Shown here one piece after another: positions 1 to 64,000 of a stretch of DNA of 64,000 bases. Both the position numbers and the translations under genes were made by a program. Source of the DNA: Nitratireductor thuwali (GTDB lineage Bacteria; Pseudomonadota; Alphaproteobacteria; Rhizobiales; Rhizobiaceae); the NCBI RefSeq assembly GCF_036621415.1, contig NZ_CP030941.1, positions 2,540,001-2,604,000 on the forward strand, read 5' to 3'. How positions within the stretch are numbered: the stretch's first letter is position 1; every line of letters starts with the position of its first letter. The notes beneath the pieces were generated by a model, which ran no database searches, had not been told where the DNA came from, and saw nothing but the letters and a program-made list of their open reading frames with translations.

Positions 1-164
1 CTTGGAGAGGGAACTCCCCTTGATGGAATTGGAGCAATAAAATTTCACTCTGGGCGAATATTGTTTCGCCGCGCCGGGAGCCAAGGGCACGCGTTTTGCC
101 GCGTTCATGCGGGGTTCGGGCGGTTCCGTCCGGCCTGAAAAATGTTTAGGGACAGGAGGAAGAA

Positions 165-719
165 ATGGACGATAGCTGGGTCGACGAGGTTCTGGCCTTC
201 TGGTTTGAGGAACTGGAGCCGAAGGACTGGTTCGAAGGCAGCGATGCGCTGGACGACACTATACGCACGCGCTTCGGTGCGCTGCACGAGCGGCTGGCGG
301 GCGGCCAGGTGCCGCCCGAGGTGATGGAGGAGCCGCGCACCGCGCTTGCCGCTGTGATCGTGCTCGATCAATTCTCCCGGAACATTCATCGGCGCAGCGC
401 CAGGGCTTTTGCCGCCGACGACATGGCCCTGCGCATAGCCCGCAACGCGGTCGACAAGAAATTTGACGACGACATGACGCCGGAGGAAAGACAGTTTCTC
501 TACATGCCGTTCCAGCACTCGGAGATTTCGGCCGATCAGGAACATTCCGTGATGCTCTTCAAGAGCCTCGGCGACGAGGAGGCCATCAAATACGCGGTCG
601 AGCACCGCGACATCATCGAGAAGTTCGGCCGTTTCCCGCATCGCAACCGGGCGCTGGGGCGCGAAAGCACGCGGGAGGAGATCGCCTTTCTCGAGGGCCA
701 TGTCGGCTTTGGACAATAG
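165..719 (+). CDS. DUF924 family protein
   Basis: The 184-residue product has the DUF924 pattern: an N-terminal stretch of the kind VLAFWFEELEPKDWF, then LDQFSRNIHR, then PFQHSE and a closing FGRFPHRN segment. The family is widespread in proteobacteria and alpha-helical (TPR-like in solved members). No enzymatic role is established, so I give none. The ATG follows a strong AGGAGGAAG ribosome site at about 154-162, which fixes the start. It stands alone: the next gene (fadD-like) begins about 215 bases later with its own ribosome site. Length is normal for the family and nothing is missing. The family assignment is from recognised motifs; function is unknown. Confidence 0.85.
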   Translation: MDDSWVDEVLAFWFEELEPKDWFEGSDALDDTIRTRFGALHERLAGGQVPPEVMEEPRTALAAVIVLDQFSRNIHRRSARAFAADDMALRIARNAVDKKFDDDMTPEERQFLYMPFQHSEISADQEHSVMLFKSLGDEEAIKYAVEHRDIIEKFGRFPHRNRALGRESTREEIAFLEGHVGFGQ

Positions 720-934
720 CTGCTCCTCGGCACCGGAAGGCGATGCTGGCGCCCAATCCTGCCGGTCGCCGCTTCCACCGATTGCCCTTGCTAGAGGGCA
801 TGGGCTGGAAATACACTGCCGTGAAAGTTGCGGTACGACGGCCTGCGCACCCTTGGCAAAGATAGGATGTAGCGCGGCCCAGAAAATTGACGTAAACGTG
901 AACGTTAGACTGCCAGGCATTCAGGGAGGAAGAT

Positions 935-3031
935 TTGGCGAACTCAAGCGGCACGGCTGAAAAAGGCGCAAAGCGCAACACTAGGGCGAGCGGCGCCTCC
1001 AAGACGGGCACCACCCGCGCCGGCGCGGCGGAAACCAAGCCAAAGGCAGCGGCGAAGTCCGCCAAACCAGCTGGTAGCAAGACCACGGCGAAGCCTGCGG
1101 CAAGCAAGACGACGGCCAAGCCCGCTGCGGGCAAAGCGGCTGCGGGCAAAGCGGCGGCGAAGCCGGCCGCCAGCAAGCCGGCGGCGAAATCTGCCGCTAC
1201 TGGGAGCAAGACAACAGCGGCCGCCGCCAAGCCGGCGGCGAAATCTGCGGCAGGCAAGACAGCGGCAAAGCCGGCTGCCGGCAAAGCCGCCGGCAAGGCG
1301 GGCTCTGGCGCCGCGGCGAAAAAGCCGGCCACCGCCAAGCGCGCTGCGGCGGGCAAGGCTGGCGCTGCCGAAAAGCGTATCTGGCTGAAGAGCTATCCTT
1401 CCGTGGTTCCCGCCGAAATCGGCCCCTTCGAGCACAAGTCGCTCGGCTCGATGATGGTGGAATCGTGCCGCAAATATGCAGACCGCCCGGCCTTCACCTG
1501 CATGGGCAAAACGCTCAGCTTTTCCGAGCTGGAGAAGGCTTCCATAGATTTCGGCGCCTATCTCCAGTCGCTGGGCCTGAAGAAGGGCGCCCGCGTTGCG
1601 ATCATGATGCCCAATGTCCTGCAATACCCGGTGGTCATGATGGCCATCCTGCGGGCCGGCTACGTGGTGGTGAACGTGAATCCGCTTTATACGCCGCGCG
1701 AGCTGGAGCACCAGCTCAAGGATTCCGGCGCCGAAGCCATCATCATCCTGGAGAATTTCGCCAAGACGCTGCAGACGGCCATCGATAAGACACCCGTCAA
1801 ACATGTCGTCGTGGCCACGATGGGCGACATGATGGGGCTCAAGGGCCATATCGTGAATTTCGTCGTGCGCAGGGTGAAGAAGCTTGTGCCTGCCTGGTCG
1901 CTGCCTGATCACGTGCCGTTCAAGACGGCGATGAAGAAGGGCGCCGCCGCCACCTTCAAGCCGGCCGACAACGAGCTCGATGACGTTGCCTTCCTCCAGT
2001 ATACCGGCGGGACGACCGGCGTATCGAAAGGCGCGACGCTGCTGCACCGCAACGTCATGGCCAATGTCATGCAGAACGAATTGTGGTTGGAGACCGCCTA
2101 TATCAAGAAGCCGCGCCCGGAACGCTCCATCTATATCTGCGCCCTGCCGCTCTATCACATCTACGCGCTGACGGTGAACGCGCTGATGGGCGTCAAGCTC
2201 GGCGCGCAGAATGTGCTGATACCGAACCCGCGCGACATACCGGGCTTCGTGAAGGAGTTGAAGAATTACGAATTCAATGTCTTCCCGGGCTTGAACACGC
2301 TCTTCAACGCGCTGCTCAACAACGAGGATTTCCAGAAGCTCGATTTCAGCAAACTGAAGCTGACCTTCGGCGGCGGCATGGCCGTGCAGCGCGCGGTGGC
2401 CGAGCGCTGGAAGAAGCTGACCGGCTGCATGATCGCCGAGGGCTACGGGCTGTCGGAGACGTCGCCGGTGGCGACGGCCAACCGCTTCGACAATGAGGAA
2501 TTCACCGGCACCATCGGCCTGCCTCTTCCTTCCACCGACATCGCGATCCGCGACGAGAACGGCAAGGATGTGAAGCAGGGGGAGGTCGGTGAAATCTGCA
2601 TTCGCGGTCCGCAGGTCATGGCCGGCTACTGGAACTTGCCCAAGGAAACCGAAAAGGCCATGTCCAAGGATGGCTTCTTCAGATCCGGCGACATGGGCGT
2701 GATGGACGAGAACGGCTATGTGAAGATCGTTGACCGCAAGAAGGACATGATCCTGGTTTCCGGCTTCAACGTCTATCCGACCGAGATCGAGGACGTCATC
2801 TCCCAGCATCCGGGGGTCCTCGAAGTGGCTGCGGTCGGCGTGCCCGACGAACATTCGGGGGAAGTGCCGAAAGTCTTCGTCGTGCGCAAGGACGACAAGC
2901 TGAGCGAGAAGGAAGTCATCGACTTCTGCCGCGACAAGCTCACCGGCTATAAGCGGCCAAAGCATGTCGAGTTCCGCGACGAGCTGCCGAAGTCGAATGT
3001 GGGAAAGATTTTGCGGCGTGAGCTGCGGTGA
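935..3031 (+). CDS. fadD: Long-chain acyl-CoA ligase with Ala/Lys-rich N-terminal tail
   Basis: This is an ATP-dependent acyl-CoA synthetase (AMP-forming), activating fatty acids to acyl-CoA for beta-oxidation or lipid synthesis. The core, from about residue 150 to 698, shows the AMP-binding signature YTGGTTGVSKGATLLH (near residue 355), GYGLSETSP, and the C-terminal hinge VDRKKDMILVSGFNVYPTEIE, ending in a lysine-containing KSNVGKILRREL. The first 145 or so residues are extra relative to ordinary FadD (about 550-570 residues) and consist almost wholly of Ala, Lys, Pro, Ser and Thr in AAKPA-type repeats. This resembles histone H1-like or phasin PhaF tails. The TTG start at 935 is preceded by GGGAGGA at 924-930, so the tail is probably translated. 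Convergent with the usp gene downstream. Confidence 0.9.
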   Translation: MANSSGTAEKGAKRNTRASGASKTGTTRAGAAETKPKAAAKSAKPAGSKTTAKPAASKTTAKPAAGKAAAGKAAAKPAASKPAAKSAATGSKTTAAAAKPAAKSAAGKTAAKPAAGKAAGKAGSGAAAKKPATAKRAAAGKAGAAEKRIWLKSYPSVVPAEIGPFEHKSLGSMMVESCRKYADRPAFTCMGKTLSFSELEKASIDFGAYLQSLGLKKGARVAIMMPNVLQYPVVMMAILRAGYVVVNVNPLYTPRELEHQLKDSGAEAIIILENFAKTLQTAIDKTPVKHVVVATMGDMMGLKGHIVNFVVRRVKKLVPAWSLPDHVPFKTAMKKGAAATFKPADNELDDVAFLQYTGGTTGVSKGATLLHRNVMANVMQNELWLETAYIKKPRPERSIYICALPLYHIYALTVNALMGVKLGAQNVLIPNPRDIPGFVKELKNYEFNVFPGLNTLFNALLNNEDFQKLDFSKLKLTFGGGMAVQRAVAERWKKLTGCMIAEGYGLSETSPVATANRFDNEEFTGTIGLPLPSTDIAIRDENGKDVKQGEVGEICIRGPQVMAGYWNLPKETEKAMSKDGFFRSGDMGVMDENGYVKIVDRKKDMILVSGFNVYPTEIEDVISQHPGVLEVAAVGVPDEHSGEVPKVFVVRKDDKLSEKEVIDFCRDKLTGYKRPKHVEFRDELPKSNVGKILRRELR
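1124..1248 (+). repeat. Short direct repeats inside the Ala/Lys tail of the acyl-CoA ligase gene
   Basis: A 15-base unit GCTGCGGGCAAAGCG occurs twice in tandem at 1124-1138 and 1139-1153. A 20-base unit AAGCCGGCGGCGAAATCTGC occurs at 1175-1194 and again at 1229-1248. All copies are in frame and encode Ala/Lys/Pro repeats, so slippage or recombination would change tail length without breaking the reading frame. Confidence 0.8.
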
Positions 3032-3050
3032 GCTGTCGGTTCGTCGATGA

Positions 3051-3090
3051 CGAGAGGGGCGGTTCCGCCGCCGCCTCTCGTTCTATTTGC
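3051..3090. terminator. Shared hairpin terminator between converging fadD and usp genes
   Basis: CGAGAGG at 3051-3057 pairs with CCTCTCG at 3074-3080. An inner GGCGG/CCGCC stem is also possible, and a T-rich stretch TTCTATTT follows. It lies in the 100-base gap between two converging genes, where a bidirectional terminator is expected. Confidence 0.5.
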
Positions 3091-3131
3091 GTTCGGTGGC
3101 CGCTCTGGCCCCGACTTGGACTCACTTCGAT

Positions 3132-3569
3132 CTAGACGACCATCACCGGACACTCAGCGAGGCTCGTCACCTTGTGGGAGACGCTGCCGAGCAGGTATCC
3201 TTCCAGGTCGCCAAGACCGCGGCTGCCCAGCACGATCAGGTCGATCTCCCGTTCCTTTGAGAACTTGACGATCGTGCGCGCCGGTTGCCCGGACTTGACG
3301 AAGGCGCGGGGAGCCTCCGCGCCATGTTCCAGCGCGAACTTCTTGGCCTCGTCCGCGACCTCCTTGGCATGACCCCGCAACACATTGTCGAGGTTCTCCG
3401 GCTCAGTGGGCCGCACCATCGACATAGAGGCTTCAAGCAGGCTGTGATGCCGGAAGACGGTGAGCAGCATCAGCTCCGCCTTCGTCATCTTGTGCAGGTC
3501 GATGGCCATCTTGAGCGCCTTCAGCGCGCCCTCGGAGCCATCGACAGGTACGAGTATGCGTTTGAACAT
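3132..3569 (-). CDS. Universal stress protein (UspA family), last gene of the TRAP operon
   Basis: The 145-residue product begins MFKRILVPVDGSEGALKAL, the typical Usp beta1-alpha1 with the ATP-contacting Asp. It ends with the nucleotide-binding loop IVLGSRGLGDLEGYLLGSVS followed by CPVMVV, matching G-x2-G-x9-G-(S/T). It therefore should bind ATP. The start is the ATG at 3569; longer upstream frames lack Usp similarity. It lies 10 bases after dctM on the same strand, so it is very probably cotranscribed with dctPQM. In Halomonas elongata the Usp protein TeaD is encoded with the ectoine TRAP transporter TeaABC and down-regulates its activity. A similar modulatory role here is inference from gene order. 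Confidence 0.9.
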   Translation of the reverse strand: MFKRILVPVDGSEGALKALKMAIDLHKMTKAELMLLTVFRHHSLLEASMSMVRPTEPENLDNVLRGHAKEVADEAKKFALEHGAEAPRAFVKSGQPARTIVKFSKEREIDLIVLGSRGLGDLEGYLLGSVSHKVTSLAECPVMVV

Positions 3570-3579
3570 GAATGCGCCT

Positions 3580-4863
3580 CTATCTAAACGCCAGATCTCG
3601 CAGGAACAGGGCGATCTGCGGGAAGAAGATGAGCGCGGCCGAAACGCCCAGCAGGATGACGATGAAAGGCGGCGTGCCGCGCACCACCTCAATGTACGGC
3701 CGCTTGAACACGGCAATGGCCGTGAATATGTCGCAGCCAAAGGGCGGCGTGGCCGAGCCGATCGCGACCTGCAGGGTGATGATGGTGCCCACAAGCACTG
3801 GATCGAGCCCGACATTTTCGACCACCGGTGCGAATATCGGCACGAGTATGAGGATCACCACGATCGGATCTACGAACATGCAGCCGATGAAGAAGGCAAT
3901 CGAGATCACCACCAGGACTCCGATCTGGCCCATCTGGTCGATGCCGATGCCGGAGAGAATCTGGTGCGGAATCTGGGCGAAGGAAATAACCCACGAGAAC
4001 GCCGCGCCAGCGGCGATCAGGATGAATACGACGGCGGTGATCAGTCCGGTGGATTTGGCGGTGTTGTAAAGGCCGCGCAGGTCGAGCTCGCGGAAGACCA
4101 CCATCTCGAGGAAGACGGCATAGAGCACGCACGCCGCTGCCGCTTCCGTGGGGCTGAAAATGCCGCCATAGATGCCGCCGATGATAATGACGGGAAAGCC
4201 GAGCGGCCAGAGCGCCTTGCGCATTGCCGTCAGCCTCTGGCCCCACGGGACCTTCTCTTCGGTCGGCACCTTGTTGCGCACGGCATAGATCCAGGAATAG
4301 ATCGAGAAGAGCAGCAGGATCAGAAGGCCTGGGCCAACGCCGGCGATGAAGAGTTCCGAGATCGAGGTATTGGACACCACACCATAGATGATCATGCCGA
4401 TGGACGGCGGGATCAGGAAGGCGATGTCGGAAGAGTTGACGATCAGCGCGAGAACGAAGCTGTCATTGTAGCCGGCCTTGAGCATGCGCGGGCGCAAAGG
4501 CGAGCCGACGGCCACGACCGTTGCCTGGGTCGACCCGGATACCGCGCCGAACATCGTGCAGGCGGCGGCGGTGGAGATGGCCAGGCCGCCCCGCAAATGC
4601 CCGACAAAGGACATGACCATGTCGATGAGGCGGCCGGCCGACTGGCCGCGTGTCATGATGTCGGCGGCGAATATGAACATGGGCACGGCGATCAGCGAGG
4701 CGGGGCGTATGCCGGCCATCATTTGCTGCACCATGGTCTCAAGTTGGCCGAGACCGCCGAAGAGGGTGTAGAAGCCGATGAAGGCGCCGATGATGAGCGG
4801 GATCATCATCGGGAACCCGAACAGCAGCAGCACGATCATCGTGGAGAAAATTGCAACGGCCAT
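3580..4863 (-). CDS. dctM: TRAP transporter large permease (DctM family)
   Basis: This 427-residue protein is the 12-TM large membrane subunit of a tripartite ATP-independent periplasmic transporter, the sodium- or proton-coupled substrate channel. Visible features are the hydrophobic helices throughout, the family segment IPMFIFAADIMTRGQSAGRLIDM, the PPSIGMIIYGVVSNTSISELFIAGVGPG loop, and near the C-terminus TPPFGCDIFTA, which is characteristic of DctM. ATG start at 4863, 9 bases after the dctQ stop. The length is normal (about 425). The substrate is not decided by this subunit; it depends on the binding protein dctP two genes upstream. Confidence 0.95.
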   Translation of the reverse strand: MAVAIFSTMIVLLLFGFPMMIPLIIGAFIGFYTLFGGLGQLETMVQQMMAGIRPASLIAVPMFIFAADIMTRGQSAGRLIDMVMSFVGHLRGGLAISTAAACTMFGAVSGSTQATVVAVGSPLRPRMLKAGYNDSFVLALIVNSSDIAFLIPPSIGMIIYGVVSNTSISELFIAGVGPGLLILLLFSIYSWIYAVRNKVPTEEKVPWGQRLTAMRKALWPLGFPVIIIGGIYGGIFSPTEAAAACVLYAVFLEMVVFRELDLRGLYNTAKSTGLITAVVFILIAAGAAFSWVISFAQIPHQILSGIGIDQMGQIGVLVVISIAFFIGCMFVDPIVVILILVPIFAPVVENVGLDPVLVGTIITLQVAIGSATPPFGCDIFTAIAVFKRPYIEVVRGTPPFIVILLGVSAALIFFPQIALFLRDLAFR

Positions 4864-4872
4864 GGTGCGCCC

Positions 4873-5502
4873 TCAGACCTCGATCTCGTCGTCGTCATAC
4901 CCCTCGAGCACGTTGGTCGAGAGATAGATGTCCTTTTCCAGCATGTTCTTGATGGCGGTCAGGATGTATTGGAGGCCGGTCATGAAGAAGCCGACTGGAG
5001 CCCACACATAGATCAGCCAGACCGGGATCTGCAGGGAGGGCAGAACGCGCCCGCGACCGTAGAGCGTCATGATATACTGCGTCGAATACCAGGCGAGGCC
5101 CAGCATGAAGACCGCGGTAACGAGCGTAATCCCGATCATCAGCGGCTTACGGGCGCTGCTTGGCATGGCATCATAGATGGCCGACATGCGGATATGGCGC
5201 CCGTGGCGCGCCGCATAGCTGATGCCGGCGAAGGTTATCAGAATGACGAGAACGCGGTTGAGCTCTTCGGAGAAGAATATGCTACTCTGGAACACGAAAC
5301 GACCGATGACGTTGGAAATCGTGTTGATAGCCATGAGAAGCACGCCGGTCGCCAAAAGAATGGATTCGAGCCTGCTGATGCCCATATCGATGGAGCCAAG
5401 GATCCCGGGCAGTTCCGACCGGTAATCATCGGTCTGGATGTCGTCGACGGAGGTCGTATCGGTCTGTGACTGCGGTTGAGACTCGTGATGCTGTTTCGGC
5501 AA
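4873..5502 (-). CDS. dctQ: TRAP transporter small permease (DctQ family)
   Basis: This is the 4-TM small subunit of the TRAP system; it forms the membrane complex with DctM. Four hydrophobic helices are visible from about residue 45 on ([78 protein letters not shown]). The RHGRHIRM stretch between helices 2 and 3 is the usual conserved region. The product ends in an acidic GYDDDEIEV tail. The listed start is a TTG at 5502 without a convincing ribosome site. The first 35-40 polar residues may not all be translated, and an internal ATG (MGISRLES) is an alternative. Confidence 0.88.
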
Positions 5503-5531
5503 CGGCGTTATCCCGCAAATGATTGAAGTGA

Positions 5532-5560
5532 ATGAGGCGGGCGCAATGCGCCCGCCTCAT
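5532..5560. terminator. Perfect 13-bp stem-loop between dctP and dctQ
   Basis: The left arm ATGAGGCGGGCGC (5532-5544), 3-base loop AAT and right arm GCGCCCGCCTCAT (5548-5560) form a perfect hairpin in the 62-base gap after the dctP stop. No run of T follows on the minus strand. It is more likely an mRNA-stabilising or partial-termination element that keeps binding-protein expression above the permeases than a full terminator. Confidence 0.65.
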
Positions 5561-5564
5561 GGTC

Positions 5565-6584
5565 TTAGTTGGTGACCTGGTTCAGGTCTTCCTTCATCTG
5601 GTCGAGAATCTCCTTGCCGCTCTCGCCGGTCATCTCGATAAAGGCTTCCTCAACGGTAGCTGCAGCATCCTTGAACGGCTGGCGCTCCTCCTCGGAGAGG
5701 ATGTTGATGGTCATCTCCGGCTTGGCTTCCTTGATCTTCTCGATCGACTCCTCGTGAAGACCCTGCTGGTACTCGAGAATATGTTCGAAAGCGACGTCGA
5801 TGGCGCTCTCGATCATCAACTGGTCCTCGTCCGGCAGACCGTCGAAGAAGTCCTTGTTGGCCATTACCGCCGTGGTGAAGTTGTTGTGGCCGGCACAGGT
5901 GATGTAATCCGTCACCTCGTACATCTTGGTCGACTCGATGAAGAACATCGGGTTTTCCTGCCCCTGGATGATGTTCGTCTGCAGGCCGCCATAGACCTCA
6001 CCCCACGGAAGCGGGGTCGGTGTCGCGCCGAATGCCTGGTAGCTTTCCACCAGCAGCGGATTGGTCATCACGCGGAACTTCACCTCGTTGAGGTCTTCCG
6101 GAGACGTCACCGGCTCCTTCGTCGTCATGCAGACTTCGCCTTCCGGGAACATCGTCAGAAGCTCGAGCCCCTGATCGGCGTAGAGTTCCGGAAACATCTC
6201 GTTGACGGCAACCGAAGTGCGGAAGAATTCAAACAGATCCTCTTCGTCCTGTGGCAGCAGATAGGGCACGAAGAAAACCTGAGCTTCGGGGATCAGCGAG
6301 CCGGTGAAGCCGGGGGATTGGTCCACGAACTGCAGGATTCCCGATTGTGCCTGCTCCATGATGTCGGCGGATTCGCCGAGCGTGCCGTAAGGGAAAAGCT
6401 GGACCGTGTGATCCGAGTTCGCCTCGACTTCCTCCTTGAACTTCTGGGCGAACACGCCCTGCACTTCGTCGAGCGCTTCTTCGAAGGCATAGCGCCAGGT
6501 TTCCGCGGAAGCACTCGTCATGCTCGCGGCCAAAACCGCAGCACCGGCGATGCCTGTCAGCAAATAGGATTTGAGTGAAGTCAT
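5565..6584 (-). CDS. dctP: TRAP transporter substrate-binding protein (DctP family)
   Basis: This is the periplasmic receptor of the TRAP system. The 339-residue product starts with a signal peptide (MTSLKSYLLTGIAGAAVLA, cleavage likely after ASA). The mature part shows the DctP fold: EVQGVFAQKFKEEVE, QLFPYGTLGESADIMEQAQ, and LPWGEVYGGLQTNIIQGQENP, followed by NNFTTAVMANKDFFDGL. The ATG at 6584 is chosen because AGGAGAG lies just upstream and the signal peptide begins there. The family binds mostly C4-dicarboxylates, sugar acids, ectoines or other carboxylates; I cannot predict the ligand. It is the first gene of dctPQM-usp. Confidence 0.93.
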   Translation of the reverse strand: MTSLKSYLLTGIAGAAVLAASMTSASAETWRYAFEEALDEVQGVFAQKFKEEVEANSDHTVQLFPYGTLGESADIMEQAQSGILQFVDQSPGFTGSLIPEAQVFFVPYLLPQDEEDLFEFFRTSVAVNEMFPELYADQGLELLTMFPEGEVCMTTKEPVTSPEDLNEVKFRVMTNPLLVESYQAFGATPTPLPWGEVYGGLQTNIIQGQENPMFFIESTKMYEVTDYITCAGHNNFTTAVMANKDFFDGLPDEDQLMIESAIDVAFEHILEYQQGLHEESIEKIKEAKPEMTINILSEEERQPFKDAAATVEEAFIEMTGESGKEILDQMKEDLNQVTN

Positions 6585-7072
6585 TCTGCTCTCCTCTGTT
6601 GGTTGTACGTCGCGTTGTTGCTTTATCCGATGACATAGGGCGAAACGGCCCCGGCACCAGCCAGGGCAAGCGCATTCGCAAATGCGGACGGAAAGCGCCG
6701 TCCGCTGCACCGGCTAACTGGCGGGGAGCCAGCCCGGGACTGTCGCATAGCCCGGTGTTCGCACCGACATACGGCTGCGCTCCCGTCCAGAATTGCGGCG
6801 GCGCGGACCATAGGCAGTGCGTGTCTCATCGACAGGAACGGGATTCGCCACCACCCGCCATACGGGTGCGGAAGCCATCTTGCGCGGCGCCCGCGCAATC
6901 GCTTTCCTGATACGAATTCCCGGTGCGGCCAAGCGCCCCTCCTGGTCCCTGCCGTCCAAATTTCCCCGCTAAACGTGAAACACTGCTTCCCTTGTGTCAA
7001 ATCGATTATGTACAGGTAGGCGCGACTTCAGGCGCCGCCATCGCGTCAAACGATGAACGAATACGCGCAAAA
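6585..7072. other. Gap between dctP and the opp operon end; no gene seen
   Basis: About 490 bases carry no convincing coding frame. Short open frames here have no recognisable protein features. A TTGACA hexamer on the minus strand (TGTCAA at about 6995-7000) could be a -35 element for dctP, but no good -10 sits at the right spacing. The promoter of dctPQM must lie in this stretch. Confidence 0.5.
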
Positions 7073-7096
7073 GCCGGGAGAATCGCACCTCCCGGC
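7073..7096 (-). terminator. Rho-independent terminator of the opp operon
   Basis: GCCGGGAG (7073-7080) and CTCCCGGC (7089-7096) form an 8-bp GC-rich stem with an 8-base loop. On the minus strand it is followed by TTTT. It lies 35 bases past the stop of the last opp gene; on the plus strand GCCTTTTC also follows, so it may work in both directions. Confidence 0.7.
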
Positions 7097-7130
7097 GCCT
7101 TTTCCCGGCCTTTGAAAATGCGGCAGAATA

Positions 7131-8768
7131 TCAGGCGCGCGCCGTCGCCTGGCGCTCCAGAACCGTCTTGAGGTTGAACGCCGCTTCCATCAGTTCCCGG
7201 GTGTAGGCGCTGCCGGGACTGTCGAACACCGCATCGGTGGGGCCCTCCTCCACCACCTGACCGGTCTTCATCACGATGGTATAGTCGGCCAGCGCCTTCA
7301 CCACCGCCAGGTCGTGACTGATGAAGATGAAGGAAAGGCCGTGACGCTCCTGGATGTCGCGCAACAGCGTGATGATCTGCTTCTGGACCGATCTGTCGAG
7401 CGCCGAGGTCGGTTCGTCGAGGACGATGACCGTCGGCTTGAGGATGACGGCGCGGGCAATGGCTATGCGCTGGCGCTGCCCGCCGGAAAACTCGTGCGGA
7501 AAGCGGTTGCGCGTCGCCGGATCGAGGCCCACTTCCTCCAGCGATCTGACCGCCGCCTTCTCGCGCTCCTTCTGGCTCATCCAGGGCTCGTGGACGAGCA
7601 GTCCCTCGGTGATGATCTCGCCCACCGTCATACGCGGGCTCAAGCTGCCATAGGGGTCCTGGAACACCATCTGTAGATTGCGGCGATAAGGGCGCATTGC
7701 CGCCCGGTCGAAGCCGTGGATCGGCGTTCCCTGATAGACGACGCGGCCTTCCGAAGGCAGCAATTGCAGTATGGCCCGCCCCAGCGTCGACTTGCCTGAG
7801 CCCGATTCGCCCACGATGCCTATCGTCTGGCCCTTGCGCAGCGTCAGGCTGACTTCCTGCACGGCCTTCAGCTCAAAGCCGCTCGAGAAGAACCCGCCTT
7901 TTTGCCCGAAGGTGACGGAAAGCTTCATGGCGTCGAGCAGGATGGGCGCGCCGTCCGGCACCGGCGGCTTGTGCCCCTCCGGCTCGGCCGCCAGCAGCAT
8001 CTTCGTGTAGTCCTCTGCCGGCCGCTGGAAAATGTCCTCGGTGGCGCCCTCCTCGACCACCAGGCCCTGCCGCATGACATAGACACGGTCCGCGAATGCC
8101 TCGACGATGGTCAGATCGTGGGTGATGAACAGGATGGCCATGCCCAGCTTCTGCTGGAGTTCGGCCAAAAGCCCGAGAATCTCGGCCTGGATCGTGACGT
8201 CGAGCGCCGTTGTCGGCTCGTCGGCGATCAGGAGATCGGGATCGTTGGCGAGCGCCATGGCGATCATCACGCGCTGCCTCTGTCCGCCCGAAAGCTCATG
8301 CGGATAGGATTTCAGGCGCCGTTCGGGGTCGGGTATATGCACCAGCTTCAAAAGTTCCAGCGCCCGCTTGCGCGCCTCGCCGGCCGACATGCCGCCATGG
8401 ACGCGCAGCGGCTCGGAGATCTGCCGCTCGATCGTGTAGAGCGGGTCGAGCGAGGTCATCGGCTCCTGAAAGATCATGGTGATCTTCGCGCCGCGAATGC
8501 GGTTCAGCTTCCGCCGCGGCAGTCCGATCAGTTCCTGTCCGCGATAGGTGACGGAGCCGGTCGCACGGCCGTTGGAGGCGAGGAGGCCCATGGCGGCCAT
8601 CATGACCTGGCTCTTGCCCGAGCCGGATTCGCCCACCACGGCCACGGTCTCGCCAGCGCTGACCTGCATGTCGATCCCGCGGACCGCTTCAACCACGCCG
8701 TCGGGCGTGTCGAAGGAGACGCGGATGCCGCGGATGTCGAAGATCGTCTCGGCTTTGTCGTTCTTCAT
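7131..8768 (-). CDS. oppDF: Oligopeptide ABC transporter, fused double ATPase (OppD-OppF type)
   Basis: The 545-residue protein contains two complete ABC ATPase domains. The first has Walker [10 protein letters not shown], signature LSGGQRQRV and Walker B LLIADEPT. The second has [18 protein letters not shown] and [12 protein letters not shown]. Each half also carries the oligopeptide-transporter C-terminal piece after the D-loop, so one polypeptide supplies both ATPase sites, as in YejF and GsiA. The start is the ATG at 8768 ([14 protein letters not shown]), one base after the oppC stop; the longer upstream frame lies inside oppC. It is the last gene of the oppABC-DF operon and a terminator hairpin follows. 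Confidence 0.95.
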
Positions 8769-8769
8769 C

Positions 8770-9909
8770 TCAGCGGTCCTTCGGGTCGAGAGCGTCGCGC
8801 AGTCCATCCCCCAGGAAATTGAGCGCGAACAGGAGGGCCGTCAGGGCCAGTGACGGGTAGAGCAGCATGTAGGGGGCGCCGCGCATGTTCTTGGCGCCTT
8901 CCGAGATCAGCACGCCAAGACTGGTCAAGGGTTCCTGAACGCCCAGCCCCAGGAAGGACAGGAAGCTCTCCAGCAGGATTACCTTGGGGATGAGCAGCGT
9001 CATGTAGACTATGACGGGCCCCAGCGTGTTGGGGATGATGTGGCGGCGCAGGATGCCTGCCGAACTGACGCCCAGCGCCTCGGCCGCCTGCACGAATTCG
9101 CGCCGGCGCAGCGAGATCGTCTGCCCCCGCACGATGCGCGCCATGTCCAGCCACTCCACCGCGCCCACGGCGATGAACATGAGGACGACGTTGCGGCCGA
9201 AGAACACCACCAGAAGGATCGCGAAGAATGTGAAGGGCAGCGAGTAGAGGATGTCGACCACCCGCATCATGAGGCTGTCGACGCGCCCGCCCAGGAAGCC
9301 GGCGGTCGCGCCGTAGAGGACGCCGATGAGGAGGGCGACCCCGGTGGCGAGCGTCCCGATCATCAGCGATATGCGGATCGAGATCAGGATGCGCGAGAAA
9401 AGGTCCCGCCCATTGGCGTCGGTGCCGAAGATGAAGCGGTGGCGCTCCACATGGGCTTCGATCGAGACTGCCCTGCCGTCGGCGCTCTCGCCGACGATGC
9501 GCGCATTCGAGAACAGATCGGAGCGGTCGAGATAGCGCGTGACGCGCGGATCGATTTCTCTGTCGGACGATGCCTCGACGCGCAGCGTGGCACCGTCAAG
9601 CTCGATGGCGTCGACATCCAGCCGAGCCCGCTTCATCAGCGCTTCGGCCGCGGGCACGATTTCATCGACGCGTGGATAAGCCTCCAGGCTCGCCGGCACC
9701 TTCACGAAATTGGGATAGACCTTGGAATAGTCGTGCGGCGAGAGTGCGGGACCGAAAATGCCTGCGAAGGCAAAGACGATCAAAAGGACGAGGCTGGCCA
9801 TGGCCGCCTTGTTCCGGCGCAGCCTGATGAGCGCGGTGGCCCAGAGCGAGCGGCCTGCCGATGCCGTGTCGGCGGCGGCTTCGGGTGTATTGGTCGCAAT
9901 ATCAGTCAT
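8770..9909 (-). CDS. oppC: Oligopeptide ABC transporter permease (OppC family)
   Basis: This is the second membrane subunit of the peptide importer. Of its 379 residues, the core (from HRFIFGTDANGRDLFSRI onward) is typical OppC, with the EAA loop region VRGQTISLRRREFVQAAEALGVSSAGILRRHIIPN near residue 280. Between TM1 (SLVLLIVFAFAGIFGPAL) and the core there is an insert of roughly 100 residues that makes it longer than standard OppC (about 300). The insert probably faces the periplasm and could contact the binding protein. Start ATG 9909 overlaps the oppB stop by 8 bases. Confidence 0.93.
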   Translation of the reverse strand: MTDIATNTPEAAADTASAGRSLWATALIRLRRNKAAMASLVLLIVFAFAGIFGPALSPHDYSKVYPNFVKVPASLEAYPRVDEIVPAAEALMKRARLDVDAIELDGATLRVEASSDREIDPRVTRYLDRSDLFSNARIVGESADGRAVSIEAHVERHRFIFGTDANGRDLFSRILISIRISLMIGTLATGVALLIGVLYGATAGFLGGRVDSLMMRVVDILYSLPFTFFAILLVVFFGRNVVLMFIAVGAVEWLDMARIVRGQTISLRRREFVQAAEALGVSSAGILRRHIIPNTLGPVIVYMTLLIPKVILLESFLSFLGLGVQEPLTSLGVLISEGAKNMRGAPYMLLYPSLALTALLFALNFLGDGLRDALDPKDR

Positions 9910-10831
9910 AGCGCACTCTCGGGTCCAGCACCGCATAGAGAAGATCAACGATCAGATTGAAGACCACCACGAACACCGCGATGATGATGACCGTGCCCAT
10001 GACCAAGGTGTAGTCGCGGTTGAGCGCACCCTGCACGAAGTAGCGGCCGATGCCGGGCAGGCCGAAGATCGTCTCCACCACGACCGAGCCTGTCAGCAGC
10101 GCCGCCGCTGCCGGTCCGAGATAGGAGACGACGGGAAGGCAGGCAGCGCGCAGCGCGTGAACGACGACGATCATGCGCGAAGGCAGGCCATAGGCCCGTG
10201 CCGTGCGCACATGGTCGGAGCGCAGCGCCTCGATCATCGAGCCGCGTATGAGGCGGGCGACGATCGCGATCTGCGGCAGCGCCAGAGTGAGCACCGGCAG
10301 GACCATGTTGGCAGGGCTGCCATTGTCCCAGCCGCCGGCGGGCAGCATGGAAAGCCACACGCCGAAGATCAGCGACAGAAGCGGCGCGACCACGAAATTG
10401 GGAACGGTGATGCCGAAGGTGGCCACCGCGATGACGCCGTAGTCGATCCACGAGTTTTGCCGCAGCGCGGCGATGCAGCCCAGCAGCGAGCCGAACAAGA
10501 GCGCGACCAGCAGCGCCGTTCCGCCAAGCTGTATCGAAATGGGCAAACCGCTGCCCAGAAGCTCCTGGACCGAAAAATCGCGGTAGATGAAGCTCGGGCC
10601 GAGATCCCCGCGCAGGAGATTGCCGAGATAGCGCAGATATTGCTCCCAGAGAGGCTTGTCGAGGTGGAACACCTTGTTGATGTTCTCCAGGACCTTGGCT
10701 TCCAGCGCCCGCTCGCGGTCGAAGGGGCCGCCCGGCGCGACGCGCATCAGGAAGAACGATGCGGTGACGACGAAAAACAAGGTGGGAATCGCGCCCAGGA
10801 GGCGACGCAACACATAGCCGAACATTGGCAT
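9902..10831 (-). CDS. oppB: Oligopeptide ABC transporter permease (OppB family)
   Basis: The first membrane subunit of the importer has 309 residues and starts MPMFGYVLRRLLGAIPTLF. It shows the OppB N-terminal helix, the RVAPGGPFDRER segment, LNLLRGDLG-like NLLRGDLGPSF, and the EAA loop LIRGSMIEALRSDHVRTARAYGLP. The ATG at 10831 is preferred; a second ATG lies two codons in. It overlaps oppC by 8 bases, indicating translational coupling. A gap of about 180 bases with a 30-base perfect palindrome separates it from oppA. Confidence 0.94.
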   Translation of the reverse strand: MPMFGYVLRRLLGAIPTLFFVVTASFFLMRVAPGGPFDRERALEAKVLENINKVFHLDKPLWEQYLRYLGNLLRGDLGPSFIYRDFSVQELLGSGLPISIQLGGTALLVALLFGSLLGCIAALRQNSWIDYGVIAVATFGITVPNFVVAPLLSLIFGVWLSMLPAGGWDNGSPANMVLPVLTLALPQIAIVARLIRGSMIEALRSDHVRTARAYGLPSRMIVVVHALRAACLPVVSYLGPAAAALLTGSVVVETIFGLPGIGRYFVQGALNRDYTLVMGTVIIIAVFVVVFNLIVDLLYAVLDPRVRYD

Positions 10832-10964
10832 GCTCTCATATTCGCAAGGGGCCCGGAGCCTGGCCTGGAGCAACTCGGGGAAAGCGCGGATCGGGCTTCG
10901 TCCGTGATCGCGCTGTACCCAGAAGACGGCTAGCCTGCCAAGGGGCGGCCTACTGGCACAGGCA

Positions 10965-10994
10965 CCGCTTCCCGCCTTGCAAGGCGGGAAGCGG
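10965..10994. terminator. 30-base perfect palindrome between oppA and oppB
   Basis: Positions 10965-10994 form a perfect inverted repeat with 15-base arms (left arm CCGCTTCCCGCCTTG) and no unpaired loop in the duplex. In RNA it gives a very stable hairpin 20 bases after the oppA stop. Without a T-run it is probably an mRNA 3'-stabiliser or leaky terminator that makes binding protein exceed permease. Confidence 0.75.
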
Positions 10995-11014
10995 CACTCC
11001 GGGCAATCGCCTGC

Positions 11015-12604
11015 CTACTCGGATATGCTCATGAAGCGGGTGGGGTGCACGTTCTGGATATTGTCTTTCCAGCCCTGCAGTTTGTCGGACACGAGCGAGA
11101 GCGACGAGTAGAAGAGCAGCGGAATGAACGGCGTATCCCGTAGGAACATCCTCTCCGCCTCGGCCAGAATTTCAGCCCGCTTCTCGAGATCGGTTTCGGC
11201 CGCGGCCTTGTCCATCAGCGCATCATATTCGGGATTCTTGTACTTGGCGTAGTTGAAGCCCGTGTTGTCGCTTTCGACGAGGAAGAGGAAGTTCTGCGGG
11301 TCGGAATAGTCCCCGATCCAGCCGGCGCGGGCGACCTGATAGTCGTCGCTGTCGCGCAGATGGGCATAGTGGGCGGAGCCGTCGCGCACGTTGAAGGTGA
11401 CGTTGACGCCGAGCGGACTCCACATGTCGGCGATCGCCGTTGCCGTATTCTTGTGGTTTTCCGACGAGTTGTAGGAAAGCTCCAGCTCGAGCGGCTTATC
11501 GGGGCCGTAGCCGGCCTCCGTCATCAGCTCGATCGCCTTGTCCTCGCGGTCGATCAGCGATTCCTCCGCCCACTCATATTGCGGCGGATTGTCGATATAG
11601 TTGCCGATGCCGGGCGGCACCTGCGAATAGGCGGGCAGCATGGCTCCCGACCAGATCTCCTCGCCGATGAACTCGCGGTCGATGACCATGGACAGAGCCT
11701 GACGCACGCGCGCATCGCTCAACGCTTCGTTCTGCGTGTTGAGGGCATAGTAGTAGGTGCCGAGATAAGGCGGCGTGCGCACCTGGTCGCCGAGACGGTC
11801 CCTGATGGATTTGAGCTGCTCGGCCGGCAGATCGGAGCAGCTGTGCACTTCACCCGCTTCGAACCGGCGCACGCAGGAGGCGCGGTCCTCGAAGGGGATC
11901 CATTCGATGCGATCGATGCTGACCGTGTCGGCCTCGCGGAAATTCTCGTTCTTCTCCATCACGATCTTATCGTTGGGGGTGATGGATACGAGCGTATAGG
12001 CGCCGTTGGTGACGATGTTTTCCGGCTTCACGAAGTCGGAGCCATGCTCCTCGACGGCCGCCTTGTTGAGCGGCAGCCCGGTCTGGTGGGTGAGAAGCTC
12101 CAGGAAATAGGGCGTGGGCTGTTCGAGCGTAATCTCCAGCGTCCTGTCGTCGATGGCCTTGACGCCGAGTTCGCCGGGCTCGAGCTCACCCTTGTTGATC
12201 TTCTCTGCATTCTTGATGGGATAAAGAATGGTCGCGTATTTCGCACCGGTCTCCGGTTTCTGTATGCGCTGGAAAGAGAAGACGAAATCTTCCGCCGTCA
12301 CCGGATCGCCATTCGACCAGGTCGCATCGGCGCGCAGCTTGAAGGTGTAGACGGTGCCGTCGTCGGAGACCTCCCAGCTTTCCGCAACACCTGGAATGAC
12401 ATTGGCCTCGGGATCGTAGATCACCAGTCCCTCATAAAGGTCGCGCAGGAGGTTCGCTTCCGAGACCGTCGACGTCTTGTGTTGGTCCAGCGTCTCGGGA
12501 TCGCTGTCATTGCCGCGCACATAGGTCACGGCCGACGCCGCGCTCACGCTGGCTATAAAGGCTGCGCCTGCAAGCAACCCTCGCATCATCGTCTTGTTCA
12601 TCAT
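11015..12604 (-). CDS. oppA: Oligopeptide ABC transporter substrate-binding protein (OppA family)
   Basis: This is the periplasmic peptide receptor. Its 529 residues start with a signal peptide (MMNKTMMRGLLAGAAFIAS, cleavage near ASA-VTYVRG). The mature protein has SBP family 5 hallmarks: the N-terminal PETLDQHKTSTVSEANLLRDLYEGLV, then PGVAESWEVSDDGTVYTFKLR, DARVRQALSMVIDREFI, and LARAGW-like VARAGWIGDYSDPQNFL. ATG 12604 is chosen because GGGAG lies about 8 bases upstream; an earlier in-frame ATG has no ribosome site. It is the first gene of the operon, so peptide uptake is the likely role. Confidence 0.94.
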   Translation of the reverse strand: MMNKTMMRGLLAGAAFIASVSAASAVTYVRGNDSDPETLDQHKTSTVSEANLLRDLYEGLVIYDPEANVIPGVAESWEVSDDGTVYTFKLRADATWSNGDPVTAEDFVFSFQRIQKPETGAKYATILYPIKNAEKINKGELEPGELGVKAIDDRTLEITLEQPTPYFLELLTHQTGLPLNKAAVEEHGSDFVKPENIVTNGAYTLVSITPNDKIVMEKNENFREADTVSIDRIEWIPFEDRASCVRRFEAGEVHSCSDLPAEQLKSIRDRLGDQVRTPPYLGTYYYALNTQNEALSDARVRQALSMVIDREFIGEEIWSGAMLPAYSQVPPGIGNYIDNPPQYEWAEESLIDREDKAIELMTEAGYGPDKPLELELSYNSSENHKNTATAIADMWSPLGVNVTFNVRDGSAHYAHLRDSDDYQVARAGWIGDYSDPQNFLFLVESDNTGFNYAKYKNPEYDALMDKAAAETDLEKRAEILAEAERMFLRDTPFIPLLFYSSLSLVSDKLQGWKDNIQNVHPTRFMSISE

Positions 12605-13155
12605 GCTCGTCACTCCCATCATCCGCTTTTGCGGCTTGTCGTTGATTGGCCCGGAAAGGCGCCTTCCCTGCTGCGCTTATGTCAAGCAACGCAAACGCCC
12701 GCCATGCGCGCATGGCGTGCAGCGGCCTGTATGAGCTTTGCGGGGGAGGGGCCAGATCTTGCGCTGTTCGGTGCCGGTGAGGCCGGCCATTGAGCCGAAG
12801 GACGAACGAGATGCAAACAGCACTTCCTTGCCTCCCAGCCGGTGTGGAACCGGTCAGACTTCCAGCACGGCGACCGGCTGGCCACCGTGAACAAACGCGT
12901 ACCCGAGCCGGGTCGAGGCCTGATTAGGCATGGAAATGACGTAAGCGTCAAACGGATTCAGCAGGCTCTCTAAAACAGCAAGAAGAGGTCATCCGGCGCC
13001 CTTGGAATGCAATATTGTTGCAGCCGCACCCCTCGATCAGGCGCAAAACCTTCCGCGGCCTGTGCACAAGCATGAAGTGCATCCAGCATGTCCCGGTCCC
13101 TCGGACGGGCGCCCGGGCCGGCATCTGCATGCTCGTGCGAACCTGTGTGAGAAAA
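12605..13155. other. Gap upstream of oppA to tRNA-Thr; no gene seen
   Basis: About 550 bases without a frame I would call a gene. Short open frames on both strands show no signal peptide, domain or conserved motif. The oppA promoter must lie in the left part. The stretch may contain decayed coding sequence but I cannot identify it. Confidence 0.45.
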
Positions 13156-13231
13156 TGGTGCCGCTTGTCAGACTCGAACTGACGACCCCATCATTACGAA
13201 TGATGTGCTCTACCAACTGAGCTAAAGCGGC
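13156..13231 (-). tRNA. tRNA-Thr (anticodon CGT)
   Basis: The minus strand folds as a 76-base cloverleaf. The acceptor stem GCCGCTT pairs with AAGCGGC, the D arm is GCTCAGTTGGTAGAGC, the anticodon stem CATCA/TGATG carries loop TTCGTAA (anticodon CGT at positions 34-36), and the T arm is GTCAG-TTCGAGT-CTGAC. The discriminator base is A and the CCA end is encoded. It should read ACG codons. Confidence 0.96.
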
Positions 13232-13456
13232 GTGCGCGGGGAGCCGGCGGACCGGCATCGATTGCGTGCGCGCCTGATACAGGCATCGCGCCGCAAGATC
13301 AAGGCCGAACATCCCGCGCTCCATCCAAATCCTGCGCCGCAGCAAAGTTCGGCGAAATGACAATGGACTCTATGTCTTCCTGCGTTAATCTGTCGGCAAG
13401 CCGTCTCGCCGGGCGGGGCGCATCTTTGTCTAGGCACACCCTTTGGAGGAGGACCC

Positions 13457-13942
13457 ATGGCAGATTTAACGATGACGGTGAACGGCCGCAGGATATCCGG
13501 CACGGTGGAAGACAGGACCCTGCTGGTTCACTTCCTGCGCGAGAACCAGGGCCTGACCGGCACCCATGTGGGGTGCGATACTTCCCAATGCGGCGCCTGC
13601 GTCGTGCACGTCGACGGCAAGGCGGTGAAATCCTGCACCATGCTTGCCGCGCAGGCATCCGGTTCGGAAGTCCTTACGATCGAGGGGCTTTCCGACGGTG
13701 CGGAGCTGCATCCGGTCCAGGCGGCGTTCAAGGAGCACCACGGCCTCCAATGCGGCTTCTGCACGCCAGGCATGATCATGGCCGCCACCGATATGATCCG
13801 GCGCCATCCCGAAGGCCTCGACGAGAAGACGGTGCGAGCGGAGCTCGAAGGCAACATCTGCCGCTGCACGGGCTACCACAACATCGTCAAAGCCATTCTT
13901 GCCGCATCGGAAGCGATGGCGGGCAGGGCGAAGGCTGCTTAG
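13457..13942 (+). CDS. coxS: Molybdenum hydroxylase small subunit, 2 x [2Fe-2S] (CoxS-like)
   Basis: This is the iron-sulfur subunit of a CO dehydrogenase/xanthine-oxidase family enzyme; it passes electrons from the molybdenum site to FAD. The 161-residue product has the plant-ferredoxin cysteines in [18 protein letters not shown] followed by KSCTM, and the second cluster in CGFCTPGM plus CRCTGYH. ATG 13457 follows GGAGGA. It is first in a small-large-medium gene order typical of coxSLM/cutSLM sets. A 128-base spacer with an inverted repeat separates it from coxL. Confidence 0.95.
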
Positions 13943-13950
13943 GGGAGTGA

Positions 13951-14049
13951 GGCAACAGGGCAATAAGGCGTTGGGAAGGAAGACATCGGGCGAAGGAAAA
14001 GGAACTGCTTTTTCATTCCCCCCTGTTGCCCCACTGCCCTATTGCCCTG
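13951..14049. repeat. Degenerate inverted repeat in the coxS-coxL spacer
   Basis: GGCAACAGGG (13951-13960) is the exact reverse complement of CCCTGTTGCC (14021-14030). The overlapping CAGGGCAAT (13956-13964) is the reverse complement of ATTGCCCTG (14041-14049), so two alternative hairpins can form. The low-complexity CCCACTGCCCTATTGCCC style looks like a dispersed intergenic repeat of rhizobial genomes. That comparison is from memory and needs a genome search. Confidence 0.5.
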
Positions 14050-14070
14050 AAATTCGGGAGGAATTTCATC

Positions 14071-16410
14071 ATGGGTATCGAAGGCATCGGCGCGCGGGTG
14101 GCGCGCAAGGAAGACAAGCGTTTCATCACGGGTCTCGGCCGATATGTGGACGACATGGTCGTGCCGGGCATGAAACATGCCGCATTCGTCCGCAGTCCCC
14201 ACGCCCACGCAAGGATCAGGTCCATCAATGTCGATGCGGCGGGCGGCATGCCGGGCGTGATCGGGGTGTTGACCGGTAAAGAGCTGCAGGGCGACGGCAT
14301 CGGCAACCTCATCTGCGGCTGGATGGTCCATTCCAAGGACGGCAGCCCCATGAAGATGGGCGCCTGGTCGGCGCTGGCCACCGAGAAGGTGCGCTATGTC
14401 GGCGATGCCGTCGCAATCGTCGTGGCCGACACCAGGGGCCAGGCGCGCGACGCGGCCGAGGCGGTCGAGATAGACTACGAGGAACTTCCAGCCGTTACCG
14501 ATGCCGTGAAGGCATTGGAAAAGGGCGCCCCTCAACTTCATCCGGAAGCCGAAGGCAACCTGATCTACGACTGGGAAATCGGCGATGGCGCGGCGACCGA
14601 CAGCGCGCTTGCCGGCGCCGCCCATGTCACCCGCATGAAGATCGTCAACAACCGCCTCGTGCCCAACGCCATGGAGCCGCGCGCCGCCCTTGGCCATTAC
14701 GACAAGGCGGAAGATCACTACACCTGCTGGACGACCAGCCAAAACCCGCATGTCGCCCGACTGGTGATGAGCGCGTTCTACAACGTGGCGCCCGAGAACA
14801 AGCTGCGGGTGATTGCGCCGGATGTCGGCGGCGGCTTCGGCTCAAAGATATTCATCTACCCCGAGGAGATCGTCTGCCTGTGGGCTTCCAAACGCACCGG
14901 CGTGCCGGTCAAATGGGTGGCCGACCGCACCGAGAGCTTCCTCACCGATGCGCATGGCCGCGACCATGTGACGGAAGTCCAGATGGCTTTCGACGCTGAC
15001 AACAGGATCACCGGCCTGAAGGTCGACACGATCGCCAATTTTGGCGCCTACATGTCGCTCTTCTCCTCGTCGGTGCCGACCTATCTCTATGCCACGCTGC
15101 TGTCGGGCCAGTACGACATTCCGGCGATCCACGCCAATGTGCGCGCGGTCTACACCAACACGGCGCCTGTCGATGCCTATCGCGGCGCAGGACGGCCCGA
15201 GGCCACCTATGTGGTCGAGCGCGTGGTGGAAACGGCGGCGCGGGAGCTTGGCGTCTCGCCGGCCGAATTGCGCCGCAAGAATTTCATTCGGGAGTTTCCC
15301 CATCAGACGCCGGTGATCATGAACTACGACGCCGGCGACTACGACGCTTCCCTCGACGCGGCCATGCGCGAGGCCGACTATGACGGCTTCCCCGCCCGCC
15401 GGGCGGAGGCCGAGAAGCGGGGCAGGAAGCGCGGCATCGGCATGAGCTGCTATATCGAGGCCTGCGGCATCGCGCCGTCCGCCGCCGTCGGTTCCCTGGG
15501 CGCGGGCGTCGGCCTTTGGGAATCGGCCGAAGTGCGGGTGAATGCGGCCGGCACCATCGAGGTGCTTACGGGGTCGCACAGCCACGGTCAGGGCCACGAA
15601 ACGACGTTCTCGCAGCTCGTGGCGGAACGTTTCGGCGTTCCCATCGAGCAGGTCTCCATCGTCCATGGCGATACCGACAAGGTGCAGATGGGCATGGGCA
15701 CCTATGGCTCGCGCTCGGGCGCGGTCGGCATGTCGGCCATAGTCAAGGCGCTGGACAAGGTAGAGGCCAAGGCCAAGAAGATCGCCGCGCATCTGCTGGA
15801 AGCCGACGAGAGCGACATCGTGATCGAAAACGGTGAGGCCAAGGTGGCCGGCACCGACAGGACGGTGCCCTGGTTCCAGGTGGCGCTCGCTGCCTATACC
15901 GCGCACAATTTGCCGGAGGGCATGGAGCCGGGGCTGAAGGAAGGCGCGTTCTACGACCCGACCAACTTCACCTTCCCCGCGGGCTGCTATATCTGCGAGG
16001 TCGAGGTCGATCCGGAAACCGGCCATACCGACATCGTGCAATTCGTGGCGGCGGACGATTTCGGCAACGTCATCAATCCGATGATCGTCGAGGGGCAGGT
16101 GCATGGCGGGCTGGCGCAGGGCATCGGACAGGCGCTGCTGGAGGGCTGCCACTATGACCCGGCCACCGGCCAGCTCATCACGGCGTCCTATATGGATTAC
16201 ACCATGCCGCGCGCGGACGACCTGCCGTCCTTCCGCGTATCGACAACCAACACCCCGTGCCCCGGCAATCCGCTCGGGATCAAGGGTTGCGGCGAGGCCG
16301 GCGCGATCGGTTCGCCGCCAGCGCTTATCAACGCGATCACCGACGCTATTGGAAACAATGACCTGACCATGCCCGCCACGCCCCAGAAGGTGTGGGCGGC
16401 GATGCAGTGA
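14071..16410 (+). CDS. coxL: Molybdenum hydroxylase large subunit (form II CoxL-like)
   Basis: The 779-residue catalytic subunit binds the molybdopterin cytosine dinucleotide cofactor. It begins [19 protein letters not shown], has the usual FGRYVDD-like [24 protein letters not shown] within [11 protein letters not shown], and [13 protein letters not shown] near the C-terminus. The active-site loop near residue 369 reads AYRGAGR, the form II signature, and not AYxCSFR of the true CO dehydrogenase (form I). The substrate is therefore uncertain: another aldehyde, purine or N-heterocycle is as likely as CO. ATG 14071 follows GGGAGGAA; upstream in-frame residues come from the repeat spacer. No cox maturation genes are visible nearby. 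Confidence 0.95.
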
Positions 16411-16422
16411 GGAGACCATAAG

Positions 16423-17223
16423 ATGTACAACGCGAGCTACCACCGTGCCTCCTCCGTCGATGAGGCGGTCAAGCTTTTGTCCGATGCGGAGGATGGCAAA
16501 TTCGTCGCCGGCGGCCAGACGCTCATCCCCACCATGAAGGCACGGCTGGCCGCGCCCACCGACCTTGTCGACCTGCGCCATATTCCCGACCTGATGGGGA
16601 TCAGCGTCTCCGGCGACAGCGTGAAGATCGGCGCAGGCACGACCCATGCCGAGGTTGCGTCCAATGCTGCTCTCGCCAAGGCCTGCCCGGCATTGTGCCA
16701 TATGGCCGGCCATATCGGCGATCCGCATGTCCGCCACATGGGCACGCTTGGCGGCTCCATAGCCAACAACGATCCCGCGGCGGATTACCCGGCCGCGCTT
16801 CTGGCGCTGTCGGCGACCATCCACACCAGCAAGCGCGAGATTCCGGCCGACGATTTCTTCACCGGCCTGTTTGAGACGGCGCTGGAGGAAGACGAGATCA
16901 TCACCGCGGTTTCATTCGCTCTGCCGGAAAAGGCCGGCTATGCGAAATTTCCCAACCCCGCCTCCCGCTACGCGCTAACCGGCGTGTTTGTGGCAAAGCG
17001 TCCCGACGGCGTCCGTGTCGCCGTCACCGGAGCGGGCGAGGAAGGCGTGTTCCGCGCCGGCGAACTGGAAACCGCGCTCGCAGCGTCTTTCGATGCCGCC
17101 GCGCTGGACGGCGTGAAAGTTTCGGCCGACGGGCTGATGTCGGACATCCATGCCTCGGCCGAATATCGCGCCAACCTGGTGGTCGTCATGGCCAAAAGGG
17201 CGGTCCAGGCAGCGCTTGCGTAG
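16423..17223 (+). CDS. coxM: Molybdenum hydroxylase medium subunit, FAD-binding (CoxM-like)
   Basis: The 266-residue FAD subunit completes the coxSLM enzyme and hands electrons to the respiratory chain or another acceptor. The two FAD motifs of the family are present: AGGQTLIP near residue 28 and TLGGSIANNDPAADYPAAL near residue 110. ATG 16423 lies 12 bases after the coxL stop, so the three genes form one operon. Converges with dgcN. Confidence 0.95.
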   Translation: MYNASYHRASSVDEAVKLLSDAEDGKFVAGGQTLIPTMKARLAAPTDLVDLRHIPDLMGISVSGDSVKIGAGTTHAEVASNAALAKACPALCHMAGHIGDPHVRHMGTLGGSIANNDPAADYPAALLALSATIHTSKREIPADDFFTGLFETALEEDEIITAVSFALPEKAGYAKFPNPASRYALTGVFVAKRPDGVRVAVTGAGEEGVFRAGELETALAASFDAAALDGVKVSADGLMSDIHASAEYRANLVVVMAKRAVQAALA

Positions 17224-17229
17224 CGGCGC

Positions 17230-18228
17230 TCAGACGTTCAGCGCTTCCACCAATCGTGCCGCGCCCTGGCGGAAGGGATCGACAGCGGGGAGTCTCATCC
17301 GCGCCTCGACCTCCCGCAGGCATTGCACCGCCTCGTCCTCGCCGAGCGCCGCCGTGTTGACGGAGATGCCGGTCACTTTGACATCCGGATTGACGATCCG
17401 CGCGGTGGCAAGCGTGAGCTCGCGCAATTCCTCAAGGCTGGGCAGGCCGTAGTGCGGCAGGCCGCGCATATGGGTGCGGGTCGGCTCGTGGCATAGAACC
17501 AGCGCGTCGGGCTGCCCGCCGTGGATAAGGGCCAGCGTGACGCCGGAGAAGGAGGGGTGGAACAGGCTGCCCTGGCCTTCGATCAGGTCCCAGTGGTCGG
17601 GCTCGTTTTCGGGCGACAGCCATTCGATGCTGCCCGCCATGAAGTCGGCCACCACCGCGTCGAGCGGCACGCCCGATCCGGTGATCAGGATGCCGGTCTG
17701 GCCGGTGGCGCGGAACGTGGCTTTCATGCCGGCCTCGCGCATCGCCTTCTCCATGGCAAGGGCGGTGTACATCTTGCCGACCGAGCAGTCGGTGCCGACG
17801 GCAAGGCAGCGTTTGCCGGCACGGCGTTTCCCGTCGCCGATCGGGTAGTCGTGCTGGGGAACGCGCACGTCGAAGAGCTCCGTGCCGCTGCGCTTTGCCG
17901 CCGCCACCAGATCGGGCAGGGAGGTGAGCCTGTTGTGGAGGCCGGAGGCGATGTCCATACCTGCCTCGGCCGCTTCGACCAGCGTCGCCAGCCACTTCTG
18001 TGAAATGACGCCGCCCCGGTTGGCGGCGCCCACCACCAATGTCTGCGCGCCCCTGGCGCGTGCCTCGGCCACGCTGAAATCGGGCAGGCCGAGGTCAGCC
18101 TTGCAGCCTTCAAGCCGGAGCTGGCCAAGGCAATGTTCGGGCCGCCAGTCCTTGATGCCCTGCGCAACCTTCGCCGCAAGCGGATCGGGGGCGTCGCCGA
18201 GGAACAGGAGGTAGGGCGTTTTCAGCAT
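17230..18228 (-). CDS. dgcN: DUF1611 protein, D-glutamate N-acetyltransferase DgcN-like
   Basis: The 332-residue protein matches the DUF1611 family. It begins MLKTPYLLFLGDAPDPLAAK and contains an N-terminal Rossmann-like half (TLVVGAANRGGVIS) and a P-loop half with GTDCSVGKMYTAL. It ends in conserved DALVLCHEPTRTHMRGLPHYGLP and TGISVNTAAL stretches. Family members named DgcN have been reported to acetylate D-glutamate, with the epimerase DgcA completing conversion to N-acetyl-L-glutamate. No dgcA lies next to it here. The start ATG 18228 fits the family N-terminus; a longer frame of 36 residues upstream looks non-coding. The function is taken from the family. Confidence 0.82.
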   Translation of the reverse strand: MLKTPYLLFLGDAPDPLAAKVAQGIKDWRPEHCLGQLRLEGCKADLGLPDFSVAEARARGAQTLVVGAANRGGVISQKWLATLVEAAEAGMDIASGLHNRLTSLPDLVAAAKRSGTELFDVRVPQHDYPIGDGKRRAGKRCLAVGTDCSVGKMYTALAMEKAMREAGMKATFRATGQTGILITGSGVPLDAVVADFMAGSIEWLSPENEPDHWDLIEGQGSLFHPSFSGVTLALIHGGQPDALVLCHEPTRTHMRGLPHYGLPSLEELRELTLATARIVNPDVKVTGISVNTAALGEDEAVQCLREVEARMRLPAVDPFRQGAARLVEALNV

Positions 18229-18395
18229 GATCAGGCTCCGTGGAATGAGGGTTTTATTGCTGCGGGCAGCACGCGCCGCTGTCAAGAAGGGGGCTATTGG
18301 TCCAGTCGATTGGCACGGCTTTTCATGCGGACTCATTCAGCGCGATTGATTGAGCGGGCGCATAGGGTTAACGATTGCAGCGGCAAACCGGGGGA

Positions 18396-19439
18396 ATGCG
18401 CTTGGAAGCGGTCAGAACGGCAATCAGAAGAGCCTTTGAAAAGGGCGATCCGGGCGACCGCGCCTTCAGGGAGAAGGTGTACCGGCAGGTCTTCGCCGCT
18501 TTCGAGCGGTCGCTGGCCGCGCATCGCGACCTCTCCGCCGAGGAGATGCGGCTGCGCCGCGACCGGCTGAAATCCGTCATCACCGAGGTAGAGAGCGAAT
18601 TCGTGCCGGCCCGGGAGCCGCAGGCGCCCGCCGCCGCCCCGCCATACGCTCCCGAAGCGGCCTTCCCGCCGCCCCAAGAGGCGCAGGACGCATTTCCGCG
18701 CGTCGAGCGCGATGACCGGTTCATGGAGGCCGGCGAAACCGAGCCGGAACCGGCCTATGACGAGCGCATCCCCATGGCTGGGCCCGTCCCGCGCCGCCGT
18801 TCCTTTGCCATGCTGTTTCTCATCTCGACGCTGGCCGCCGCCATCGGCATCGGCGCATGGTGGACCATCGACAGCGGCATCCTGATGACCGAGGCCGAAC
18901 GGGACACTTCCGTCCCCAACCCGCCAGCCGGCACGGAGGAGGAATCCTTTGATCCCGAAGCCTCTGCGCCGGCACGGACGGCCGTTGGTCCCGCCGAACC
19001 CACCGGCGACTGGGTCACGGTCTTCACGCCGAGCGACCCTACCACGGCGGCGGCTGCCGCCGGCGCGCAGGCCGAAGTGGTGGAGGGCGATGAGCCGGCG
19101 CTGCGGGTGAGCTCGCCCGGAGCGGACACGGCCATCCAGTTCGACGTGGGCCAAGGCATTCTGGAACGCTTGGCCGGCCGCCGCGCCGTCTTCAGCCTGA
19201 CTGCATCGGCGGAGGAAGGCGAGGAAACGCAGATCTCCATCTCCTGCAGTTTCGGCGATCTCGGCGATTGCGGCCGCATCCGCTACGTGGTCGGCGCGGC
19301 GCCCGGCGAGTATCTGTTCGAAACCCGCTTTCCCGATCGGTCGCCGGGCACCGGCGGAACCATCGCCGTGGTGCCGGACATCGACGGCCTCGGACGCCGC
19401 CTCTACATCCACTCGATCAGGGTTTCGCCGGCTGGCTGA
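18396..19439 (+). CDS. Conserved-looking single-TM protein of unknown function
   Basis: I do not recognise this gene. The product of about 347 residues has a charged helical N-terminal part (AIRRAFEKGDPGDRAFREKVYRQ, then LSAEEMRLRRDRLKSVI). A Pro/Ala/Glu-rich linker follows, then one transmembrane helix (FAMLFLISTLAAAIGIGAW) after a basic PRRRS, a second Pro/Ala linker and a C-terminal beta-rich domain of about 150 residues with CSFGDLGDCGRIRY. The topology suggests cytoplasmic N-terminus and periplasmic C-terminal domain. Start uncertain: ATG 18396, or TTG 18402, which has GGGGGA at an ideal 6-base spacing. Its 3' end overlaps the DNA ligase gene on the other strand by 23 bases. Confidence 0.75.
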   Translation: MRLEAVRTAIRRAFEKGDPGDRAFREKVYRQVFAAFERSLAAHRDLSAEEMRLRRDRLKSVITEVESEFVPAREPQAPAAAPPYAPEAAFPPPQEAQDAFPRVERDDRFMEAGETEPEPAYDERIPMAGPVPRRRSFAMLFLISTLAAAIGIGAWWTIDSGILMTEAERDTSVPNPPAGTEEESFDPEASAPARTAVGPAEPTGDWVTVFTPSDPTTAAAAAGAQAEVVEGDEPALRVSSPGADTAIQFDVGQGILERLAGRRAVFSLTASAEEGEETQISISCSFGDLGDCGRIRYVVGAAPGEYLFETRFPDRSPGTGGTIAVVPDIDGLGRRLYIHSIRVSPAG

Positions 19440-21036
19440 GCCGCTTCTCGTCCAGCATGTCCTCCAGCGTTTCCAGCCGGTCGGCTTCATGGGAGGGCTT
19501 GTCCCAGCGCAGCCGGGAGATGCGGGGAAAGCGCATCGCGACACCGGATTTGTGCCTCGTCGAGCGGTTCAGCCCCTCGAAGGCCACTTCCAGGACCAGT
19601 CCGTGGTCGCGGTCGGCACGGACCGAGCGGACCGGCCCGAAGCGTTCGATCGTGTTGTCGCGCACATATTTGTCGATCTGCTTCAACTCCTCGTCCGTGA
19701 AGCCGAAATAGGCCTTGCCGACCGGCACCAGGGATGGGTCGTCGAGGGGCCCGGTCCAGACGCCGAACGTATAGTCGGAGTAGAAGCTGGAGCGCTTTCC
19801 GTGGCCGCGCTGCGCATACATCAGCACCGCATCGACGGTGAACGGGTCGCGTTTCCACTTGAACCAAGGACCCTTTGGCCGGCCCGGCAGATAGGCGCTG
19901 TCCTTCCGTTTCAGCATCACCCCCTCGATCACCGGATGAGGCGGATTGCGGCGCTTTTCGTCCAACTCGTCCCAACTATCGAATGGAACTTCCGGCGACA
20001 GGTCGAAACGGTCGGAGGGCAGGCTGGCGACGAGCGCGGCCAGAGCGGCCCGGCGTTCGGGATAGGGGAGACTGCGCAGGTTCCGCGTACCCAGTGCCAG
20101 GAGGTCGTAGCAGCGCAGGAAAACCGGATACTGCGACAGCATTCTGGCCGAGACGGTCTTGCGGTTGAGCCTCTGCTGCAGGTCGGAAAAAGTGCCAGTG
20201 CGCTCGCGCGGATCGCCCACCAGCAACTCGCCGTCGATGGCAGCATCGAACTCCATGGCATCGGCCAGATCGGGAAAGGCGGAGGAAACGTCGTCGCCTG
20301 TGCGGGAGTAGAGTTTTCGAACGCCTGCCTCCGCGCTTGCCTGTACGCGGATGCCATCCCACTTCCATTCGGCCGCGTAGTCGGCCGGATCCAGGGCCCG
20401 GTCGGCTTCTGTAAAGGCGTGCGCCAGCATGACCGGGCGAAACGGCGCCCTAGCTGCGCTCTCCGGCTTCGGCGCCCGCGCCTCCAGCCAGGCGAACAGT
20501 TCCTCGTAGGGCGGCTTCAGCCCGTGCCACAACTCCTCGATCTCGCCCACGTCGACGCCGCCGAACTGCGCCAGCGCCTGCTTGGCAAGCCGCGCCGATA
20601 CGCCGATGCGCAATCCGCCGGTGGCCAGCTTGATCACCGCGAAACGGCCGGAGGGATCGAGCCGGTCGAGGAGATCGGCCATCAGCGTCGGCGCATCGGA
20701 GCGGCTGGCTGCCCTGAGCCGCTCCACGACCTCGCGCAGGGGCGGGGCAGCATTTCCGGAAGGTTCGGCGGGCCAGATCAGCGAGATCGTTTCGGCAAGG
20801 TCTCCGACATAATCGTAGGAATAGGCGAACAGGAGCTCGTCGACGCGCTCGCTCACGAGCCCGCGAAGCATGGCTGGCTTGACGGCAGGAAAGTCCAGCC
20901 CGCCGGTGATCCCCGCCAGCCCGTAGCCGCGATCGGGATCCGGCGTATCGGCAAAATAGTCAGTCAAAAGCTTCAGCTTTCCGTTGCGCGATGGCGTGAG
21001 CACCAGGCGGTCCAGCAATTCCGCGAATGCCTGCAT
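19417..21036 (-). CDS. ATP-dependent DNA ligase of the Lhr/Exo/Lig/MPE cluster
   Basis: The 539-residue ligase seals nicks using ATP. The N-terminal domain (1-200) is the DNA-binding domain of bacterial LigB/LigC-type enzymes. The adenylation domain starts with the catalytic lysine in EWKWDGIRVQ (Lys225). Later motifs are visible: IDGELLV (motif III), EGVMLKRKDSAY (motif IV) and GPWFKWKRDPFTVDAVLMYAQRGHGKRS (motif V and the OB domain). The ATG at 21036 shares its A with the TGA of the exonuclease gene (TGATG), so the two are translationally coupled. The much longer open frame upstream is an alternative frame of the exonuclease gene and is not coding. Role: DNA repair with the neighbouring nuclease and helicase. 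Confidence 0.93.
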   Translation of the reverse strand: MQAFAELLDRLVLTPSRNGKLKLLTDYFADTPDPDRGYGLAGITGGLDFPAVKPAMLRGLVSERVDELLFAYSYDYVGDLAETISLIWPAEPSGNAAPPLREVVERLRAASRSDAPTLMADLLDRLDPSGRFAVIKLATGGLRIGVSARLAKQALAQFGGVDVGEIEELWHGLKPPYEELFAWLEARAPKPESAARAPFRPVMLAHAFTEADRALDPADYAAEWKWDGIRVQASAEAGVRKLYSRTGDDVSSAFPDLADAMEFDAAIDGELLVGDPRERTGTFSDLQQRLNRKTVSARMLSQYPVFLRCYDLLALGTRNLRSLPYPERRAALAALVASLPSDRFDLSPEVPFDSWDELDEKRRNPPHPVIEGVMLKRKDSAYLPGRPKGPWFKWKRDPFTVDAVLMYAQRGHGKRSSFYSDYTFGVWTGPLDDPSLVPVGKAYFGFTDEELKQIDKYVRDNTIERFGPVRSVRADRDHGLVLEVAFEGLNRSTRHKSGVAMRFPRISRLRWDKPSHEADRLETLEDMLDEKRLSQPAKP

Positions 21037-22046
21037 CACTCCGCCTCGTCTTCGTAGCCGGTCAGGTGCAGCGGCCGGGCGACGATGCCGTTGAGCTCGC
21101 ACCAGCGCACCAGCGCCTCTTCCCGGCCGTGCGTCACCCAGACTTCCTCCGCGCCGGTGTCGATGATGGTGCGCGTCAGTTCGGTCCAGTCGGCATGGTC
21201 GGAAATGATCAGCGGCAGTTCCACGCCTCGTTGCCTGGCGCGCTGGCGAATGCGCATCCAACCCGAGGCGAACGCGGCCACCGGGTCGGCGAAGCGGCGC
21301 GACCAGCGGTCGGAAATCGCCGAAGGCGGGGCGATCACGATGGCGCCCGCCCGTGGCGCGGCAGCGGTATCGTCGGTGGTTGCCGGCTCGAGAGGTCCGA
21401 GGTCGAGCCCACGCGCTTGATAATACTCGCAAAGCCTCTGCACGGCCCCGTGGATCGGGATGGGAGCGGAATAGCCGCTCTCCCGAAGATGCGCGATCAC
21501 CCGCTGCGCCTTGCCCAGCCCGTAAGCGCCGACGATGTGCGTGCGCTCGGGAAACTGGTCGCGCGATTTCAGAAGCCGCCCGATCTCGTCTGCCGCCGGC
21601 GGGTGGACGAAAACCGGCAGGGCGAAGGTTGCCTCCGTGACGAAGACATCGCACCGGATCGGCTCGAAGGGCAGGCACGTGGGATCTCGGCTGCGTTTGT
21701 AGTCGCCGGAAGCCACGATCCTCAGGCCGCCGTGCTCCACGCATATCTGGGCTGAGCCCAGCACATGGCCCGCCGGATGGAAGGTCACCTCGACTCCGTC
21801 GAGCCTGACGGTCTGGCCAAGCTGAGCTTCCTGCCGGCTGCCTGCAAATTCCGCGCCGTAGCGGATCTCCATGATGTCGAGCGTCTCGCGCGTCGCCATC
21901 ACCGCACTATGGCCGGCGCGGGCGTGATCGGCATGGCCGTGGGTGATGAGAGCACGCGCCACGGGCCGCACCGGATCGATGAAGAAATCGCCCTTGGGGC
22001 AATAAAGGCCCTCTGGCCGGGAATGGAGCAGGTCGCGCGGGTTCAT
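21036..22046 (-). CDS. Ligase-associated DNA exonuclease (metallo-beta-lactamase/beta-CASP-like)
   Basis: The 336-residue nuclease has the metal-binding signature THGHADHAR near residue 39, a second HPAGHVLGSAQI, and SGDYKR. It then has the C-terminal ISDHADW and VTHGRE motifs of beta-CASP-type enzymes. Such proteins, encoded beside an ATP-dependent ligase, act as DNA 5' or end-processing exonucleases in a bacterial repair gene cluster. ATG 22046 (MNPRDLLHSRPEGLYCPKGDFFID) matches the family start; an in-frame TTG three codons upstream is less likely. First gene of the two-gene exo-lig operon, divergent from the methyltransferase gene with only about 49 bases between starts. Confidence 0.93.
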   Translation of the reverse strand: MNPRDLLHSRPEGLYCPKGDFFIDPVRPVARALITHGHADHARAGHSAVMATRETLDIMEIRYGAEFAGSRQEAQLGQTVRLDGVEVTFHPAGHVLGSAQICVEHGGLRIVASGDYKRSRDPTCLPFEPIRCDVFVTEATFALPVFVHPPAADEIGRLLKSRDQFPERTHIVGAYGLGKAQRVIAHLRESGYSAPIPIHGAVQRLCEYYQARGLDLGPLEPATTDDTAAAPRAGAIVIAPPSAISDRWSRRFADPVAAFASGWMRIRQRARQRGVELPLIISDHADWTELTRTIIDTGAEEVWVTHGREEALVRWCELNGIVARPLHLTGYEDEAE

Positions 22047-22095
22047 GCAGGGCAAAGATAGGCATTTTGCCGGGCGAAGAAAGCAGCTTGCCTAA

Positions 22096-23130
22096 ATGTC
22101 CCTTTCCGCGCATAAGCCGCCGTCCTTCAACATTTGCCGCCACGCCTCCATGAACCCGCTCCGATTTTCGTCCGGCAGCCTGATTGCCGACCGCCGCGCC
22201 GACTATGCCGAAATGCTCCTGGCTGCGGGCGACATCCGGGCCGCCGCCGATCTGATGGCCGATGCGGTCGCGCTCGTGCCGGATTGGGTCGGAGGGCACT
22301 ACCGGCTGGGCGAGATGCGCGCGGAGGCTGGCGACGTGGCCGGCGCCCACGATGCCTGGCGCGAATGTCTGCGGCTGGACGCTGCAGACCGGCTGGGCGC
22401 AAGCCTCAAGCTGGAGCTTCATGGAGCCGTCAGCGGACTGGACACCGCTCCGAGCGCTTTCGTGGAAACCTTGTTCGACCAGTACGCCGAGACCTTCGAT
22501 GAGGCACTGGTGGAGAAGCTTGAATACCGCGTGCCCGAACTTCTGGAAAAGGCCGTGCAGGCAGCGGCCGCAGGACGGACCGGGTTTGCCCACGTCGTCG
22601 ATCTTGGCTGCGGCACGGGGCTCATGGGCGAGCGCCTGCGGCGCATGGCAAGCTTCATCGAAGGCTTCGACCTGTCGGCTGAGATGCTCAGAAAGGCCGA
22701 GGGCAAGGGCCTCTACGACCGGCTCCGGCAGGCGGATCTGCAGACCCTGCAGTCGCTTCCGCGCCAAGCCGATCTGGTGACGGCAGCCGACGTCTTCATG
22801 TATCTGGGCGCTCTCGACCGCATATTCGCGATGGTCGCCGCGCATCTTTCCCCAGGGGCGTTGTTTGCCTTTTCGGTTGAAAAGCACGATGGTCCCGGCG
22901 ATCTGCAGCTCCGCCCGTCCCGCCGCTATGCGCACGCACCGGCTTACATCGCCCGCGTAGCCGCGGCTGCGGGCTTCGATCTCGTGTCGCAGGAAGACGC
23001 CGTTATCCGGATGGATCGTGGGGAGCCCGTCGTGGGGCTGATTGTCGTTGCGCGCAAAGGTGTGGCGACGGACGGCGTGGCCGAAAGGGCACCCGGAACG
23101 GCGGCGGATCAAAGGCCGCCCGCGCACTGA
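22096..23130 (+). CDS. TPR-containing SAM-dependent methyltransferase
   Basis: The protein (344 residues if started at 22096) has an N-terminal pair of tetratricopeptide-like helices (ADYAEMLLAAGDIRAAADLMADAV and GGHYRLGEMRAEAGDVAGAHDAW). A class I methyltransferase domain follows, with motif I VVDLGCGTGLMGERLR near residue 180, then GFDLSAEMLRKAE and VTAADVFMYLGAL. The family includes predicted small-molecule or macromolecule methyltransferases with a TPR arm for substrate binding; the target is unknown. ATG 22150 (MNPLRFSSGS) is an alternative start, and neither has a good ribosome site. It sits between the two halves of the repair cluster, divergent from exo-lig and 79 bases ahead of the helicase gene on the same strand. 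Confidence 0.85.
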   Translation: MSLSAHKPPSFNICRHASMNPLRFSSGSLIADRRADYAEMLLAAGDIRAAADLMADAVALVPDWVGGHYRLGEMRAEAGDVAGAHDAWRECLRLDAADRLGASLKLELHGAVSGLDTAPSAFVETLFDQYAETFDEALVEKLEYRVPELLEKAVQAAAAGRTGFAHVVDLGCGTGLMGERLRRMASFIEGFDLSAEMLRKAEGKGLYDRLRQADLQTLQSLPRQADLVTAADVFMYLGALDRIFAMVAAHLSPGALFAFSVEKHDGPGDLQLRPSRRYAHAPAYIARVAAAAGFDLVSQEDAVIRMDRGEPVVGLIVVARKGVATDGVAERAPGTAADQRPPAH

Positions 23131-23209
23131 TCTGAGCCCGCCTATCTTTCGCGCACCGGGCAGAAATCGCCTTGGCGCGGAGCCTGTTCTGCTTTAGTTC
23201 TATCTTACC

Positions 23210-25750
23210 TTGACCCGCCAGTCTTCGATTTCGAGCGGCACTGCCGCGCCATTACTGCCAGCACCGTTCGGCGAATGGTTCGCTACGCGCGGCTGGACGC
23301 CGCGCGCGCACCAGATCGAGCTGCTCGCCAAAACCCAAGCGGGGAACTCGGCGCTCCTGATCGCGCCTACGGGAGCGGGAAAGACGCTGGCCGGATTCCT
23401 GCCGGCGCTGACGGATTTGGCTGCGCGACCAAGGCAAAAGCCGGGCATGGCGCGGCGCGGCGTCCACACGCTCTACATCTCGCCGCTCAAGGCGCTTGCC
23501 GTCGACATTGAGCGCAACCTGGCGAAGCCTGTCGGCGAGATGGCGCTTGATATAACCATGGAAACCCGCACCGGAGACACGCCCGCGCATAAGCGGCAGC
23601 GGCAAAAGCTCGCCCCACCCGACATTCTGCTGACCACGCCCGAGCAGCTTGCGCTTCTGATCGCCTCGCCGGATGCCGAACGCTTCTTTGCCGATCTCCG
23701 CTTCGTCGTGCTCGACGAGCTGCACTCGCTCGTGACCTCCAAGCGCGGCCATCTGCTGGCGCTGGGCCTGGCGCGGTTGCGGGCGTTCCGGCCCGGCCTG
23801 ATCAATATCGGTCTGTCGGCCACGGTCGCCGAACCGGAGGCGCTCAGGCGCTGGCTTGTCGACCAGAAGACAGCCGGCGCCATGGCCGAAATCGTCAGCG
23901 TGACCGGCGGCGCCAAGCCGCAGATCACCATTCTTGAGACCGAAGAGCGGGTGCCGTGGGCGGGCCACTCCGCACGCTATGCAATTCCCGCCATCTATGA
24001 CGCGATAAGGCGGCACCGTACGACGCTGCTCTTCGTCAATACCCGCAGCCAGGCCGAGCTTTTGTTCCGCGAGCTCTGGCATATCAACGAGGACAATCTG
24101 CCCATCGCGCTTCACCACGGTTCGCTCGATGTCGGGCAGCGGCGCAAGGTGGAAAAGGCGATGGAGACAAACAGCCTGCGCGCCATCGTCGCCACGTCGA
24201 CGCTGGATCTGGGCATTGACTGGGGCGATGTCGACCTCGTCGTGCATGTCGGCGCGCCCAAGGGTGCGAGCCGGCTTGCGCAGCGCATCGGCCGCTCCAA
24301 CCACCGCATGGACGAGCCGAGCCGGGCGATCCTGGTGCCGGCCAACCGCTTTGAGGTGATGGAGTGCCGGGTCGCGCTTGAGGCGAACTATCTCGGCGCG
24401 CAAGACACGCCCCCGCTGGCCGAAGGCGCGCTCGACGTCTTGTCCCAGCACGTGTGGGGCAGGGCGGCCGCCGGGCCCTTTGACGAGGACGAGTTCTTCG
24501 AGGAGGTGCGGAGCGCCGCGCCCTATGCCGGGCTCGACCGGCAGACATTCGCGCGCGTCGTCGAATTCGTGGCGACGGGCGGCTATGCGCTGAAGACCTA
24601 TGAGCGCTATGCCCGCATCCGCAGGATGAAGGACGGGCGCTGGCGCATCTCCCACCCCCGCTTCGCTCAGCAATACCGGCTCAATGTGGGCACCATCGTG
24701 GAATCCCCGATGCTCAACGTGCGACTCACCCGGCTGCGCGGCAAGGGCGGCGGTGCGCGGGGCGGAATGGTGCTTGGCAAGGTGGAGGAGTATTTCCTCG
24801 AAACGCTGAGCCCCGGCGACACCTTCATGTTCTCGGGCCGCGTGCTGCGTTTCGAAGGCATCCGCGAAAACGAGTGCTATGTCACGACGGCAGCCGGACA
24901 GGACGCCATGGTGCCGTCCTATGCGGGCGGCAAATTCCCCCTGTCCACCTATCTGGCGCAGGAGGTGCGCGCCATGCTGGCCGATCCCGACCGCTGGCGC
25001 GCATTGCCCGAACAGGTGGCCGACTGGCTGCGCATCCAGGAGGAGAAGTCAGTCCTGCCGATGAAGGGCGATCTCTTGATCGAGACCTTCCCCCGCGCCA
25101 GCCGCTTCTACCTGGTCGCCTATCCTTTCGAGGGCAGGCTGGCGCACCAGACGCTGGGCATGTTGCTGACCCGCCGGCTGGAGCGGGCCGGCGCCCGCCC
25201 GCTCGGCTTCGTCGCCACCGACTACGCACTGGCCGTATGGAGCCTCAACGATATGGGTCACATGATCCGGACCGGCAGGCTGAGCCTTGATGCGCTCTTG
25301 GACGAGGACATGCTGGGGGACGACCTGGAAGCATGGCTGGCCGACAGCTGGCTCCTGAAGCGCACTTTCCGCAGTTGCGCACTGATCTCCGGCCTTGTGG
25401 AAAAACGCCATCCCGGCAAGGAAAAGAACGGGAGGCAGGTGACCGTCTCGGCCGACCTTATTTATGACGTCTTGCGCAGTCATGAGCCGGACCACATCCT
25501 GCTTCAGGCAACATGGCGGGATGCGGCCACGGGACTGCTCGACATAGCGCGCCTCGGCGAGATGCTGTCGCGCACCCGTGGCCGACTGGTACATAAGGAC
25601 CTTGAGCGAATCTCCCCCTTGGCCGTGCCCGTGATGCTGGAGATCGGCAAGGAGCCGACGCCGGGCGACGCCAATGAGGCACTTCTGAGCGAGGCGGCGG
25701 GCAGCCTGACCGGAGACGATCTTATCGAGGAGGCGATGGGCCGCCGATGA
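23210..25750 (+). CDS. lhr: Ligase-associated DEXH-box helicase (Lhr-core type)
   Basis: This 846-residue superfamily 2 helicase translocates 3' to 5' on single-stranded DNA in characterised Lhr-core members. Visible motifs are Q-motif HQIEL, Walker A APTGAGKTLAGF, TTPEQL, DEXH box VLDELH, motif III GLSATV, motif V ATSTLDLGIDWGDVD and motif VI QRIGRSNH. After the two RecA domains come the winged-helix and beta-barrel Lhr-core modules (from about residue 430 to the end), and the length matches Lhr-core rather than full Lhr (about 1500). Start is TTG 23210. The last four bases overlap the PdeM gene (ATGA), showing coupling. Partner of the ligase and exonuclease encoded just upstream on the other strand. 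Confidence 0.94.
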   Translation: MTRQSSISSGTAAPLLPAPFGEWFATRGWTPRAHQIELLAKTQAGNSALLIAPTGAGKTLAGFLPALTDLAARPRQKPGMARRGVHTLYISPLKALAVDIERNLAKPVGEMALDITMETRTGDTPAHKRQRQKLAPPDILLTTPEQLALLIASPDAERFFADLRFVVLDELHSLVTSKRGHLLALGLARLRAFRPGLINIGLSATVAEPEALRRWLVDQKTAGAMAEIVSVTGGAKPQITILETEERVPWAGHSARYAIPAIYDAIRRHRTTLLFVNTRSQAELLFRELWHINEDNLPIALHHGSLDVGQRRKVEKAMETNSLRAIVATSTLDLGIDWGDVDLVVHVGAPKGASRLAQRIGRSNHRMDEPSRAILVPANRFEVMECRVALEANYLGAQDTPPLAEGALDVLSQHVWGRAAAGPFDEDEFFEEVRSAAPYAGLDRQTFARVVEFVATGGYALKTYERYARIRRMKDGRWRISHPRFAQQYRLNVGTIVESPMLNVRLTRLRGKGGGARGGMVLGKVEEYFLETLSPGDTFMFSGRVLRFEGIRENECYVTTAAGQDAMVPSYAGGKFPLSTYLAQEVRAMLADPDRWRALPEQVADWLRIQEEKSVLPMKGDLLIETFPRASRFYLVAYPFEGRLAHQTLGMLLTRRLERAGARPLGFVATDYALAVWSLNDMGHMIRTGRLSLDALLDEDMLGDDLEAWLADSWLLKRTFRSCALISGLVEKRHPGKEKNGRQVTVSADLIYDVLRSHEPDHILLQATWRDAATGLLDIARLGEMLSRTRGRLVHKDLERISPLAVPVMLEIGKEPTPGDANEALLSEAAGSLTGDDLIEEAMGRR

Positions 25751-26457
25751 ATGCACCGGAGGTGACGGCACGTGACATGCTGGCGGTGGAGACTGTCCTG
25801 GCCGGCGAGAGGATCGTCTGCGATGCCTCGGGCGCATTGTATCTGCCGGCCGACCGCATGCTGATCGTCTCCGACCTCCACCTGGAGAAAGGATCTTCCT
25901 ACGCGCGCCGCGGCAGTTTCCTCCCGCCCTACGATACCGTGGCCACGCTTGCCGCCCTCGACATCGTCATCCGCCGCTACGAGCCGGCCATCGTCGTCAG
26001 CCTGGGCGACAGTTTCCACGACAGTGGCGGCTCGGCGCGGATGCCGGAAGCGTTTCGCGCGGTGCTGGTGAAAATGATGAGTGGACGTCAGTGGTACTGG
26101 GTGTCCGGCAATCACGACCCCGAAAAGCCGGAAAACCTGCCCGGCGACTGCGTCGACGAGATGGCTTTCGGCCCGCTGACCCTGCGCCATGAGCCCCAAA
26201 GGGACGCGTTCTTGGGAGAGATCGCCGGCCACCTGCATCCGGGCGCCCGCATCGTGCGCCGCGGCCGTTCGGTGCGTCGCGCCTGCTTCGCCAGCGACGG
26301 CAGCCGGCTCGTGATGCCCGCTTTCGGCAGCCTGACGGGCACGCTGAACGTGCTCGACCGCGCCTTCGCCGGCCTGTTCCAGGCCGAAAGGCTGACCGCC
26401 TATATGCTCGGCAAGAACCGGGTCTATCCCATCGGTCGGCCGATGCTGCGGGCCTAG
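25747..26457 (+). CDS. pdeM: Ligase-associated DNA damage response endonuclease PdeM (metallophosphoesterase)
   Basis: The 236-residue binuclear metallophosphoesterase has all family metal-ligand motifs in order: SDLHLEKG (Asp43, His45), SLGDSFHD, SGNHDPE and GHLHP. Homologues in the Lhr-core/exonuclease/ligase cluster of Pseudomonas putida are manganese-dependent DNA nucleases. The ATG overlaps the helicase TGA by four bases, so production is tied to that of the helicase. Length is normal. It ends 37 bases before the converging TIGR02186-type gene. Confidence 0.93.
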   Translation: MNAPEVTARDMLAVETVLAGERIVCDASGALYLPADRMLIVSDLHLEKGSSYARRGSFLPPYDTVATLAALDIVIRRYEPAIVVSLGDSFHDSGGSARMPEAFRAVLVKMMSGRQWYWVSGNHDPEKPENLPGDCVDEMAFGPLTLRHEPQRDAFLGEIAGHLHPGARIVRRGRSVRRACFASDGSRLVMPAFGSLTGTLNVLDRAFAGLFQAERLTAYMLGKNRVYPIGRPMLRA

Positions 26458-26494
26458 ATCATTCCAAAACAGTGGGGACGGCTTCAGACCAGTG

Positions 26495-27280
26495 CTAATC
26501 CCGTCTGAAGATCAGGCGCCCCAGCCAGCCCGTCAGGATGGCGATCAGCACCGCGAAGATGCCATAGAGCAGGCTTTGCTGATGCGCGAAGTCGTAGATG
26601 CGCTGTTCCAGGCCGGCCTTGCGGATGGTCAGCGCCGCAGAGGTTTCCTGGACGAACATGCCATTGCGGAACAGGAAGGCGCGCGCCTTATGGGTGCCGA
26701 CGGACACATTGGGCGCGAGCTTCAGGGTCGCGCGGAAAAGGTTCTGCGAAAGGAACTGCACGCCGCCTACCAGTTCCACATAAAGGCCCGCAGCTTCCTT
26801 GCGCTGGCGCAGCGCGGCGGTGAATTCCTGGATCGTACTTGGATCGCCCTCGGCGTTCAGCGGCTGCAGGTTGAGGTTCCTCGGTCTGAGCGCAAGGCGT
26901 CTGTAGTTTTCCATATCCGTTATGTCCTGCGGCGCCCGCGTCATGGCCACGGAATAGGAAGCCGGCACATCGGTGAAGACCACGGACTGGGTGTTGATCC
27001 ACATGCCCAGCACACGTGTTTTCTTGCGCACCACGATCGGTTGCGGCGGGCCTTCCAGCACGACGACGATGTCATAGCGGCCCTGGCGGCTGATCAGCGG
27101 GTCGGTGTTGTCGAGCGCGCCGAAGATCGTCAGGTTCGCGCCGGCGAAATCGGAGGTTATCGAAACGCGGTCGGTCGAAAGGCCGATCTCGATGCTCTCG
27201 CCCTGCCCGGTCTGGGCAAGCGACGGGGACGATGCCAACAGCATGACGATGAAGACGGCCGCCGCGCGCTGCACCCTCAT
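26495..27280 (-). CDS. TIGR02186 family membrane-anchored periplasmic protein
   Basis: The 261-residue product has a signal peptide (MRVQRAAAVFIVMLLASSPSLAQ), a periplasmic domain of about 200 residues beginning ESIEIGLSTDRVSITSDFAGANLTIFGAL, and one C-terminal transmembrane helix (LLYGIFAVLIAILTGWLGRLIF). This architecture and the opening motif match the alphaproteobacterial TIGR02186 family, which has no assigned biochemical function. ATG 27280 overlaps the TGA of the upstream transporter gene by four bases (ATGA), so the two are coupled. The longer open frame through this region is an alternative frame of the transporter gene. A role as accessory factor of the transporter is inference from gene order. 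Confidence 0.82.
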   Translation of the reverse strand: MRVQRAAAVFIVMLLASSPSLAQTGQGESIEIGLSTDRVSITSDFAGANLTIFGALDNTDPLISRQGRYDIVVVLEGPPQPIVVRKKTRVLGMWINTQSVVFTDVPASYSVAMTRAPQDITDMENYRRLALRPRNLNLQPLNAEGDPSTIQEFTAALRQRKEAAGLYVELVGGVQFLSQNLFRATLKLAPNVSVGTHKARAFLFRNGMFVQETSAALTIRKAGLEQRIYDFAHQQSLLYGIFAVLIAILTGWLGRLIFRRD

Positions 27281-28197
27281 GTGTGCATGCCCCCAAGGGA
27301 ATAGAGGCTCGCCGGCTCCACGAAGAGGTCGAAGGCCAGACGCAGCGCGACCGCCAGGACGAGAGCGGCCAAAAGCGCCCGCAACTGCTCGCCGCGCAAT
27401 TTCTGGCCGACCCTGGCCCCATACTGCGCGCCGGCGACCCCGCCCACCATCAGCAGGAACGCCAGCACCACGTCCACGGTCTGGTTCGCGGTCGAATGCA
27501 CGATTGTGGTGAAGGCGGCGACGAAGATGATCTGGAACAACGAAGTGCCGATGACGATATTGGTCGGCACCTTGAGCAGGTAGATGAGCGCCGGCACCAT
27601 GATGAAGCCGCCGCCCACGCCCATGATGGACGCCAGGAAGCCGATGATCGCGCCCAGCGCCAGCACCGGGATCACGCTGACGAACAGCTTCGAAGTGCGG
27701 AACCGCATTTTCAGCGGCAGGCGGTGAATCCAGTTGTGTTGCCCCGGCTTCCTGAGCGAGGCCCTTTTCCCGCCGCGCGCGCGGCGGATGGCGCGTAGGC
27801 TTTCCACCATCATCAGCCCGCCCACCGAACCCAGGAAAGCCACGTAGAGCAGCGAGACGATGAGGTCGAGCTGACCGAGGCTGCGCAGATAGGCGAAGAC
27901 GGTGACGCCGACGGAGGAACCGACGATGCCGCCGGCAAGCAGCACGAATCCGAGCTTCACATCCAGTGTGCCGCGCTTGAAGTGGACCAGCGCTCCCGAG
28001 AAGGATGAGGCGATCACCTGGTTCGCGCCGGTGGCCACCGCAATGGCCGGCGGAATATTGTAGAATATGAGCAGGGGTGTGATGAGAAAGCCGCCGCCGA
28101 CGCCGAACATGCCCGACAAGAAACCGACCGCACCTCCCATGGCGAGAAGAATCACCATGTTGACGGACATTTCCGCGATCGGGAGATAGATGCCCAC
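27277..28197 (-). CDS. TSUP (TauE/SafE) family sulfite/organosulfonate exporter-like permease
   Basis: This 306-residue membrane protein has duplicated TSUP halves, each starting with a glycine-rich helix: AVGFLSGMFGVGGGFLITP in the first and IGFLASIMGVGGGFIMVPALI in the second. About eight helices are visible. Family members move sulfite, sulfoacetate, sulfolactate or similar anions. GTG 28197 (MGIYLPIAEMSVN) is preferred because AGGTG lies 7 bases upstream; the GTG at 28206 is the alternative. It is first in a two-gene unit with the TIGR02186 gene. Confidence 0.88.
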   Translation of the reverse strand: MGIYLPIAEMSVNMVILLAMGGAVGFLSGMFGVGGGFLITPLLIFYNIPPAIAVATGANQVIASSFSGALVHFKRGTLDVKLGFVLLAGGIVGSSVGVTVFAYLRSLGQLDLIVSLLYVAFLGSVGGLMMVESLRAIRRARGGKRASLRKPGQHNWIHRLPLKMRFRTSKLFVSVIPVLALGAIIGFLASIMGVGGGFIMVPALIYLLKVPTNIVIGTSLFQIIFVAAFTTIVHSTANQTVDVVLAFLLMVGGVAGAQYGARVGQKLRGEQLRALLAALVLAVALRLAFDLFVEPASLYSLGGMHT

Positions 28198-28371
28198 CCG
28201 CGACACCTGAGAATAGCTGCGAACCGAGCACGCAACACGACGTGCCGCATGCAGATTAGAATTTCATCGTTCTTGCGCCCTCAATGTGGCGAAGTCAAAC
28301 CGCGCCGGGCGGAAAACTTTGAAATGTCGCGGAAAAACGCCACTTCGCCCGCGACCTGACGGCCCGTGATG

Positions 28372-31300
28372 CTACTGAACCGCCTCGTTGCTCTTGAGCA
28401 ACGCGCGTACCAGGGGATCGTTGATCTCGCCGGTTTCCTCCAGCCCGTTGGCCTTCTGGAATGCCCGGATCGCGGTGCGCGTCTTGGCGCCCATCACCCC
28501 GTCCGGCGGGCCGGCGTCAAAGCCGAGCTTGCCGAGGATGAGCTGGATGTTGGTGACCGCCTTCTTCATGTCTACGCTGGAGGTGGTTTCGGTTCCCGTC
28601 CGCCATTCATCGCGCACGTCCACCGTGTTGGCCTCCGGATCAACCTCCTTGACCTTCCACAGCGTGGCCTTGCCTTGCGCCTTGGCCAGATCGGCGGGGG
28701 CCATGGACTTGGCGAGCTCGTCGCGCTTGGAGGCAGCATCCGCGTCGCCGGACCTGGCGGCAATGTCAAACCACTTATAGGCTTCGGTCAGGTCGCGCTG
28801 CATGCCGACGCCCTTGGCGGCGAGGATGCCGAGATTGTACTGGCTGTCGGCAACGCCGTGTTCGGCAGCTTCGATGAACCAGCGGGCGGCCGATTCGTTG
28901 TCCGGCGTTCCATCGGCGCCCATCGCGTAGAGAACGCCCAGATTGTGCATGGCGCTTGCGTTGCCCTGCTGCGCGGCGAGCTGGTACCACATTTTCGCCT
29001 TCTCGATGTCGCGCTCGACGCCCGCGCCTTTCTCGTGGATATTCCCGATCCGATATTGCGCGGGTGCCAGTCCCAGCTCTGCCGCCATTGTGTACCATTC
29101 CGCCGCCTTTGCGAGGTCGACATCGACGCCATTGCCCTCGCTGTAGCGGTTCGCGATCTCGAAGAGCGCTTCCGCGTCGCCCTGAGATGCCGCCTCGCGC
29201 AGCGGCAACGGTCCGATGCCGGCAGGAATGTCGGCCAGGTTCATAAAGTCCTCTTCGATTTCGGGTGCGGCTTCGGCCGCCTCGATTTCAGCTTCGATTT
29301 CAGGCCGTCCCACGGTTTCGGCCGGCATGGGAGCTGCCGGCTCCGGCTCGACGCTCGCCGTGTTCGAAACGGGGGCGGCGGACTCCCGCGCGCCGTCCTC
29401 GGCAAGCTCTTCCGCCGACTGCTCTACGAGGCGGACATTCTCCGCCTGCCGTTCCGGCGGCTGCACCGCGGCAGGAGCCGGCTCGCCGGCCGCATGGTCG
29501 AGGGGCGCTTGGGCCTGCGCAAGCAAGTCAGGCCCGTCGTCGGAAAGCAGTGTGCGTCCGGCATAAAGACCGCCCGCGATCACCGCCGCAGCGCCGAGCG
29601 TTAGCAGGAGCTGCTTCTTGCGCCGCCCAAGTATCCGACCGATTCCTAAGGGTCCCGATTTGCCGCTTCCATCGGAGCGGCGGTGCTTGTGTATCTCCGT
29701 TTCCGCGGCGGCTGCCTGCGCAGCACGCCGGGCCGCGGCGATAAAGTCTGCTTTGGCCGTGTCGGCCGAAGCTGTTTCCCTGGTGCCCTTTTCCTCGCGT
29801 ACGCGGCGCATGATGGCGTTCAGGTCTGGCGCGCCCGATCCGGGCTCCAAGGGCTCGTTCACCCGGACCGGATCGACATCCCGCTCGATTTCAGCTTCGC
29901 CGGCGTCGCCTGCAAGCACCGGCTCGGTGCGGTCGTCCTCTTCCGTTGGGCGTGCCCGTCTGGCCGTTAGTGCGCGGGTCAACCCTCCTAGCATGGACCG
30001 CTTGGGCTCGACGATCTCGTCGGCCGGCCGATCCTCGCCCCGCAATGCGGCTTCAGCCGCCGCCGCGGCCGCTTGGGCGGGCGTGCGCCGTACTTCCGGA
30101 CCTCGGGCAAGTTCCGGCTCGTCGGCCCCGAACCCCGGCGCAGGCGAAATGGAAGGGGGATCGCCCACGGTGATCTTGCCGATCGGACCGGTTCGAGCGG
30201 GTTCGCCCGGCACGCCGGCGCTTTCGATCGAGCCAAGCCGGTTAACGATTTTGAGGAGCGTGTCGTGGATCGCCTCGAACGTCTTGGCGTGGCGCTCCTC
30301 CGACCTGCGAGCCAGAGCTTCGAGTTCCTTGAGGTCTTCCCGCAGATGGCCGTCGGTGGCGGCGCCGGGATCAAGCCGGTCGATGGCCTCCCGCGCTGCT
30401 TCGCGCGCGGCCTCCAGGATGGCCGAATGATTGTCCGCAATGGCTTGCTCGATCGAGGCAAGGCGAGGCCCGATATCCTCCACTTCCGGCAACTCGGCGC
30501 CAGGCCGGGCCAGATGCGCCGAGAGTGCGGCGACCTGCATTTCGAGATTGCGGATGATTTCAGGATCGATGCCGGAGTCACGCGTGGCGCTGTCGTTCAG
30601 CCGGTTGGAAATCTCTTCGAGTCGCGATTCCAGCGCCTGTATCGCCGCGTTCCCGGTATCGTTTCGAGAACCGTTCTCCAGCCTTGCCGCAAGCTCGGAA
30701 AACCGGGATTCGATCATGTTCATCACGCCGGTTTCGCCGTCGGCGTCAGCCCGCTGGTCGAGCCGGGCCGCAAGATCCTCCAGCCGGCGTTCCAGATCGC
30801 TGAACAGGTTTTGACCATGCTGTATGGCATTTTCCTGCCGGCGTTCGATCATTTCCGAAAGGCTGGCGAACCTGTCTTCCAGTCCGCGGAAGAGCAGCTC
30901 GGTGTCGGGCTGCTGCGGTGTCGCGTCAAGGCGTTCGGCGATGTGCGCTATGTGCTTGGCGAGCCGGGCCACCGTCTGCTCGGGAACGTCGATGCGGCTC
31001 GCGACCTGGTCGACGCGCTCGGAAAGGGTGTTGAGCCGCTCAACCACCTGGTGGTCGCTGCGGTCGCTTGTCAATTCGTCGAGCTGGCTCGCCAGCGACC
31101 CGATGCGCGCCTCGATGCGCTCCAACGCCAGAGTGTCGACCTGCCGGTCCTGCGCGGCGGCGGAGGATGCGCTTATCGCGCGTGAAATTTCGTCCAGCCG
31201 TTCCTCGACCATCGCGTATAGATCAGACTGGCCGTGTTGGGGCTGCCGGGCGAACTGCTCCAGCGAAGCGGCCAGTCCGCGCACGCGCTCTTCGAGGGAA

Positions 31301-32040
31301 CGCAGGGACAGGGATTCGGGTAGTCCGTTGACGGCCCGACTGATTTCTTCGAGCCGTTCGCCCAGCGCATCGATAGCTGGGTCGGGCTGATGCTGCAGCC
31401 CGGTGGCGATACGATCCTCAAAGGCGTCCCAGCGCCGGTCGAGTGACTTCACGCTCTCCTCGCGTGCCAACGAGGCAATGGCCGCCTTCACCTGTTCGAA
31501 TTCAAGGCGCAGCAGCTTAGTGCCCTTGTCGTCGCTACGCTCGGCCAGGAGCGCGATGCTTCGCGAAAGGCGCTCCAGTTCGGCATTCAGCTCGGCGTCG
31601 ACCGGCGATGCTGCCGTAGAGGCGGCCACATGCGCAAGCTCGCGGCGTAATTCGTCCAGCTGCCGGCGCACGCCCGTGTCCATCGTGCTTCGCATGTCCT
31701 CGCGCAGCGCCTTCAGCTCCGCCGCGATGTCTTCTATGGACGAGAACTGATCTTCCTGCCGGCGTGCGTTCTCCAGTTCACGGGTGAGGTGCTCAAGCGA
31801 GGCGCGGTCGCGGCCGTAGGCGGTCGCACGAGGTCGGCCAGCCGGGCCTGCCTGTTCCGGCATGTGCGCCGGTCGCTCCGGAAAGCGACCACCGCCGGAC
31901 GGTAACCGCTCGGATTCGAGCGAGCGGCCCAGACGCGTTTCCAGATGGTCGAGCGTGCGGTTGATCTCTTCCAGCGAATTGCCCGGCCTGCGCTGGCGTC
32001 CCGCGTTGATGCTGTCCAGATATGACCGCTTGCCGTTCAT
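28372..32040 (-). CDS. podJ: PodJ-like polar localization protein with Sel1 repeats and peptidoglycan-binding domain
   Basis: The 1222-residue protein has the full PodJ architecture. A long cytoplasmic coiled-coil region (about 1-640; many LxxRL/LEERL heptads) is followed by an acidic/proline linker and one TM helix near 806-826 (LLLTLGAAAVIAGGLYAG). The periplasmic part has Sel1-like repeats near 975-1107 (AEWYTMAAELGLAPAQYRIG, AKMWYQLAAQQGNASAMHNL, AARWFIEAAEHGVADSQYNL). A C-terminal peptidoglycan-binding domain (GPPDGVMGAKTRTAIRAFQ) ends the protein. In Caulobacter PodJ localises polar organelle factors; in Agrobacterium it helps mature the new pole. ATG 32040 fits the conserved N-terminus. 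It is divergent from merR across 420 bases that contain a CtrA-like site. Confidence 0.88.
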   Translation of the reverse strand: MNGKRSYLDSINAGRQRRPGNSLEEINRTLDHLETRLGRSLESERLPSGGGRFPERPAHMPEQAGPAGRPRATAYGRDRASLEHLTRELENARRQEDQFSSIEDIAAELKALREDMRSTMDTGVRRQLDELRRELAHVAASTAASPVDAELNAELERLSRSIALLAERSDDKGTKLLRLEFEQVKAAIASLAREESVKSLDRRWDAFEDRIATGLQHQPDPAIDALGERLEEISRAVNGLPESLSLRSLEERVRGLAASLEQFARQPQHGQSDLYAMVEERLDEISRAISASSAAAQDRQVDTLALERIEARIGSLASQLDELTSDRSDHQVVERLNTLSERVDQVASRIDVPEQTVARLAKHIAHIAERLDATPQQPDTELLFRGLEDRFASLSEMIERRQENAIQHGQNLFSDLERRLEDLAARLDQRADADGETGVMNMIESRFSELAARLENGSRNDTGNAAIQALESRLEEISNRLNDSATRDSGIDPEIIRNLEMQVAALSAHLARPGAELPEVEDIGPRLASIEQAIADNHSAILEAAREAAREAIDRLDPGAATDGHLREDLKELEALARRSEERHAKTFEAIHDTLLKIVNRLGSIESAGVPGEPARTGPIGKITVGDPPSISPAPGFGADEPELARGPEVRRTPAQAAAAAAEAALRGEDRPADEIVEPKRSMLGGLTRALTARRARPTEEDDRTEPVLAGDAGEAEIERDVDPVRVNEPLEPGSGAPDLNAIMRRVREEKGTRETASADTAKADFIAAARRAAQAAAAETEIHKHRRSDGSGKSGPLGIGRILGRRKKQLLLTLGAAAVIAGGLYAGRTLLSDDGPDLLAQAQAPLDHAAGEPAPAAVQPPERQAENVRLVEQSAEELAEDGARESAAPVSNTASVEPEPAAPMPAETVGRPEIEAEIEAAEAAPEIEEDFMNLADIPAGIGPLPLREAASQGDAEALFEIANRYSEGNGVDVDLAKAAEWYTMAAELGLAPAQYRIGNIHEKGAGVERDIEKAKMWYQLAAQQGNASAMHNLGVLYAMGADGTPDNESAARWFIEAAEHGVADSQYNLGILAAKGVGMQRDLTEAYKWFDIAARSGDADAASKRDELAKSMAPADLAKAQGKATLWKVKEVDPEANTVDVRDEWRTGTETTSSVDMKKAVTNIQLILGKLGFDAGPPDGVMGAKTRTAIRAFQKANGLEETGEINDPLVRALLKSNEAVQ

Positions 32041-32462
32041 AAAACGCCCGCCTCTCCGCAGCAGGCCAGCCTGCCGCATTTGGAACATCATGCGCGGGGA
32101 TGCGGGTTCGCGTCTGCCCATTCAGGCTGGTTGCGAGGTCCACGTGGAATATCCCCTCGAACGAAACCTCACGACTGGTGCGAAGCAAACCACACGCGAC
32201 GTCTCTGGAGCCGAACATTCCCCAAACGTGGTAAACATCTGGTTAACCATTGTTACTTTTGTCTCTCAAACGTGACCCGTCGCCCACAGGCTTCGAGCGC
32301 AGGCGCCTTGCAATTGACTCAGATGACGCACATATGGCCGCCCACGGCTCGGCGGTTTGACCCCGACCGTACCCTACCAGTCACAGCGATCTCGTTCGGC
32401 TCTCCTGGAGCACGCTCTGGCATAACCCCACAAAGGCTGAACGCCCGCCAGGGAAGGCAGTT
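32041..32462. other. Divergent intergenic region podJ / merR
   Basis: About 420 bases with no gene I can support. It must hold the promoters for both flanking genes. The AT-rich segment at 32230-32275 contains TAAA-N7-TTAA and TTAACCAT, listed separately. One GANTC site (GACTC, 32316-32320) is present. Confidence 0.5.
32232..32250. promoter_or_regulatory. Candidate CtrA-binding site upstream of podJ
   Basis: TAAA (32232-32235), seven bases, then TTAA (32243-32246) differs from the CtrA box TTAA-N7-TTAA by one base, and the right half extends to the octamer TTAACCAT often seen in CtrA half-sites. It lies 192 bases upstream of the podJ start. Binding is unproven. Confidence 0.4.
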
Positions 32463-32939
32463 ATGGCATCTACTTTTGCATGGGCCGCAAACGCAGCGGC
32501 CGCGAAGCATATTTCCGATGAAGAATCCTATTATCGTATTGGCGAATTGGCTCGCGAGTTCGACGTCACCCTGCGCGCACTGCGCTTTTATGAGGACAAG
32601 GGCCTGATCCGGCCCAAGCGGCGCGGCACGACGCGGCTTTACTCCAGCAACGACAGGGCGCGATTGAGCCTCATCCTGCTGGGGCGCAAGATCGGCTTCC
32701 CCCTTAGCGACGTGAAACACATTCTGGACCTTTACGACCCGCGCGGCTCCAACGTTCATCAGCTCAAGACGGTGCTCGACAAGTCCGAAAGGCAGATGAA
32801 GCAGCTTGAACAGCAGTATTTCGCGATCGAGGAGGCGGTAAGCGAGTTGAGTGGGTTGATCCGGGATATCCAGAACCGGCTGGCACATCTCCAGGTCAAC
32901 GACAACGACCACTCTACCGAGTACACGGGCGCCAACTAG
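32463..32939 (+). CDS. MerR family transcriptional regulator
   Basis: The 158-residue protein has a MerR winged-helix domain from about residue 22: YYRIGELAREFDVTLRALRFYEDKGLIRPKR followed by RLYSSNDRARLSLILLGRKIGFPL. A coiled-coil dimerisation helix (VLDKSERQMKQLEQQYFAI) follows and the C-terminus is short. No cysteine or histidine metal site is visible, so it probably senses an organic ligand. It precedes the acyl-CoA dehydrogenase/beta-oxidation cluster, from which a terminator separates it. Related MerR proteins control acyl-CoA or branched-chain catabolism genes in proteobacteria, and control of the cluster is a reasonable inference. Confidence 0.9.
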   Translation: MASTFAWAANAAAAKHISDEESYYRIGELAREFDVTLRALRFYEDKGLIRPKRRGTTRLYSSNDRARLSLILLGRKIGFPLSDVKHILDLYDPRGSNVHQLKTVLDKSERQMKQLEQQYFAIEEAVSELSGLIRDIQNRLAHLQVNDNDHSTEYTGAN

Positions 32940-32966
32940 GCAATACGACGGCATTCGCTGGCATTG

Positions 32967-33000
32967 GGGCGTCTCGTTTCACGGCGAGGCGCCCTTTTTT
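32967..33000 (+). terminator. Rho-independent terminator after merR
   Basis: GGGCGTCTCG (32967-32976) pairs with CGAGGCGCCC (32985-32994) with one G-T wobble and an 8-base loop. TTTTTT follows. It lies 27 bases after the merR stop and separates it from the beta-oxidation genes. Confidence 0.85.
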
Positions 33001-33123
33001 CGTCAGAAAAGTACGGCCGCGCGGTAAGAATGACGTTTACGCAAACGTCAAAGTTTGTTATCTGCGATCCAACATCCTCCGGCGGGATTCCTGCCGGCGT
33101 TTCCATGCGAGTTGGAGGAATTC

Positions 33124-34917
33124 ATGCCCACCTATCGTGCGCCCGTGCGGGATACGCTTTTCGTAATTCGCGACGTTCTGGGATATGAGCGTTACAACAA
33201 CCTCGCCGGTTTCGCGAACGCTTCGCCGGATGTCCTTGAGGCCATACTGGCCGAAGGGGCGAAGCTGGCCGAGAACGTCATGCAGCCGCTGAACCGCATC
33301 GGTGACGTTCAGGGCTGCACCCGCCAGAACGACGGCACGGTCACCACGCCCGAGGGTTTCGCGGAAGCCTACCGCCAGTATTGCGAAGGGGGCTGGATGG
33401 GCCTTTCGGCGCCCGAGGAGTTCGGCGGCCAGGGCCTTCCCTACCTCGTCCATTCGGCGGTCGGCGAATATCTGTCCTCCGCAAATATGGCGCTGATGAT
33501 GTATCCGGGGCTCACCCAGGGCGCGATTGCCGCGATCCTCGCCCACGGCACGGATGAGCAGAAGCAGAAATGGCTGCCCCGGATGATCGAGGGGACATGG
33601 ACCGGCACCATGAACCTCACTGAGCCCCATTGCGGCACGGACCTCGGCCTTCTGCGCTCCAAGGCGGTGCCCAATGGCGACGGCAGCTACAAGATCTCCG
33701 GGCAGAAGATTTTCATCTCGGCCGGCGACCACGACATGGCCGAAAACATCGTCCATCTCGTCCTGGCCCGTATCGAGGGCGCGCCGGAGGGCACCAAGGG
33801 CATCTCGCTGTTCATCGTGCCCAAGCGCAAGGTGGATGAGGCGGGGGTGCCGGTCGAAAGCAACGGCGTTTCTTGCGGCTCGCTCGAAGAGAAGATGGGC
33901 ATCCACGGCAATGCCACCTGCGTCATGAACTACGATGAAGCCGAGGGCTATCTGCTGGGCGCGGAGAATGGCGGCCTGAAAGCCATGTTCACCATGATGA
34001 ACGAAGCGCGCCTTGGCGTCGGCCTCCAGGGACTGGCCGTTGGCGAGGCCGCCTACCAGAACGCCGCCGACTATGCCCGCGAGCGCCTTCAGGGCCGCTC
34101 TCTTACCGGCCCGAAGGCGCCCGACAAAAAGGCCGACCCCATCATCGTGCATCCGGATATCCGCCGCAAGCTGATGACCATGCGTGCCGTCAACGAGGCG
34201 GGCCGTGCACTGCTTTTGTGGACGGCGCTACAGTCGGACATCGCCCACCGCAGCGAAGACGAGGCCGCGCGCCAGGAGGCCGAAGACCATCTGGCGCTGA
34301 TGACGCCCGTCATCAAGGGTGTTCTCACCGACAACGGTTTCGAACACGCGGTCATGGCGCAACAGGTGTTCGGCGGCCATGGTTATATCGAAGAACACGG
34401 CATGAGCCAGTTCGTGCGCGATGCGCGGATTGCGATGATTTATGAGGGCGCCAACGGTATCCAGGCGCTCGATCTGGTGGGCCGGAAGCTCGCGCTGAAC
34501 GGCGGCCGCGCGATCCAGACCTTCTTCAAGACGGTCGGCGAATTCTGCGAGGAAAACCGCTCCGACGAAAACATGGCGCCCTATACCAAGGGTCTCAAGA
34601 AAGGCCTCAACGACCTCCAGGCGGCCACCATGTGGCTGATGCAGAACGCCATGCGCGAGCCGGACAATGCCGGCGCGGCGTCATATGACTATATGCACCT
34701 GTTTGGCCTAGTGGCGCTCGGCTATATGTGGGCACGCACGGTCAAGGTCGCCCAGGCACAGCTTGCCGAGGGAACCGGCGACAGGGAAATGCTGGAACAG
34801 AAGCTGGTCGTTGGGCGCTTCTTCATGGACCGCCTGATGCCGGAGACCGCCGCCCATCTGGCCCGCATCTCGTCCGGCGCCGGCTCAATGATGGCGCTGC
34901 CGGCGGAGGCGTTTTAG
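33124..34917 (+). CDS. Acyl-CoA dehydrogenase, ~600-residue (DmdC/FadE-like) class
   Basis: This 597-residue FAD flavoprotein catalyses the first oxidation step on an acyl-CoA. It shows [19 protein letters not shown] (the FAD/substrate contact), [12 protein letters not shown], and the catalytic-base region [19 protein letters not shown] with Glu in YEGA. An extra C-terminal domain (after about residue 460) distinguishes this long class, which includes 3-methylmercaptopropionyl-CoA dehydrogenases, so the natural substrate is not certain. ATG 33124 follows GGAGGAATTC; upstream in-frame codons lack family similarity. First gene of the beta-oxidation cluster. Confidence 0.93.
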
Positions 34918-34989
34918 TGCGGGTTTCGCCGCGTTCGTTCTGCCTTGAACAAAAATCTGTTATAGGCGGAGGAAAGGGAGGAAGCGTTC

Positions 34990-36162
34990 ATGAGCAGTGA
35001 TCCGCAGTCCATACTGGGTGTCCCTCAACCGGCCTGGGCCGGCGAGGATGTCGCCATGCTCTACGACATGGCGAACCGGTTCCTTTCGGAGGAGATCGCT
35101 CCGCGATATGAGGAATTCGAGAAGGCGGAGTGCTTCGACCGTGAAAGCTGGCGGAAGGCCGGCAGGAATGGCCTGCTATGCGCTTCCATTCCGGAGGAAT
35201 ATGGCGGTTCGGGCGGCACATATGCCCACGAAAGCGCGATCGCGGAGGCCATCGGCCATGTCGGCGTGGACGGTTTCGGCATCGCGCTGCACAACGCCAT
35301 CGTCGCCCCATACATCCTCCACTACGGTTCGGAGGAACAGAAGAGGAAATGGCTGCCGAGGATGGCGACCGGCGAATTGATCGGCGCCATCGCGATGACC
35401 GAACCGGGTGCCGGTTCCGACCTCCAGGGCGTGAAGACGCGGGCGGAAAAGGACGGCAACCAGTATCGCATCAACGGGTCCAAAACCTTCATCACCAATG
35501 GACAGCTCGCCAATCTCATCATTGTCGTGGCCAAGACCGACCCCGCCATGGGCGCGAAGGGCACTTCGCTCTTCATCGTCGAGACGGACGAGGTGGAAGG
35601 TTTCGAGCGCGGGCGCAACCTCGACAAGGTCGGCCTCAAGTCGAACGACACCTCGGAACTGTTCTTCAACGATGTGCGCATACCGACGAGCAACCTGCTG
35701 GGCGAGGACGAGGGGCAGGGTTTCGTGCAGCTCATGCAGCAATTGCCACAGGAGCGGCTGTTGATCGGCGCCCAGGCCATCTCCATGATCGAGCGCGCGC
35801 TTGCCGTTACCATCGAGTACGTAAAGGAGCGATCGGCGTTCGGGCGGAAGGTGATCGATTTCCAGAACACTCAGTTCAAGCTGGCCGAACTCAAAACCGA
35901 GGCAACGATAGCCCGAGTCTTCTACAATGACAGCGTCGCCAGGCATCTCGAGGGTCGCCTCGACACCACGACCGCCTCCATGGCCAAGTATTGGCTGACG
36001 GATCTGCAATGCAAGGCGGTCGACGAATGCCTGCAGCTCTTCGGCGGCTACGGCTACATGAACGAATACCCGATCGCCCGCATGTATCGCGACGCCCGCG
36101 TGCAGCGCATCTATGGCGGCACCAACGAGATCATGAAGCTTTTGATTGCCAGGAGCCTCTAG
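34990..36162 (+). CDS. Acyl-CoA dehydrogenase, long-chain (LCAD-like) type
   Basis: The 390-residue flavoenzyme has AMTEPGAGSDLQGVKT and the C-terminal IYGGTNEIMKLLIARSL. In medium-chain enzymes the base is the Glu of YEGT; here that position is Gly (YGGT), as in long-chain acyl-CoA dehydrogenase. The base is then expected to be the Glu in LPQERLLIG near residue 254, which is present. It is therefore most like LCAD. ATG 34990 follows GGAGGAAGCG. It is two bases ahead of the small unknown gene and clearly part of the same operon. Confidence 0.94.
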   Translation: MSSDPQSILGVPQPAWAGEDVAMLYDMANRFLSEEIAPRYEEFEKAECFDRESWRKAGRNGLLCASIPEEYGGSGGTYAHESAIAEAIGHVGVDGFGIALHNAIVAPYILHYGSEEQKRKWLPRMATGELIGAIAMTEPGAGSDLQGVKTRAEKDGNQYRINGSKTFITNGQLANLIIVVAKTDPAMGAKGTSLFIVETDEVEGFERGRNLDKVGLKSNDTSELFFNDVRIPTSNLLGEDEGQGFVQLMQQLPQERLLIGAQAISMIERALAVTIEYVKERSAFGRKVIDFQNTQFKLAELKTEATIARVFYNDSVARHLEGRLDTTTASMAKYWLTDLQCKAVDECLQLFGGYGYMNEYPIARMYRDARVQRIYGGTNEIMKLLIARSL

Positions 36163-36164
36163 AA

Positions 36165-36398
36165 ATGGCTGCGCGGCGCTATCCCCTTCCCAAACGTTTC
36201 CAGGCGGCCTTGTCGGAGGACGCCTACGCAAGCCTGCGCGCGCTCAACACCCGCTACGGGCTCGGCAACAACTATCTTCTCACGATCATGCTTGAGCGGC
36301 TTGATGACTTCGCCGATCCGGAGAAGCTCGACACCGTTTTCAAGAAGTTCATCGCTCAATACGGCGCCCCGGCGGCAGGCATGTCCCGCGACGCTTAG
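36165..36398 (+). CDS. Small 77-residue protein of unknown function in beta-oxidation operon
   Basis: I do not recognise this gene. The product MAARRYPLPKRFQAALSEDA and following has a basic N-terminus, two predicted amphipathic helices (SEDAYASLRALNTRYG and NNYLLTIMLERLDDFA) and a third helix (DPEKLDTVFKKFIAQYG). There is no signal peptide or cysteine. The ATG lies two bases after the preceding stop and the thiolase starts 16 bases after its own stop, so it is cotranscribed with the pathway genes. Normal codon use and the tight spacing argue that it is real. It may be a small binding partner of an enzyme in the operon; that is a guess. Confidence 0.72.
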   Translation: MAARRYPLPKRFQAALSEDAYASLRALNTRYGLGNNYLLTIMLERLDDFADPEKLDTVFKKFIAQYGAPAAGMSRDA

Positions 36399-36414
36399 AC
36401 AAGGAGACGTCCCA

Positions 36415-37623
36415 ATGGCTGATGCATATGTGTATGATGCCGTGCGCACGCCGCGCGGCCGCGGCAAGAAGGATGGTTCGCTGCATGAGGTGCCGGCGGT
36501 GCGACTTGGCGCCAAGGTGCTGGAGGCCATGCGCGACCGCAACGGGCTCGACACCGCCAAGGTCGACGACATCATTTTCGGCTGCGTCGACCCGGTCGGC
36601 GAAGCGGGCTCGGTGATCCCACGCTCGGCCGCCTTCGAGGCACGCTATGACAACGCGGCACCCGGCATGCAGATCTCCCGCTTTTGCGCCTCCGGCCTCG
36701 ACGCGATCAATCTCGGCGCAGCCAAGATCGCCGGCGGCTTGGACGAGATTGTGATTGCCGGCGGCGTCGAGTCCATGTCGCGCGTCGGCATGGGCATGTC
36801 CGGCGGCGCTTGGTTCATGGATCCTTCCGTGGGCTTGCCGTCCTACTTCATGCCGCAGGGCGTTTCCGCAGACCTGATCGCCACCAAATACGGCTTTTCC
36901 CGCGACGATGTGGACGCTTATGCGGTGGAAAGCCAGAAGCGCGCCAAAAAGGCATGGGACAAGGGTTATTTCAAGAAGTCCGTCATCCCTATCAAGGATC
37001 AGAACGGCCTGACGATCCTGGACCATGACGAGCACATGCGCCCGACTACCGACATGCAGTCGCTGGCCTCGCTCAACCCGTCCTTCGTCATGCCCGGCGA
37101 GATGGGCGGCTTCGATGCGGTGGCCGTCCAGCGCTATCCCGAGATCGAGGGCGTGAACCACGTCCACCATGCCGGCAATTCCTCCGGCATCGTGGATGGG
37201 GCAGCGGCGGTGCTGCTGGGTTCCAGGAAAGCCGGCAAGACGCTCGACATGAAGCCGCGCGCCAAGATCCGCGCCTTCACCAATATCGGCTCCGAACCGG
37301 CGATCATGCTCACCGGCCCCGTCGACGTGACGGAGAAGCTTTTGAAGAAGGCGAACATGAAGCTGTCGGATATCGACCTGTTCGAGCTCAACGAGGCCTT
37401 CGCCAGCGTTGTGCTGCGCTACATGCAGGCTTTCGACATCGACCACGACAAGCTCAACGTCAATGGCGGCGCCATCGCCATGGGCCACCCGCTTGGCGCC
37501 ACCGGCGCGATGATCTTCGGCACGGTGCTGGACGAGTTGGAGCGGCGCGACCTGAACACCGCACTCGTGACCCTGTGCATCGGCGCCGGCATGGGCACGG
37601 CAACCATCATCGAGCGCGTGTAA
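36415..37623 (+). CDS. fadA: Acetyl-CoA C-acyltransferase (thiolase)
   Basis: The 402-residue enzyme cleaves 3-ketoacyl-CoA with CoA at the end of each beta-oxidation cycle. The nucleophilic Cys is in [14 protein letters not shown] (near residue 90), the catalytic His in [18 protein letters not shown] and the second Cys in [10 protein letters not shown]. The family opening is [20 protein letters not shown] 36415 has AAGGAGA at 7-9 bases upstream, which rules out the longer open frame. It sits directly before the multifunctional FadJ gene, with which it should form the trifunctional-type complex. Confidence 0.95.
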
Positions 37624-37644
37624 AGACTGGCGAAGGAAGAGATT

Positions 37645-39870
37645 ATGGCTGATTACAAGAACTTCACCGTCGAAACCGACGCCGACGGCATCGCGCTCGT
37701 CACCTGGAACATGCCCGACCGCTCCATGAACGTCTTCACCGAAGAGGTGATGGACGAGCTCGAGAAGATCGTCGAGGAGGTGGCGGGCGATGAGGCGATC
37801 AAGGGCGCGGTGATCACCTCGGGCAAGGAGACCTTTTCCGGCGGCGCCGACCTGACCATGCTGCAGAAGATGCTCGGCCTGTTCGAGACGGAGAAGAAGA
37901 AGGATCGCGACAAGGCGATCAGGCTTCTGTTCGACGGCGCCGGCCGCATGAGCTGGCTGTGGCGCAAGCTTGAGACCTCCGGCAAACCGTGGGTTTCGGC
38001 CATCAACGGCACCTGCATGGGCGGCGCGTTCGAGCTGTCGCTGGCCTGTCATGGCCGCGTGGCCGCCGATAGCGACAAGGTCAAGATGGCGCTGCCCGAG
38101 GTCAAGGTCGGCATCTTCCCCGGCGCGGGCGGCACTCAGCGCGTGCCCCGGCTCACCAATACGCAGGATGCCCTGCAGATGCTGACGACCGGCCAGAACC
38201 TTTCGCCCAAGAAGGCGAAGTCCATGGGGCTGGTCCACGAGGTCGTCCCGCCGAAGAAGCTGGTGGAAGCGGCGAAGAAGATGATCAAGGACGGGCTCAA
38301 GCCGGTCCAGCCCTGGGACGAGAAGGGCTTCAAGCTGCCGGGCGGTCCCGTCTATTCGGCCGCGGGCGCCAATCTGTGGCCGCCGGCGATCGCCATCCTG
38401 CGCCGCGAGACCTACGGCAACTACCCCGCCGCGACCGCGATCCTGAAGTGCGTCTATGAGGGGCTTCTGGTGCCCTTCGACACCGCGCTCACCATCGAGC
38501 AGCGCTATTTCACCCAGATCATGCAGACGACCGAAGCGAAGATGATGATCCGCTCGCTGTTCGTCTCCCTGCAGGAGCTCAACAAGGGCGCGCGGCGGCC
38601 CGTGGACGTGCCGGCCAGGAAGCTGAAGAAAGTCGGCGTCCTGGGGGCAGGCTTCATGGGCGCCGGCATCGCCTTCGTCACCGCAAAAGCCGGCATACCT
38701 GTGGTGCTCGTCGACCGTGACCAGGAAGCCGCCGACAAGGGCAAGGCCCACTCGGCGAAGCTGATGGACGCCCTCATCAAGAAGGGTCGGGCGAGCGAGG
38801 CCGACAAGGAGAAGCTGCTGTCGCTGATCACGGCCACGCCCGACTATCAGGAGCTGGAGGGCGCCGGCCTCGTCATTGAGGCGGTCTTCGAGGATTCTTC
38901 CATCAAGAAGGAAGCGACGGAGAAGGCCGAGGCCGTGCTGAAATCCTCGGCGATCTTCGCTTCCAACACGTCGACCATTCCCATCACGAGCCTGGCGAAG
39001 AATTCAAAGCGGCCGAAGAACTTCATCGGCATCCACTTCTTCTCGCCGGTCGACAAGATGATGCTGGTCGAGATCATCATGGGCAAGCGAACCGGCGATA
39101 AGGCGCTTGCCGTGGCGATGGATTATGTCCGGGCAATCCGGAAGACGCCCATCGTCGTCAACGACACGCGCGGCTTCTACGTCAATCGCTGTGTCCTGCG
39201 CTACATGCAGGAAGCTTTCTCGATGCTGATCGAGGGCGTTCCGCCGGCGATGATCGAGAATGGCGCAAAGATGGCCGGCATGCCGGTCGGTCCGCTGGCG
39301 CTCACGGACGAGACGGCCATTGATCTCGCCCAGAAGATCATGAAGCAGACCATCCGCGATCTTGGCGAAAAGGCCGTGGACCCGCGGCACATGGAATTGA
39401 TCGATACCATGGTCGACAAGCACGGCCGCCATGGCCGCAAGAACCGCAAGGGCTTCTACGACTATCCGGAAAAGCCTGCCAAGAAGCATCTATGGCCGGG
39501 GCTGAAGGAGCTTTACCGGCAGAAGCCGGCCGAGGCCGTGGACATCGAGGAGGTCAAGCAGCGCCTGCTCGTTACCATTGCGCTCGAGGCTGCCCGGGTG
39601 ATGGAGGAGGGCATCGTCACCGACCCCCGCGAGGCCGATGTCGGTTCCATCCTCGCCTTCGGTTTTGCGCCCTACACGGGCGGGGCGCTGTCCTATATCG
39701 ACGGCATGGGCGCTGCCCGTTTCGTCGGGATCGCCAAGCGCCTGCAGAAGAAGTACGGCAAGGGCTTTAAGCCGCCGAAACTGCTGGTCGACATGGCCGA
39801 AAGCGGCGAGACCTTCTACCAGCGCTTTGCGCCGGAGAGCGCGGGCGAGGTGAGGAAGAAGGCGGCATAG
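37645..39870 (+). CDS. fadJ: Multifunctional enoyl-CoA hydratase / 3-hydroxyacyl-CoA dehydrogenase (FadJ type)
   Basis: The 741-residue fusion enzyme hydrates enoyl-CoA and oxidises the 3-hydroxyacyl-CoA with NAD. Residues 1-190 are a crotonase domain with the oxyanion loop [21 protein letters not shown] and the active-site [20 protein letters not shown]. From about 325 the dehydrogenase begins with the NAD-binding [18 protein letters not shown], then [16 protein letters not shown] (catalytic His) and NRKGFYDYP. The C-terminal helical domain is complete. ATG 37645, 21 bases after the thiolase stop. A large nested hairpin follows the gene. Confidence 0.95.
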
Positions 39871-39888
39871 CATTGCAGCGGTGATTTA

Positions 39889-39941
39889 CCGCCGCGCCCT
39901 CCGCACTCCTGCCCCGTAGGGCAGAGGGCGAGGCGCGGCGG
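39889..39941. repeat. Nested hairpin after fadJ
   Basis: CCGCCGCGCC (39889-39898) pairs with GGCGCGGCGG (39932-39941). Inside, CTGCCC (39909-39914) pairs with GGGCAG (39919-39924) around CGTA. It is a REP-like or processing structure between fadJ and the thioesterase gene; no T-run follows. Confidence 0.55.
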
Positions 39942-39969
39942 AAATCGCAACCACCGAAGGGATACAGCC

Positions 39970-40515
39970 ATGTATGTCTGGATCCGCCTCCTGCGGGTCG
40001 CGGCAACCCGCGGTCGCCGTGGGCCGTATCGCATGGGGGACGAGGGGCGGCTGTCCTTTCGCTGCCTTCCCACCGACATCGACACGAACGTTCATCTCAA
40101 CAATGCCCGCTATATGATGCTGGCCGATATGGGCCGCATCGACATCTTCTTGCGCAGCGGGTTGGTGCGCGCGGCGCGCGAGCGCGGCTGGGCCCCGCTT
40201 CTGGGCGGTCTCCAGGTGGCCTATGTGCGCGAGATCGGCCTTTGGAAACGTTTTGACGTGGTCTCGACCATTGAGACATGGGAAGGGACCCAAGTGCTGG
40301 GCCAGCACCGCTTCGTGCTGGAGGACGGTCGCACGGCGGCCATCATCATGACGACCGGCGGCATCTACGATTTCCGCGCCCGGCGTTTCGTTCCGATCGA
40401 TGAAGTGGTGCGAACCATTGGCCACGAAACCCCGCCGCGGCCGCCAAATGCCGAGGAGCGGAGTTTCATGGCGTCCCATGAGGGGCTGCGATCCCGCGCC
40501 AAATCGCCGGCCTGA
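39970..40515 (+). CDS. Hotdog-fold acyl-CoA thioesterase
   Basis: The 181-residue protein is of the 4-hydroxybenzoyl-CoA thioesterase (hotdog) type. FRCLPTDIDTNVHLNNARYMMLADMGRID has the catalytic Asp and the HLNN helix start seen in this family, and GLQVAYVREIGLWKRFDV and RTAAIIMTTGGIYDF complete the sheet. It would hydrolyse an acyl-CoA; chain length unknown. A basic N-terminal 15 residues (MYVWIRLLRVAATRGRR) may associate with the membrane. It follows fadJ by about 100 bases with a hairpin between. Confidence 0.85.
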   Translation: MYVWIRLLRVAATRGRRGPYRMGDEGRLSFRCLPTDIDTNVHLNNARYMMLADMGRIDIFLRSGLVRAARERGWAPLLGGLQVAYVREIGLWKRFDVVSTIETWEGTQVLGQHRFVLEDGRTAAIIMTTGGIYDFRARRFVPIDEVVRTIGHETPPRPPNAEERSFMASHEGLRSRAKSPA

Positions 40516-40590
40516 AACTCATCCGCCCTTTCCGCGCATGGCCGCTAAGACTACCTTTGGACGATCGTCCGCAAACCGGGAGCCGCTTCC

Positions 40591-41208
40591 ATGTCCGCAA
40601 GTATCGACTACTACCTCACATCCGCATCGCCCTTCGTCTATCTGGGCCACCAGCCGCTGCGTGCGGTGGCGCAGAAACATGACGCCACGCTGAACGTGAA
40701 GCCGGTCAACCTGATGCGCGTCTGGGACGTCTCGGGCGCGGTTCCGCCAGCGAAGCGTCCGCCGGTGCGCCAGCGCTTGCGGCTCGTGGAATTGCAGCGC
40801 ATCGCCGACTATCGCGGCATGCCGATCAATCCGCGCCCGAAGCACTGGCCGGTGGATCCGGCCCTTGCCGACCACACGATCATTGCCCTGGTGGAGGCCG
40901 GCCATGACCCGCTGAGTTACATGGAGCGCGTCTTTGCGGCTCTCTGGGCCAATGAGGAGGATATTGCCGACGAGGAGGTGCTAACGAAATATCTGGAGGC
41001 GGAGGGCTTCGACGCCCGCGCCATCCTGGCAAGGGCGCACGAGCCGAACGCAGCGCAGATCCGTGAGCGCAATACTAACGAGGCCATCGAGGCCGACGTC
41101 GTCGGCGTTCCGGCTTACGTGTTGAATGGCGAGGCGTTCTGGGGGCAGGATCGCGTCGAGTATCTCGATCACGCGCTGGCGACCGGAAGGCAGCCGTTCA
41201 CCGCCTGA
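40591..41208 (+). CDS. DsbA-family 2-hydroxychromene-2-carboxylate isomerase-like protein
   Basis: The 205-residue protein has the thioredoxin/DsbA-like fold of glutathione-S-transferase kappa and NahD-type isomerases. It opens IDYYLTSASPFVYLGHQPL, has PVNLMRVWDV and PKHWPVDPALADHTIIAL, and ends VVGVPAYVLNGEAFWGQDRVEYLDHAL. The active-site Cys pair of DsbA is absent (SASPF instead), as expected for this subfamily, which uses glutathione. Substrate unknown; the aromatic isomerase function is only proven for some relatives. ATG 40591 is preceded by a GGGAG stretch. Confidence 0.87.
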   Translation: MSASIDYYLTSASPFVYLGHQPLRAVAQKHDATLNVKPVNLMRVWDVSGAVPPAKRPPVRQRLRLVELQRIADYRGMPINPRPKHWPVDPALADHTIIALVEAGHDPLSYMERVFAALWANEEDIADEEVLTKYLEAEGFDARAILARAHEPNAAQIRERNTNEAIEADVVGVPAYVLNGEAFWGQDRVEYLDHALATGRQPFTA

Positions 41209-41304
41209 CATGTCAGTTCGATGGACAAGGAATTGGTAAGGCGTTAGAACCAATCTGAAGGCATTTTTTCCTGTGCCAGTTCGATACGTCCGGGGGAGGC
41301 GCAC

Positions 41305-41952
41305 GTGCTATCGCACGAAAAGGTATGGGCCGCTATCGATGCGCTCGCTGCGCGCTATTCGCTGTCCGTTTCGGGCCTGGCGCGCAGGGCTGGACTCGAC
41401 TCGACCGCCTTCAACAAATCCAAGCGCTGCTCCGTCGACGGGCGCCCCCGCTGGCCCTCGACCGAATCGCTTGCCAAGGTGATGGAGGCGACGGGGGCGA
41501 CGCTGGACGATTTTTTTCAGCTGATGAAAAGCGACGACGCCGTTTCGGTCAACTATGGACCGCCGCCCACCACCGTGCCGCTGCTGGGATTCGCCCAGGC
41601 CGGTGCCGGCGGCTTTTTCGACGATGCCGGATTTCCTGCGGGTGAGGGATGGGAACATGTGGAATTGCCTGGCGCCCATCGTGAGGGCGCCTATGCGCTG
41701 CAGGTGCAGGGGGATTCCATGTTGCCGCTCTACCGCGACGGCGATACGCTGATCGTAGAGCCCGGCGCTGCCGTCCGGCGCGGCGACAGGGTGGTGCTCA
41801 AGGCTGCTTCCGGTGAGGTGATGGCGAAGGTGCTCCTGCGCAAGACCCCGACACAGATCGAGCTCCTGTCGCTGAATGCTGAGCATCCCAACCGCGTGTT
41901 CGCACCGGACGAGGTGGAATGGATGGCGCGCATCGTATGGGCAAGCCAGTAG
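41305..41952 (+). CDS. XRE/S24 phage-repressor-like transcriptional regulator
   Basis: The 215-residue regulator has an N-terminal helix-turn-helix (YSLSVSGLARRAGLDSTAFNKSK, with STESLAKVMEATG) and a C-terminal S24 LexA/CI-type domain. The catalytic Ser is in QVQGDSMLPLYRDGD and the Lys in GEVMAKVLLR. An Ala-Gly in GFAQAGAGG could be the self-cleavage site. It may be a RecA-sensitive repressor or a non-cleaving CI-like regulator of a stress response. GTG 41305 follows GGGGGAGG, a strong ribosome site. The following gene overlaps its end by 16 bases. No other phage genes are nearby, so it looks like a resident chromosomal regulator. Confidence 0.9.
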   Translation: MLSHEKVWAAIDALAARYSLSVSGLARRAGLDSTAFNKSKRCSVDGRPRWPSTESLAKVMEATGATLDDFFQLMKSDDAVSVNYGPPPTTVPLLGFAQAGAGGFFDDAGFPAGEGWEHVELPGAHREGAYALQVQGDSMLPLYRDGDTLIVEPGAAVRRGDRVVLKAASGEVMAKVLLRKTPTQIELLSLNAEHPNRVFAPDEVEWMARIVWASQ

Positions 41953-42533
41953 GAAACGGGGCTGTTCTTTTTCTGGCGACCGCTCTGGCGGCGGCTCCAA
42001 TGGGCGCGGCCGAGGCGCAGGACGTCCGCGTCATCGCGCCCGGGATCGTGGCCCCGCCTCCGGTCGCGTCCGAAGCGCTTGAGCGCGTGGGACCGCGGGA
42101 GCCGCTGAGCGATCTGGTGGCCGGCGCGGGCATGCAATCGGAAAAGCCCGATCGCTTATTCAAGCCGGTGGCCCTTGCGGCTGGCCGTATGTCCGTGGCG
42201 GGTCGTGAGATCGCACTCGCATCCATCGAGATCATTGATGCGGAAAGGGTCTGTGATGCCGGGCATGGGGGAACCTGGCCTTGCGGTCGGCACGCGCGGA
42301 CCGCGTTCCGCCTGTGGCTGCGCGGTCGGGCTCTTGCCTGCCACCCGGCAGACGAAGAAGCAGGCAAGGGGAATGCGGAAATGGACGTCGCCCGCTGCAC
42401 GGTCGGCGGAGAGGATGCGGCCGCATGGCTGGTGGCCCGGGGCTGGGCGCTCGCCGCTCCCGGCGGACCCTATGAGGAGCTCGAAGAAGAAGCGCGCGCG
42501 GCCCGCCGGGGCATTTTCGGTGGCGGGCCCTGA
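41937..42533 (+). CDS. Secreted SNase-like (thermonuclease family) protein
   Basis: The 198-residue product has a signal peptide (MGKPVGNGAVLFLATALAAA, cleavage near AEA-QDV) and a C-terminal staphylococcal-nuclease-like barrel (IEIIDAERVCDAG, CGRHARTAFRLWLRGRALACHP, GEDAAAWLVARGWALA, ARAARRGIFGG). The RxLGIDAPE pattern and nuclease Arg/Glu residues are not clearly kept, so activity is doubtful. Four cysteines may form disulfides. ATG 41937 lies inside the end of the S24 regulator gene, indicating coupling; a start at 41919 is possible but would put charged residues before the signal peptide. Confidence 0.78.
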   Translation: MGKPVGNGAVLFLATALAAAPMGAAEAQDVRVIAPGIVAPPPVASEALERVGPREPLSDLVAGAGMQSEKPDRLFKPVALAAGRMSVAGREIALASIEIIDAERVCDAGHGGTWPCGRHARTAFRLWLRGRALACHPADEEAGKGNAEMDVARCTVGGEDAAAWLVARGWALAAPGGPYEELEEEARAARRGIFGGGP

Positions 42534-42536
42534 TAT

Positions 42537-44189
42537 TCAGCCGCCGAGTTCGCCCTTCAGCGCCTTGTCGATGAGTGCGCGCGTTTCGCCGATCCCGTAA
42601 AGCGCGACGAAGGAGCCGAAGCGGGGTCCGCGCTCCTGACCAAGCAGCACCTGGTAAATCATCTGGAAGAACGCCACCGAAACGCCGGGGCCGCCGCTGG
42701 GACTCTTCTTCTTGTGGTCCTGATAGCGCTCGATCCCGCGCGCCACGTCGAGTGCCGCGTTCTGGATCGTTTCGCCGTCGGCATCCGCCGGCAGTTCGCG
42801 GAGCTTTGCCGAAAGCTCCTCGAGCGCCTGGCGCTCCTCCGCGTCGGGCTTGCGGAACTTCTTCGCCGGCTTCACGAAGTCGTCGAAGTAGCGAATGGCG
42901 TAGCCGGTCAGCCGGTCGAGTTCCGGATGCGTTTCGGCTGTCACGCCCGGCGCATAACGCGAGATGAAGCCCCATAGGACGGCCTTGTCATGCGCATTCG
43001 AGGCGCTGACGAGGTTGAGCAGCAGCGCGAAGGGCACCGGCAGGTCGATATCCGGCGGATTGCCGTCATGGATATGCCAGACGGGATTATTGAGCCGGGC
43101 CGTCCAATCCTGTGTCCGATAGCCGGAAAGGAAGGAGTAATATTCGTCGACCGCCTTCGGGATGACGTCGAAATAGAGCTTCTTGGCCGTCTTCGGCTTC
43201 TGGAACATGTAGAGCGACAGGCTTTCCGTGGGTGCATAGGCCAGCCACTCATCGATGGTGATGCCATTGCCCTTGGACTTGGAGATCTTCTCGCCATTCT
43301 CGTCCAGGAACAGCTCGTAGTTAAAGCCGTCCGGCGGCGTGCCGCCCAGGACGCGGCAGATCTTGCTCGACGTCTTCACATTGTCGATATGGTCCTTGCC
43401 GGACATCTCGTAGTCGACGCCGAGAACGGCCCAGCGCAGCGCCCAGTCCGGCTTCCACTGTGCCTTGCAGCCGCCCTTCAGAACGCTTGTTTCGTAGCGC
43501 TTGCCGGTGCCTGGATCGGTCCACACGACGGTGGCGCGGTCGGCGTGAACCTCCTCGATGGGCACCTGCATCACGACGCCCGTTTCCGGGTGCAGCGGCA
43601 GGATCGGCGAATAGGTCTTGCGCCGCTCCTCGCGCAACGTTGGCAGCATGATCGCCATCACCGCGTCATACTGATCGAGCATCCGCACCAGCCCCTCGTC
43701 GAAGCGGCCCGAGGTGTAGTAGTCGAGCGCGGAGGCGAACTCGTAGTCGAAGCCGAAAGTGTCGAGGAAGGCGCGCAGCCGCGCATTGTTATGGTGGCCG
43801 AAGCTTTCATGCGTTCCGAATGGATCCGGCACACGCGTCAACGGCTTCCCGAGATGGCCACGCAGCATCTCCGGGTTGGGCACGTTGTCCGGCACCTTGC
43901 GCATGCCGTCCATATCGTCGGAGAAGCACAAGATCGTCGTCTTCACCTGGTCCTCGGTGAGGACGCGGAAGGCGTGGCGGACCATGGACGTGCGGGCCAC
44001 CTCGCCGAACGTGCCGATATGCGGCAGGCCCGAAGGACCATAGCCCGTCTCAAACAGCACCGTTTCAGGATAGTCGCGCCCTTCGTAGCGTTTGACGATC
44101 CGGCGCGCCTCTTCGAACGGCCAAGCTTTGCTCTCGGCAGCAGCCGCGAGCATTTCGGGCGTAAGATCAAGCGCGGTCGTCGTCGTCAT
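42537..44189 (-). CDS. lysK: Class I lysyl-tRNA synthetase
   Basis: The 550-residue enzyme charges tRNA-Lys. It is the class I form common in archaea and alphaproteobacteria, not the class II LysS. The HIGH motif is HIGTF at 57-61 and the KMSKS motif is KISKSKGN, with [14 protein letters not shown] before it and [11 protein letters not shown] between. The C-terminal helical domain continues to the end (ending [12 protein letters not shown]). Length is normal (about 540). It converges with the SNase-like gene with only three bases between stops. Confidence 0.95.
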
Positions 44190-44365
44190 TTCCGCATTCC
44201 ATGGATTGGAGGGATGTTTTTAAGGGCCAAGCTGTTAAGGCTGACGCGACCATGCGTCAATCCGAACCGCGTTTTTCGTTGCAGCGCGGCGTGCGGCTTC
44301 TTATCCATGGGTTCTGACATTGCCTTCCGCGGCACCCCGCCGGGACCACTTTAAGGAGAGATTCC

Positions 44366-44785
44366 ATGACCGCCGAACCATCAGCCCACGAGGCTCTCAT
44401 CTACCTGATGGTCGTCATGTCGGCGGCCGACCGCGACATGACCGACGCCGAGCTTGGCCGCATCGGCGAGGTGCTCCGCACGCTGCCCGTCTTCAGGGGG
44501 TTCGACGAGAACCGCGTCATTGAGGTTGCGAGACAATGCCAGCGGATCTTGCAGAAGGATGACGGGCTGGAGACGATCCTGAAGCTGGTCCGCGAGACCG
44601 TGCCGACGTCGCTCCACGACACTGCCTATGCGCTGGCCGTCGAGGTTGCGGCGGCGGACCTGCATGTTGAGCCCGAGGAGAGGCGTATGCTCCAGATCGT
44701 GCGCAGCCGCCTCCATCTGGAGCCGTTGGTGGCCGCGGCAATCGAGCGTGCTGCCCAGGCCCGCCACCGCCGCCTCGTTCAGTGA
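44366..44785 (+). CDS. TerB-like (tellurite resistance B family) protein
   Basis: The 139-residue all-helical protein matches the TerB fold: HEALIYLMVVMSAADRDMTDAELGRIGEVL, then VPTSLHDTAYALAVEVAAADLHVEPEERRMLQIV. The two AAD...(E/D)xE stretches are the acidic metal-coordinating sites of TerB. TerB domains are linked to calcium/metal sensing and membrane-stress complexes; tellurite resistance itself is not implied, since no other ter genes are present. ATG 44366 follows AAGGAGAG. Confidence 0.85.
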   Translation: MTAEPSAHEALIYLMVVMSAADRDMTDAELGRIGEVLRTLPVFRGFDENRVIEVARQCQRILQKDDGLETILKLVRETVPTSLHDTAYALAVEVAAADLHVEPEERRMLQIVRSRLHLEPLVAAAIERAAQARHRRLVQ

Positions 44786-44837
44786 CGCCTCATTCAAGCG
44801 GTTGTGACTGGCAAAGCCGGCTTTTCCGCCCGATATA

Positions 44838-45707
44838 ATGGGCATGAGCGAAGTCATGTTCTCCGAAGCGGCAATCAGGCTGGGTGCTTTCGCGACGATT
44901 TTCATTGCGATGGCCGTCTACGAGCTGTGGTCGCCGCGGCTGGAGCGGGATGAAATGGCCGGCGCTTGGAAGGCACGGCGCTGGTTTACCAACATTTCTC
45001 TGGTCCTGATCTCCTCGGTGATGCTGCGCGTCATCTTTCCCGCCGCCGCCGTCGGCGCGGCGCTATGGGCCGAAACGCAGGGCCTGGGATTGTTTCCCGC
45101 GTTGGGCATATCGCCGCTCTTGGCCGGCATTCTTTCCTTCGTGATCCTCGATTTTGCGGTTTGGCTGGAGCACGTGGCTAGCCACAAGATCCCGCTCCTG
45201 TGGCGTATTCATCGGATGCACCACGCCGACAACGGCTTCGACGTGACCACCGGGCTGCGATTTCACCCGCTGGAGATCGTGCTGTCGATGGTCTGGAAAG
45301 CCGCCGTCGTGGTTGCGCTCGGAGCGCCCGTCCTGGCAGTGCTGGCCTTCGAAATCGTCCTCAACGGCACATCCATGTTCACCCATTCAAACGTCCGGCT
45401 GCCTGCCCGCATCGACCGCGTCATGCGGCGTGTCCTGGTCACGCCGGACATGCATCGCGTCCACCACTCCTGCATCGGCACCGAGACCGATTCCAACTAC
45501 GGCTTCAATCTATCTGTGTGGGATCGGCTGTTCCGAACCTATATCGCCCAGCCGAGACTCGGCCATGAAGGCATGAAGATCGGCCTCGATGACTACAGGG
45601 GTAGATCGACTGCCGCCCTGTTATGGGCGCTGGCGCTACCGTTTCGGCCGCTGCGGCCGCGCCGTGCGCGGCAAGGCTCAGTAGAAGCCAGCCGGGAAGT
45701 AACGTAG
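44838..45707 (+). CDS. Sterol desaturase/fatty acid hydroxylase family membrane protein
   Basis: The 289-residue integral membrane protein has four to five helices and the three histidine boxes of the di-iron hydroxylase family: EHVASH, IHRMHH and HRVHHS (with HSNV between). This points to oxygen-dependent hydroxylation or desaturation of a lipid, sterol-like or carotenoid substrate, which the sequence does not specify. Start is ATG 44838 or the ATG two codons later. The last 30 bases overlap the converging binding-protein gene. Confidence 0.88.
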   Translation: MGMSEVMFSEAAIRLGAFATIFIAMAVYELWSPRLERDEMAGAWKARRWFTNISLVLISSVMLRVIFPAAAVGAALWAETQGLGLFPALGISPLLAGILSFVILDFAVWLEHVASHKIPLLWRIHRMHHADNGFDVTTGLRFHPLEIVLSMVWKAAVVVALGAPVLAVLAFEIVLNGTSMFTHSNVRLPARIDRVMRRVLVTPDMHRVHHSCIGTETDSNYGFNLSVWDRLFRTYIAQPRLGHEGMKIGLDDYRGRSTAALLWALALPFRPLRPRRARQGSVEASREVT

Positions 45708-46514
45708 GTAAAGTTCGTCAAAGGTGCCAGACAGCTCGATCTCCTGGAGCGCATAGTCGAGCGCGTCGGCCAGGTCGGAGCGCTCTTCGTCGACGGCGAT
45801 AGCCAGCCCCTGGCCGAAATATTCCGGCGCCAGATACGGACCGCCGATGAATCTGCAGCAACCGGCAGCCTCCTCACCGGCCAGCCAGAAGCCCAGCCGC
45901 ATGCCGTCTCCGAAGACCGCATCGATCTTTCCCGCTTTGAGGTCCGACAAGAGCCATGAGGCACGTGAATAGGTGACCGGTTGGGCTGACGGGAACAGGT
46001 CACGCAGCATTTCCTCATGCGCCGACCCATCCAGCACGCCCACCCGCCGCTCTTCGACGGTGATGTGGACAGGCTCCTCGATCGGACTGTCGCGTGCGGC
46101 GAGGAAGCGGGCAGGAAACTGCAGATAAGGACGCGAAAACGCGTAGACCATGCGCCTCTCGCTCGTGATCGCCAGTCCTGCGATGATGGCTTCTCCCTGG
46201 CGGTTGGCCAGCGCCGTCTCCAGTTCGTTCCAGGGCAGTGCCTGTATCTGGCAGCGCTCCGCTATGGCAAGGGCCTCGCAGATCGCACGGGACAGGTCGA
46301 CGTTGAAGCCGGTTAACCGGCCCTCGTCATCGAGAAAGTTGAATGGGAAGAAATCGGTTGTGGTCAGAAACCGCAGGCGCGGCAAGCTGCTCAAATCCGG
46401 CTTCGCCAACCGCTTCTTGGCTTCCCAAATATGAGGGATAGCAATATCGGCTTCGACATTGGCCGGAAGCGCCAGGGCCAACAATACCAACAGTATTCCC
46501 GAAAGCCATCGCAT
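45678..46514 (-). CDS. PBP2-type periplasmic amino-acid-binding-like protein
   Basis: The 278-residue protein has a signal peptide (MRWLSGILLVLLALALPANVEA) and the type 2 periplasmic binding protein fold. The N-terminal RFLTTTDFFPFNFLDDEGRLTGFNVDLSRAI binds ligands in amino-acid receptors, then come IIAGLAITSERR and VGVLDGSAHEEML, and DLKAGKIDAVFGDGMRL. The C-terminal GTFDELYLRYFPAGFY is unusual. No ABC permease or ATPase genes adjoin it, so it is an orphan receptor or a component that works with a distant transporter or sensor. Start ATG 46514. Confidence 0.87.
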   Translation of the reverse strand: MRWLSGILLVLLALALPANVEADIAIPHIWEAKKRLAKPDLSSLPRLRFLTTTDFFPFNFLDDEGRLTGFNVDLSRAICEALAIAERCQIQALPWNELETALANRQGEAIIAGLAITSERRMVYAFSRPYLQFPARFLAARDSPIEEPVHITVEERRVGVLDGSAHEEMLRDLFPSAQPVTYSRASWLLSDLKAGKIDAVFGDGMRLGFWLAGEEAAGCCRFIGGPYLAPEYFGQGLAIAVDEERSDLADALDYALQEIELSGTFDELYLRYFPAGFY

Positions 46515-46789
46515 CTACTGTCCCTCGCTAACGCACCGGTCTATATGGCTTTTGCGTGCTGTTGTGAACGGCAAGCCATATGCAAGCCGCCGATATCGCT
46601 GGTCGTAATATACGTATTGGCGTCCGTAAGGGTTGTGCACGCCATCTTTCCGGGGAGCGCCCGGATACGGTGCGGATCTCCCAACGGGAGCGGAGGACAA
46701 AGTGCAAATAGCGTGGAATTTGGCTTGGTGCCTTTGCTACATAAGGGCGCATCACTGGGATAAGACACCGCACCCGCCGCGCCGCCCTT

Positions 46790-47677
46790 TCAGCCGAGGA
46801 AATCCGCACCCGATCCCGTGATCTTCCCGTCCTCTTCTCCGATCGTATCGAGGTCGCGGCCCGAATAGGGCAGCGACAGGAGAATGCGGCGGATCACCGC
46901 AAGACGCGCCCTGCGTTTGTCGTTGGCCCGCACGACCGTCCATGGGGCATGGGGCGAATGGGTACGCTCCAGCATGAGATCGCGCACCCGTGTATAGTCG
47001 TCCCACTTTTCCATGCCAGCGATGTCCATCGGAGAGAACTTCCAGTGCTTTCGACGGCTGTGCCGCCGGTCGTGGAAGCGCTTGAGCTGCGTCTCCTGGC
47101 CGATGTTGAGCCATATCTTGAACAGGTGGATACCGTCATTGACGATGGCGCGTTCGAAATTGGGCGTCTCTTCCAGAAACCGCTCGTGCTGGGCGGGCGT
47201 GCAGAATCCCATTACCGGCTCCACGCCGGCGCGATTGTACCAGGAGCGGTCGAAGGTGACGAATTCACCGGCTGTCGGGAAATGCGCGACATAGCGCTGG
47301 AAATACCATTGGCCGCGCTCAGTTTCCGTAGGTTTCGTCAGCGCCACGTTCCGCGCGGTACGCGGGTTCATGTATTTGCGGATCCTGGATATGGTTCCAC
47401 CCTTGCCGGCCGCGTCGCGACCTTCGAAAACGATCATCACGCGTTCGCCCGTCTCCTGCAGCCATGCCTGCAGCTTCACCAGCTCAATCTGCAGCGCCTT
47501 GAGCTGCCGCTCATACTCCTTGCGCTTCATCCTTTCATCATAAGGGTAGCCGCCGGCGGTCAGGATGTTATCGGCGATCCAGTCAGGCAATTCCGGCTCA
47601 TTAATGTCGAAGACACGCGTCTTACCATCGATCTTTAGCTTGATCTCGTTCGCGGACTTGTCCAAGGGGCTGTTCAT
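46790..47677 (-). CDS. ppk2: Polyphosphate kinase 2
   Basis: This 295-residue PPK2 transfers phosphate between polyphosphate and nucleotides. The Walker [13 protein letters not shown] (residues 86-95), the Walker B-like [17 protein letters not shown] (Asp143) and the lid-region arginines ([25 protein letters not shown]) are present. The single-domain size fits class I PPK2, which prefers ADP or GDP. The ATG at 47677 begins the family N-terminus and has AGGAAA upstream; a frame 69 codons longer lacks similarity. It is divergent from phoR, a phosphate-sensing context that suits its role. Confidence 0.93.
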
Positions 47678-47818
47678 AGAAGCGTTTCCTCGCGGCGGTA
47701 TCTGCTTTGGCAATGCGCTGGCGCAATGAAATCTGCGGCATGCTATTGACGGCTTCAAGCAAGGTCCAGCCGATATTGATCGAAGCAGACTGTCGTCGGG
47801 CAGGGATGGAAAGCGGGT

Positions 47819-49081
47819 ATGGCTGAACGGGGTGCATCGCTGCAAAGCTGGCTGCGGACGGGCGCAGCGCGTCTTTCCAGGCACTGGCCTGTGCTCGCCG
47901 CCGCGCTTGTCCTGTTTCTCTTCATCGACCTCTCACGCAACGGCAACGGACTTTTGGCCTTCGGCGCCTCGCTGGTGGTCGTCATCGTCGCCCTTGCCGC
48001 GGGCGGAGCGGCAGCGACCGAGCAGCGGGGCCGGGAAGGCACGGCTGTGGCCACCAGTATCGACACCCTCCCCGCCATTCATCTGGCGGCCGCCGTTCCG
48101 GACCCGCTCTTTATCATCGATGGCCAAGGAGCCTTCGTCTATGCCAACCAGGCGGCCGGAAAGGCCTTCGGTACGACCGCCGCCGGCAGTTCGGTGCAGC
48201 TCAAGTTCCGCCAGCCCGAGATGCACGCCTTCATCGACCGTGTGCTTCGGGGCGGGGAGGGGGCCCTGTCGACCGACTATGTCGAACGGGTGCCGGTCGA
48301 GCGAGCGTACCGTGTCTCGGCCACCGCAATCGGCGAGGGCAGCGGGCTCCATGTGCTGCTGTTCAAGGACCAGAGCGAAGCGCGCCGCATCGACCGCATG
48401 CGCGCCGACTTCATAGCCAATGCCAGCCATGAGCTTCGCACGCCCCTGGCCTCGGTCTCCGGTTTCATCGAAACGCTGCGCGGCCCGGCCCGCGACGATG
48501 CGCGGGCGCGGGAGAACTTCCTGCAGATCATGCAGGACCAGACAGGGCGGATGGCGCGCCTGATCGACGACCTGCTTTCCCTGTCGCGGCTCGAGATAAA
48601 GCCGTACGCCAAGCCTGAAACCCGGGTCGACCTGCGCGTGCTCCTGGAAGGTGTCGCGGACAGCCTGACCCACCTTGCCTCGGAATCGGGCGTCGAGATC
48701 GTGCTGGACCTCCCTGACCGGCCGCTGGAGGTCGCGGCCCACCGCGATGAACTGGTCCAGGTGTTCCAGAACCTGATGGAGAACGCCTGCAAATACGGCA
48801 GCGACGGCGGCAAGGTGCTGGTCACGGCCGACCCGGAGGCTCCCAACGGCGAGACCACGGTCACCGTGACGGACTTCGGTCCGGGCATTCCCGAAGAGCA
48901 TATCCCCCGCATCACCGAACGATTTTACCGGGTTGACGTGGAGACCAGCCGCGCCCAGAAAGGTACCGGTCTCGGCTTGGCCATCGTCAAGCACATCCTG
49001 ACCCGGCACGATGCGCGCCTGTCGGTCAGGTCGAAGGTGGGGGACGGCTCCGCCTTCACCGTCCACTTCCCGCCGGAATGA
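47819..49081 (+). CDS. phoR: Phosphate regulon sensor histidine kinase (PhoR type)
   Basis: The 420-residue membrane kinase has two short N-terminal helices (about 25-37 and 45-65), a PAS domain ([23 protein letters not shown]), a HisKA domain with the phosphorylated His204 in [25 protein letters not shown], and HATPase_c motifs N ([10 protein letters not shown]), G1 ([10 protein letters not shown]) and G2 ([13 protein letters not shown]). This architecture and the FIETLRG run are typical of PhoR, which senses phosphate status through PstSCAB-PhoU and acts on PhoB. Its next gene is phoU, with no pst or phoB genes between or after, which is unusual. ATG 47819 follows AAAGCGGG. Confidence 0.92.
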
Positions 49082-49309
49082 GTGCGCCGCGGCCGTGCGC
49101 TACAAGTAGCCGACAAATGAAGTTTGCGGACGCCCGGCGGTTTCTTTTTCCCGTCATGTAGTTAGCTTAGGTCTTCGGGATATATTGATTCAGTGGCCAT
49201 CTGGCGCCTCAAGTCTTCTGCGGCGCGATGTGTAGGTTCAATGGCGCATCGCCTCCTTCATCCCCTTGGAAGGCAGAATGGCGCTGTAGAGATCGGGATG
49301 TAAAAGAGC

Positions 49310-50038
49310 ATGAACAACCAGCACATCATGCGCACCTTCGACGAGGAGCTGCGCTTTCTGACGAACCAGATCGGTTCGATGGGCGGCTATGCGGAGCGCA
49401 TGGTGGAGCAGGCCGTTGCCGCACTTGTCGGCGCCGATCTCGGCCTTGCCCGCAAGGTAGTGGAAGACGATGTCTTTCTCGATGAGAAGGAGCGCGAAAT
49501 CGGAGAAAAGGCCGTCATCATCATCGCCAGGCGCCAGCCTATGGCGGCAGATCTGCGCGAGATCGTTGGCGCGATCCGCATTTCAGGGGATTTGGAGCGC
49601 ATCGGCGATCTGGGCAAGAACATCGCCAAGCGCGCGGTCGCGATTACCGAGGCGCGTCAGCCCACGCGCCTGTTCCGCGGCCTATCGGCCCTGTCGGACC
49701 TGGCCCTGACGCAGCTCAAGGAAGTGCTCGACGCCTACGCGTCGCGCTCGGCGGAAAAGATCGGGTTCGTGCGCGATCGGGACGAAGAGATCGACGCCAT
49801 GTACACTTCGCTCTTCCGGGAGCTTCTGGCCTACATGATGGAGGACCCGCGCAACATCACCGCCTGCACGCATCTCATCTTCTGCGCCAAGAACATCGAG
49901 CGCATCGGCGATCACGCGACGAACATCGCCGAAACCGTGCACCACATCATCACGGGTACGCAACTGCCGTCGGAACGGCCGAAGGAAGACAGCAGCCATC
50001 GTGTGGTGGCGCCGAGCGGAGACGGTTCGAAGGACTAA
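49310..50038 (+). CDS. phoU: Phosphate signalling complex protein PhoU
   Basis: PhoU is a cytoplasmic helical-bundle protein that links the Pst transporter to PhoR and represses the Pho regulon when phosphate is plentiful. The 242-residue product shows its two pseudo-symmetric three-helix halves, each with an acidic metal-binding motif (ISGDLERIGDLGKNIAKRAV and AKNIERIGDHATNIAETV). Start ATG 49310. The gap to phoR is about 230 bases. In many relatives the order is phoR-pstSCAB-phoU-phoB, and here pst and phoB are absent. Converges with gcrA over a hairpin that serves the gcrA side. Confidence 0.95.
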   Translation: MNNQHIMRTFDEELRFLTNQIGSMGGYAERMVEQAVAALVGADLGLARKVVEDDVFLDEKEREIGEKAVIIIARRQPMAADLREIVGAIRISGDLERIGDLGKNIAKRAVAITEARQPTRLFRGLSALSDLALTQLKEVLDAYASRSAEKIGFVRDRDEEIDAMYTSLFRELLAYMMEDPRNITACTHLIFCAKNIERIGDHATNIAETVHHIITGTQLPSERPKEDSSHRVVAPSGDGSKD

Positions 50039-50051
50039 TCTCTTCTTCGAC

Positions 50052-50077
50052 AAAAAAGAGGCGGCCGAAGCCGCCTC
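50052..50077 (-). terminator. Rho-independent terminator of gcrA (UUCG loop)
   Basis: On the minus strand GAGGCGGC-TTCG-GCCGCCTC (stems 50058-50065 and 50070-50077) is followed by TTTTTT (50052-50057). The stable UUCG tetraloop and six-T tail lie about 20 bases after the gcrA stop. Confidence 0.9.
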
Positions 50078-50096
50078 AGGTTCCAGGGAGGAGAGG

Positions 50097-50627
50097 TTAC
50101 CGGCTGCGCCGGCGTTCGCTTGCCGGTTGGTAGGCCAGCTTCGAGTGGTAGTTGCAATAGGGGCCGGAATCGCCCGATTTGTTGCCGCAGAACGAGAAAT
50201 CCTCCGACAGTGGATCCCCGTTCGGCCACTTGCACGTGTGCTCGTTGAGCTCCACGAGTCGCAGGTTGCGCGACATGGGCACAACGACATTCTCCACCGG
50301 CCGCACCCGCTGGTAGGCAACGGCGTCTTCTTCGAACTGCACCTGCAGCGCGTTGGCGCCGATGGTTGCCGTCATAGTGCGCGACGTGCGCTGACGGCGC
50401 GATGTTGCACCGCTGCCGGTTCCCGTGCCGGAGGTGGCGGCCGTCGCCTTCTTCTGGCGTGCGGGCGCGCCAGAAGCCCGCCCTCGGCTCGATAGCTTGA
50501 GGCGATGAACCTTGCCGATCACGGCATTGCGGCTGACACCGCCGAGCTGCGCGGCGATCTGGCTTGCGCTCAGCCCTTCGGCCCAGAGCTTCTTCAAGAG
50601 TTCGACGCGTTCATCTGTCCAGTTCAT
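50097..50627 (-). CDS. gcrA: Cell cycle regulator GcrA
   Basis: The 176-residue regulator opens with the GcrA DNA-binding domain MNWTDERVELLKKLWAEGLS and AAQLGGVSRNAVIGKVHRL, which recognises CcrM-methylated GANTC sites and binds sigma70. An Arg/Ala/Thr-rich linker follows, and the C-terminal RNA-polymerase-contacting domain ends with FCGNKSGDSGPYCNYHSKLAYQP. Length is normal. ATG 50627, divergent from argD. Its upstream region holds four GANTC sites (see findings). Confidence 0.96.
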   Translation of the reverse strand: MNWTDERVELLKKLWAEGLSASQIAAQLGGVSRNAVIGKVHRLKLSSRGRASGAPARQKKATAATSGTGTGSGATSRRQRTSRTMTATIGANALQVQFEEDAVAYQRVRPVENVVVPMSRNLRLVELNEHTCKWPNGDPLSEDFSFCGNKSGDSGPYCNYHSKLAYQPASERRRSR

Positions 50628-51011
50628 CGGGACACGCTCCTGTCCAAGCGTGCGGAATCCCTACCGGTTTCCCCCCGATAAAACCAAGGGGACACCATAT
50701 CTGCATGGGTGTGATGGTCCGCCGCACGAAATGTAGTCGTTACAGATCCAAGCTACCTTATCGGTTGACTCCGTGACAAGAGTCTGGCTGGCGTCGCGAA
50801 TCTCTTTTTTCGGTTTTCCCCAGCTTGCGCGAAAAACCGAGAGGCTGCGGGGGAGGCCGCCGTCGCTGCCGAACGGCCGTCCGCGTTGACTTCCAGCGGG
50901 AAAACACGGATATAGAGCCCGCATGCCGCCCTTGGGGCGGCTTTTTGGTTTCATCGGCGGCCCGCCTTTCGAAAAGCTGCGGCGAGCCTCGGCATTCGGA
51001 GTAATGTGTCC
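50628..51011. other. Divergent intergenic region gcrA / argD
   Basis: About 385 bases with no gene I can support. It contains four GANTC motifs between 50655 and 50802, and at its right end a promoter-like sequence and hairpin described separately. An AAAACCG/CGGTTTT inverted repeat at about 50813-50841 is also visible, without an attached T-run. Confidence 0.5.
50886..50946 (+). promoter_or_regulatory. Promoter-like elements and hairpin-T5 in the argD leader
   Basis: TTGACT (50886-50891) and TATAGA (50911-50916) resemble -35 and -10 elements but with a 19-base spacing. Directly after, GCCGCCC (50925-50931) and GGGCGGC (50935-50941) form a hairpin followed by TTTTT (50942-50946). The hairpin is a good intrinsic terminator, and argD starts 66 bases later. 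It could be an attenuator, or the end of a short unannotated transcript. Confidence 0.45.
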
Positions 51012-52198
51012 ATGAGCACTGCAGCGCTCTACGATACCTTCGCGCGGCTTCCCCTTGCTTTCGAAAAGGGCGAGGGCACCTGGCTGATAGCCCATGACGG
51101 CACGCGTTATCTGGACTTCGCGGCCGGTATCGCCGTGAACTCGCTTGGCCATGCGCATCCCCATCTCGTGGCCGCGCTGGTCGGGCAGGCGGGCAAGCTG
51201 TGGCATACTTCCAATCTCTATGAGATTCCGGGACAGCAGCGGCTGGGTGAGCGGCTCGCCGAGAACACCTTCGCCGACAAGGTCTTCTTCACCAATTCAG
51301 GCGCCGAGGCGCTGGAAGCGGCCATCAAGACGGCGCGCCGCCACCATTTCGTCAACGGTGAGGAAAACCGCTACCGCATCATCACCTTCGAAGGCGCCTT
51401 CCATGGCCGCACGCTGGCGACCATCGCCGCCGGGGGCAGAAGAAATATCTGGAGGGCTTCGGTCCGAAGGTCGAGGGCTTCGACCAAGTGCCCTTCGGTG
51501 ACCTGAAGGCAGTCAGGAAAGCCATCACCGAAGAGACGGCGGCGATCCTGGTCGAGCCGATCCAGGGAGAAGGCGGAATCCGCGTCCTGCCGGGCGAAAC
51601 GCTGCGTGCGCTGCGGCAGCTTTGCGACGAGCACGGTCTGCTGCTGGTCCTTGACGAGGTCCAGAGCGGCGTCGGGCGCACGGGCAGGCTGTTCGCTCAC
51701 GAGTGGACGGGTATCACGCCCGACATCATGGCCGTCGCCAAAGGCATCGGCGGCGGCTTTCCCATGGGCGCATGCCTGGCGACGGAAGACGCGGCCAGGG
51801 GCATGACAGCCGGCGTCCACGGCACGACCTTCGGCGGCAATCCGCTCGCCATGGCCGTCGGCAACGCGGTTCTGGATATCCTGCTCGACGAGGGCTTTCT
51901 GGAAGGCGTCGCCCGCAAGGGACTGCTCCTGAAGCAGGGCCTTGCCGGCATTGCCGATACCTTCCCCGAAATCGTCGACGAAATCCGCGGCGAAGGCCTG
52001 ATGCTGGGCATCAGGTGCAGAAAGCCGAACGCACTTGTCCAGCAGGCGCTGCGCGACAAGAAGATGCTGGTCGCGCCGGCTGGCGAAAACGTCCTTCGGC
52101 TGCTGCCGCCGCTCACTGTGTCCGAAGAGGAGATCCAGGATGCCCTGGAGCGGGTGCACACGGCATTCGAGGGTATCGCGACCGCCACCGGCGACTAG
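51012..52198 (+). pseudogene. argD: Acetylornithine aminotransferase, apparent frameshift
   Basis: This PLP-dependent transaminase belongs to arginine biosynthesis. The first frame (from ATG 51012) encodes the family N-terminus through [17 protein letters not shown]. It then shifts into unrelated residues and stops at 51506. The rest of the enzyme continues in another frame from about 51437 ([21 protein letters not shown]) through [26 protein letters not shown] and the PLP-lysine region [13 protein letters not shown]. One base is missing at the G5 run 51432-51436: six G would restore a full ~396-residue ArgD. A real null or phase-variable state and a sequencing error cannot be told apart here. 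argF and hslO follow and are intact. GTG 51006 is an alternative start. Confidence 0.85.
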
Positions 52199-52319
52199 TG
52201 CACTCGCAGGAAAACCGGAACAGGCTTTCGGGAAGCAAGGTGCTCGATTGAGGAATCCGCAGCCTGCCTCGTGCGACCGCAAGGGGCGCACGGCGCTGTA
52301 GGGGAAGGGGACGACCATC

Positions 52320-53234
52320 ATGACCACGCCAAGGCATTTCATCGACATCGCCGGCATTGCCGAGGACCAGCTGCGCGCCATGCTGGACGATGCACGCGGC
52401 CGCAAGGAAAGGTTCAAGGCCGGCGAACGCGACAAGCCCCTGGCAGGCAAGGCGCTGGCCATGATCTTCGACAAGCCTTCGACGCGCACCCGCGTCTCCT
52501 TCGATGTCGGGATGCGCCAGCTCGGCGGCGAGACGATCATGCTGACGGGAGCCGAGATGCAGCTCGGCCGCAGCGAGACGATTGCCGATACGGCAAGGGT
52601 GCTGTCGCGCTATGTCGACGCCATCATGATCCGCACCACGTCGCACGATCGGCTGCTTGAACTGGCGGAAAATGCCACCATACCCGTAATCAATGGTCTT
52701 ACGGACGACACACACCCCTGTCAGATCATGGCGGACATACTTACATATGAGGAGCATCGCGGTCCGGTGAAGGATCGGCTGTTCGCCTGGACCGGCGACG
52801 GCAACAATGTCCTTCATTCGCTGATCGAAGCTTCCGCGCGGTTCGGCTTCCGCCTCAATATAGCGGTGCCGGCGGGCAGCGAACCTTCGACGCGTGTCGT
52901 CGATTGGGCGCGAGCCAACGGCGGCCGCGTGGAACTGACCGGATCGGCCGAGGAAGCCGTGAAGGGTGCCGACTGCGTGGTGACCGATACCTGGGTCTCC
53001 ATGGGGCAGGAGCATCGCGCCCGCGGTCATAACGTGTTTCAGCCCTATCAGGTGAATGAAAAGCTGATGGAGCTCGCCGCGGCCGACGCCCTCTTCATGC
53101 ATTGCCTTCCCGCCCATCGCGGCGAGGAGGTAACGGACGAGGTCATCGACGGACCGCATTCCGTGGTGTTCGACGAGGCGGAAAACCGCCTCCATGCGCA
53201 GAAAGCGATACTTGCCTGGTGTCTAGAGAAGTGA
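52320..53234 (+). CDS. argF: Ornithine carbamoyltransferase
   Basis: The 304-residue enzyme makes citrulline from ornithine and carbamoyl phosphate. The carbamoyl-phosphate loop is STRTR at 54-58, followed by [11 protein letters not shown], the ornithine site region SMGQE, and the active-site [11 protein letters not shown]. All key residues are present. ATG 52320 is preceded by GGGAAGGGGA. It follows the broken argD by about 120 bases, and its TGA overlaps the hslO GTG (GTGA), so argF-hslO are coupled. Confidence 0.97.
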
Positions 53235-54217
53235 CTGAACAGAATATCAGACTTGGCGAATTCGGCTTTGCCGGAGACGACCATGTGGTGCCTTTCGACG
53301 TGGACGCGCTCGACGTGCGCGGCCGCGCGGTGCAGGTCGGCCCGATGCTCGACCAGATCCTGGGCCGCCACGACTATCCCGATCCGGTCGCCCACCTGCT
53401 GGCCGAGATGATCGTGCTCACCGTTCTCCTGGGCAGCTCGCTGAAATTCGAGGGCAAGTTCATCGTTCAGACACGCTCGGACGGACCGGTCGACATGCTG
53501 GTCGCCGACCTGACGACGCCAGGCTCGGTCCGCGCCTATGCGCGCTACGACGAAGACCGGCTGCGCGAGGCAATCGAGCGCGGGGAGATTTCGCCCGAAC
53601 AGCTTCTGGGCTCCGGGGTCCTGGCACTGACCATCGATCAGGGCGCGCACATGCAGCGCTATCAGGGCATCGTCCAACTCGACGGCTCGACGCTCGAGGA
53701 TGTCGCCCGCGCATATTTTCGTCAATCGGAGCAAATCCCGACCGAAGTCCGGCTGGGCGTGGCGCGCATCATCGTGCCGGGTGAGAGCGGTGGCGCAGAA
53801 CGATGGCGTGCCGGCGGCCTGCTGCTGCAGTTTCTGCCGTCGGCGCCCGAGCGCAGCCGAATGGCCGACCTGCCGGGCGGTGACGGTGACCAGGCTGACG
53901 ACGGCAACGGCCATCCGGAGGACAATGCCTGGCAGGAGGCCTTGGCGTTGCTGTCGACGGTGGAAGCGGACGAGCTTGTCGACCCTTCGGTCGGCGCTGA
54001 GCGGCTGCTTTACCGCCTGTTCCACGAGCAGGGCGCGCGCGTTTATGAGGGCGTCGATATCATCGACGACTGCTCATGCTCGCGCGAGAAGATCCGCGCG
54101 ATTCTGGATGGGTTCACGGCCGAGGAAATCGAAGAGAGCACCGAGGACGGGGAAATTCGCGTCACCTGCGAATTCTGCGCCAAGGAATACGCGTTCGATT
54201 CCGAGGATTTCCGGTAG
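53231..54217 (+). CDS. hslO: Hsp33 redox-regulated chaperone
   Basis: The 328-residue cytoplasmic chaperone becomes active on oxidation. The N-terminal domain (about 1-220) binds unfolded protein; the C-terminal zinc switch has the CxC in [10 protein letters not shown] and the CxxC in [10 protein letters not shown], giving the expected four cysteines. The GTG at 53231 ([15 protein letters not shown]) overlaps the argF stop by four bases. An upstream start in the longer frame would lie in the argF 3' end and lacks similarity. Confidence 0.93.
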
Positions 54218-54241
54218 ACCCGGACGCCCGGCCGGCGGTGT

Positions 54242-54634
54242 TCAGTTCACCGTTGCATCGGCTCCCGGCAGATCGAGCGAAAAGGCCGGAATGTCGACCT
54301 CGAACAGAGCGCCGCTCGCCGACCGCATCGTATACCGCCCGGTCATGATGCCGGATGTCGTCGGCAGCGGGCAGACCGACGTATAGCGGTAGCTCTCGTC
54401 GGGGCCGAGTTCCGGCTGCTCGCCGACGACACCGGCGCCACGCACCTCCTGTGCTCGTCCCAAGCCGTCGGTGATGTGCCAGTAGCGTGACAGAAGCTGC
54501 ACCTTTTCGTCCGAATGGTTGGCGATGGTGACCTGATAGGCCCACACGAACCTGCCTTCGTCCGGGTCCGAATGATCCGGCAGGAAGGAGGGTTCCACCT
54601 GCACCTCGATGTCATGTGTCACTGCGCGATACAT
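54242..54634 (-). CDS. apaG: ApaG protein (Co2+/Mg2+ efflux-associated)
   Basis: The 130-residue protein matches ApaG exactly in length. [18 protein letters not shown] is followed by [30 protein letters not shown] and [34 protein letters not shown]. The fold is fibronectin-III-like; a role in cobalt/magnesium handling is annotated in enterobacteria but the mechanism is unclear. ATG 54634 is chosen over the 23-codon longer frame, which lacks family sequence. It converges with hslO. Confidence 0.95.
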
Positions 54635-54721
54635 GGATCTTCCGCTGACGATATTGTGACACGTGATATGTGTCGTCGCACGGTATAGATCAACGCGTGA
54701 CAATCGTGGGAAGGATCACCA

Positions 54722-55327
54722 TTGCTTGATGGATGGGCCCGGCGGAAGCTCGATCCGCTGCTGAACCGCATAGCGGCCGGTGTCGCGCGCGGCGGTATCG
54801 GCGCCGATGCCGTCACGCTGGCAGGCTGCGGGATCGGGCTCGCCGCTGCGGCGCTGGTGGCCGTCGGCTGGTTCGGCATCGCTTTCGTCCTCATCGTTCT
54901 AAGCCGGCTGGCCGACGGTGTGGACGGCGCGGTCGCGCGCATCAATGGGCCGACCGATCTTGGCGGGTTTCTCGACATCGTGCTCGACTTCCTCTTTTAC
55001 GGCGCCGTGCCGCTGGGCTTCGTATTGTTCGATCCCGCTGCCAATGGCGTCGCCGGCGCCGTTCTGCTTTTTGCTTTCTATGTCAACGGCGCGAGCTTCC
55101 TCACCTTCGCGGTGATGGCGGAAAAGCGTCGGCTGGTCAGCACGGCGCGCGGCAGCAAATCTCTGTTCTTCACCACAGGCATAGCCGAGGCAGGCGAGAC
55201 GCTGGCCGTCTTCCTGCTCGCCTGCCTCTTTCCCGCATGGTTCCCCGTCCTAGCCTACGCTTTCGCGTCGATAACGCTTTACACGGCGCTGTCGCGCATC
55301 GTGCTGGCCGGACGGGAACTGAGGTAG
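54722..55327 (+). CDS. CDP-alcohol phosphatidyltransferase family protein
   Basis: This 201-residue membrane enzyme transfers a CMP-linked alcohol. The family motif is seen as ADGVDGAVAR, then GGFLDIVLD, giving the metal-binding aspartates D-x2-DG-x2-AR-x7-G-x3-D-x3-D. Five or six hydrophobic helices make up the rest. The acceptor is not specified; homologues act in phosphatidylglycerol, phosphatidylinositol or choline lipid synthesis. TTG 54722 has AAGGA about eight bases upstream. Confidence 0.88.
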   Translation: MLDGWARRKLDPLLNRIAAGVARGGIGADAVTLAGCGIGLAAAALVAVGWFGIAFVLIVLSRLADGVDGAVARINGPTDLGGFLDIVLDFLFYGAVPLGFVLFDPAANGVAGAVLLFAFYVNGASFLTFAVMAEKRRLVSTARGSKSLFFTTGIAEAGETLAVFLLACLFPAWFPVLAYAFASITLYTALSRIVLAGRELR

Positions 55328-55336
55328 CGGCCCCCG

Positions 55337-56527
55337 CTACGCTGCCTCCAGCGCCTGCTCAATGTCCTTGAGCAGATCTTCCACGTCCTCCAGCCCAAGC
55401 GACAGGCGCAGCGTGCCTTCACCGATTCCGGCCTCCGCGCGCGCCTCATCCGTGAGATTTTTGTGCGTTGTGGTCGTGGGATGCGTGACGAGGCTCTTGG
55501 CGTCGCCCAGATTGTTGGAGATGCCGATGATCGAGAGCGCGTTCTCGAAGGCGAAGGACGACGATTTTCCGCCCTTCAGATCGAAGCAGACCAGCGTGGA
55601 GCCGCCCGTCATCTGCCGCGCGACGATATCCGCCTGGGGATGATCCTTGCGCCCGGGATAGATGACGCGTCCGATCTTGGGATGTTCGGCCAGATAGTCG
55701 GCCACGCGAGCAGCGCTCTGGCTCTGTTGACGCACGCGGAGCGGCAGCGTTTCGAGCCCCTTCAGAAGCGTCCAGGCATTGAATGGGGAAAGGCTGGGCC
55801 CGGTATGCCGGAAATAGTCGTGCAGGTTCTGGTCGATCCACTCCTTGTCCGACAGCACGACACCGCCCAGACACCGGCCCTGGCCGTCGATATGCTTGGT
55901 CGCGGAGTAGACCACCACATGCGCTCCGAGCTCCAGCGGCTTCTGCAGGAGCGGGGTGGCGAACACGTTGTCGACCACGAGACGGGCGCCGGCGCCGTCG
56001 GCCAGCCGACCGATGCCAGCGATGTCGCAGACCTCCAGCGTCGGATTGGTGGGACTTTCCAGAAAAAACAGCTTGGTGTTGGGTCGGATGGCCTCTTCCC
56101 AGGCGGCGAGCGATTTGCCGTCGACGAGGGTGGTTTCGATGCCGTAGCGCGGCATCAGCGTCTCCACCACCCAGCGGCATGAACCGAAAAGGGCGCGTGC
56201 CGCCACCACATGGTCGCCCGCCTTGAGTGAACACAGAAGCGCGGCCGAAACCGCCGCCATCCCCGATGCCGTGGCTCGGGCATCCTCCGCCCCTTCCAGC
56301 GCGCACATGCGCTTTTCGAACATGTCGACGGTGGGATTGGCGTAGCGCGAATAGATGAAGCCCGGCTCCTCGCCCTTGAAACGGGCTTCGGCGGCTTCGG
56401 CGCTGTCGTAGAGGAAGCCCTGCGTCAAATAGAGAGCCTCGGACGTCTCGCCGAACTGCGAGCGCAGCGTGCCCGCATGGACAAGGGCGGTTTGCGGTTT
56501 CCAGTCTTTGCCAAAATTGCTTGTCAT
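55337..56527 (-). CDS. metZ: O-succinylhomoserine sulfhydrylase
   Basis: The 396-residue PLP enzyme of the Cys/Met metabolism family makes homocysteine from O-succinylhomoserine and sulfide. It has YSRYANPTVDMFEKRM near residue 60, the substrate-cofactor stretch SPTNPTLEVCDI, the PLP lysine in SATKHIDGQGR and the C-terminal RLSLGLEDVEDLL. MetZ is favoured over cystathionine gamma-synthase by the QFGETSEALYLTQGF start. A SAM-II riboswitch and a terminator lie just upstream, so it is repressed when S-adenosylmethionine is abundant. Confidence 0.95.
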   Translation of the reverse strand: MTSNFGKDWKPQTALVHAGTLRSQFGETSEALYLTQGFLYDSAEAAEARFKGEEPGFIYSRYANPTVDMFEKRMCALEGAEDARATASGMAAVSAALLCSLKAGDHVVAARALFGSCRWVVETLMPRYGIETTLVDGKSLAAWEEAIRPNTKLFFLESPTNPTLEVCDIAGIGRLADGAGARLVVDNVFATPLLQKPLELGAHVVVYSATKHIDGQGRCLGGVVLSDKEWIDQNLHDYFRHTGPSLSPFNAWTLLKGLETLPLRVRQQSQSAARVADYLAEHPKIGRVIYPGRKDHPQADIVARQMTGGSTLVCFDLKGGKSSSFAFENALSIIGISNNLGDAKSLVTHPTTTTHKNLTDEARAEAGIGEGTLRLSLGLEDVEDLLKDIEQALEAA

Positions 56528-56537
56528 CGTCTTCGCT

Positions 56538-56576
56538 CAAAAATAAAACCGGCCGCGGGAAGCCGCTTGCCGGTTC
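56538..56576 (-). terminator. Intrinsic terminator in the metZ leader
   Basis: On the minus strand AACCGGC (56575-56569) pairs with GCCGGTT (56553-56547) around an inner GCGG/CCGC stem, and the transcript then runs into TTATTTTT. It lies between the SAM-II aptamer and the metZ ATG, where ligand-controlled termination could act. Confidence 0.75.
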
Positions 56577-56606
56577 GAGCGCCCTGGTGACAGGTCGTTG
56601 CCGCGG

Positions 56607-56659
56607 CCTTTTAGCGACTTGTTTAACGTGGCTGCAAGCCGACCGGCCAAATCACCACG
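56607..56659 (-). ncRNA. SAM-II riboswitch upstream of metZ
   Basis: The minus strand reads CGTGG-TGATTTGGCC...TTGCAG-CCACG, then AAAC and GCTAAAAGG. This reproduces the SAM-II layout: a P1 helix (CGTGG 56659-56655 with CCACG 56631-56627), the conserved GATTT and TTGCA loop bases, and the 3' pseudoknot segment ending GCTAAAAGG (56615-56607). SAM-II elements are known upstream of met genes in alphaproteobacteria. S-adenosylmethionine binding would lower metZ expression. Confidence 0.93.
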
Positions 56660-56669
56660 GGATAAATTG

Positions 56670-56698
56670 TCTTTAGACGGCGGCGCGCCTTGCGTCAA
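56670..56698 (-). promoter_or_regulatory. Candidate sigma70 promoter of metZ
   Basis: On the minus strand TTGACG (56698-56693) and TAAAGA (56675-56670) are separated by 17 bases. The -35 is close to consensus and the -10 is weak. Transcription would start just before the SAM-II riboswitch, which is the expected arrangement. Confidence 0.5.
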
Positions 56699-56744
56699 TT
56701 GCGGCTGGCGTTAAAGCTCGCGCACCAGCTTCCGGAGGCAAGTC

Positions 56745-57833
56745 GTGAACCCAGCAGGCATATTGCCAGATTCTGAGATCGCAGCGCTCTTCGACAGCGG
56801 CGCGCTGGCTGCGCCGCACCCGCTCGATCCGGATCAGGTGCAACCGGCCAGCCTTGATCTGCGCCTGGGGGATGTCGCGTACCGCGTGCGTGCGAGCTTT
56901 CTGCCCGGGCCGCAGAGCCTCGTTTCCGAAAAGTTGGACCGACTGAAGCTTCACGAGATACCGCTGGGCGGGGGGGCGGTGCTGGAGACCGGCTGCGTCT
57001 ATATAGTGCCGCTAATGGAGCGGCTTTCCCTGCCAGCCGATATTTCCGCGTCCGCCAACCCTAAAAGTTCGACCGGCCGGCTCGACATATTCACCCGCGT
57101 GATGACCGACTTCGGGCCAGAGTTCGACAAGATCGTGCCAGGATACAAGGGGCCGCTCTATCTGGAAGTGAGCCCCCGCACCTTCCCGATCATCCTGCGC
57201 ACCGGCTCACGGCTTTCGCAGATACGCTTCCGTCGGGGCAAGACCCTGCTCACGGAAGCCGAGCTTGTGGCGCTGCATGAGATGGAGACGCTGGTGGCTG
57301 CGCAGACGCCGAATATCTCCGGCGGCGGGATAGCGCTCTCCATCGATCTGACGGGCGGTGCCGACCGCCTTGTCGGCTATCGCGCCAAGCACCACACCAG
57401 CCTGGTCGACGTGGATCGGAAGGCGGCCCACACGGTGACCGATTTCTGGGAACCGCTCTACAATCACGGCAAGGCCGAGTTGGTTCTGGACCCGGACGAG
57501 TTCTATATCCTGGTTTCGCGCGAGGCGGTTCACGTGCCGCCGGCCTATGCCGCCGAGATGACGCCGTTCGATCCCCTGGTGGGAGAATTCCGCGTCCATT
57601 ACGCCGGCTTCTTCGACCCCGGGTTCGGCCATTCGGGAGCGGGCGGCACGGGCAGCCGTGCCGTGCTGGAAGTGCGCAGCCACGAGGTGCCCTTCATTCT
57701 CGAACACGGGCAGATCGTCGGACGGCTGGTCTACGAGCGTATGGGCGCGCGGCCCCGGGCCCTATACGGCACGGACCTAAAGTCGAACTACCAGGGGCAG
57801 GCGCTGAAATTGTCGAAGCATTTCATCGCCTGA
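56745..57833 (+). CDS. 2'-deoxycytidine 5'-triphosphate deaminase (long, tandem-domain form)
   Basis: The 362-residue protein matches the long alphaproteobacterial dCTP deaminase. The first half has VQPASLDLRLGDVAYR, SANPKSSTGRLDIFTRVMTDFGP and FDKIVPGYKGPLYLEVSPRTFPIILRTGSRLSQIRF. The second half repeats a dUTPase/Dcd-like barrel (VPPAYAAEMTPFDPLVGEFRVHYAGFFDPGFG, RAVLEVRSHEVPFILEHGQIVGRLVYERM). That is about twice the size of E. coli Dcd. It would make dUTP from dCTP for dTMP synthesis. GTG 56745 follows CGGAGGCA. Converges with the ion channel gene, overlapping it by 11 bases. Confidence 0.9.
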   Translation: MNPAGILPDSEIAALFDSGALAAPHPLDPDQVQPASLDLRLGDVAYRVRASFLPGPQSLVSEKLDRLKLHEIPLGGGAVLETGCVYIVPLMERLSLPADISASANPKSSTGRLDIFTRVMTDFGPEFDKIVPGYKGPLYLEVSPRTFPIILRTGSRLSQIRFRRGKTLLTEAELVALHEMETLVAAQTPNISGGGIALSIDLTGGADRLVGYRAKHHTSLVDVDRKAAHTVTDFWEPLYNHGKAELVLDPDEFYILVSREAVHVPPAYAAEMTPFDPLVGEFRVHYAGFFDPGFGHSGAGGTGSRAVLEVRSHEVPFILEHGQIVGRLVYERMGARPRALYGTDLKSNYQGQALKLSKHFIA

Positions 57834-58623
57834 CATCACCCGCGTTCTCGCGTTTCAACGCCCGCACATCGTCGCGCAGCGCGCGAATTTCCGCCAGAAT
57901 GACCTCTTGTTCCTGCTGCATCGCGCTTCGCTCGGCGGTGGCAGCGGCGTCGTGCTCGGCCTGCATGGCCGAAACGATGATGCCGATGAACAGGTTCAGC
58001 ACGGTGAAGGTCGTCGACACGATGAAGGGGATGAAGAACAGCCACGCCCAGGGGAACATCTCCATGACCGGGCGCACGATCCCCATCGACCAGCTTTCCA
58101 GCGTCATGATCTGAAACAACGAATAGGCCGAGCGGCCGATTGAGCCGAACCAGTCGGGGAAATGTGCGCCGAAGAGCTTCGTGGCCATCACGGAGAACAC
58201 GTAGAACACCAGCGCCAGCAACAGCATGATCGAGCCCATGCCCGGCAGCGCCGCAATGAGCCCGCCCACCACGCGCCTCAGCGAGGGCACCATCGAGACC
58301 AGCCTGAGCACACGCAGGATACGCAGCGCCCGCAGCACCGAGAGGTTGGCTGACGCGGGGACAAGGGCGATGCTGACCACGAGAAGGTCGAAAATCCGCC
58401 AGGGATCGCGAAAGAAGCGCCCGCGATAGACGATAAGCTTGGCCCCGAGTTCCAGCACGAATACGCTGAGAATCAGCCTGTCGAGTGTCAGCAGCAGCGG
58501 ACCGGCCACCTCCATGGCCCGCTCCGATGTCTCGAGACCGAGGGTGATGGCGTTGATGACGATCAGCACGGTGATCGTCAGCTCGAAACGCCGGGATTCC
58601 AGGAAGTTCTTGAGGGCGTTCAC
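57823..58623 (-). CDS. Voltage-gated sodium channel (BacNav, NavAb-like)
   Basis: The product of about 266 residues is a six-helix single-domain channel. S4 is arginine-spaced (Arg98, 101, 104, 107 in VLRALRILRVLRLV), with S1-S3 before it (ITVLIVINAITLGLETS, LSVFVLELGAKLIVYRGR, FDLLVVSIALVPAS). The pore loop has the selectivity filter TLESWSM (174-180), the sodium-selective filter sequence of NavAb. S6 is FTVLNLFIGIIVSAM, and a C-terminal coiled coil (QQEQEVILAEIRALRDDVRALKREN) should tetramerise. The start is uncertain: GTG 58623 gives the usual N-terminus but lacks a clear ribosome site. Role probably sodium entry linked to motility or pH response (family knowledge). Confidence 0.9.
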   Translation of the reverse strand: MNALKNFLESRRFELTITVLIVINAITLGLETSERAMEVAGPLLLTLDRLILSVFVLELGAKLIVYRGRFFRDPWRIFDLLVVSIALVPASANLSVLRALRILRVLRLVSMVPSLRRVVGGLIAALPGMGSIMLLLALVFYVFSVMATKLFGAHFPDWFGSIGRSAYSLFQIMTLESWSMGIVRPVMEMFPWAWLFFIPFIVSTTFTVLNLFIGIIVSAMQAEHDAAATAERSAMQQEQEVILAEIRALRDDVRALKRENAGDVRR

Positions 58624-58789
58624 TATGGTAACAACCGGTTGATGAGGGCCGGCGAACAGGTGGTATGGAAAACGCGCCGCGTCAAGGCGGCAGGCGGGCC
58701 CAAAGCATAATCCGCCTTGACAGGAAGGGCCATCATCACGAATTAATGGCCCGCCTGAAGGCATCGGTCGCTAGCGGCCGGTGCAGCGG

Positions 58790-58864
58790 GCGGGCGTAGT
58801 TCAGTGGTAGAACGTCAGCTTCCCAAGCTGAATGTCGTCGGTTCGATCCCGATCGCCCGCTCCA
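58790..58864 (+). tRNA. tRNA-Gly (anticodon CCC)
   Basis: A 75-base cloverleaf has acceptor GCGGGCG/CGCCCGC, D arm GTTCAGTGGTAGAAC, anticodon stem TCAGC/GCTGA with loop TTCCCAA (anticodon CCC), T arm GTCGG-TTCGATC-CCGAT, discriminator T and an encoded CCA. It should read GGG codons. Confidence 0.96.
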
Positions 58865-58957
58865 GCTTCCACTTGCGAAGACTGCTGCATCGGGGCGAGA
58901 ATCCGCATCGGTCGCCGGGATCGCAACCTGCGCCATTGTGCGGCTGTGTCTTGCCGG

Positions 58958-61360
58958 TCAGCGCTGCGTCATGCGCGCCAGCTTGCCGTCTTCCAGAGAG
59001 CGCAGATAGTCGATGAGTTCCGCGCCCGGCAGCGGCTTGCTGAGCAGGTATCCCTGCACCTCGTCGCAGCCCGCGCCACGCAGGATCTGCAGTTGCTCGG
59101 CGGTTTCCACGCCTTCGGCCACCGTGGTCATGCCGAGGCTGGAAGCCATGGTGATGATGGAGGCGACGATCGCATTGTGATCCTGGTTGACGCCTATTTC
59201 CTCGACGAAGACCTTGTCGATCTTGATCTGGTCGACCGTGAACTTCTTAAGATAGCTGAGCGAGGAGTAGCCCGTTCCGAAATCGTCCAGCGAAATCTTC
59301 ATACCCATCCTGCGCAAAACCTGCAGGTCCGCCCGCACCTCGTCATTGTCGTCGAGCAGAAGCGTTTCCGTGATCTCGAGGTGAAGCCGGTTCGACGGCA
59401 GCCCGGATTGGTGCAACGCGTCCTGCACCGTCTCAACGATGTTGCTGCGCTCGAACTGGACCGGCGATAGGTTGACGGCAACGCAAACGCCGTCGCCGAG
59501 ATCCGCGGCGAAAGCGCATGCCTTATTGAGCACCCATTCGCCTAATCCGAGGATGATCCCGGTCTCTTCCGCAACCTTGACGATCTCCTGCGGCGTTGCC
59601 GAACTGACGGTCTCGTCCTTCCAACGCAGCAGCGCCTCTACGCATGTTACATTGCCGGAGTTGATATTGGTGATCGGCTGAAAGGCCAGCTCGAACTGGT
59701 TGTCGAAGGGCGCGGCCAGAAGCAGGCTTTCGATCTCCGATTTATGCTCCATCCTTGCCGACATCTCTTCGTTGTAGAAGGCATAGGCGCCGCCACCCGC
59801 GCGCTTTGCCTCATACAGGGCCAGATCGGCGTTGCGCAGCAGCACATCGACGTCAGTCATGTCGCCGCCGCTTAGCGCTATGCCGACGCTGCCGCCGGTG
59901 AGCACTTCGCGCCCGTCGATGGTGTAGACCTCCAGCAGGGCGCTGACGAGACGTCCGGCCAGGGCCGCCGCCTGGTCGGGGTGGGTGAGGTTCCCGTGAA
60001 CCACTACAAACTCGTCGCCGCCCACCCGCGAGACCATGTCGGCCCCGCGGCAGGCGAACCGCAGCCGCCGGGCCGCTTCGCACAGGAGCTTGTCGCCGAA
60101 CGGGTGCCCGTGGGAGTCGTTGACCTTCTTGAAGTTATCGAGGTCGATGCACATGATGGAGGTGAGCCGGCTCCGCCGTCCGTCGGCGTGCAGCGTCTCG
60201 ACGAGGCGTTCGCGCAGCAACACGCGGTTGGGCAGGTCCGTCAGCGCGTCATGCCGCGCCATATGGGAAACCTTCAGCTGCGCCGTATGGCTCTCGGTCA
60301 CGTCCTCGAAAGTGGAGATCCAGCCGCCATCGTCCATCGGCTTGTGCGAAACCATCACGATGCACCCGCCGGCTATCGTCTCTATGAGAGGGTTCTGCTC
60401 CTGCCGGCTGAAAAGCCGCCTAGCGTCGCGGGATGAGCAGGTGCCGGCCGCTTCCATGCGTTGGGCCAGGGTCTCCAGCCTGGTGCCGCGTTGGACGTCG
60501 TCAAAGGACAGCCGGAACAGGTCCGCCATCCGGCGGTTGGAGACGATGAGATGGCCGTGTGGATCGAACATGGCCAGCCCGTGGGTCATGTTGTCCAGGG
60601 CCGTCTCGAACAGCTTGTTTTGTTCGCCAAGCCGGATATTGGAGGTCACGAGCTGTGCGCTTGTGCGCTGCAGATCCTCATTCGAGGCAGCGAGCGACTT
60701 GCGGGTGGCCTCCAGCAGGCGGGTTTGCCAGCTGTTGAGCACGAAAAGCCCGAAACCGCTCAGCACCAGCAGTATCGTGACGGCGGTGAACTGCCAGTGC
60801 AGGACGTAAAGCTGCCGCTGGTCGTGTGCCACCGCCTGTCCGCCGTAGCTGTTCGCCTCGGAAACGAGACCGACCAGATCGGATTCCAGCCGCCCGGTCA
60901 GTGCAAGGGCCTTCTCGATGTCGCCGCCCTCAGTGATCAGCGCGTCCACGCTCTCCATCGTCCCGGAAGCTTCCTCGATTACCTCTTGGCGGTCAGGGCT
61001 CTCGAGCGCGAATGTGCGGAAGTCGCCGGATGAGAAAAGGCTGAGCCGGTTGAGGAATATCTCGTATCGCAGACGCGCCTTCCGGATGGATGCGGCGGCC
61101 TCTTCCGATCCCTCGTTCACGAGAGCCTCAAGGAGCGCCTTCCTGAACCGAAGGAACTCGTTCACGCCCTGACCGGCGCTGAAGGCCACATTATACTGTG
61201 ACACCTCCTCGAACAGGGCCTGACGCTTGTGGACGAGAAACGAAATGTAAATCGCCGCCACAAGCAGGATCGCCATGCTGGCGGCCAGCATGTAGCGGAT
61301 CAGACGGACTGCCGTTTCCTGCCTCGACGCGGCTTTGATCCCTTGGGTGCCGGGGTACAC
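58958..61360 (-). CDS. dcpA: GGDEF-EAL dual-domain c-di-GMP enzyme, DcpA-like
   Basis: The 800-residue membrane protein has TM1 (about 20-43), a periplasmic helical domain (about 45-185), TM2 (about 191-209), and a PAS domain (about 245-360). A GGDEF domain (intact GGDEF at 447-451 and an I-site RGAD at 438-441) and an EAL domain follow. The EAL domain has EALLRW at 575-580, NLSP near 630, EITET at 662-666, and DDFGTGYSS at 692-700. It keeps motifs for both making and degrading c-di-GMP, as in Agrobacterium DcpA, whose activity is switched by pterins through PruR. The PruR-like gene sits four bases upstream in the same transcript. GTG 61360 is the start. Confidence 0.88.
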   Translation of the reverse strand: MYPGTQGIKAASRQETAVRLIRYMLAASMAILLVAAIYISFLVHKRQALFEEVSQYNVAFSAGQGVNEFLRFRKALLEALVNEGSEEAAASIRKARLRYEIFLNRLSLFSSGDFRTFALESPDRQEVIEEASGTMESVDALITEGGDIEKALALTGRLESDLVGLVSEANSYGGQAVAHDQRQLYVLHWQFTAVTILLVLSGFGLFVLNSWQTRLLEATRKSLAASNEDLQRTSAQLVTSNIRLGEQNKLFETALDNMTHGLAMFDPHGHLIVSNRRMADLFRLSFDDVQRGTRLETLAQRMEAAGTCSSRDARRLFSRQEQNPLIETIAGGCIVMVSHKPMDDGGWISTFEDVTESHTAQLKVSHMARHDALTDLPNRVLLRERLVETLHADGRRSRLTSIMCIDLDNFKKVNDSHGHPFGDKLLCEAARRLRFACRGADMVSRVGGDEFVVVHGNLTHPDQAAALAGRLVSALLEVYTIDGREVLTGGSVGIALSGGDMTDVDVLLRNADLALYEAKRAGGGAYAFYNEEMSARMEHKSEIESLLLAAPFDNQFELAFQPITNINSGNVTCVEALLRWKDETVSSATPQEIVKVAEETGIILGLGEWVLNKACAFAADLGDGVCVAVNLSPVQFERSNIVETVQDALHQSGLPSNRLHLEITETLLLDDNDEVRADLQVLRRMGMKISLDDFGTGYSSLSYLKKFTVDQIKIDKVFVEEIGVNQDHNAIVASIITMASSLGMTTVAEGVETAEQLQILRGAGCDEVQGYLLSKPLPGAELIDYLRSLEDGKLARMTQR

Positions 61361-61364
61361 GGAC

Positions 61365-61904
61365 TTACATCACCTTTATACGCGAGAGCTGCCAGACCGA
61401 TCTGGAATAGTATTTCTGGGCACTAAGATCCGGGTTGCTGTCGTAGGGATAGATGATGAACAGCGGTCCTTTGTCTCGGATGGGCATGTCTGCTCCATCC
61501 CGCTTCATCGCCAGGATCGCGCCGAATTCGGCGAAATCGGAGATGGGTATGGTCGTGCGGTAATCGTTGAGCGCGATGGCCTCGATTTCTGTTCCCGTCG
61601 CGCCGACATGCTCCATTAGCCTGGCGAGCGGTACGCCCTCGAACGTGGCGGCGCCGGTGTACCAGGGCGTGTTGGTGACGATCTCAACGGTGCCGAGCGC
61701 TTCGAGCATCTCGCGGTCGAAATGGGCTTCGCCATCCACATTGGTGTTCTCGATTTCCCCTTCGATGACGAGGATGGGATCGCCGGTTGGCATCGCCAGC
61801 GTTTGGCTCCAAGCGACCGGCTGCAACCCGTAGGTGACCAAGATGCCTATGCATACGACCAACGGCAACGATCTTGCGCGAAAACTGAATATGGCGGACA
61901 TCAT
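61365..61904 (-). CDS. pruR: PruR-like periplasmic protein with molybdopterin/SUOX fold
   Basis: The 179-residue product has a signal peptide (LPLVVCIGILVTYGLQPVAW, cleavage near WSQ) and a small sulfite-oxidase-type domain: PWYTGAATFEGVPLARLMEHVGA, then ALNDYRTTIPISDF, IRDKGPLFIIYPYD, and a closing RSVWQLSRIKVM. There is no molybdenum-coordinating Cys (no cysteine at all in the mature part), consistent with pterin binding and no catalysis. In Agrobacterium a periplasmic protein of this size and fold, PruR, binds pterins and steers DcpA. The start (M at 61904 or 61901) is unambiguous within one residue. Assignment is by fold, size and the adjacent GGDEF-EAL gene. Confidence 0.8.
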   Translation of the reverse strand: MMSAIFSFRARSLPLVVCIGILVTYGLQPVAWSQTLAMPTGDPILVIEGEIENTNVDGEAHFDREMLEALGTVEIVTNTPWYTGAATFEGVPLARLMEHVGATGTEIEAIALNDYRTTIPISDFAEFGAILAMKRDGADMPIRDKGPLFIIYPYDSNPDLSAQKYYSRSVWQLSRIKVM

Positions 61905-62105
61905 CTTCTTCTACCTGAGCTTGTAGGGCATCCACAAATTTTCACAGACTCTAGCACATATAGGGCTAAGAGCATGTTAACATTGCACTTCCAGGGAACA
62001 TGCGGCCGCAGTGGCCAAACAGAAATATTGGCGCAGGCACTAAAAAAAGCTGATACAAGCGACTTCATTCGCTAAAGCTTCGCTAACAAGGCATGGATAC
62101 TGACC
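61905..62105. other. Divergent promoter region pruR / PTPS-like gene
   Basis: About 200 AT-richer bases between two divergent genes. No hairpin or known operator is obvious. The region should hold promoters for both; co-regulation of the pterin-related genes is possible but unproven. Confidence 0.4.
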
Positions 62106-62462
62106 GTGACAAAGCCAGTTGAGACCTACAAAGAATTCACGTTCGAGGCCGCACATGAGCTACCGCCTTATTCAGGGCTGCACGGCCATTCGTTCAAGGT
62201 GCGTATCGCCCTCACAGGAGAGCCGGATCCCAAGTTTGGCTGGTCCGCCAACCTGTACGAGGTCGAGCGCAAGATAGAAGAGATCCACAAGACGCTGGAT
62301 CACGGCTATCTGAACCAGGTAGAGGGTCTTTCCGTCCCTTCCTTGGAAAATATCGCGGCGTGGATCTGGCACAAGCTGCATGCTGACCTGCCGGCCATGA
62401 GCGAGGTTGCTGTCTCCCGGGGTCCCGACGGCCAGGCTGAAGGCTGCGTCTACCGCGGCTGA
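62106..62462 (+). CDS. 6-carboxytetrahydropterin synthase (QueD)-like protein, catalytic Cys missing
   Basis: The 118-residue protein is of the PTPS/QueD tunnel fold. It aligns with E. coli QueD at the start (FTFEAAHELP) and end (EGCVYRG). The three zinc ligands His17, His26 and His28 (AAH and HGH) are present and the LDHGYLN motif keeps its Asp/His. The stretch that should hold the catalytic Cys (CGRLHGH in QueD) is shortened to YSGLHGH, the IDF segment is NLY, and the KET motif near the C-terminus is SRG. So normal QueD chemistry is unlikely; it may bind or isomerise another pterin. GTG 62106 is the start; divergent from the PruR-like gene. Confidence 0.8.
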   Translation: MTKPVETYKEFTFEAAHELPPYSGLHGHSFKVRIALTGEPDPKFGWSANLYEVERKIEEIHKTLDHGYLNQVEGLSVPSLENIAAWIWHKLHADLPAMSEVAVSRGPDGQAEGCVYRG

Positions 62463-62546
62463 GCGATGCTCGTATTCCGTCTGCCCTGTTGATGCCGCCA
62501 CATTCCGCGCATATGTGCAGGAAAGTTATTTGAAACGGGGTATGCC

Positions 62547-62810
62547 GTGTCCGCTCTGACCAGATTCCTGGGCGACAGCCCATTGCGCGTGTTGATAAAG
62601 CTCCTGATCGTCTCGTTCATCGTGGGCTTCATCATGAGCGTGTTCAACTGGTCTCCGCTGGATGTCTATTATTCGCTGCGCGACACGGTTCTGGGCATCT
62701 GGAACATGGGCTTCGAAGCGCTGGGAAGGCTCGGCGGATACATCCTGCTGGGCGCCTTCATCGTCGTACCGGGCTTCATCATCCTGAGGCTGCTGAGCTA
62801 CCGACGCTAG
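62547..62810 (+). CDS. DUF6460 small membrane protein
   Basis: The 87-residue protein has two hydrophobic helices (VLIKLLIVSFIVGFIMSVF and YILLGAFIVVPGFIILRLL) separated by SPLDVYYSLRDTVLGIWN, a pattern seen in the rhizobial DUF6460 family of unknown function. GTG 62547 is the start. No functional context is clear beyond co-orientation with the PTPS-like gene 84 bases upstream. Confidence 0.8.
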   Translation: MSALTRFLGDSPLRVLIKLLIVSFIVGFIMSVFNWSPLDVYYSLRDTVLGIWNMGFEALGRLGGYILLGAFIVVPGFIILRLLSYRR

Positions 62811-62918
62811 GGGCGTTCCAACCGGCTGGCTTAGCGGAAACCCCAGTTGGGCCTCTTGCCTCGGCGGATGCCGCCAGGGCATTGAAAGCTTCCGCCAAAT
62901 CCGGAACCGACCCTGCCC

Positions 62919-64000
62919 GTGGACCACGCTGCCAAGGAACACATACAACCACCGTTCGAGGTGACCAACAGGCGCGTTCTGACCATTGCCGTGCCCATGA
63001 CGCTCGCCTATCTCACCACGCCCCTTCTGGGCCTGGTCGATACGGCGGTGGTCGGGCAATTGGGGGATGCGGCCATGCTCGGCGGCCTGGCGGCGGGCGC
63101 GATCGTGTTCGACGTTGTCTTCAACACTTTCAACTCGCTGCGTTCGGGTACGACGGCACTGGTGGCTCAGGCCTTCGGACGCGGCGGCGCACGGGAAGAG
63201 CAGGCGGTTCTGTTGCGTTCGTTGGCGCTTGCCGTGGGGCTGGGTATCGCGATCATCCTCATGGGACCGCTGATTTCGGCCGCCGGCGTGTGGTTCATCG
63301 ATCCGCAGGCGGGTGTCGCCGAGGCCATGCGGACCTATATCGCGATCCGCATTCTGGCAGCGCCGCTGACGCTGATGAACTACGCCATACTCGGCTACGT
63401 CTTGGGACGGGGCGAGGGCGCGACGGGCCTTCTCCTGCAGATCTTGCTTAACGGTGCGAACATCGCTCTGTCCCTTTATTTCGGGCTGGCGCTTGGCTGG
63501 GGTCTGGAGGGCGTCGCATGGGGCACGGTCGGGGGCGAACTGCTGGCTGTGCTCGGCGGGGGCGCCGTCCTGCTGCATCGCTTTGCCGGACAGCCGCGTC
63601 CCCGGCGTGCGCATGTGTTCGACATCGATGCGATGCTGCGCATGATCGCGCTCAACGGCGACATAATGATCCGTTCCTTCACGCTTTTGGCCGCCTACGC
63701 GCTGTTCACGCGGCAGGGCGCGCAACTCGGCACCGTGACGCTCGCGGCCAACGCCGTACTGATGAACTTCTTCTTCATAGCGGGTTACTTTCTCGACGGC
63801 TTCGCAACCGCCGCAGAGCAGTTGGTGGGGCGTGCCGTGGGCGCGCGCCATTTGCCTGCCTTCCGCAGGACGGTGTTCCTGAGCACCCTTTGGGGGCTTG
63901 TTCTGGCGCTGGGCGGCACCGCGGTCTTCTACTTCTTTGGCGAGGCGCTGATCGCGCTCATCACCACAGCGCCCGATGTGCGCGCCGTCGCATTGCAATA
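62919..64000 (+). CDS. MATE family efflux transporter (DinF-like), cut by window end
   Basis: The frame is open from GTG 62919 to the last base, giving about 360 residues of a ~440-residue protein; the C-terminus lies beyond the window. The N-terminus FEVTNRRVLTIAVPMTLAYL is followed by LLGLVDTAVVGQLGDAAMLGG, the MATE/DinF signature, then LRSGTTALVAQAFGRG and GYVLGRGEGATGLLLQI, and many hydrophobic helices. It exports cationic drugs or organic compounds with sodium or protons; substrate unknown. A downstream GTG (VTNRRVL) is another possible start. Confidence 0.88.
   Translation, partial: MDHAAKEHIQPPFEVTNRRVLTIAVPMTLAYLTTPLLGLVDTAVVGQLGDAAMLGGLAAGAIVFDVVFNTFNSLRSGTTALVAQAFGRGGAREEQAVLLRSLALAVGLGIAIILMGPLISAAGVWFIDPQAGVAEAMRTYIAIRILAAPLTLMNYAILGYVLGRGEGATGLLLQILLNGANIALSLYFGLALGWGLEGVAWGTVGGELLAVLGGGAVLLHRFAGQPRPRRAHVFDIDAMLRMIALNGDIMIRSFTLLAAYALFTRQGAQLGTVTLAANAVLMNFFFIAGYFLDGFATAAEQLVGRAVGARHLPAFRRTVFLSTLWGLVLALGGTAVFYFFGEALIALITTAPDVRAVALQ

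Follow-up and report, generated by a model that had tools for sequence, protein, structure and literature searches.

Three neighbouring genes lie near the end of the window, the 64,000-nucleotide stretch of Nitratireductor thuwali DNA analysed here. The dcpA-like gene (58958-61360, minus strand) encodes an 800-residue membrane PAS-GGDEF-EAL protein with a DcpA-type periplasmic region and is separated by a gap of four bases from the pruR-like gene on the same strand (61365-61904), the 179-residue product of which has the Oxidored_molyb fold and is a predicted exported pterin-binding protein. Across a divergent intergenic region of 201 bases (61905-62105) lies the PTPS-like gene (62106-62462, plus strand), encoding a 118-residue protein of the PTPS/QueD fold with a short, cysteine-less loop, which belongs to a pruR-linked subfamily. 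This arrangement is the one described in an earlier note on this DNA. A comparison of short words and palindromes across 29 intergenic regions revealed no shared operator in the divergent region, no promoter-like (sigma-70) match was recognised there, and no folE, EamA or PACE gene is found beside the three genes.

The earlier suggestion that the middle gene encodes a PruR-like pterin-binding candidate is borne out by a match to PDB entry 7kos, "Pterin Binding Protein" (E 3.7e-54), which is named as the PruR structure in the part of a review cited here (PMC13259868). The protein also matches Pfam Oxidored_molyb (29.6 bits), and its Tyr115 and Trp171 align, at an offset of 11, with the identical pterin-contact residues Tyr104 and Trp160 of A. 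tumefaciens PruR, as numbered in that review. It is predicted to be periplasmic, export having been judged by eye from the N-terminus. The dcpA-like protein scores over the Pfam cut-offs for EAL (227 bits) and GGDEF (136 bits); its GGDEF, EALLRW and DDFGTG motifs lie at residues 447, 575 and 692, and its DcpA-type periplasmic region also occurs beside PruR in related loci. Its domains and its pruR neighbour agree with the proposed identity as a DcpA-like GGDEF-EAL protein, but the agreement does not extend to the exact W-x7-E motif, which is absent from the whole protein; F-x7-E occurs in the periplasmic region where the published WX7E has W (a place read by eye). The cited part of the review attributes WX7E in this region to "the vast majority", not to all (PMC13259868).

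The locus resembles the A. tumefaciens PruR-DcpA system in its two-gene operon, its PruR fold with both contact residues, its GGDEF-EAL DcpA and the presence of a PruA-type pteridine reductase, and differs from it in the linked PTPS-family gene, in the substituted W of WX7E and in the folE, EamA and PACE genes that are linked in relatives. The cited part of the review treats pruR-dcpA as an operon of two genes and contains none of the words 6-pyruvoyl, PTPS and QueD; in it, folE figures only as a general pathway gene, and a PruA-type reductase belongs to the A. tumefaciens system and is missing from V. cholerae (PMC13259868).

The PruA-type SDR of the window's genome (G000:C1:3643385-3644110) carries TGGAKRIG and YTLSK and scores 192 bits, compared to 156 for the next SDR. 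No reductase is required for the formation of tetrahydropterins by QueD- and PTPS-type reactions. Replacement of PruA by the short PTPS was nevertheless ruled out as a candidate role, as SDRs with TGx3RxG and YxxxK are present in all 28 short-PTPS genomes from which the top NF006598 match was fetched (28 of 32 distinct genomes, with locus L036 left out), and likewise in 11/11 fetched PruR genomes without short PTPS, whereas a second SDR of the window's genome, examined as a control, lacks these motifs. No match in this survey, that of the window's genome included, reached the NCBIfam cut-off of 288 bits. Among the four unfetched genomes, strong NF006598 matches occur in G090 (192 bits) and G536 (212 bits), and weaker ones in G145 (168 bits, in a genome 67% complete) and G514 (E 9.6e-44 at best). 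Since PruA is present in the window's own genome, it is not replaced there by the PTPS-like protein.

The QueD/PTPS fold attributed to the third protein stands (Pfam PTPS, 87.5 bits), although the QueD cysteine is missing and the score against the NCBIfam QueD equivalog falls below its cut-off (74.7 versus 89.25 bits). Its AlphaFold2 model (pLDDT 92.8) superposes on QueD in Foldseek with a TM-score of 0.87 (E 2.7e-12), and this predicted fold and the zinc histidine triad place it in the COG0720/PTPS superfamily. Judged on its sequence characters, it belongs to a distinct, new COG0720 subfamily, marked by a shortened loop without the QueD cysteine, the zinc histidines and a C-terminal R-G-x2-G-x2-E signature. 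The zinc histidines are invariant in 186/186 sequences and the signature residues R105, G106 and E112 in 185/185 each; the loop measures eight residues in 120/120 homologues listed, and no cysteine occurs in the loop of any of the 67 locus genes. The window sequence PPYSGLHGH does not match the QueD motif CxxxHGH, the catalytic-pair histidine is retained in only 149 of 186 sequences, and the aligned pterin-anchoring glutamate of QueD (Glu110 in E. coli) is replaced. The gene is under purifying selection (dN/dS of about 0.03 relative to the nearest relative), and no signal peptide is seen in the sequence of the protein, which is predicted to be cytoplasmic. It resembles QueD/PTPS-I in its fold, zinc histidines and L-D-H-x-Y-L-N and P-x-x-E-N motifs, and differs in its loop, its anchoring position, its C-terminal signature and its lack of queuosine context. 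With PTPS-II and PTPS-III, as described in the part of PMC5041015 cited here, it has the superfamily in common, but their CxxxxxHGH and ExxHGH signatures are absent, P and S standing there instead; the comparison covered three published signature motifs of COG0720, those of PTPS-I, PTPS-II and PTPS-III, and the protein fits none of them.

The part of the earlier interpretation open to computation, conserved adjacency of the PTPS-like gene and pruR, is strongly supported. The locus set comprised 67 short-PTPS genes in 66 named-genome loci (80 loci with long-loop genes included), and the order-wide sample comprised 397 genomes, 120 of them PruR-positive. Sixty of the 67 genes lie less than 3 kb from pruR, in divergent (28), upstream co-directional (18) or downstream co-directional (14) order, and 66 have as a neighbour pruR, a gene of the dcpA type or a dedicated folE paralog. 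One of the 14 downstream co-directional genes is a second copy (L068), the nearest pruR of which belongs to a neighbouring module. This linkage spans several alphaproteobacterial families and both chromosomes and plasmids, and in the PruR tree the PTPS-linked PruR proteins cluster together (5 changes, compared to 24 in shuffles). The combination is a minority form, found in 4/120 PruR-positive genomes of the order sample, and all four short-PTPS carriers of that sample have the gene beside pruR (4/4), compared to 0/22 genomes that combine PruR with an A2 match of lower similarity (at most 126 bits), counted where both places are listed; three more such genomes fall outside the count. One short PTPS, L075 (a second copy in G597), is an orphan, with no partner within the 8 kb upstream and 0.6 kb downstream covered, and six further short-PTPS loci carry no recognised PruR, L069, L088, L098 and L103 among them having ample or near-ample flanks. 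The window's own genome encodes two further PruR copies, neither with an adjoining PTPS gene or folE paralog.

The context of these loci is richer than the earlier note describes. A dedicated folE paralog occurs in 5/397 genomes and lies at PruR in all five, once with PTPS between them; PF01227 was confirmed in two representatives. An EamA gene is located between folE and pruR in four loci (L060, L061, L063 and L065; Pfam-confirmed in L061 and L063), and a second Microvirga type, of which two were checked, carries a PACE transporter. Three clusters without short PTPS combine folE with a QueD2-type PTPS retaining a CxxxHG motif, and the slot for FolE plus a COG0720 protein is therefore filled by varied members.

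Comparison across bacteria suggests that the PTPS-like gene is part of the switch, where it may contribute to making the pterin signal. We favour the reading that it is a dedicated component, the pterin-supply arm, of the PruR-DcpA pterin/c-di-GMP switch (probability about 0.6), with a putative signal-producing or signal-modifying role. As a cytoplasmic zinc protein, it would act on the FolE product 7,8-dihydroneopterin triphosphate, or on the dephosphorylated compound, and would supply or alter the side chain of the ligand. The ligand would then pass into the periplasm and bind PruR, setting DcpA towards c-di-GMP breakdown; the clustered EamA or PACE transporter is its probable route in some relatives. 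In the window's genome FolE and PruA come from other sites on the chromosome, and in a number of relatives a dedicated folE paralog lies within the cluster.

An unlikely but serious alternative is that the PTPS-like protein is a non-catalytic zinc- and pterin-binding partner that senses, stores, delivers or gates cytoplasmic pterin, leaving it unchanged. The uniform cysteine-less loop, the replaced anchoring glutamate and the variable catalytic histidine are all consistent with this possibility, as is the near invariance, despite these losses, of the zinc site and the new signature. However, 13 of the 14 long-loop genes in the same 80-locus set likewise have no loop cysteine, even though 13 of the 14 adjoin queC-like genes, and a missing cysteine is therefore no proof of inactivity; furthermore, the adjacency of a dedicated FolE and the QueD2-type clusters that keep CxxxHG point to catalysis. 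It is improbable that the protein instead removes or inactivates the pterin signal as negative feedback on PruR-DcpA: the same linkage data would fit, and the window's divergent orientation permits separate control, but the clustered folE and exporter-like genes of the relatives favour supply.

That the protein is an ordinary queuosine QueD that happens to sit here is very improbable, and we reject this identity in spite of the QueD fold, of three plasmid records in which relatives are annotated as 6-carboxytetrahydropterin synthase and given a queuosine GO term, and of QueC matches over Pfam's low 22-bit cut-off in 30 of the 32 short-PTPS genomes. In the window's genome these matches are partial, covering some 60 residues and reaching at best 22.5 bits (27.5 when neighbours in the frame are counted), and at a threshold of at least 90 bits QueC is missing from 10/32 genomes, this one included. 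A queuosine role is unlikely because this genome has no full-length QueC (the pathway partner covered by the search) and no other PTPS gene. Among the 80 loci, with neighbours named by eye, queC-like genes adjoin 13/14 long-loop loci versus 0/66 short ones, and queE-like genes 12 long-loop loci versus one short (L055); the misfit to the published signature motifs points the same way. Chance or co-inherited hitch-hiking is hardly credible, for although the window's MATE and DUF6460 neighbours are limited to the same genus among the loci searched, the short PTPS keeps its linkage across families, replicons and three gene orders, and all order-sample carriers are adjacent.

With the PTPS-like gene read as a supply arm, we tentatively propose, at less than even odds, that some loci form self-contained make-export-sense circuits, in which the folE paralog would start the pterin, a new COG0720 activity would add a distinct side chain, EamA or PACE would export it and PruR-DcpA would read it. 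If so, the side chain would be distinct from folate or monapterin pools, the EamA or PACE protein would be the first pterin exporters, and the window would carry a reduced form with the tailoring enzyme alone encoded locally. These loci name candidates for ligand identity, in the specialised PTPS-family protein and the folE paralog, and for pterin export, in the EamA and PACE proteins. The Photorhabdus pepteridine cluster is comparable in that homologues of GTP cyclohydrolase and PTPS, encoded together, make a specialised pterin, both being needed for pepteridine A; that cluster differs in its NRPS partner, and PruR and DcpA are not mentioned in the part of that paper cited here (PMC5384830). 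The loci also suggest that one group of genes carrying a queuosine-synthase annotation is really tied to c-di-GMP control.

Two further candidates were set aside. A Q/E difference at PruR residue 163 between linked and unlinked proteins was not used because it is confounded by phylogeny. The downstream MATE and DUF6460 genes, considered as parts of the system, were seen only in the same genus among 110 loci searched, and in the window they behave like hitch-hikers.

ORF coordinates and Pfam matches bear out the layout described in an earlier note: a dcpA-like gene (58958-61360, minus strand; EAL, GGDEF and PAS) starts 4 bases after a pruR-like gene on the same strand (61365-61904, minus strand; Oxidored_molyb), and a PTPS-family gene of 118 codons (62106-62462, plus strand; PTPS) diverges from the latter with a spacing of 201 bases. 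The PruR-like candidate of that note matches PDB 7kos ('Pterin Binding Protein'; E 3.7e-54) and keeps both pterin-contact residues, its Tyr115 and Trp171 corresponding, at a constant offset of 11, to the contacts Tyr104 and Trp160 of A. tumefaciens PruR (PMC13259868, cited throughout from part of its text). In A. tumefaciens, pruR-dcpA is termed a two-gene operon (PMC13259868), whereas in the window a PTPS-family gene diverges from the pair. Neither a PTPS gene nor folE beside pruR was described in the literature searched (titles and starts of abstracts); the founding PNAS paper, where a prior mention is possible, lay outside that scope.

The exact WX7E motif is absent from the dcpA-like protein, with F for W at the corresponding place, as read by eye. 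Directly downstream of its gene lies a tRNA-Gly (CCC; 58790-58864), where the module may have integrated. The genes downstream of the PTPS gene, encoding a DUF6460 membrane protein (62547-62810) and a MATE transporter (62919-63998), are kept there in the same genus only, among the loci searched. No folE, EamA or PACE gene adjoins the three genes in the window, and the single folE of this genome lies at C1:318871. The genome also carries two further PruR copies (L248, G000:C1:2720500-2729500; L249, G000:C1:3425000-3434000), one beside a DTB-like histidine kinase and the other beside a GGDEF-EAL protein; in the 9 kb read around each, neither a short PTPS gene nor a folE paralog was present.

Sequence features place the PTPS-like protein in a subfamily of its own within COG0720. 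It scores under the NCBIfam QueD cut-off. In alignment with QueD of P. aeruginosa and E. coli, the loop that carries their cysteine is six residues shorter, and their C-terminal H/K-E-T-C-T-x-G-C stretch is replaced. Where the COG0720 signatures in the consulted part of a 2016 review read CxxxHGH, CxxxxxHGH and ExxHGH (PMC5041015), the window protein has Y, P and S, respectively. The 8-residue loop was found in 120/120 listed homologues (120 of 233 matches). Across 186 distinct short-loop sequences (the window, listed homologues and loop-selected locus genes), histidines 17, 26 and 28 are invariant, as are R105, G106 and E112 (185/185), with D65 kept in 171 and H66 in 149 of 186; the zinc-histidine and catalytic-residue roles are presumed, having been assigned from E. 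coli QueD. The QueD/PTPS fold proposed in the earlier note agrees with the Pfam PTPS match and with an AlphaFold2 model (pLDDT 92.8; TM 0.87 to QueD). Relative to Nitratireductor luteus (L031), the closest named relative among the best 80 of at least 532 relatives (PTPS 94% and PruR 70% identity), dN and dS were 0.026 and 0.86 for the PTPS gene, 0.173 and 0.849 for pruR, and 0.096 and 0.574 for dcpA. Taken together, the invariant residues, these dN/dS values and the fold match indicate, as far as sequence and model go, that the protein is constrained and no decaying QueD.

Adjacency across Hyphomicrobiales, raised in the earlier note, was found for the short-loop form. In an order sample of 397 genomes, the window's own (G000) included, the PTPS-like protein as query (A2) matched 134 at E 1e-10, and PruR was present in 120. 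The short form occurred in four (G000, G391, G145 and G384), with PruR adjacent in 4/4, versus none of the 22 genomes with a less similar match and both places listed, in which A2-PruR pairs within 50 kb on one contig were sought by hand; such a match and PruR occurred together in 25 genomes. Loop lengths, covering the 30 best-scoring A2 places, were 8 residues in 4, 14 in 25 and unreadable in one (L116). In a class sample of 385 genomes, 27 had a match at E 1e-30, and the short form was found in G000 and in G597, which has two copies, one adjoining PruR and the other an orphan.

Among the best 80 of at least 532 confirmed relatives, a named-genome set weighted to close relatives, 66 loci carry 67 short-loop genes, 60 of which have PruR within 3 kb, and PruR accompanies 1 of 14 long-loop genes (L071). 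The PTPS gene is divergent from PruR in 28 cases, upstream on the same strand in 18 and downstream in 14, the latter being 13 Microvirga cases and a second copy in L068. The other 7 short-loop genes comprise four with a DcpA-type gene and a folE paralog (L069, L088, L098 and L103), two at contig edges (L089, with a DcpA-type gene, and L095, with folE), and the G597 orphan (L075), which has none of these alongside. Neighbours named by eye from sequence were QueC-like at 13/14 long-loop and 0 short-loop loci, and QueE-like at 12 long-loop loci and one short-loop locus (L055). The L071 PTPS, with a 15-residue loop, adjoins a PruR whose partner is a histidine kinase, and in the class sample G623 (L217) likewise has a 15-residue-loop PTPS beside PruR; both may represent an earlier stage of the association. 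Matches to the protein also occur in plasmid records of Paroceanicella, Aminobacter and Microvirga; the three regions read all have the 8-residue loop, annotated as 6-carboxytetrahydropterin synthase, which in two adjoins EAL and 'molybdopterin-dependent oxidoreductase' genes and in the third GTP cyclohydrolase I and EAL genes, with no PruR annotated.

A folE paralog (PF01227 scores of 150 and 159 bits in two representatives, under NCBIfam cut-offs) adjoins 21/67 short PTPS genes versus 0/14 long ones in the same set. At E 1e-50 it occurred in 5/397 order genomes, at PruR in 5/5, within 0.3 kb in four and with PTPS between in G391; a sixth, in G145, is cut by a contig end and visible in its locus alone. 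PruR loci of G324, G411 and G263 lack the short PTPS and carry folE with a QueD2-type PTPS bearing CxxxHG (closest PDB 7v0f, E 1e-4), which in L252, L253 and L255 adjoins the folE paralog and pruR-dcpA (Pfam check: L252, L253). At G367, folE lies beside PruR, and neither PTPS type was found there.

In the proposed pathway, FolE would produce dihydroneopterin triphosphate, the PTPS-like protein would supply or alter the pterin side chain, with a possible ring reduction by PruA; the resulting pterin would enter the periplasm, bind PruR and shift DcpA towards c-di-GMP breakdown, these last steps being taken from the A. tumefaciens model (PMC13259868). Gene linkage points to the side-chain step as the most likely role of the PTPS-like protein. 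The main alternative casts it as a zinc/pterin-binding partner with no catalytic activity; the loop Cys is absent from 13/14 long-loop genes too (present in L093), so its loss alone is no proof of inactivity. A queuosine role was rejected, the window's genome having a single PTPS-family gene and only partial QueC matches (22.5 bits, about 60 residues); the Pfam QueC cut-off of 22 bits counts 30/32 short-PTPS genomes as positive, and a stricter 90-bit rule 22/32, with 10/32 negative. Substitution for PruA was likewise rejected, since SDR proteins with TGx3RxG and YxxxK occur in 28/28 short-PTPS genomes whose top hit was inspected (of 32), none of these hits reaching the NCBIfam cut-off.

According to PMC13259868, in the part consulted, a pterin efflux system has yet to be identified. 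An EamA gene lies between folE and pruR in L060, L061, L063 and L065 (Pfam check: L061, L063), its product being a candidate pterin exporter. A gene for a PACE efflux protein separates PTPS from folE in Microvirga loci of a second type (checked in L088 and L098), which contain a DcpA-type gene and no recognised PruR.

On a PruR tree of 92 proteins, built by a quick method and with several long branches, one fragment (L100) and many open forks, the PTPS label required 5 changes versus 24 in shuffles. Three folE-only PruR proteins group with linked PruR, and a fourth (L149) stands alone. The PruR of other Nitratireductor species and that of the window belong to separate branches, suggesting transfer of the module. 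Residue 163 (window pruR numbering) is mostly Q in PTPS- or folE-linked PruR (45/51, three commonest letters) and E in 22/24 unlinked ones, a difference confounded by phylogeny. L068, a MAG labelled Nitrosovibrio and perhaps a misbinned acetobacterial contig, carries tandem modules, PTPS-folE-pruR-dcpA followed by PTPS-folE-dcpA.
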